IMG/VR virus record: IMGVR_UViG_3300023435_000105
Span: 1 to 22,169 of that record
Length of the DNA stretch: 22,169 nucleotides
Direction: 5' to 3' (one strand)
DNA from: a virus
In this document: positions 1 through 22,169 of the stretch, in pieces
How the letters are laid out: every line of letters starts with the position of its first letter
Numbering within the stretch: position 1 is the first letter of the stretch
Notes under the pieces: model-generated
Databases searched by the model: none
Told to the model about the DNA's origin: nothing
Seen by the model: only the letters and a program-made list of their open reading frames with translations
Position numbers and translations under genes: made by a program

Positions 1-86
1 CTTGCAGGGAAATATTATTTAAAGGCGATTTTTGTAATCAAGATTGTAAAGATGAGTTTATGAATTTTAAAGGTGAGGCAGAGTAA
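1..86 (+). CDS. 3' end of a small Cys-containing protein (5' partial)
   Basis: The reading frame is open from position 3 to the TAA at 84-86, so only the last 27 residues are in the window. The visible tail has Cys at residues 1, 11 and 15, in the pattern C-x9-C-x3-C, followed by an acidic end. A FC-x3-C knuckle like this recurs in the small zinc-ribbon genes just downstream, so this is probably the second half of another zinc-binding mini-protein. The next gene starts one base after its stop. No function can be assigned. Confidence 0.6.
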   Translation, partial: CREILFKGDFCNQDCKDEFMNFKGEAE

Positions 87-191
87 ATGAGAACTTGTGG
101 TAATTATGAATGTAAGAATTATGGTAGAACTTGGGATTTAAAACATCATAGTATGTGTCCTTATTGTCCTAAAGGTGAGAGAAAAAAATGA
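87..191 (+). CDS. Small zinc-ribbon protein (34 aa)
   Basis: ATG start directly after the preceding stop; a GGTGA-like site (AGGTGAG, 70-76) lies upstream at suitable distance. The 34-residue product has Cys4 and Cys9 and, later, a CPYC knuckle, with a His-His pair between them, so it could hold one zinc ion. It overlaps the next gene by four bases (ATGA), implying coupled translation. It is too short to assign to a family. In similar viral operons such proteins are often DNA- or protein-binding accessory factors, but that role is inference here. Confidence 0.6.
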   Translation: MRTCGNYECKNYGRTWDLKHHSMCPYCPKGERKK

Positions 192-334
192 AAATGATAT
201 GTCCTAATTGTAGTTCAAACAATACAAGAACTGAGTGTAGTCATGAAAGACATTATACTTATAAATGTTTAGCGTGTAGGTATATTTGGAATGTTGATTA
301 TAATGATTGTGACCCTGAAGGTGATAAAGAATGA
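188..334 (+). CDS. Zinc-ribbon protein (48 aa)
   Basis: The product has a classic rubredoxin-type zinc ribbon: CPNC near the N terminus (residues 5-8) and CLAC at 27-30, about 19 residues apart, with aromatic residues (YRYIW-type) after the second knuckle. This is the fold of TFIIS/Rpb9-like and transposase-associated zinc ribbons. GGTGA (174-178) precedes the ATG at 9-nt spacing. It overlaps both neighbours by four bases. The extra Cys17 and Cys41 are unexplained. A nucleic-acid-binding role is plausible but not shown. Confidence 0.65.
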   Translation: MKMICPNCSSNNTRTECSHERHYTYKCLACRYIWNVDYNDCDPEGDKE

Positions 335-498
335 GTAAAATAAAGACTAAGAAGGAAATTATTGATGAAATTAACTATTTTATTAATAAGAATGCTGAAG
401 ATTGTGATGAAGTGAGGATTAGTATTGAGATTGAAGATGGTAGTGTTAGTTTAAATACTATTAAGAAAGGCACTTTTTATAGTGTGGTATCAGAATGA
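331..498 (+). CDS. Hypothetical acidic protein (55 aa)
   Basis: ATG overlaps the previous stop (ATGA), with GGTGA at 320-324. The N-terminal third is Lys/Ile/Glu-rich and probably helical; the rest alternates hydrophobic and charged residues (VRISIEIEDGSVSL), suggesting two beta strands. A single Cys makes zinc binding unlikely, unlike its neighbours. I do not recognise the family. Four-base overlaps on both sides show it belongs to the same translationally coupled run. Confidence 0.55.
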   Translation: MSKIKTKKEIIDEINYFINKNAEDCDEVRISIEIEDGSVSLNTIKKGTFYSVVSE

Positions 499-707
499 GT
501 ATGAAGGATTTGTTTAAACGACAAAAATGCAAGGCTTTAACTGTTAAAGGTAAACCTTGCCTTCATGATGCTAGTATTGGCGGTTATTGTGTTGTTCATT
601 ATAATATGATGTTAGGCAAAATTCCTGTGAAGTGCGTGAAATGTCCTGATAAATTATTTTGTGAGTTATTAAAGCGTGGTGATACTTTTGGATGCAAAAA
701 AAATTAA
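495..707 (+). CDS. Cys-rich zinc-finger-like protein, DUF5763-type motif (70 aa)
   Basis: Residues 12-36 follow the pattern C-x-A-x-T-x2-G-x2-C-x3-A-x4-G-x-C-x2-H, a short Cys/His signature seen in many small phage and bacterial proteins (DUF5763-like, from memory). The remaining C-terminal half has another cluster of Cys (KCVKCP, FCELL, GCKK). Both halves could bind zinc. Start ATG overlaps the upstream stop by four bases. The function of the family is not known to me; binding of nucleic acid or a host protein is only a guess. Confidence 0.6.
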   Translation: MSMKDLFKRQKCKALTVKGKPCLHDASIGGYCVVHYNMMLGKIPVKCVKCPDKLFCELLKRGDTFGCKKN

Positions 708-912
708 TAAAGTTATTAAGAACCAGATTGTTTACTTAAAAAAAAGTAATTATATTAAGTGTCCTGAGTGTGGTAATCGTATGTATCCTAGTCTTATTTT
801 GTTTGATGGTAATATTATTGTTAATAAAAAGTTTGATGGTATGTATTTTTGTAGTGGTAAATCTTGTTGTTTGGTGGTTGACATGAAATTAAAGGAGGGT
901 GTTGTTTGGTAG
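688..912 (+). CDS. Zinc-ribbon protein, probable TTG start (74 aa)
   Basis: The frame is open further upstream, with GTG codons at 676 and 679. A GGTGA site at 678-682 sits five bases before a TTG at 688, which I take as the start. The protein has CPEC near its N-terminal third and, about 27 residues on, YFC-x4-CC, giving a long-loop zinc ribbon. The next gene has the same layout (C-x2-C ... YFC-x4-C), so the two look like diverged duplicates. Overlap with the upstream gene is 20 bases. Function unknown. Confidence 0.55.
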   Translation: MDAKKINKVIKNQIVYLKKSNYIKCPECGNRMYPSLILFDGNIIVNKKFDGMYFCSGKSCCLVVDMKLKEGVVW

Positions 913-1085
913 TTGATTTAAGTAATTATAAGGTGTTGTGTGGTGGTTGTAAACGTTTTTTTCATGTTGGTTTGTGTCGTTTTAATGGTGTTGGTGCTAG
1001 TGGTTATTTTTGTCGTGATAGGAAGTCTTGTAATGCTCGTGCTTTAAGGAGTGCTAAGATTGTGAATGGGAGGTTAAGAAAATGA
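906..1085 (+). CDS. Zinc-ribbon protein, TTG start (59 aa)
   Basis: No ATG opens this frame. A very strong ribosome site GGAGGGTG (894-901) lies seven bases before a TTG at 906, which sets the start and overlaps the upstream stop. The product contains CGGC, a third Cys, then YFC-x4-C, the same layout as the preceding gene. The C terminus is basic (Arg/Lys), compatible with nucleic-acid binding. The stop overlaps the next ATG (ATGA). It belongs to the zinc-ribbon run at the start of the window. Confidence 0.55.
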   Translation: MVVDLSNYKVLCGGCKRFFHVGLCRFNGVGASGYFCRDRKSCNARALRSAKIVNGRLRK

Positions 1086-1156
1086 ATGATAAATTATTTA
1101 ATATTTTGTTTGTGGTACTGGCTTGTGTTGGTGTTGCTTGGGGTGATTTAAAATGA
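1082..1156 (+). CDS. Single-pass membrane mini-protein (24 aa)
   Basis: A 24-codon frame with ATGA overlaps at both ends. Residues 6-20 form an uninterrupted hydrophobic stretch (LFNILFVVLACVGVAWG), long enough for one membrane helix, with a short polar tail. Its spacing inside the operon supports it being translated. Tiny membrane peptides of this kind are common in viral operons; no particular role can be read from the sequence. Confidence 0.45.
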   Translation: MNDKLFNILFVVLACVGVAWGDLK

Positions 1157-1446
1157 ATGAAGAAATAGTTATTGATGGTGTTACTTACATTAAAAAACAA
1201 AGTGGTGCTAGAGAAATGATTAAAAGGTATATTCGTGAGAATCCATTAAGGGGAACTTATATATTATTGGATGAGTCACATATAAAACTTCTCCAATATT
1301 TGCCTAGTGCGAATAATAGGTGTTGGACTTATGAGGTTTGTGATTGGGTTAAAGTTTTTTGTAAAGAATTTGATGGTAGTTATCCCATGCACGAGCATGA
1401 TGATTGTATGGGCTACCAATATATTAGTATTGATAAGGTGAAATAA
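1153..1446 (+). CDS. Hypothetical protein (97 aa)
   Basis: ATG overlaps the upstream stop; the GGTGA at 1142-1146 is a suitable ribosome site. The product is soluble and mixed in charge, with an N-terminal IDGVTYIKK stretch that resembles the first strands of a small beta domain, and a His/Asp-rich patch (HEHDD) near the C terminus that might bind metal. Three Cys are scattered rather than paired. I do not recognise the family. Confidence 0.6.
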   Translation: MNEEIVIDGVTYIKKQSGAREMIKRYIRENPLRGTYILLDESHIKLLQYLPSANNRCWTYEVCDWVKVFCKEFDGSYPMHEHDDCMGYQYISIDKVK

Positions 1447-1447
1447 A

Positions 1448-1921
1448 ATGAAAAGAGAAAATGCTAATTTAATGATAGAAATTGCTATTTTATGTCTATT
1501 AATTATTGTATGTTTTACAAATGTAATTAAATCATGTCTGGATTGTAGTTTAACAGAAAAAGAGTGTCCGAGTTTTGATTGTCCGGATTGTAATGTGTCG
1601 TGTCCTGCTTGTCAGGATTGTGATTTCCAGTCATTAATAAATGTGACTCAAGGGATAGAATCCCCTCCTGAATTTGATTCTTCCTTTGGGTCTTTCATTT
1701 TTGATAGTAAATGTAGTGGAACTCTTGTTAAGAATTTAATGTATAGTGTTGATAGGGGTTTGTGTAGGCGTGACCAGTTTGATGGTGTTAGGAGTGGTTA
1801 TAGTCCGGAGCGTTGTTGTTTGAATGTTGGTGGTATGACTTTTGTTGGTTGTGTTACTGCTGGTGATAGTACTTTCGTGGATAGTAATAATGAGTGGGTT
1901 AAGTTGGGGTGTTATAAGTGA
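1448..1921 (+). CDS. Membrane-anchored Cys-rich protein (157 aa)
   Basis: Residues 8-28 are a clear hydrophobic membrane anchor. Right after it comes a dense Cys cluster: between residues 30 and 58 there are eight Cys in CxxC-like steps (C30, C33, C40, C45, C48, C52, C55, C58). A Gly/Ser-rich C-terminal domain of about 90 residues follows with five or six more Cys. With an N-in anchor the Cys region would face outside the cell, where disulfides or metal binding are possible. It could be a surface protein altering the host envelope. No family recognised. Confidence 0.6.
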   Translation: MKRENANLMIEIAILCLLIIVCFTNVIKSCLDCSLTEKECPSFDCPDCNVSCPACQDCDFQSLINVTQGIESPPEFDSSFGSFIFDSKCSGTLVKNLMYSVDRGLCRRDQFDGVRSGYSPERCCLNVGGMTFVGCVTAGDSTFVDSNNEWVKLGCYK

Positions 1922-2094
1922 TGTTTAATAAGGGTCAATGGTTGGTGTCTAGTTTAATTTTTTATATTTTATTTTTTGATGGTTTGGTGACTGAAGTGTT
2001 TGGTTGGTTTAGTGTTATTCCTTATTTCGTGTTTGGTTGGTTTGTTATGCCTCGTTTAGTGTGGGTTGAAAGTAAGAAAGGTGGTAAAAAATGA
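1921..2094 (+). CDS. Small two-helix membrane protein (57 aa)
   Basis: ATG at 1921 overlaps the preceding TGA by one base. Two hydrophobic, aromatic-rich stretches (about residues 7-20 and 26-46) separated by a short DG turn predict a membrane hairpin, and the C-terminal tail is strongly basic (ESKKGGKK). It follows the Cys-rich membrane protein and may act with it. Its stop overlaps the next ATG. No family recognised; a holin-like or envelope role is only possible. Confidence 0.5.
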   Translation: MFNKGQWLVSSLIFYILFFDGLVTEVFGWFSVIPYFVFGWFVMPRLVWVESKKGGKK

Positions 2095-2306
2095 GTGAGA
2101 AGAAGTGGAAAGATAAGTGTCATCCGGTTAATAAGCCTAAAGATTGGGAGCGTGGTTGGTGTCAAGATTGTAGGATGCATTTTAGGCCTACTCTTCCTTG
2201 TTGTCCTATTTGTTATCTTGAGACTATTATGAGTAAAGGTAAGGTTAAGGAAACGATAAGTCGTTATGAGGTTAAGCATTCTAGTGAGGTTGTTAAAAGT
2301 GAGTAA
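2091..2306 (+). CDS. Zinc-finger protein (71 aa)
   Basis: The first half carries CHP..., then CQDC and CCPIC, i.e. two CxxC-type knuckles 13 residues apart plus an upstream Cys-His, enough for one zinc ribbon. The second half is a charged helix rich in Lys and Glu. GGTGG at 2080-2084 precedes the ATG. It overlaps the preceding gene by four bases and the next by eight if the GTG start is used there. A DNA- or protein-binding accessory role is inferred only from the fold. Confidence 0.6.
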   Translation: MSEKKWKDKCHPVNKPKDWERGWCQDCRMHFRPTLPCCPICYLETIMSKGKVKETISRYEVKHSSEVVKSE

Positions 2307-2580
2307 TGAAAAGAGTTTTGTTAAACTTGAAGACCCTGTTAAATTAGATAATGAAACTTTGCAGGTGTTACAATCTTATTTTAATATTCGTTTTAATGGT
2401 TTGAGGCATCAGCTTGATAGTTTTGGTGTGAGTTTAAGTCGGGTTAGGGAGTTGTTGGAGAAGATTGAATTGAATACTAGGGATTCTAGTAGGGTTGTAG
2501 TGGATGATGGTGTTTCGGGTGGTGTTGTTAATAATTTTGAGGGTGTTAATCTACATAAAGTGAAGGAGGATAAAAAATGA
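2299..2580 (+). CDS. Hypothetical coiled protein, GTG start (93 aa)
   Basis: An in-frame ATG exists at 2266, but it would overlap the preceding gene by 41 bases and lacks a ribosome site. A GAGGT sequence lies about eight bases upstream of GTG 2299, which gives the eight-base overlap usual here. The middle of the protein (residues 20-60) is an amphipathic helix with heptad-like Leu/Ile spacing, likely a short coiled coil. The C-terminal third is Gly/Val/Asp-rich and flexible. I do not recognise it. Confidence 0.5.
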   Translation: MSNEKSFVKLEDPVKLDNETLQVLQSYFNIRFNGLRHQLDSFGVSLSRVRELLEKIELNTRDSSRVVVDDGVSGGVVNNFEGVNLHKVKEDKK

Positions 2581-2825
2581 GTTTTGAAACAGAATTTCCT
2601 AATTTTAAAGGAAAAATGGTTGATGATGAAGGATTAGCTTGGGATGTAGAAAATGAACTTAGTGATTTTCATAAAAAAATGTTGCAGGAGTATTGTTTGG
2701 ATAAGAAAAAGGTGTTGGATGCTTTTAAGAAGCATTGTGTTATTGCTGAAGATATTAATACTGGAACTATGAGGCTGGATGTAAAAAATCCGAGAGAATT
2801 TTTAAAAGAGTTAAAAATTGGGTGA
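2577..2825 (+). CDS. Hypothetical protein, paralogue of the gene at 3971 (82 aa)
   Basis: ATGA overlap with the upstream gene and GGAGG at 2566-2570. It shares with the 3971-4414 product an N-terminal acidic start (M-S/T-F-E-x-E/D), a central block CLDKKKVLDAF (CLDKRKVIDAI in the other), and a final FxxELxIG segment. The two are therefore shorter and longer members of one family that probably arose by duplication in this virus lineage. The central block looks helical. No known domain is recognised. Confidence 0.6.
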   Translation: MSFETEFPNFKGKMVDDEGLAWDVENELSDFHKKMLQEYCLDKKKVLDAFKKHCVIAEDINTGTMRLDVKNPREFLKELKIG

Positions 2826-2830
2826 TACGA

Positions 2831-3169
2831 ATGGGTAGGAATGAGATGTTAAGTTTTTTGAAAAAGAACGAGGGCGATAATTTTAGTGTGAGAGAATTGA
2901 GTGGTTTGTTTGACTTGAATTATAAGAGTGCTTTTACTGTATTAAAGAAATTAAAGGATGTTAGGGGCATTCATTATAAGGAGGTTAGGAAGGGTAGTAA
3001 TATGGTTGGCTTGTACTCTTTTGAGAGTGAGGATGAGTTTGATACTATTTTTGCTGGTATTGATAGGTTGCGTAAGCGTTTTCCTGATTTTCAGCATCGT
3101 ACTGATTATTGTTTGTTATTGTTGATTTTGAAGGAATTAAAAAAAAGTAATGGTGTTAAAAGTGAATAA
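2831..3169 (+). CDS. Winged-helix DNA-binding protein (112 aa)
   Basis: GGTGA at 2821-2825 lies five bases before ATG 2831, which I choose over GTG 2822. Residues 1-60 read as a winged helix-turn-helix: helix 1 (EMLSFLKKNEG), FSVRELSGLF, then a recognition-type helix (YKSAFTVLKKLKDV), followed by a two-strand wing (IHYKEVRKGSNMVGLYSF). The C-terminal half is helical and could mediate dimerisation. It is a candidate transcription regulator of the virus; its target sites are unknown. Confidence 0.65.
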   Translation: MGRNEMLSFLKKNEGDNFSVRELSGLFDLNYKSAFTVLKKLKDVRGIHYKEVRKGSNMVGLYSFESEDEFDTIFAGIDRLRKRFPDFQHRTDYCLLLLILKELKKSNGVKSE

Positions 3170-3344
3170 GGTTACTGCGGAGGAGGTTATTAGTAATCAG
3201 TTGCCGTATATTGGTGTGGTTACTAAAAGATTGTCTGCTGATGGCCATGAACTTGAATTTAAGGAAGTGAGTGTTCGTGGTAAGAATTTAAGTGAGTGCA
3301 AGAAAGTATTTGATGAGGTACAAAAAAATGAAAAGAAAGTGTGA
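3162..3344 (+). CDS. Hypothetical protein, probable GTG start (60 aa)
   Basis: Two starts are possible: ATG 3150 without a nearby ribosome site, or GTG 3162 preceded at six bases by GGTG (3152-3155). The latter gives the short overlap common in this operon and the same context (TTAAAAGTG) as the GTG start at 2299. The product has beta-like segments (YIGVVTKRL, ELEFKEVSVRG) ending in a helix rich in Lys/Glu. No family recognised. Confidence 0.5.
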   Translation: MNKVTAEEVISNQLPYIGVVTKRLSADGHELEFKEVSVRGKNLSECKKVFDEVQKNEKKV

Positions 3345-3792
3345 AGTTAAAGTAGTAAATGATAACGTGGTGGTGGTTGAATCTAATGAAAGTAGTGACA
3401 GTTTTAAGAGTGCTTTTAAGAAATTGCAGGGAATTAATAAGAGTATTAGTGAGGGTGAACAGTCTAAGAGTCAGACCGTTGCCGCGATTGATGGTAAAAT
3501 GTTGGAGAAGCAGTTGGAGGGTGTTAATGAGAATTTAGAGTATATGAATGAGTTGCGTGATGGTTTAGTGAAGGTTTTAAAACCGTTTATTAGTGAGCAG
3601 GTTGGTTTGATTAGGACTAAAGTGGGTTTTTTGAAGAAAAAGAATGGTTTTGATAGGATGGGTGCTGGTGATAAACGGGTTGTTTGTGAGGCTGGTATTA
3701 TGGCTGATGTTGCGGTTGAGTTCGGTTTTGACGTGAATCATGAGATTATGCGTGAGGTTAGGAGTGCAGAATTTAAGAAGGTGAAAAAGTGA
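3328..3792 (+). CDS. Hypothetical coiled-coil protein (154 aa)
   Basis: ATG 3328 is chosen because GAGGT (3315-3319) is eight bases upstream; an earlier in-frame GTG at 3292 lacks one. The first 20 residues are beta-like (Val-rich), residues about 30-110 are helical with heptad-like spacing (MLEKQLEGVNENLEYMNEL), and the C-terminal 40 residues hold a Gly/Asp-rich turn and another helix. A DNA-replication or recombination accessory role would be in keeping with the position, but nothing in the sequence proves it. Confidence 0.55.
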   Translation: MKRKCEVKVVNDNVVVVESNESSDSFKSAFKKLQGINKSISEGEQSKSQTVAAIDGKMLEKQLEGVNENLEYMNELRDGLVKVLKPFISEQVGLIRTKVGFLKKKNGFDRMGAGDKRVVCEAGIMADVAVEFGFDVNHEIMREVRSAEFKKVKK

Positions 3793-3974
3793 GTGGTTGG
3801 TTAAAAGACGTGTTTGCTCATGCGTTTTTATTGTTGGGTTTAAGTTTTATGATAATGGCTACTGTGGAGTTTGGTGGTCAACCAATATTTTTAGTTTATT
3901 TTTTACCTAGTGGATTATGTTTTTTGGTGGGTTTAAAATTGTTTATTGAGTGTATAGTGGAGGGTATAAAATGA
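3789..3974 (+). CDS. Small two-helix membrane protein, GTG start (61 aa)
   Basis: GTG 3789 overlaps the previous TGA; GGTGA at 3780-3784 is four bases upstream. Hydrophobic segments at about residues 10-27 and 32-58, split by a GGQP turn, predict a membrane hairpin with few charges. It resembles the small membrane protein at 1921-2094 in design but not in sequence. The next gene's start lies just inside its end. Role unknown. Confidence 0.5.
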   Translation: MSGWLKDVFAHAFLLLGLSFMIMATVEFGGQPIFLVYFLPSGLCFLVGLKLFIECIVEGIK

Positions 3975-4414
3975 CGTTTGAAGAAGACTTTATAAAGAAA
4001 TTTCCAAGCTTAGTTGAAGAAAATGAAGTCCCTTACAATCCTATGAAACACAATTATTGGAGTGAATTTATTATTATGAAGCATTGTTTGGATAAGCGGA
4101 AGGTTATTGATGCGATTCATTTAATGACTGCTTTTTTTGTTGATTACACTGGAAAAGAGTGGGAGATTATTTTTCCGGATGATTTGTTTGATGAATTAGG
4201 AATTAAAAGGGGGAGGGTAGATTCTCTTGTGAAAGTGGATAGAAAATCTGATTTGCCTAAGGATAGGGTGTTGTATGCGGTAAATAAGCGTTTGAATCAT
4301 TTTATTGAATGGCGGAATCTTGGTAGGTGTGGGGGTAATGAGTTTGAATTGGCTAAAGTTCAGGCAATTATTAGTGTACTTAATGAGTTAAAGGTGGAGT
4401 TGAATTTAAAGTGA
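3971..4414 (+). CDS. Hypothetical protein, longer paralogue of the gene at 2577 (147 aa)
   Basis: GGAGGGT (3959-3965) sets ATG 3971 as start. Residues 1-80 match the 2577-2825 product (FPxL..., W..E, HCLDKRKVIDA, FxxELGI). The extra C-terminal 65 residues form a likely helical domain. Its last twelve codons lie in a perfect 36-bp repeat (4367-4402) that recurs at 4794-4829 in the same frame, ending in almost the same peptide tail. This suggests the original gene end now sits downstream of the next gene. Function unknown. Confidence 0.6.
   Translation: MTFEEDFIKKFPSLVEENEVPYNPMKHNYWSEFIIMKHCLDKRKVIDAIHLMTAFFVDYTGKEWEIIFPDDLFDELGIKRGRVDSLVKVDRKSDLPKDRVLYAVNKRLNHFIEWRNLGRCGGNEFELAKVQAIISVLNELKVELNLK
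4367..4402 (+). repeat. 36-bp perfect direct repeat, copy 1
   Basis: Starts ATTATTAGTGTACTTAATGA and is identical over 36 bases to 4794-4829. It encodes the tail IISVLNELKVEL of the 3971-4414 gene. The copies are 427 bp apart and bracket the gene 4411-4794. Confidence 0.9.
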
Positions 4415-4794
4415 GTAAATTAAGTGAAAAAGAAAGATTGGTTTACAGGATGTATAAGACTCCTAATCAAACTAACATTTATAAAAGAAAAGTTAATGGT
4501 TTTCATTTTAGTGCTGCTAATACTTTTGAGCATGAACTTAAAAAATTCGAGTTAGGATTTGAATTATTAAAGACTGGTTGTAAGTTTTTGATGGAGGCTG
4601 AAAGAACTAAGAAGGATGGGAATGGTAAACGGCGTATAGTGGATTTAGTTCAGTTATGTCCTCATATTGAATGGGAAGTTGAAACAGATTGGAGAAGGGC
4701 TTTACGTTTTAAGGGTGATGGTTTAGTGAGGGTAGTAAAAGTGGGTTGGAGTGAGTCTGATTTAAAGAAGTATTTGGGGAAGGTGAAAGGTTGA
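4411..4794 (+). CDS. Possible PD-(D/E)XK-like nuclease, GTG start (127 aa)
   Basis: GTG 4411 overlaps the upstream stop; GGTGGAG (4393-4399) lies upstream. Residues about 35-90 read helix (FEHELKKFELGFELLK), a strand with Glu (FLMEAER), a strand with Asp (RIVDLVQL) and a strand with Glu-x-Glu (IEWEVET). That order fits the core of PD-(D/E)XK nucleases such as Holliday-junction resolvase-like or restriction-like enzymes, although the usual Lys is replaced. The gene lies precisely between two 36-bp repeats and directly before a methyltransferase. A nuclease role is an inference from pattern only. Confidence 0.45.
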   Translation: MSKLSEKERLVYRMYKTPNQTNIYKRKVNGFHFSAANTFEHELKKFELGFELLKTGCKFLMEAERTKKDGNGKRRIVDLVQLCPHIEWEVETDWRRALRFKGDGLVRVVKVGWSESDLKKYLGKVKG

Positions 4795-4829
4795 TTATTA
4801 GTGTACTTAATGAGTTAAAGGTGGAGTTG
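4794..4829 (+). repeat. 36-bp perfect direct repeat, copy 2
   Basis: Identical to 4367-4402. Read in the same frame as copy 1 it gives IISVLNELKVELGL and then TGA at 4836-4838, which overlaps the ATG of the methyltransferase (4835) as ATGA, the junction type used throughout the operon. It therefore looks like the relic of the former end of the 3971 gene. Confidence 0.9.
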
Positions 4830-4834
4830 GGATT

Positions 4835-5983
4835 ATGATTGTTGTTATGAAAGGTACTGGTGGTTTAAAACATTATAAATTGAATGCTAAGAAGCATCCT
4901 AGGGAACAGTTGGATAAGATTAAGGCGAGTATTAAGGAGTTTGGTTTTCGTGTGCCTGTTTTGATTGACCAAGATAGTAATATTATTGCTGGTCATGGTA
5001 GGGTTTTGGCTGCGAGGGAGTTAGGATTGAGTGAGGTTCCTTGTATTAAAGTGGGTGATTTAACTCCTGAACAAGTTAGGGCTTTTAGGATTGCTGATAA
5101 TAAGGTTACGGAAAGTGAATGGTTGGATGAGTTTCTTGTAGAAGATTTTAAGTGGTTGGAGGAAAAAGGTTATGATGTATCTCTTACTGGGTTTGATGAT
5201 AAGGAAATTAGTGCTTTAATGGATGAAGGGGGTGTTGGTATTGGTGAGGATGATTTTAATGCTGAGAAGGCTTTAGAATCGGTTAAGTACGTTGTTAAAG
5301 TGGGTGATGTGTTCAAGTTAGGAAGTCATAGGTTAGTGTGTGGTGATAGTACTAATGAAACTGATGTTAAGTTATTAATGGGTGGTGAGAAGGCTGACAT
5401 GGTATTTACAGACCCACCATATAATTTAGGATATGAATACCATAATTACAAAGATAATAAACCAATAGTAGAATATAAAGGGTGGTGTAATAAATGGCTT
5501 AACTTACTTAATTGTAATAAAATAATAATAACAACAGGAAAACAAAACTTACAAATGTGGTATGAACTAATAAAAATAACAGATGTAGCTGTATGGATTT
5601 CTAAGAATAAGATGAGTGGAGGCAAAATAAGTAATTTATCACTTTGGGAACCAATAATATTTATTGGAGAATTTGATAGAAATAATAGAAGTAATGATTT
5701 ATTTGAGTTTAATAAGACATTTCAAAAAGATGTAGGAAAAAATCACACTTGTCCTAAACAATTAACTTTAATAGGAGATATAGTGAAATCTTATTCAAAC
5801 GAAAAAGATAATATTTTAGATGTTTTCGGTGGTAGTGGAACTACTCTTATTGCTTGTGAACAATTAAAGCGTAAGTGTTTTATGATGGAGTTAGACCCTA
5901 AGTATTGTAGTGTTATTCTAGAAAGGTGGGAGAAGTTTACTGGTTTAAAGCATGAGGTAGTGGATGGTGGTGTAGTGGAATGA
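4835..5983 (+). CDS. ParB-like domain / DNA methyltransferase fusion (382 aa)
   Basis: Residues 10-130 are a ParB/Srx-type domain with the signature IIAGHGRVLAAREL (50-63). After a linker comes an amino-methyltransferase with the catalytic DPPY at 193-196 and the S-adenosylmethionine site DVFGGSGTT at 329-337. The order DPPY first and FGGSG later is the beta-class arrangement of N6-adenine/N4-cytosine enzymes. Such ParB-MTase fusions are frequent in phages, where they modify viral DNA against restriction. The stretch between the two motifs, where target recognition is expected, has very different codon use (ATA for Ile). The target sequence cannot be told from the sequence. Confidence 0.9.
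   Translation: MIVVMKGTGGLKHYKLNAKKHPREQLDKIKASIKEFGFRVPVLIDQDSNIIAGHGRVLAARELGLSEVPCIKVGDLTPEQVRAFRIADNKVTESEWLDEFLVEDFKWLEEKGYDVSLTGFDDKEISALMDEGGVGIGEDDFNAEKALESVKYVVKVGDVFKLGSHRLVCGDSTNETDVKLLMGGEKADMVFTDPPYNLGYEYHNYKDNKPIVEYKGWCNKWLNLLNCNKIIITTGKQNLQMWYELIKITDVAVWISKNKMSGGKISNLSLWEPIIFIGEFDRNNRSNDLFEFNKTFQKDVGKNHTCPKQLTLIGDIVKSYSNEKDNILDVFGGSGTTLIACEQLKRKCFMMELDPKYCSVILERWEKFTGLKHEVVDGGVVE
5395..5815 (+). other. ATA-rich segment within the methyltransferase
   Basis: Between motif IV and motif I the gene switches to A-rich codons: about 11 of 14 Ile codons are ATA, whereas the flanking parts of the same gene use only ATT. AAA, ACA, CCA and GAA also become common. The edges are approximate. 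It looks like a swapped-in target-recognition region. Confidence 0.65.
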
Positions 5984-6144
5984 TTGGGGAATTGGGTGAT
6001 TTGTATTTTAGGGTTGAACTTTTACGTAGTTATACTGGTTGGACTAGTGAGATGGTTTGTTGTTTTAGGGAGAAGTTAAGGGATGATATTGGTGAGTATT
6101 ATTTGAATAAAATGATGAAGGAAATGAAAGGAAAGGGGTTATAA
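5980..6144 (+). CDS. Hypothetical protein following the methyltransferase (54 aa)
   Basis: ATG overlaps the methyltransferase stop (ATGA), so the two are probably co-translated. The 54-residue product is mostly helical and charged, with a Trp-Thr turn near residue 21, a Cys-Cys pair, and a Met/Lys-rich C-terminal helix. It is the last gene before a probable promoter region. A regulatory or partner role for the methyltransferase is suggested by position only. Confidence 0.5.
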   Translation: MIGELGDLYFRVELLRSYTGWTSEMVCCFREKLRDDIGEYYLNKMMKEMKGKGL

Positions 6145-6180
6145 TTATAATATCCAACACGTAATATTATAATATATTAA
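6145..6180 (+). promoter_or_regulatory. Probable promoter for the putative small terminase
   Basis: AT-only stretches TTATAAT (6145-6151) and ATTATAATATATTA (6166-6179) are TATA-like and lie in a gap between tightly packed genes. If the first is used, transcription would start near 6172, before the GGGAGG site at 6183-6188. No convincing BRE is visible. Confidence 0.4.
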
Positions 6181-6200
6181 AAGGGAGGAAATGATATAAT

Positions 6201-6659
6201 ATGGTAAAAAACAAGAAAGGAAGACCCAAAAACAGCACTAGACACGCTAGAATACAAGAAATAGCAAAACTAATCGAGAATGTAGGCTTATGGAACGTTC
6301 ACCAGCAAACCCTGGCAGACAAGTATAACGTGAGTCAGAGCATGATTGCTGAAGATATTAAAAAGATTAAGGAGAGTATGAAGCCTACTGACTTGAAGGA
6401 TATTACTTTGAATATTAAGTTAGGGTATCGTAAGGCTTTGAATGACGTGTTTAAGGAAATGGCGGTTAGTAGTGGTAGTGATCGTTTGAGTGCTATTCAA
6501 GCGTTTAATAAGATAGGGGAAGGGTTTACTAAATTTCTTGAATCGTATGGTTTGAAGGATAAGGTGGCTGATAAGCTTGAAGTGAGTGGTTTTATTGAGG
6601 AACAAAAGAGGGTTAGTGAGTTAATTAAGGGTATGAATGCGGAAAAAGTGGTTAAATAA
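6201..6659 (+). CDS. terS: Putative small terminase subunit (152 aa)
   Basis: Residues 1-15 are basic with a GRPK AT-hook-like motif. Residues 17-58 form a helix-turn-helix (IQEIAKLIENVG ... LADKYNVSQSMIAEDIKKI) as in TerS DNA-recognition domains, followed by helices that could form the oligomerisation core. TerS binds viral DNA at the packaging site and presents it to TerL. Position upstream of terL supports the call, though ten small genes lie between. GGGAGG (6183-6188) is unusually far (12 nt) from the ATG. A generic HTH regulator is the alternative. The 5' third uses A-rich codons and the rest is G/T-rich. Confidence 0.6.
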   Translation: MVKNKKGRPKNSTRHARIQEIAKLIENVGLWNVHQQTLADKYNVSQSMIAEDIKKIKESMKPTDLKDITLNIKLGYRKALNDVFKEMAVSSGSDRLSAIQAFNKIGEGFTKFLESYGLKDKVADKLEVSGFIEEQKRVSELIKGMNAEKVVK

Positions 6660-6764
6660 TCCTCTTATGTAGCATTGTAGTGTATTGTTTTTAATGGTTA
6701 ATCTGACTCATGGGCGAGTAAAAAACTAATTATAGAATGTTTATAAACTAAAAGGTGATAAAAA
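6660..6764 (+). promoter_or_regulatory. Intergenic region with probable terminator and promoter
   Basis: A T5 tract (6688-6692) downstream of terS may act as a weak archaeal terminator. Two TATA-like boxes follow, ATTATAGA (6729-6736) and TTTATAAA (6740-6747), ahead of GGTGA (6754-6758) and the ATG at 6765. The first would place the transcript start just upstream of the ribosome site. ACTC/GAGT at 6707-6720 could form only a four-pair hairpin. Confidence 0.45.
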
Positions 6765-7082
6765 ATGAAAAAGTATGATTGCACACTAAAAAGTATTCCT
6801 GCATTTAAAGGAATTTGGGATACTAAAGAGGTTTATCTTGATTTGCATGAGGGAAGGCTTGGTGTTTTTAGAAGAATGACTCCAATGGATAAGGCGTGGC
6901 ATACTACGGCTAGGATTACTTTATGGAATGATAATAAACTTAAAGTGGATAATTTATGGATTGAATTACAAACTTTTAATAAGACTTTGGGTATTATAGA
7001 TTTTAGGCAGTTGGAAGTGTTGTATTTGAAGTGTAAGTTGTTAATGAAAATTAAGAAAAAGGATTGGAAGGTGAAAGAATGA
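6765..7082 (+). CDS. Hypothetical protein (105 aa)
   Basis: First gene of the accessory island between the terminase genes, with GGTGA (6754-6758) six bases before the ATG. The product alternates beta-like stretches (VYLDLHEGRLGVFRRM, TARITLWNDNKLKV) and ends in a basic helix (LYLKCKLLMKIKKKDWK). It could be a small RNA- or protein-binding beta domain, but I do not recognise the family. The stop overlaps the next ATG. Confidence 0.6.
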   Translation: MKKYDCTLKSIPAFKGIWDTKEVYLDLHEGRLGVFRRMTPMDKAWHTTARITLWNDNKLKVDNLWIELQTFNKTLGIIDFRQLEVLYLKCKLLMKIKKKDWKVKE

Positions 7083-7192
7083 GTTTTTGGACTTTAAAAC
7101 AGATTAGAGAATCCCTGCTTGAGATTGAAAAAGAGGAGGGTATTCCTTATAGGTATGTTACTCAAGATGATATAAAGAGGATGGGAAAATGA
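7079..7192 (+). CDS. Hypothetical helical mini-protein (37 aa)
   Basis: ATGA overlap with the upstream gene and a GGTGA at 7070-7074 support translation. The peptide is charged and mostly helical (LKQIRESLLEIEKEEG) with a second short helix at the end. It resembles half of a helix-turn-helix but is too short to call. Its stop overlaps the following start. Confidence 0.45.
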   Translation: MSFWTLKQIRESLLEIEKEEGIPYRYVTQDDIKRMGK

Positions 7193-7332
7193 TGTTTGCT
7201 CCTTACAGTAAAGGTAACGCTTACTGTGGAATATGCAAAAAACAAATTAAATCAGGGGCTTTAATATACTTTTATACCACTGAATCTGGTAATTTAAGAA
7301 TGGCGTGTAGAGATTGTGAGGAACAAAAATGA
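7189..7332 (+). CDS. Zinc-ribbon protein (47 aa)
   Basis: Two ATG codons are adjacent (7189 and 7192); the first makes the usual ATGA overlap. The product has CGIC near residue 14 and CRDC near residue 41, with a basic stretch and beta-like segment between them, a compact zinc ribbon. It joins several other zinc-ribbon mini-proteins in this genome. The stop overlaps the YopX-like gene. Confidence 0.6.
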   Translation: MMFAPYSKGNAYCGICKKQIKSGALIYFYTTESGNLRMACRDCEEQK

Positions 7333-7664
7333 GGGAACATAAATATAGGGCTAGATGGAAAGATACTGGAAATGTTATTGAAGATTTCCAAGAAGAATAT
7401 ACTATAGATGCATTGAATGATGGCATATTTATTGTTGAAGAATTCACTGGTTTGTTTGATAAGAATGGAGTGGAAATCTTTGAAGGAGATATTGTTAAAC
7501 ACAAAAACGGAATTAAAGTGGTTGAGTATGTTGATGAAATTGCTTCTTTTCAAATGTGTTTATCTAATCATGTTCACGATCAAGAAGAAGAATATGAGTT
7601 TGATGATATTGAGGTTGTTGGTAATAAGTTTGAAAATCCTGAATTATTGGAGGCTAAAAAATGA
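7329..7664 (+). CDS. YopX-like protein (111 aa)
   Basis: The sequence fits the YopX family of phage proteins: an N-terminal RARWKDTG segment, then FTGLFDKNGVEIFEGDIVKH in the middle (residues 39-59), and EVVGNKFENPELL at the end, which are the hallmark blocks of that family. Length is near the family's usual 110-140 residues. YopX proteins are widespread in phages of Bacillota and others; their function is unknown. Start ATG overlaps the previous stop. Confidence 0.85.
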   Translation: MREHKYRARWKDTGNVIEDFQEEYTIDALNDGIFIVEEFTGLFDKNGVEIFEGDIVKHKNGIKVVEYVDEIASFQMCLSNHVHDQEEEYEFDDIEVVGNKFENPELLEAKK

Positions 7665-7804
7665 AAGTGATTGGTTACTCGTGTGGTGATTGCAAGTGTG
7701 CTTACTCGGGGTGTGATGATCCCGTGTGTAATGTTCGTAAGTGTCAAGCTTGTAATAGTTCAAACGTGTGGAGAAACGATTTAATACTGGGGAAAAACAA
7801 ATGA
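7661..7804 (+). CDS. Cys-rich zinc-binding protein (47 aa)
   Basis: Eight Cys occur in 47 residues, arranged C-x2-C-x-C-x4-C and then C-x4-C-x2-C in the centre, compatible with two zinc sites or one complex site. GGAGG-like AGGAGG is absent but TGGAGG (7649-7654) precedes the ATG. ATGA overlaps at both ends. No family recognised. Confidence 0.55.
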   Translation: MKVIGYSCGDCKCAYSGCDDPVCNVRKCQACNSSNVWRNDLILGKNK

Positions 7805-8043
7805 GATTTATTTTTAGTAATCCGAGTATTACTTGTGATTCAACAATGGAAGAAGCAGCAGCAACATATTATCTTCATAGAAGAGATTTAAAAAAGTTGA
7901 TTGATACTCTTCCAGTTGAAAAAAATTTAGGTGGTGAAGAGTATGTGACAAAAAAAGATTTAATTAATGCAATTCATAAGAGTATTGCAAACCATTATAA
8001 AAAAGAATTTCCAGAAATGTATAAGCAGGAGGCTAAAGGATGA
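7801..8043 (+). CDS. Hypothetical protein, paralogue of the gene at 8799 (80 aa)
   Basis: I place the start at ATG 7801 because the paralogue at 8799-8987 begins at the equivalent MRFI and because it gives an ATGA overlap. The pair share MRF-I-x-SNPSxTCDSTME, YLHxxDLKxLID, a Gly-Gly turn and a final DLxxAI helix. The C-terminal part here is about 18 residues longer and charged. The fold appears mixed beta/alpha. Function unknown. Confidence 0.6.
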   Translation: MRFIFSNPSITCDSTMEEAAATYYLHRRDLKKLIDTLPVEKNLGGEEYVTKKDLINAIHKSIANHYKKEFPEMYKQEAKG

Positions 8044-8468
8044 AAAAGATTAAGACAGTAAACGATTTCAAGAAAACAATTAATTTTATGGAATTGGGTA
8101 AAGTCAATGATAGTAGTAAGTTTATGGGTAAGAGTTACTTGAGTGTTTTATTAGCTGGTGGTAAACTTAGGGAACAGTGTCGTATGTATGCTGTAAGACG
8201 TTATATGTTGCCCCCTGAATCTTCCCCTGCTGTTAATACACTCATTATTGAAAAGGAAATGAAAATGTGCGTTTTAGATATGGTTGAATCATTTAAAATA
8301 TTAAAAAAGAAGAAAGAATGGAAAATATCAAGCACTTTAATTAATGAGTATGACCAGTATGGTAATGAATTTTATGGTGAGGGTGTTATTTCTCGTCGTG
8401 AAGAAATCACTACTATAAATACTTATTTTATGGATGAGCCTATTGATATTGAGAAGTTGAAGAAATAA
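8040..8468 (+). CDS. Hypothetical protein (142 aa)
   Basis: ATG overlaps the upstream stop, with AGGAGG at 8027-8032 as a good ribosome site. Mostly helical and basic, with two central Pro residues (MLPPESSP) dividing an N-terminal helical region from a longer helix (KEMKMCVLDMVESFKILKKKK) and a more acidic end. I do not recognise a domain. Membership of the accessory island suggests a host-interaction or regulatory role rather than virion structure. Confidence 0.55.
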   Translation: MKKIKTVNDFKKTINFMELGKVNDSSKFMGKSYLSVLLAGGKLREQCRMYAVRRYMLPPESSPAVNTLIIEKEMKMCVLDMVESFKILKKKKEWKISSTLINEYDQYGNEFYGEGVISRREEITTINTYFMDEPIDIEKLKK

Positions 8469-8707
8469 TGACTGTTTGCTTAAGGTGTGGACTTTGTTGT
8501 TGGAGTCATAACAAGAAATGCAAGTATCTTAGATACTTTAAAACCAGTAATAAAAGTTATTGCAGTGTTTTTAAGACTCGTTTAGGTCGTGATACAGGAA
8601 TACGAGATAAAGAAGGAAGAATAATAAGGTGTACTATGAGAGTTAATAGTCCAGTGCAGTATGAGGGTTGTCCTTACAATAAAGAGGTAAAAGATGGTAT
8701 TTTATGA
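8468..8707 (+). CDS. YkgJ-like CxxCxxCC cluster protein (79 aa)
   Basis: The N terminus reads C-L-R-C-G-L-C-C (Cys4, 7, 10, 11), the CxxCxxCC signature of the YkgJ family (PF03692, putative metal or Fe-S cluster binding), followed by CKYL, a fourth cluster Cys at 32 and later CT and CPY. The family's biochemical function is not established. At 79 residues it is a short member. ATG overlaps the preceding TAA by one base. Confidence 0.65.
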   Translation: MTVCLRCGLCCWSHNKKCKYLRYFKTSNKSYCSVFKTRLGRDTGIRDKEGRIIRCTMRVNSPVQYEGCPYNKEVKDGIL

Positions 8708-8795
8708 ATTATTTAATATACCTTTATGTGCTTATATTAATTTAGGATTTGGAATTATGATGGGTTTAATAGTTAGTTGGTTAGTTAGAGGCTAA
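8694..8795 (+). CDS. Single-pass membrane mini-protein (33 aa)
   Basis: GAGGT at 8684-8688 lies five bases before ATG 8694, which overlaps the YkgJ-like gene by 14 bases in another frame. Most of the 33-residue product is hydrophobic (about residues 6-31) and it ends in Arg-Gly, so a single membrane helix is likely. Another very short frame at 8704 has no ribosome site and was not chosen. Role unknown. Confidence 0.45.
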   Translation: MVFYELFNIPLCAYINLGFGIMMGLIVSWLVRG

Positions 8796-8798
8796 AAA

Positions 8799-8987
8799 AT
8801 GAGGTTTATTATTAGTAATCCAAGTCTTACTTGTGATTCAACTATGGAGAATGGGAGTTCAACAACTTATCTTCATATAGAAGATTTAAAAGAATTAATA
8901 GATAAGATTCCCTGTATAGTCAAGAATGGCGGGGTTTATATTGAAGAAGAAGATTTACGAAAAGCAATATTAAATAATATTTCCTGA
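8799..8987 (+). CDS. Hypothetical protein, shorter paralogue of the gene at 7801 (62 aa)
   Basis: GAGG (8787-8790) precedes ATG 8799. The product matches the 7801-8043 protein over almost its whole length (MRFI-x-SNPSxTCDSTME, then YLHxxDLKxLID and a C-terminal DLRKAI helix). It stops where the longer copy continues with a charged tail. It is the last gene before terL. The two copies suggest a duplication or recombination within the accessory island. Confidence 0.6.
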   Translation: MRFIISNPSLTCDSTMENGSSTTYLHIEDLKELIDKIPCIVKNGGVYIEEEDLRKAILNNIS

Positions 8988-9010
8988 ACTAATAAAATAA
9001 AGAGGATTAT

Positions 9011-10399
9011 ATGTTCACTAAATTAATTCAAGAAAAAAACGTGAAAGACCTAGTAAAAATACATTTTAACATAGACTTAAGACCTTCTCAAATAGAAATA
9101 GTACGAATCATAGCATTTAGTGAACACCGAAAATTATGCGTGAACGCCATGACAAGGTACGGGAAAACCATGAGTTGCGCAATAGGAATATGCCTTTATA
9201 TCTGGTTTAATAATAACAAGAAAATCTTTATTATCGCACCACAAGAAGAACAAGCTGGCATACTACGAAATTTCATAGCAGGATTCATTATTAAAAGCAG
9301 ATGGTTAAGAGAACTAGTAGATATAGAACGTGATTCTAGCATAGAACGATTAAAAAAAGAAGCAAGTCGTAAACGATGGACTTTCAAGAACGGGTGCGAA
9401 CTAAGAACTATATCAGCTCATGGTGAAAGCAATCGGTTAATGGGGATGGGAGGTAACATGATTGTAATTGATGAAGCCGCACTTATAAGCCGTGATTCTT
9501 ACGCTAGAATTACTAGGATGCTCGGAGACGACCCAGAAAATAGTGTGTTAATAGAATTAAGTAATCCTTGGACTATGGATTGTAAGTATTATGATCATTA
9601 CGTTAGTGGCGAATTTCATACTATTCACGTGGGTTATGAGAAGGCAATAGAAGAAAACGCCACTACTTTGGATTTTATTAATAGTGAAAGATTAGAGCAT
9701 GATAAACTGTATTTTACTGTGTTTTATGAGAGTAATTTTCCTACTGAATCTGAGAATCAATTGATTAGTTTTAAGCATATTCAAGTTGCTGAAAATCAAG
9801 CGTGGAATTTAAGTAAAGGTAAAAAGATTATTAGTGTTGACGTGGCTGATTCCGGTAATGATTTCACTGTTATTTATTGGGGTCTTGAATATAACGGTTT
9901 TTATGAGGTTAAGTATGTGTATTATGAGGGTAAAAGTGAGAATATGCGTGTTGCTGAGCGAGTGTATAATTTGTTTTTAGATAAGGGTGCTGACGTGATT
10001 AACGTTGATGGTAATGGTGTGGGCGTTGGCGTGGTGAGTCGTTTAAAGGACTTGTGCAAGGATAAGAAAGTGAGTGTGGTGGGTTGCATGAGTGGGGGTC
10101 GTGCTGGTCTCGAAAATTCTAGTAAGGATGGTAAAAAGCGTATGAGTGAAAAGAAATTGTACGTTAATAAGAAGGCTGAAACTTATTTTAAGTTGAAGCA
10201 CTTGTTTGAATCGTCTAGTGTTCGTATTCCTAAGTTTGATAGGATTAGGAGTGATTTAATTAGTTTGCAGTGGGAGCGTAGTGAAAGCACGAGTAAGGTT
10301 AAGATTTTAAAGCCTGAAAACAAGAAAAGCCCTGATTTTGCGGATGCTTTAATGTTTTTCGTGTGGAAAAGTGATACTCCTAGTTTCTTTTTTGCTTGA
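9011..10399 (+). CDS. terL: Terminase large subunit (462 aa)
   Basis: TerL is the packaging motor ATPase and headful or site nuclease. The N-terminal ATPase domain shows Walker A NAMTRYGKT (45-53), Walker B IVIDE (151-155) with the catalytic Glu, and a coupling-type motif LSNPW (184-188). The C-terminal RNase H-like nuclease domain has acidic residues at Asp278 (ISVDVADSGND), Asp334 (NVDGNG) and Asp442/445 (SPDFADALMF). Length is typical. GAGG five bases upstream sets the start. The first 450 bases use ATA/ATC and A-rich codons, while the nuclease half is G/T-rich like most of the window. Confidence 0.95.
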   Translation: MFTKLIQEKNVKDLVKIHFNIDLRPSQIEIVRIIAFSEHRKLCVNAMTRYGKTMSCAIGICLYIWFNNNKKIFIIAPQEEQAGILRNFIAGFIIKSRWLRELVDIERDSSIERLKKEASRKRWTFKNGCELRTISAHGESNRLMGMGGNMIVIDEAALISRDSYARITRMLGDDPENSVLIELSNPWTMDCKYYDHYVSGEFHTIHVGYEKAIEENATTLDFINSERLEHDKLYFTVFYESNFPTESENQLISFKHIQVAENQAWNLSKGKKIISVDVADSGNDFTVIYWGLEYNGFYEVKYVYYEGKSENMRVAERVYNLFLDKGADVINVDGNGVGVGVVSRLKDLCKDKKVSVVGCMSGGRAGLENSSKDGKKRMSEKKLYVNKKAETYFKLKHLFESSSVRIPKFDRIRSDLISLQWERSESTSKVKILKPENKKSPDFADALMFFVWKSDTPSFFFA

Positions 10400-10404
10400 A
10401 CCAT

Positions 10405-10424
10405 AAACCGAAATGGTTATAAAA
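10405..10424 (+). promoter_or_regulatory. Archaeal BRE/TATA promoter, copy 1
   Basis: The 20 bases AAACCGAAATGGTTATAAAA are identical to 13825-13844. CGAAA resembles the BRE and TTATAAAA (10417-10424) the TATA box; AACC/GGTT form a small inverted repeat around them. Transcription would begin about 25-30 bases on, near 10446, at the edge of the structured RNA. A 12-bp palindrome AATACTAGTATT lies at 10435-10446. Confidence 0.75.
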
Positions 10425-10446
10425 GAGAAAATGTAATACTAGTATT

Positions 10447-10627
10447 AAAGAGGTTTTAGTGAAACTAACAAAAGGGATACTAGATTAACGTTTTGGTATT
10501 GCATTCTAAAGTGATTAGATGCTTTTCTATTACACCCCCCTGTAATCTTTGTTTTAGTGCCTCCTTATTAAACCAAAGGATGTTATCGGTTGTTTCACTG
10601 TTATTTCATTAAAACCTTCTTTTTTTT
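10447..10627 (+). ncRNA. Candidate structured RNA between terL and portal (about 180 nt)
   Basis: There is no credible coding frame here. Bases 10451-10470 pair with 10599-10617 in a 19-bp helix with one G-U and one bulged C. Inside it are hairpins: 10476-10481 with 10495-10500; GCAT-CTAA with TTAG-ATGC (10501-10522, one bulge, five-base loop); ATTACA with TGTAAT around a CCCCCC loop (10529-10546); and TCCTT with AAGGA (10562-10580). An archaeal promoter sits just upstream and a T8 tract just downstream. It could be a stand-alone RNA, for example one working in packaging as the phi29 pRNA does, or a long structured leader of the portal gene. No known RNA family is recognised. Confidence 0.6.
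10620..10627 (+). terminator. Poly-T terminator after the structured RNA
   Basis: T8 tract directly following the 3' arm of the closing helix. Archaeal RNA polymerase terminates at such T-rich tracts. It lies only eight bases before the portal start codon, which has no ribosome site. Confidence 0.55.
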
Positions 10628-10635
10628 CATGTTCA

Positions 10636-13600
10636 ATGATACCTAGTGTTTATGAAATGAGTGACTTGAATAAGGTCATAAACGATAAATTAAGTAAAAG
10701 CGTTAGAGTGTTTAATGCAAGTAATTCTAGTCCAGAGGCTCAAATGCCTTTTCAGCAGGGTTTCATGTGGGTTAGTCCTTTTGGTATTCCAAGACGTATT
10801 AATCCTTTAGAGGTGCGACAGTTTGCTAAGAGTGCGTGGGTTCAAATGGTAGTGAATGCTATATTGAAGCAAGTGCGTAATACCAAGTATGATGTTGTGA
10901 ACGTGGATGATGATGATAATACTGTTTACGAGAAGGAGACTAGTGACGTTTTTGAAGTGTTGGATTGTCCTAACCGTAATAATCAGACGTTCTGGGACGT
11001 GTGGCTTCCGTACTTGCGTGATATTCTAGAATTAGATTCGGGAGTTGTATTTAAGGGTTTCAATGGGGATGGTAAATTGGTTGAATTGTTTGCTCATGAT
11101 GGCAGTAAATTCTTGATTAGTACTGACGAGCATGGTATATTAAATAAGTATTACCAGTACAGTTATGCTTTCCCTACTAGCCGGCCTAAAGAGTTTGAGA
11201 AAAGTCAAATCATTTATGGCATGATGAATTTAAGTACTGAGAATTACCCTTACGGCTTTTGTTTGGATTATGGTAGTTTAATTGAGACTAATGAGGGTTT
11301 GTTAAAGATTGGTGATGTTGTTACTAACAAAAAAGAAGTTTTGATTAAAACATTTAATCAAAAAAAGGAGTGTTTTGAGTACAAACCAATTCTTAATTAT
11401 TTTAGCAGAAAAGTAAGTGAGTACTTATACAGTATAAAATTAAGTAATGGACAAAGAGGTTATGGTATACACTGCACTAATAATCATCCTATTCTCACAC
11501 CTAATGGGTACGTTAACGCAGAAGACCTTAAAACATTCGATAAAATTCTAGTGAAAGGAAAAACTTTAACTAAAGAACAAAAAGAATACATTTATGGTAC
11601 TATGCTTGGAGACGGAAACTTATATTGTAAAAGAAGAAAGGGGTATCCAAGCATTAGACTAGCTCAAAGCATTAAACATGAAGAATATATTGATTGGATG
11701 CAAGAATCATTATATAATCTTGATTTATGGAAGCAAGAAACATACGCGCCAAGCCCACACTATCCAGAACGATTATACAAGCATATTAAACTTAATAGTA
11801 AAGTTGACCCGTGCTTGGATGAAATAAGATGGAATTGTTATCCTAACTATAAAAAGACAGTTACTAAAGAATGGGTTAGTAAATTAACTCCTTTAAGTAT
11901 TAGTGCTTGGATGATGGATGATGGAAGCTGGACTTTTTACAGGCATAATAAAGAATTAATTGAAGGTTTCATTTTTTGTACTGATGATTTTAGTAAAGAA
12001 GAATGTGGTTTGTTAGTAGATAAATTAAAAGGATGGGATATTGAAAGTAAAATCATGTGCCCTCCTAGTACTGGTAAAAATAGGTTATGGGTTAATAAGA
12101 AGAATACTATTAAATTAATGGATTTAACTAAAGATTATATAAATGTTAATGTTGAAACTCATGAGAAAAAGTGGATAGCAAAACCTTTAAAAGTTGTTGA
12201 AAGTGAAACAAGTGTTGAAGTGCCTATTACTAGTATTTCTCGTTTAAAAGTTAAAACTGGCACTGTTTATGATATTGAAGTGAAGGATAACCATAATTTT
12301 ATTACTAATCGTATGATTGTTCATAATAGTCCGTTGCAATCCATTCAGCAAGTAGTAGAGGTTTTAATTCAATCTGACCGGTATAATAAAGAGTTTTTTA
12401 AGAGTAATGGCGTTCCTGCTGGTATAGTAAACGTGAACATGGATGAGCCTGAACTGCAAAGGTTTAAGACTTACTGGCAGAATGAAATTAAAGGTAAGCC
12501 TCATGCTTTAGCGTTCATGAATAGTCCTGACGTTGGATTTAATGATTTGAGTAAGAGTAATCGTGATATGGAATGGTTGGATGGTCAAAAATGGTATTTT
12601 CATTTAGTATTTGGTGCTTATGGTCTTTCACCGCAAGAAGTGGGTTTTTACGAGAATAGTAATCGTAGTACGGGAGAAAGCCAAGAGAGGATTACTGTTA
12701 AGAACGCTATTAAACCGTACCTTAGTCATATTGCAGAAAAAATTAATAACGAGGTTTTACCATTGATTTTATTGGATGATAAGCCTAAGATTAAGTTTAA
12801 ATGGTTTCCGGAAGATGATGTGGCTGAAAGGATTAAGGATGAACAATTGCAGTGGAAGCTTAAAGAAGGAGTTTATAGTATTAATGAAGTGAGGAGTATG
12901 GAAGGAAAAGATAGTGTTGAGGGTGGTGATGAGCATAAGGGTAAAAATAGTGGTAGTATGCAGTTTGAGGGTGATAGTCCTTTCGGTAATCAACCTGTGA
13001 AACCTAATGATACTAAAGGGGAGAAAGATGGTGAAAAGAAAAAAAGTGTGTTAATTAAAGAGGCTGAAATGGTTGAGGAAAGTCGTGAGTATGATGTTTT
13101 CTTAACCAGTATTTTTAAGGGTTGGGAAAAGAAAGTGTTAGGTTACGTGGATTCTAGTTTAACTACTGAATTAAATAAAATGGTTAAAGTGGATAAGAGT
13201 TTGGGGGAGTTCATGAGTGGCTTATTTAATACTGTTAATACGAGCAAGTTTTTTACTGGTTTAAAAAGGGTTATTGGTTTTAAAATGCGTGATGGCTTGG
13301 ATGAGGCAGAGGAAGAACTTGACTTGAATATTAGTGTTGATTGGGAGAATAAAAAGAATGAGGAGACTAGTAGGCAACTTGATGGTTTCACGCTTGATAA
13401 TGGTGAGTACTGGCCTGGACTCAAGGGAGTGAGCAGGGATTTAAGCACTAAAGTATTGGATATTGTAAGGGATAGCATGAAGGAAGGAAGTAGTGTGGTT
13501 GATGTTAAGAAAGAGATTAAGGAAACTTTCAAACAATATACTGGTAGTGAGGCTAGTGAGGGTCGTGCTGACATGATTGCTCGTACTGAGACTACGCGAT

Positions 13601-13824
13601 TGTTTAATAAGTATAAGTTGGAGGGTTATAAGAGTAGTGGTTTGAAGGGTTTTAAAGTTTGGGATAGTTTCATTGATGATAGTACTAGTAGTGAGTGTCG
13701 GGAATTGAATGGTCAAAAGCGTGGTTTAACTGAAGTGTTTAGTTTAAAGGATGGTCGTGAGTTCATGCATCCTCCGTCACACGTTTCGTGCAGGAGTCGT
13801 GTATTGTTCGAGTTGGAAGAATAA
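10636..13824 (+). CDS. Portal protein fused to Mu gpF-like domain, with intein (1062 aa precursor)
   Basis: The portal forms the dodecameric vertex ring through which TerL pumps DNA. Residues 1-208 and 565 to about 760 form the portal part, with the YGF/SPL motif split by an intein (209-564). After splicing the product would be 706 residues. The last about 150 residues match the Mu gpF/SPP1 gp7 minor head family: ARTETTRLFN, then W, a Cys (STSSECRELNG) and HPPSHVSCRSR at the end. No ribosome site precedes ATG 10636, so translation may be leaderless or depend on the upstream RNA. The exteins are G/T-rich and the intein much more A-rich. Confidence 0.92.
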   Translation: MIPSVYEMSDLNKVINDKLSKSVRVFNASNSSPEAQMPFQQGFMWVSPFGIPRRINPLEVRQFAKSAWVQMVVNAILKQVRNTKYDVVNVDDDDNTVYEKETSDVFEVLDCPNRNNQTFWDVWLPYLRDILELDSGVVFKGFNGDGKLVELFAHDGSKFLISTDEHGILNKYYQYSYAFPTSRPKEFEKSQIIYGMMNLSTENYPYGFCLDYGSLIETNEGLLKIGDVVTNKKEVLIKTFNQKKECFEYKPILNYFSRKVSEYLYSIKLSNGQRGYGIHCTNNHPILTPNGYVNAEDLKTFDKILVKGKTLTKEQKEYIYGTMLGDGNLYCKRRKGYPSIRLAQSIKHEEYIDWMQESLYNLDLWKQETYAPSPHYPERLYKHIKLNSKVDPCLDEIRWNCYPNYKKTVTKEWVSKLTPLSISAWMMDDGSWTFYRHNKELIEGFIFCTDDFSKEECGLLVDKLKGWDIESKIMCPPSTGKNRLWVNKKNTIKLMDLTKDYINVNVETHEKKWIAKPLKVVESETSVEVPITSISRLKVKTGTVYDIEVKDNHNFITNRMIVHNSPLQSIQQVVEVLIQSDRYNKEFFKSNGVPAGIVNVNMDEPELQRFKTYWQNEIKGKPHALAFMNSPDVGFNDLSKSNRDMEWLDGQKWYFHLVFGAYGLSPQEVGFYENSNRSTGESQERITVKNAIKPYLSHIAEKINNEVLPLILLDDKPKIKFKWFPEDDVAERIKDEQLQWKLKEGVYSINEVRSMEGKDSVEGGDEHKGKNSGSMQFEGDSPFGNQPVKPNDTKGEKDGEKKKSVLIKEAEMVEESREYDVFLTSIFKGWEKKVLGYVDSSLTTELNKMVKVDKSLGEFMSGLFNTVNTSKFFTGLKRVIGFKMRDGLDEAEEELDLNISVDWENKKNEETSRQLDGFTLDNGEYWPGLKGVSRDLSTKVLDIVRDSMKEGSSVVDVKKEIKETFKQYTGSEASEGRADMIARTETTRLFNKYKLEGYKSSGLKGFKVWDSFIDDSTSSECRELNGQKRGLTEVFSLKDGREFMHPPSHVSCRSRVLFELEE
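11260..12327 (+). mobile_element. Intein with LAGLIDADG homing endonuclease (356 aa)
   Basis: The intein begins with Cys (CLDYGSLIETNEG, block A), has the TxxH block B (CTNNHPIL), two LAGLIDADG-type motifs (YGTMLGDGNL with Asp at 11611-11613, and SAWMMDDGSW with Asp at 11917-11922), block F (VYDIEVKDNHNF) and ends in the canonical MIVHN, followed by Ser as the +1 residue. All splice residues are present, so it should splice itself out. Both endonuclease acidic residues are kept, so homing may be active. It lies between Phe208 and Ser565 of the portal, inside the conserved YGxSPL motif. Confidence 0.95.
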
Positions 13825-13844
13825 AAACCGAAATGGTTATAAAA
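13825..13844 (+). promoter_or_regulatory. Archaeal BRE/TATA promoter, copy 2
   Basis: Identical to 10405-10424 over 20 bases. TTATAAAA at 13837-13844 predicts a transcript start near 13866, only a few bases before the ATG at 13873, which lacks a ribosome site. The protease-capsid mRNA is therefore probably leaderless or nearly so. Confidence 0.75.
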
Positions 13845-13872
13845 CCGTAAAATCATTATAATATTAAATAAA

Positions 13873-14832
13873 ATGGTTAAAACTGATAAGATGATTAAGG
13901 CTTGGATGCCGATTAACAAGGATTCTAACGGTAATTTCATTGGTATTTTAAGCGATGATAGTCTTGACCGTGATGATGAGTTCATGACTGAAGAATTACT
14001 TAGGGATTGGAGTCAGACTCCTGAAAACTTGCCTATGTTGGCGAATCACGAGAATAAGATGGAAAAGTTCGTTGGTGGTTGGAAGAACAAGAAATTGATT
14101 AGTAAAGGGAAAAGCACGGCTTTAACTGCTGAACCCTTCTTTTTTAGTAAGGAAGCTAATCCTCTTGCTCAACAAATTCAGAAGCAAGTTGAGGAAGCGT
14201 TAGATAACGGATTAAACGTTGGCATTAGTATAGGTGCTATAGTTCATGAGGAAATAGAAAAAGAGATTGATGGAATTAAACGGGTTGGTTATAGTAAGGC
14301 TGAAATTGTTGAAGCTACTATCGTTCCTATTCAATCTAATCGTAATGCTAGTTTTACTGCTATCGCTAAAAGTTTTGGTTATGGCAAAAATAATAAAAAG
14401 TTAGAAGGTGAAATTATGGGTGATGAATTAAAATATAGTCAAAAAGATTATGATGTTGCTGTTAATAAAGTTAGTAAGGAAGCTGACGAGAAAGTGGCAG
14501 AAGCAGAAGTTAAAGTAACGGAAGCGGAAGCTAAAGTTACTGAAGCAGAAAGTAAAGTTGAAACTGCTGAAACTGCAACAACAGAAGCAAAAACTGAAAG
14601 TGAAGAAGCTAAAGTTGAAGCAGAAAAAGTTTTGGAAGAACAAAAAAAGTCTAATGCTGGTTTAATTAAGGAAGTTGAAAAACTTAAAAAGTTTAGTGAA
14701 GGAAGTAAACTCCCTAATACTGACTTGCCTACTGGTGATTACAGTAGTAAAGGCTTAGAAAACAAGGATGCCCCAATTACTTTCGAGGGTATGCTTAGTA
14801 AACAGTATAAAATTAAAGAAGGTGATGAATGA
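13873..14832 (+). CDS. Prohead protease-scaffold fusion (319 aa)
   Basis: Residues 1-165 resemble the herpes/HK97-type prohead serine protease (S78-like): His59 in LANHENK, Ser119 in NVGISIGA, and the following EIVEATIVPIQSNRNAS block. Residues about 182-285 are an Ala/Glu/Lys/Val-rich coiled coil with repeated AEAKVTEAE units, typical of a scaffold. A GGTGA (14407-14411) four bases before an in-frame ATG at 14416 could yield the scaffold alone. The protein shapes the procapsid and then digests the scaffold. It sits directly upstream of the capsid gene, overlapping it by four bases. Confidence 0.8.
   Translation: MVKTDKMIKAWMPINKDSNGNFIGILSDDSLDRDDEFMTEELLRDWSQTPENLPMLANHENKMEKFVGGWKNKKLISKGKSTALTAEPFFFSKEANPLAQQIQKQVEEALDNGLNVGISIGAIVHEEIEKEIDGIKRVGYSKAEIVEATIVPIQSNRNASFTAIAKSFGYGKNNKKLEGEIMGDELKYSQKDYDVAVNKVSKEADEKVAEAEVKVTEAEAKVTEAESKVETAETATTEAKTESEEAKVEAEKVLEEQKKSNAGLIKEVEKLKKFSEGSKLPNTDLPTGDYSSKGLENKDAPITFEGMLSKQYKIKEGDE
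14416..14832 (+). CDS. Probable internal start: scaffold protein alone (138 aa)
   Basis: In-frame ATG 14416 (residue 182 of the protease fusion) is preceded by GGTGA at four bases and falls exactly between the protease domain and the coiled coil. Nested protease/scaffold gene pairs are well known in tailed phages (lambda C/Nu3). The product would be 138 residues, very acidic and mostly coiled coil. The evidence is the ribosome site and the domain boundary only. Confidence 0.5.
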   Translation: MGDELKYSQKDYDVAVNKVSKEADEKVAEAEVKVTEAEAKVTEAESKVETAETATTEAKTESEEAKVEAEKVLEEQKKSNAGLIKEVEKLKKFSEGSKLPNTDLPTGDYSSKGLENKDAPITFEGMLSKQYKIKEGDE

Positions 14833-15890
14833 TGTTTAAAGGAATGGATGGAATGGGTGAAAGCGAAGCTAACTTTCATTTTGATAATATGTTTGGTAAA
14901 GCTGGTATAGTTGACAGACAACTTTATTATCCTGGTATGCAAAGAGTGTATAATGGAAGTAAGGAAGCTTGTGATACTGGACTACAAAATATTGGTAAGA
15001 TGCTTAATAAAGCTCCTAGTATCAATACTACAAGTGGCGGAACTTATACAGCTTACGGGCTTCAACCGGCTTTCGTTGACCCTACAATAGTTGATAGGAC
15101 AATTAGGGAAACGCCATTAGTGAAATTATTACCTAGAAGGGCTAGTAGAAGTTTAAAGTACGTTTACAATATTATTAGTGCTAAAGCTGGTGCTAAATTC
15201 TTGTTAGATGATGCAAGTCTTAGTGAAAACGTTGATACAAGAAGCACAAGTTACGTGGACATGAAGTACCTCTATGGAGTTGGTCGAATCACAAACCCAG
15301 CTTTAGCTGGTGCTAACGCATCTTACATTAACTTGTTTGGTGAAGATGTCCGTGTTAAAATGGCAAGTATGAATGAGGCTTTAGAAAACGAAATTATAAA
15401 CGGTGATACTGATACTAACGCTGCTGGTTTTAATGGTCTTATTGATAGCATAACAACTAATACAGAAGATAATAGTGGTGATGAAATAACGTTGGACTTG
15501 TTAAGAACTGATTTTAACACGTCATTCGAGGCTAACGGGCTTATTGATTTGGTTGTTACGGATGGAAGAACACTGAATTACATTAAAGGACTAATGCAGG
15601 ATTACTTAAGATTTAATGGTCAAATCCCTGCAAACATGGATTTTGGAATCCCTGACGCGTTCTATTTTGATGGCGCATTATTTATTAAAGACAGATACGC
15701 TCCAACAACTGCTGCAAGTAGAAGGATTTTTTACGTGGATACAAGATACATTTTCTTAGCTGTCTTACAAGATATGACTTATCAGGAAATGGGTATCAAC
15801 AATGATTCAAGAAAGTATTTCATTAAATGGTATGGCTCACTAGTTATTAATTTTGAGAGTGCTATGGTTATGAGATACGGTCTAGCTTAA
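14829..15890 (+). CDS. Putative major capsid protein (353 aa)
   Basis: Position after protease/scaffold and the size of 353 residues fit a HK97-fold capsid protein. The N-terminal 60 residues are Met/Gly-rich and may be a processed delta-like region. Then come blocks typical of the fold: RETPLVKLLPRRASRSLKYVYN, a long central helix region (GEDVRVKMASMNEALENEIING, residues about 166-190), and a C-terminal beta-rich section. GGTGA at 14820-14824 serves ATG 14829 or 14832. The codon use is more even than in the surrounding genes, as expected for a highly expressed protein. Confidence 0.75.
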   Translation: MMFKGMDGMGESEANFHFDNMFGKAGIVDRQLYYPGMQRVYNGSKEACDTGLQNIGKMLNKAPSINTTSGGTYTAYGLQPAFVDPTIVDRTIRETPLVKLLPRRASRSLKYVYNIISAKAGAKFLLDDASLSENVDTRSTSYVDMKYLYGVGRITNPALAGANASYINLFGEDVRVKMASMNEALENEIINGDTDTNAAGFNGLIDSITTNTEDNSGDEITLDLLRTDFNTSFEANGLIDLVVTDGRTLNYIKGLMQDYLRFNGQIPANMDFGIPDAFYFDGALFIKDRYAPTTAASRRIFYVDTRYIFLAVLQDMTYQEMGINNDSRKYFIKWYGSLVINFESAMVMRYGLA

Positions 15891-15906
15891 TTGAGGTGAA
15901 TGAAAA

Positions 15907-16224
15907 ATGACTGCAACAAGTATATTAAAGTATTGGGAAGAACTTCCTAATGCTGAATTAAAGCGTGTTTTATTTCAGACTCCTAATACGGCTGATGCGG
16001 CTGACACGTTAGAAATTACCTTAAGCGATTATGGTATTAGTGCTACTGGTTTATTGAGTGTTGAAAGTTGGGTGCATACTGCTAGTGGTAGTGTGATTAC
16101 GACTGAACTTAATACGTGTGCTGTAAGTGCTGGTGTGCTTACTGTAACGATAGCTGCTGGAACTGATAATGATGTTAGAGTGGTTGAGATAGTTGGAAGG
16201 TCAACGCCTGGGGCGTTTGAGTAA
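15907..16224 (+). CDS. Small beta-rich virion protein, tandem copy 1 (105 aa)
   Basis: GAGGTGA (15893-15899) eight bases upstream of ATG 15907 is one of the strongest ribosome sites in the window. The product alternates Thr/Val-rich strands and turns (LEITLSDYGISATGLLSVESWVH-type), like a beta sandwich. It is about 64% identical, with no gaps, to the next gene. Placement right after the capsid gene suggests a capsid decoration or other abundant virion protein. No family recognised. Confidence 0.65.
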   Translation: MTATSILKYWEELPNAELKRVLFQTPNTADAADTLEITLSDYGISATGLLSVESWVHTASGSVITTELNTCAVSAGVLTVTIAAGTDNDVRVVEIVGRSTPGAFE

Positions 16225-16226
16225 AA

Positions 16227-16544
16227 ATGACCGCAACTAGTATTCTTAAGAGTTGGCAAGAAGTACCTAATGCTGAACTTAAAAAGGTAGTTTTTCAAAC
16301 ACCGAATACTGCTAACGAAAACGACACTTTTACTGTAACCCTTGGTTCGTATGGGATTAGTCCTACTGGATTACTTACTATTCGTAGTTGGGTGCATACT
16401 ACAAGCGGTAGTATTATCGTGACTGATATTGCAACGTGTAGCGTGACTGCTGGTGTAGTTACTGTTACAGTTCAATCCGCTAACTCTAATAGTGTTAGAG
16501 TTGTTGAATTAGTTGGCAGATGCGATGCTGGTGTGTTTGAGTAA
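16227..16544 (+). CDS. Small beta-rich virion protein, tandem copy 2 (105 aa)
   Basis: Same length as the upstream copy with 67 of 105 residues identical; MTATSILK, PNAELK, FQTPNTA, SWVHT and VGR blocks are fully kept. It starts two bases after the upstream stop with no clear ribosome site, so translation is probably coupled. The differences are mostly conservative, indicating both copies are under selection. A hetero-oligomer or two capsid sites are possibilities. Confidence 0.65.
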   Translation: MTATSILKSWQEVPNAELKKVVFQTPNTANENDTFTVTLGSYGISPTGLLTIRSWVHTTSGSIIVTDIATCSVTAGVVTVTVQSANSNSVRVVELVGRCDAGVFE

Positions 16545-16548
16545 AAAC

Positions 16549-16582
16549 ACTTTTATTTTTTTTTATTATTTTATTTTTACCC
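16549..16582 (+). terminator. T-rich terminator after the capsid block
   Basis: Long T tracts (T9 at 16557-16565 and several T4-5 runs) follow the stop of the tandem pair within 10 bases, as expected for archaeal intrinsic termination. An A8 run at 16594-16601 lies downstream. Confidence 0.6.
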
Positions 16583-16616
16583 TATTAAGGAAAGAAAAAA
16601 AACGGAGATGATATTT

Positions 16617-17366
16617 ATGGCTCATGGAGTACCAACTTTAGAAAATAGAAACTGGCTTTTTAAAAAGAAAGCGCAAATAATAGGACATTTTATTAGGGAA
16701 CCGAGTAGGTATGTGTTAGATGAATACTTTGCTCAAAAACCTGCATTAAATACTGACGTGGGTGTTGCTTACAATCTTGATTTTGAAACGTTAGGAACTA
16801 GTATGACTACTGCGGATGTTACTTTTCCTGGAACAATCGCTGGAATCCAATTAGACACGCATGGTGCGGATAATGACCAAGCTTATATTTGCCCTCACTT
16901 AAACACTGATCAGACTGCGTGGGCTAGTGTATTGTGGGGAACTGAAAACCAGGTTGTTTGGGAGACGGCAATTAAAACGAATAGTGCAATCGCTACTACT
17001 CTTATTTGGGCTGGTCTTAAATTAACTGCTGACCCTACTGTTGCTACGGATAATGACCAAGTATTTTTCAGGTATAGTACTGATGATAGTGATACTAATT
17101 GGGAGATAGTAAGTAGTATTGGTGGTACTGGTACAACTACTGATAGTGGGATTGCTGTTGCTGCTAGTACAACGTACCAGTTAAGGATTGAAATAGATAG
17201 TGACCGTAAAGCACATTTTTATATTGATAATGTTTTACTTTATTCTACTGCTGCTTTAACTAATGATATTGATTTTATTCCTTATATTGGAATACAAGCT
17301 TTGGATACGGGTAAATTTAGTTTGTTTGTTGCTTACGAGAAGATTAGTAGGTTTATTTACGAGTAA
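16617..17366 (+). CDS. Lectin-like (LamG/concanavalin-type) virion protein (249 aa)
   Basis: ATG 16617 is preceded by GGAG (16603-16606) and is preferred to ATG 16608, which would be too close. After a basic N-terminal 40 residues, the rest looks like a jelly-roll: DFETLGT, AYICPHL, WETAIKT, FFRYSTD, then QLRIEIDSDRKAHFYIDNVLLYS, the typical back strand pair of LamG/concanavalin A-like domains. Such domains bind glycans or decorate capsids and fibres. It is flanked by T-rich terminators, so it may be its own transcription unit. Confidence 0.6.
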   Translation: MAHGVPTLENRNWLFKKKAQIIGHFIREPSRYVLDEYFAQKPALNTDVGVAYNLDFETLGTSMTTADVTFPGTIAGIQLDTHGADNDQAYICPHLNTDQTAWASVLWGTENQVVWETAIKTNSAIATTLIWAGLKLTADPTVATDNDQVFFRYSTDDSDTNWEIVSSIGGTGTTTDSGIAVAASTTYQLRIEIDSDRKAHFYIDNVLLYSTAALTNDIDFIPYIGIQALDTGKFSLFVAYEKISRFIYE

Positions 17367-17368
17367 AC

Positions 17369-17395
17369 ACATTTTTTATTATTTTTTATTATTAT
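17369..17395 (+). terminator. T-rich terminator
   Basis: T6 (17372-17377) and further T runs immediately after the stop of the lectin-like gene. The A/T-only sequence that follows (TATTAAAA) may also contain a TATA box for the next gene. Confidence 0.5.
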
Positions 17396-17419
17396 ATTAA
17401 AATTAATGGAGTTGATAAA

Positions 17420-17737
17420 ATGAGAATATTAAAGAGTCCTAAAGTGTTGAGTGTTAAAAAACTTCATGCTGATGGTGTGGGTTGTGATTGGTTTACTTTG
17501 CGTGAAGGTAAGGTAGTGGGTGATGACTTGATTGAATTAGTTGAAAAGAAGGGTGGTGTTCTTCAGGAAATTAAAGGAGAAGAACTTGAAGGAGAAGATA
17601 TTAAAAAACCTAAGAAAGGTAAGGGCAGACCAAAAAAGGAAAAGGTTAGTAAGCCTGTTCTTCAAGAAGCTGCTGAAATAGTTAAGGGCGTTGTTGATGA
17701 CTTAGCTGATGATGGCGTATTAAATGCCAGTGTTTAA
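17420..17737 (+). CDS. Hypothetical protein with basic linker (105 aa)
   Basis: GGAG (17408-17411) precedes the ATG. Residues 1-55 form a small alpha/beta region. Residues about 62-78 are very basic (KKPKKGKGRPKKEK) with a GRPKK AT-hook-like core, and the end is an acidic helix. In tailed phages small proteins in this position between capsid and tail genes are often head-completion or decoration factors, but the basic patch may equally bind DNA. No family recognised. Confidence 0.55.
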   Translation: MRILKSPKVLSVKKLHADGVGCDWFTLREGKVVGDDLIELVEKKGGVLQEIKGEELEGEDIKKPKKGKGRPKKEKVSKPVLQEAAEIVKGVVDDLADDGVLNASV

Positions 17738-17760
17738 TTAAGTAATTAGTTTGCCTTGAT

Positions 17761-17784
17761 AACCACTTTTAATTGTGGTGGAGG
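17761..17784 (+). promoter_or_regulatory. Hairpin next to a ribosome site
   Basis: ACCAC (17762-17766) pairs with GTGGT (17775-17779) around an eight-base loop, directly abutting the GGAGG (17780-17784) of the next gene. It could modulate ribosome access or be a weak processing signal. Confidence 0.4.
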
Positions 17785-17793
17785 AAAAAGAAG

Positions 17794-18147
17794 ATGGCTA
17801 ATGTTAATGCGTATAATAATAAAACTTTAGGTACGGGCGTTGCTCAAGGTAACGGTAGTACTGATTACGTTTTTAGTATGGACTCGTACAATTTCTGGAC
17901 TGTTCAAATTGAGGATACTAGTGGTGGTGCTGGCACTAATACTTATAAAGTGTATGGTAGCTTGGATGGTACAAGTTATCAGGATGTTGCGAGTAGCTTG
18001 TTTGGTGTTGCTAGTTTTACTGGTGATAATATGCTTATTGTGGATACTTCTTGTGCGTTCCGTTATGTTAAAGTGAATGTTACTAGAACTAGTGATGGTG
18101 GTGCTAAAGATGGTGCTTGGACTATTTTTGTTAAACGGAGTGCTTGA
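17794..18147 (+). CDS. Beta-rich virion protein (117 aa)
   Basis: GGAGG (17780-17784) nine bases upstream selects ATG 17794 over an earlier in-frame TTG. The product is Gly/Ser/Thr-rich with alternating strands (FWTVQIED, TYKVYGSLDGTSYQDVA, FRYVKVNVTRT), ending in FVKRSA. The layout resembles the small beta-sandwich modules found in phage decoration and tail proteins (discoidin/carbohydrate-binding-like). The role is inferred from position and composition. Confidence 0.55.
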   Translation: MANVNAYNNKTLGTGVAQGNGSTDYVFSMDSYNFWTVQIEDTSGGAGTNTYKVYGSLDGTSYQDVASSLFGVASFTGDNMLIVDTSCAFRYVKVNVTRTSDGGAKDGAWTIFVKRSA

Positions 18148-18149
18148 AA

Positions 18150-18314
18150 ATGGGTGTTTATCGTAGTAGTGCTAGGGGTAACACTAGCGGTTTGAGTTTG
18201 TTTGATGATGGTACTGATTATTGTTTTAGGCATGGTAGTACTGACTTATTTAAAATTAGAAAATCTGATAATCAACTGTTGTTAGATAATGGCGTTGATA
18301 CTGATGCTTTTTAG
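18150..18314 (+). CDS. Small tail-fibre-module-like protein (54 aa)
   Basis: ATG 18150 lies three bases after the preceding stop. The 54-residue product has SLFDDGTDYCFRHGSTD and then IRKSDNQLLLDNGVDTDAF, short strand-turn-strand units like those seen at the ends of phage fibre proteins. It may be a separate fibre tip or attachment peptide. The gene is followed by GAGGT for the next frame. Confidence 0.45.
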   Translation: MGVYRSSARGNTSGLSLFDDGTDYCFRHGSTDLFKIRKSDNQLLLDNGVDTDAF

Positions 18315-18326
18315 AGGTTTAATAAA

Positions 18327-19874
18327 ATGAAAAAAATAATGATATATATATTCATGATATTAGCTATTTGCGGAGGAGTATTTGCATTATCAGATTCTAA
18401 TTTAGGTAATATTAATGCTGCAGGAAATCTAACTGTTGATGGATATGCGGTTTTCAATGATGGTGCTAAATATGCTGGAGGAGGACAAGGAAGTTTCTCA
18501 GGATTAGGAGCTATGGTTGAGTTCAATCAAACTTCTGGTAATTGGTTACAAGTATTTTATGATGAATCAAATTCATCAGCATGGTCTGCTAATTATATTA
18601 GTAGTGCTGGTGATTTTACATGGCATAGTTTTTCTGATTTTACTGCTTTATTACTATTAGGAGAGGGTGATACTGGAATTATGTTACGACCTAATGCAGG
18701 TGGTATTACAAGAATTGGTGATGCAGGTACAGAAGCTACAACTCATGGTCTTGTTAATAATGATGATTTGTTAGTGACAGGAAAATTAGAAGTTGATGGT
18801 TTTTCATATTTTGATAATAACATTTTTGTTCATTCAAACACTACAAATACTGATGAATGGGGAAGTTTTCATCAAAATGAAACTGATTTTATTATAGATG
18901 TTGGTGTTGGAGATATTGATTTTTCTGATAACAATATTACTGGTGTAGGATTAGCATGGGATAGTCTTCATAGTTATCCAAGTGCTTGCCCAGCTGGTAC
19001 TTATGTTACACAATTAGATGATAGTGTAACTTGTACAGCTTTAACAAATGCAACTGGAGATTTTAATGTTGTAGGTAATTTAACAGTTGAAGGAAATGCT
19101 GGTTTTGGAGAAGATGACCCTGATTCTGTTGTTACTATTAATGATAATTTAGTATTAAGTAATGGTGTTTCTCAAGACGCTATTGACAGTGCTCATTTTG
19201 CTAACAGCAGAACTGAAACTGTTGGTGGAGATATTATGGCTTCAGTTCAACAATTAATAGTTAATTTGTCAGCTCCTAAAGGAACTTGGGCTTATACAGA
19301 CCAAGTTTTTGCTGAAACACTACCAACTAATTCACAGAATATAATGAAATTGATACCAACTGCTTCTTATGTGTTTCATTATGGTGCTGGAACTTTAAGT
19401 TATGCTAGTGGAACTCAAGTTGGTATTTATGCTGATGGTCAAGGAACTACTGAACATGCATGGGGAGTAGAAGTTGCTGTTTTAGCATCCGATAATGCCA
19501 CTATTGAAGACGCAAAAGTTGTTAAAGCTACTCTTATGACATACACTAACACACCTACAATTAATACAGGTCATTTATTTTACGGTGATTCAGTTAATTA
19601 TGCTGGAGAGATGGGTTCTGTATCAGGTTTGACACTTAATGAATTGGCTGAAGCAACGAACAATACTTATATATTATTAGGTACTGAAACAATTCCTGAA
19701 GGAAATTATAGTATTTATTCAAACACAACTTCATCTTCATATTTCGGAGGTAACATTTTGTTAGATAATGATGCTAATGTAACATGGAAAAATGGAGCTT
19801 CAATATCGGTTAATAGCACTTGTATTATTTTGAGTAGTCCAGCAGGAACGGGAACTCATGCGGTGTGTGATTAA
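18327..19874 (+). CDS. Secreted fibre- or adhesin-like protein (515 aa)
   Basis: Residues 1-20 are a textbook Sec signal peptide (basic start, hydrophobic core, cleavage near VFA). The rest is low in Lys and rich in Gly/Asn/Thr, with repeated units GNLTVDGYAVF, KLEVDGFSYF and GNLTVEGNAGF, and a WDSLHSYPSACPAGTYVTQL segment near residue 210. The C terminus ends in a STCIILSSPAGTGTHAVCD-like Cys pair. Units of this type occur in tail fibres and in surface proteins of DPANN archaea. A signal peptide on a viral fibre is unusual; it may instead be a surface protein taken from the host. Codon use is more A-rich than in the structural genes. Confidence 0.65.
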   Translation: MKKIMIYIFMILAICGGVFALSDSNLGNINAAGNLTVDGYAVFNDGAKYAGGGQGSFSGLGAMVEFNQTSGNWLQVFYDESNSSAWSANYISSAGDFTWHSFSDFTALLLLGEGDTGIMLRPNAGGITRIGDAGTEATTHGLVNNDDLLVTGKLEVDGFSYFDNNIFVHSNTTNTDEWGSFHQNETDFIIDVGVGDIDFSDNNITGVGLAWDSLHSYPSACPAGTYVTQLDDSVTCTALTNATGDFNVVGNLTVEGNAGFGEDDPDSVVTINDNLVLSNGVSQDAIDSAHFANSRTETVGGDIMASVQQLIVNLSAPKGTWAYTDQVFAETLPTNSQNIMKLIPTASYVFHYGAGTLSYASGTQVGIYADGQGTTEHAWGVEVAVLASDNATIEDAKVVKATLMTYTNTPTINTGHLFYGDSVNYAGEMGSVSGLTLNELAEATNNTYILLGTETIPEGNYSIYSNTTSSSYFGGNILLDNDANVTWKNGASISVNSTCIILSSPAGTGTHAVCD

Positions 19875-20111
19875 ATGAAGAAAACAATATTTTTTTTGTT
19901 TTGTTTATTAACATACTGTTCGCAAGTTATTGCTACAGATTGTAATAGTTGTGATTCTTGTGAAACAGCTTTAAATGTTGTAGGCGCTGATACGGTAGTA
20001 TTAACAACTGATATTTTATTTAATGGTACTAATGATTTTAGTGGTTGCAGTGGTTCTGCCTTTTCAGGTGGGAATAGTATAGTTAATGATAATTTAATAA
20101 TAAGTGGGTGA
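19875..20111 (+). CDS. Secreted Cys-containing protein (78 aa)
   Basis: Starts immediately after the preceding TAA. Residues 1-21 are a signal peptide (MKKTIFFLFCLLTYCSQVIA), followed by DCNSCDSCETAL, a three-Cys cluster that might form disulfides outside the cell. The remainder is a short beta-helix-like sequence rich in Asn, Gly and Ser ending NDNLIISG. It may be a truncated beta-helix repeat protein. It follows another exported protein in the same direction, suggesting joint action at the cell surface. Confidence 0.55.
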   Translation: MKKTIFFLFCLLTYCSQVIATDCNSCDSCETALNVVGADTVVLTTDILFNGTNDFSGCSGSAFSGGNSIVNDNLIISG

Positions 20112-20116
20112 ATGAA

Positions 20117-20455
20117 ATGGTTGAAAAAACAACGATAGGAATAAACGCATTAATAACACTATTAATAGTGGGTGCTGGAATGATAGTACCGGGTTTCTTT
20201 GATGAACCAAAATATTATTGTGAAGCTAGACCAGAAGTAGGTTTAATGGAATGTGATGGATTTTCTAAATATGTTGCTGAAAATGGAAAATGTTTAAATC
20301 CTGACGGAAATAAAATATGTCGTGAAGGATGGCTTTTAGTGACTAATGATTTTGTGCCTGATGATGTTCCTAAAGAAGAAGCAGAACAATACGGTTCAAG
20401 TAAAGGTGACTATGAATGTTTACCTAATAATGGTGGTTGTGTAAAAATAGAATGA
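20117..20455 (+). CDS. Membrane-anchored Cys-rich protein (112 aa)
   Basis: GGGTGA (20106-20111) five bases upstream favours ATG 20117 over GTG 20108. Residues 6-30 form an N-terminal membrane helix. The following about 80 residues carry seven Cys (YYCEAR, MECDG, GKCLN, KICREG, YECL, GGCVKIE) spaced like extracellular disulfide pairs, plus an acidic EEAEQYG stretch. It probably faces outside the cell. No family recognised; envelope modification or exclusion of other viruses is a guess. Confidence 0.5.
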   Translation: MVEKTTIGINALITLLIVGAGMIVPGFFDEPKYYCEARPEVGLMECDGFSKYVAENGKCLNPDGNKICREGWLLVTNDFVPDDVPKEEAEQYGSSKGDYECLPNNGGCVKIE

Positions 20456-20577
20456 ATAAAACTTATTTAATTGGATTGTGTATTTTACTTTTGTTAGTTG
20501 CGGGAGTGTTTGGTGTTACTACACAAACAGGTAATGATGTTAATATTTCAGGTAGTTTAAGTGTTGATGGGAATTAA
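20452..20577 (+). CDS. Truncated secreted fibre-like protein (41 aa)
   Basis: ATGA overlap with the preceding gene. Residues 1-21 are a signal peptide (MNKTYLIGLCILLLLVAGVFG), and the only mature sequence is TGNDVNISGSLSVDGN, which resembles the first unit of the 18327 gene (GNINAAGNLTVDGY). It stops right where that gene continues. It is either a remnant left by recombination or a landing site for interchangeable fibre modules. A functional short peptide cannot be ruled out. Confidence 0.5.
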   Translation: MNKTYLIGLCILLLLVAGVFGVTTQTGNDVNISGSLSVDGN

Positions 20578-20580
20578 AAA

Positions 20581-20817
20581 ATGAGTAAGACAATGGACTT
20601 AAAAAAAATGATAGAACAATGCATTGATGAAGATGCTAGTTACGCGATTCCTCTTCCAAGACGAGAGAATACCATGTATTGTGGAATATCAAATTTTAGT
20701 AACGTGAATTATTGTCCTTTCGCTGAAAAGTATGGAGCTTACGATATTGGATCTGGTAATCAGGAAATCCTTAAAATGGTTTACTTGTGCGATTTTAATA
20801 AAGAGGTCTTAGAATGA
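20581..20817 (+). CDS. Hypothetical Cys-containing protein (78 aa)
   Basis: ATG 20581 lies three bases after the preceding stop. The N-terminal third is helical; the centre has MYCGISNFSNVNYCPF with two Cys 12 residues apart, and there are further Cys near each end, so metal binding is possible but weak. The stop overlaps the next ATG. I do not recognise it. Confidence 0.5.
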   Translation: MSKTMDLKKMIEQCIDEDASYAIPLPRRENTMYCGISNFSNVNYCPFAEKYGAYDIGSGNQEILKMVYLCDFNKEVLE

Positions 20818-21029
20818 AGACGGCGGAGAGGATTGCTAAAGTGGAAACGGAAGTTAAAAACCTTAAAGAATATAATAGTAAGGAACACGCTGAAATTAAG
20901 GATATGATTAAAGGTTTTATTGAAAGTGCGGATAGTAAGTATGCTGGTAAATGGATTGAAAAACTTAATTATGCTACTATAATACTTTTTTTGAGTGCGA
21001 TTATTACTAAGATTGTGGGGTTCTGGTAA
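20814..21029 (+). CDS. XhlA/holin-like membrane protein (71 aa)
   Basis: Residues 1-35 are an amphipathic coiled coil (ERIAKVETEVKNLKEYNSK) and residues 49-71 a single C-terminal membrane helix (YATIILFLSAIITKIVGFW). This order and length match XhlA-type haemolysin/holin-associated proteins of phages, which help bring lysis proteins to the membrane. No lysis enzyme is visible in the window. GAGGT precedes the ATG, which overlaps the upstream stop. Confidence 0.55.
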   Translation: MKTAERIAKVETEVKNLKEYNSKEHAEIKDMIKGFIESADSKYAGKWIEKLNYATIILFLSAIITKIVGFW

Positions 21030-21031
21030 AA

Positions 21032-22169
21032 TGACTTCATACGCTACTAATGAGGAATTTAGTGAAAGGAGCGGTCTTGGTCTTCGTGTTATTGACGAGA
21101 ATGTTGCTACAGGCGATGAGACTGAAACCAGTTTTGATTTAAAAAATGATAATATTATTACTGGCACTTACGTTTTAAGTTATGCTGCGAGTGGAAGTAA
21201 TGATTTTACTAGTTTAACTGATGTTACTCATTATGCTTTGGATAAGGAGAGTGGGCGTGTTCTTTTAACTACTAGTGGTAAGACTGCTTTAGCTAAGAAC
21301 GTTTTGTATGCTAGTTACTGGTACACTGACGTGTTTAGTGATAATGTTATTACTGACTTATTGAGTGTGGCAACAAGTGAAGTGGATAAATTAACGGGTA
21401 AGAGTTGGAGTGGAAGCAATAATAAAATTGAATACTTTGATGGAAGACGTAATCCTACTGTTTATTATCCTACTACTGACAGGCCGTTCATGAGTGATTA
21501 TGATAAGCCTGACCAGTTTATTACTAGTTATTACCCGATTATTAAAGTATCTAACTTGTTTTTCTTGAATGCTCAACAAGATATTAGTTCGTTCTTTAAT
21601 TATGATAATGGAACAACTACTTTTACTGATTATACTAGTAACGTGAATGATACTACAGGGGATTTGATTACTTTATTTAATGCTATTCCTGTCGCTGGTG
21701 ATATTGTTTATATTGGAAGTAATAGTATGTTTTTGGGTTTAAGGGTTGACTTGAGTACGTTGGGTACTGGCAGTCCAGTTATTGATTGGGAGTATTATAA
21801 TGGTACGGGTTGGACTGACTTGACTGAGACCGAAACTGATACGGGAAGTAGTACTTTTAGTGGGAATGGGGAGTTTACTTGGAGTTTTCCTTATGGTTGG
21901 GAGAAAAACAGTGTGAATAGTGAGAGTTATTATTGGGTTAGGGGAAAAATTGGTACTGCTTATACTGTTGCTCCTGTGTGTGCGAGTCTTACTATCTTGG
22001 ATAGTGTATGTAGTGTATTGGAACCTAGGCAAGTGAGTTTTAGGAGTATGGGCGAAATTAATATTTTGGGTACTAGGGTGCGTGATGGTGTTGAGAACGT
22101 GCGTGTGGATTACGTTTATGGTATGGGTACTACGCCTTCTTATATTACTGAATTAACTATTTTATTGGC
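21032..22169 (+). CDS. Adaptor-like protein with beta domain (3' partial, at least 379 aa)
   Basis: The frame opens at ATG 21032, just after the XhlA-like gene, and stays open to the window end. The N terminus (TSYATNEEFSERSGL) and the segment VITDLLSVATSEVDKLTGKSW resemble gp6/gp15-type head-tail adaptors, where helices of this kind follow MSYAT-like starts. The middle holds YFDGRR and YYPIIKVSNLFF strands. Further on, IDWEYYNGTGWTDLT and TWSFPYGWEKNSV with YYWVRGKI match a beta domain found in phage baseplate proteins. It may combine both in one head-tail connector protein. Confidence 0.6.

Follow-up and report, generated by a model that had tools for sequence, protein, structure and literature searches.

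The structured element between the large terminase gene (terL) and the portal gene of an archaeal tailed virus, whose record has archaeal-type promoters, is, as far as sequence comparison can tell, most likely a built-in control of the amount of portal protein and not a separate packaging RNA. The reading we favour, and consider reasonably probable, is that the element forms the 5' leader of the portal mRNA, acts in cis, and sets and probably switches translation initiation; the role of this leader is probably translational. The window (the whole 22,169-nt stretch analysed, a 22-kb record) carries terL at 9011-10399 on the plus strand, upstream of the element, followed on the same strand by the portal gene at 10636-13824. 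The latter encodes a MuF-like C-terminal domain and an intein and has no Shine-Dalgarno (SD) sequence. The element sits inside the 236-nt gap between the two genes. An initial annotation had proposed either a stand-alone RNA gene reminiscent of a packaging RNA or, as a second possibility, an RNA leader that controls the portal gene in cis. The observation itself is confirmed, and its interpretation was half right (partly supported): it is the second guess that holds up, with promoter and structured leader staying with the portal gene and the distance from stem to AUG nearly fixed.

The promoter of the portal transcript is predicted at 10405-10424 (plus strand), where a BRE/TATA sequence, AAACCGAAATGGTTATAAAA, occurs. 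Its exact 20-nt repeat at 13825-13844 on the same strand precedes the next gene (ATG at 13873, about 36 nt from the TATA box), which supports a real promoter before portal, as the initial annotation had supposed. From the usual TATA-to-start distance, transcription would begin at about 10443-10448, that is, at the foot of the stem. An mRNA from the second promoter copy would be nearly leaderless, whereas the portal mRNA from the first copy would have a leader of about 190 nt. The same promoter with two leader lengths serves as an internal control and singles out portal for its unusual leader. The 8 nt that separate the T8 tract from the portal ATG show no TATA box.

The structured leader (10446-10635, plus strand) is assigned from the fold of the window and from the structured portal leaders found across the family. 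Its closing stem pairs 10447-10470 with 10599-10622 on the plus strand, so the 19-bp helix described earlier (10451-10470 with 10599-10617) is real and extends somewhat further. The region 10447-10627 has a minimum free energy (MFE) of -44.6 kcal/mol, whereas its shuffles average -29.9 (sd 3.4); z is -4.32, and none of 200 shuffles folds as well. The opposite strand folds less well (z -2.6). Most pairs have probabilities of at least 0.87 (10448-10450 with 10619-10621, and 10452-10470 with 10599-10616). The stem has a bulge in each strand, C10465 in the 5' strand and a single base in the 3' strand, its ends are flexible, and GUGAAAC has an alternative partner in GUUUCAC at 10592-10598. The 3' strand stops 13 nt short of the portal ATG, compared with 9-12 nt in relatives, or about 18 nt short of it if the final AAAG/CUUU pairs open. 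The T8 tract noted at the helix end is present at 10620-10627 (plus strand) and is partly absorbed by the stem. As previously stated, there is no credible coding frame, the longest being 39 aa with a TTG start. Of the four internal hairpins described earlier, several are indeed predicted, but the set is ambiguous: MFE and centroid structures disagree, so that "four hairpins" is one among several near-equal folds, and the AUUACA-CCCCCC-UGUAAU hairpin is present in the centroid and absent from the MFE structure. By fold z the element ranks only about eighth in the genome (734 tiled 180-nt windows), and with similar values elsewhere folding alone is insufficient to carry the claim.

Relatives were collected as loci from IMG/VR by TerL and portal searches, with portals mostly up to 55% identical, and 83 distinct portal upstream regions were extracted from them. 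Two portal alignments searched against GTDB genome contigs returned no relatives; among phage records TerL had no match and portal matches were only about 25% identical (e.g., HRTV-28 and HSTV-1). In the portal tree the window is a long branch within a clade of 21 rows. Most of this clade has a TATA box before portal, an SD-less start and a structured leader, the leader length being about 40-110 nt and greater in a few. Many of these leaders contain, in order, AUCACCUCUUUU, a hairpin, UUUUCAUAAUC or similar, and AUGGG, and the foot of the hairpin is often CC/GG or CCC/GGG. Relatives of the same clade with short or weak leaders also occur (L002, L015, L023, L043 and L146). Of 107 other ORFs, 31 follow an SD-like sequence (14 after shuffling), as against 2 of 22 portals, in both of which it lies within the stem.

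The motif AUCACCUCUUUU is essentially restricted to the portal leaders of this clade. Of 19 plus-strand CACCTCY sites in 39 loci (273 kb), 11 fall within 200 nt before portal, a count that is descriptive because the loci include those in which the motif was noticed. A more telling check, a combined TATA and motif scan of the whole collection, returned 10 stretches, namely 7 portal leaders of the clade and 3 chance matches in coding sequence. The seven comprise five known loci (L012, L014, L032, L033 and L034) together with L119 and L124, two newly found records of a single additional virus; its gene had not been recognised as portal before the scan. Two candidates were rejected in the course of these comparisons. 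A GAGGTT...AACCTC stem in L004 had looked like that of the window, but its 5' arm lies between the TATA box and the inferred start and so would not be transcribed. An SD on the other strand (GAGGTGAT then ATG) was dropped since only very short frames lie downstream.

The conservation check proposed in the initial annotation comes out positive at the family level: the hairpin stays near the portal AUG, and the predicted stems keep their pairing while the sequence changes. Since MAFFT lost register in the variable hairpins, shuffles were used in place of a covariance model. The region from motif to AUG outfolds 1000 shuffles in most of the 18 motif-bearing relatives (combined p 3e-16, which is somewhat optimistic because related contigs are not all independent), and in the majority of these 18 leaders the last stem ends 9-12 nt before AUG. 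Over the 75 nt immediately before portal the mean z is -2.06 (n=28), whereas leaders of other genes on the same contigs average -0.13 (n=34; p 1.8e-5). Strong hairpins were also seen before two other genes, in L040 near 3937 (z -5.8) and in L128 near 2561 (z -4.1). In L014 and L034 an identical 18-nt loop, UUUUAGUCACCUCUUUUU, is carried on a stem in which 4 of 7 pairs are changed on both sides; these changes were read straight from the sequences with the loop as anchor, the automatic alignment being gapped there. Across relatives the distance from TATA to motif is 34-87 nt and that from stem to AUG is nearly constant. Moreover, in L002 and L012, where terL and portal are separated by other genes, the leader adjoins portal. 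A geometry that is fixed to the AUG, and to portal rather than to terL, points to translational control.

The window is, on the comparisons made here, one divergent member of a new family of leader RNAs, sharing the layout but not significantly the motif. Its leader is an enlarged version: the last stem is far longer and encloses almost the whole leader, and its T8 tract exceeds the U runs of relatives in length. The locus L026 resembles it, with a stem that begins at about the transcription start and ends 9 nt before AUG. The best motif match in the window is 13 of 18 positions against the L014/L034 loop, which 243 of 2000 shuffles equalled and which is not significant. A search of IMG/VR for the exact DNA pattern of the closing stem found the same virus only, and its only homologous copy (L003/L009) has 10 differences in 4188 nt and 0 in the leader. 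Because the motif is insignificant and the leader of the sole copy is identical, family membership of the window rests on position and layout.

How such a leader could work is suggested by its geometry. The hairpin stem would occupy the place of the SD-antiSD helix on the small ribosomal subunit, and by standing there it would set, and probably switch, initiation at portal. Some trans-acting factor probably recognises the conserved pyrimidine motif, the bulged hairpin or both. The portal is a ring of 12, whereas capsid proteins number in the hundreds, and the likely purpose would be to hold the low-copy portal well below the major capsid protein. A further idea concerns the conserved AUCACCUC, which is identical to the 3' tail of 16S rRNA (its anti-Shine-Dalgarno end) and which L010, L012, L033, L119 and others carry in their portal leaders. 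The leader might then present an anti-SD copy that pairs with SDs in trans or competes for a factor binding the 16S tail; we regard this as quite doubtful. If it were true, portal synthesis would sense the state of the translation machinery. No partner for the motif beyond chance was found in cis within the first 200 nt of portal.

Among the other explanations, transcription attenuation is unlikely, though the most probable of them. Polymerase would often stop at T8, releasing an RNA of about 180 nt, and a regulated fraction would enter portal. A T8 tract directly at a stem also looks like a terminator, many relatives have GGG-UUUU ends 3' of the hairpin, and the upstream motif contains a U5. 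However, the stem is followed by runs of only 2-5 U in most relatives and by none in L128, a terminator scan was negative (a bacterial-type rule covering short loops only), and attenuation does not need a spacing locked to the AUG. A stem at the extreme 5' end that shields the portal transcript from 5'-to-3' decay would fit the window virus and L026, whose stems begin at the inferred transcription start. Such a stability element is very improbable given that in most relatives the stem begins well within the leader, near AUG, and that a sequence motif is conserved too.

Slightly less probable still is a signal acting at the level of DNA, such as a packaging site or an operator, that happens to take the form of an inverted repeat. 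The nearness of terL, the single copy in the record and the symmetry of inverted repeats in DNA would all suit it. Against it, the element goes with portal and not with terL at its near-fixed distance from the AUG, the motif is not regular before other genes, and the stems contain G-U pairs. The plus strand folds better as well: it outfolds the minus strand in 19 of 28 leaders (p 0.035), a slight asymmetry that lends weak support to RNA over DNA. A stand-alone trans-acting RNA, for example a phi29-like packaging RNA (pRNA), was the first guess of the initial annotation and is the least probable of all. A closed fold with both ends paired, a promoter of its own, a T8 end and a place between motor genes all made it attractive; relatives, however, keep only the stem near the AUG and not the fold, size or sequence, and no promoter is seen between the element and portal. 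Rfam, which the initial annotation had suggested searching for a known family, gave none for the window or 15 relatives at the gathering score. At E up to 5 over 10380-10680 there was no pRNA match, and the element gave only two unrelated weak matches. In addition, the TerL residues D277, D333 and D442/D445 are invariant across relatives, a conserved set of nuclease-type acidic residues unlike the phi29 packaging ATPase, whose nuclease domain is described as vestigial (PMC7672431). Nothing supports a phi29-type pRNA, and both features looked for (an Rfam match and an ATPase with a vestigial nuclease) are absent. The likeness to pRNA amounts to a comparable size and a packaging-gene neighbourhood, and the difference is that there is no match in sequence or structure and that here a portal leader in cis stands beside an ordinary nuclease-bearing TerL.

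The closest known counterparts in layout to the proposed portal leader are viral translational operators and, in archaea, control through the 5' UTR; we do not claim membership in either. Like the gene 43 operator of T4/RB69, it is a hairpin in a viral mRNA leader before the start codon, and in that system too the sequences differ among related phages (PMC3014915). The gene 43 operator is bound by the gene product itself, gp43, has its hairpin some 40 nt upstream, and itself overlaps the ribosome binding site (PMC3014915); host domain, gene, spacing and motif all differ in the portal leader, which moreover has no SD. Archaeal L7Ae feedback is similar in that translation is controlled through a structured part of the 5' UTR, but the gene there is a cellular one and the element in its 5' UTR is a k-turn (PMC5539422). 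Inspection of the portal-leader hairpins by eye found no k-turn. In the transcriptome of the haloarchaeal tailed virus HFTV1, portal is among the late genes, and the passages found do not mention a structured portal leader (PMC12542753). Nor did the papers searched describe such a leader before portal in any archaeal tailed virus.

Some observations concern other genes of these viruses. The portal intein of the window carries a LAGLIDADG endonuclease and is inserted at a conserved site, between PYGF and SPLQS. The portal of L004 (L004:4981-7809) has an additional stretch at a position different from that in the window portal, and in L139 a TerL-like gene directly upstream of portal has an end that looks intein-split. 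Inteins thus seem recurrent in the packaging genes of these viruses. Directly 3' of the major capsid gene of the window, 15907-16224 and 16227-16544 encode neighbouring 105-aa paralogues, possibly decoration proteins; a PHROGs search with the first of them (15907-16224) gave no match. At 4835-5983, an N6/N4 DNA methylase is fused to a ParB_N-like domain.

Taken as a portal mRNA leader that probably controls translation, the element would have a significance that extends past the window. A family-wide leader with a near-fixed distance from hairpin to AUG and a motif confined to portal would offer a testable handle on how portal, which each virion needs once, is kept below the major capsid protein. 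The same leader family would likewise be a handle on SD-independent initiation in archaea.
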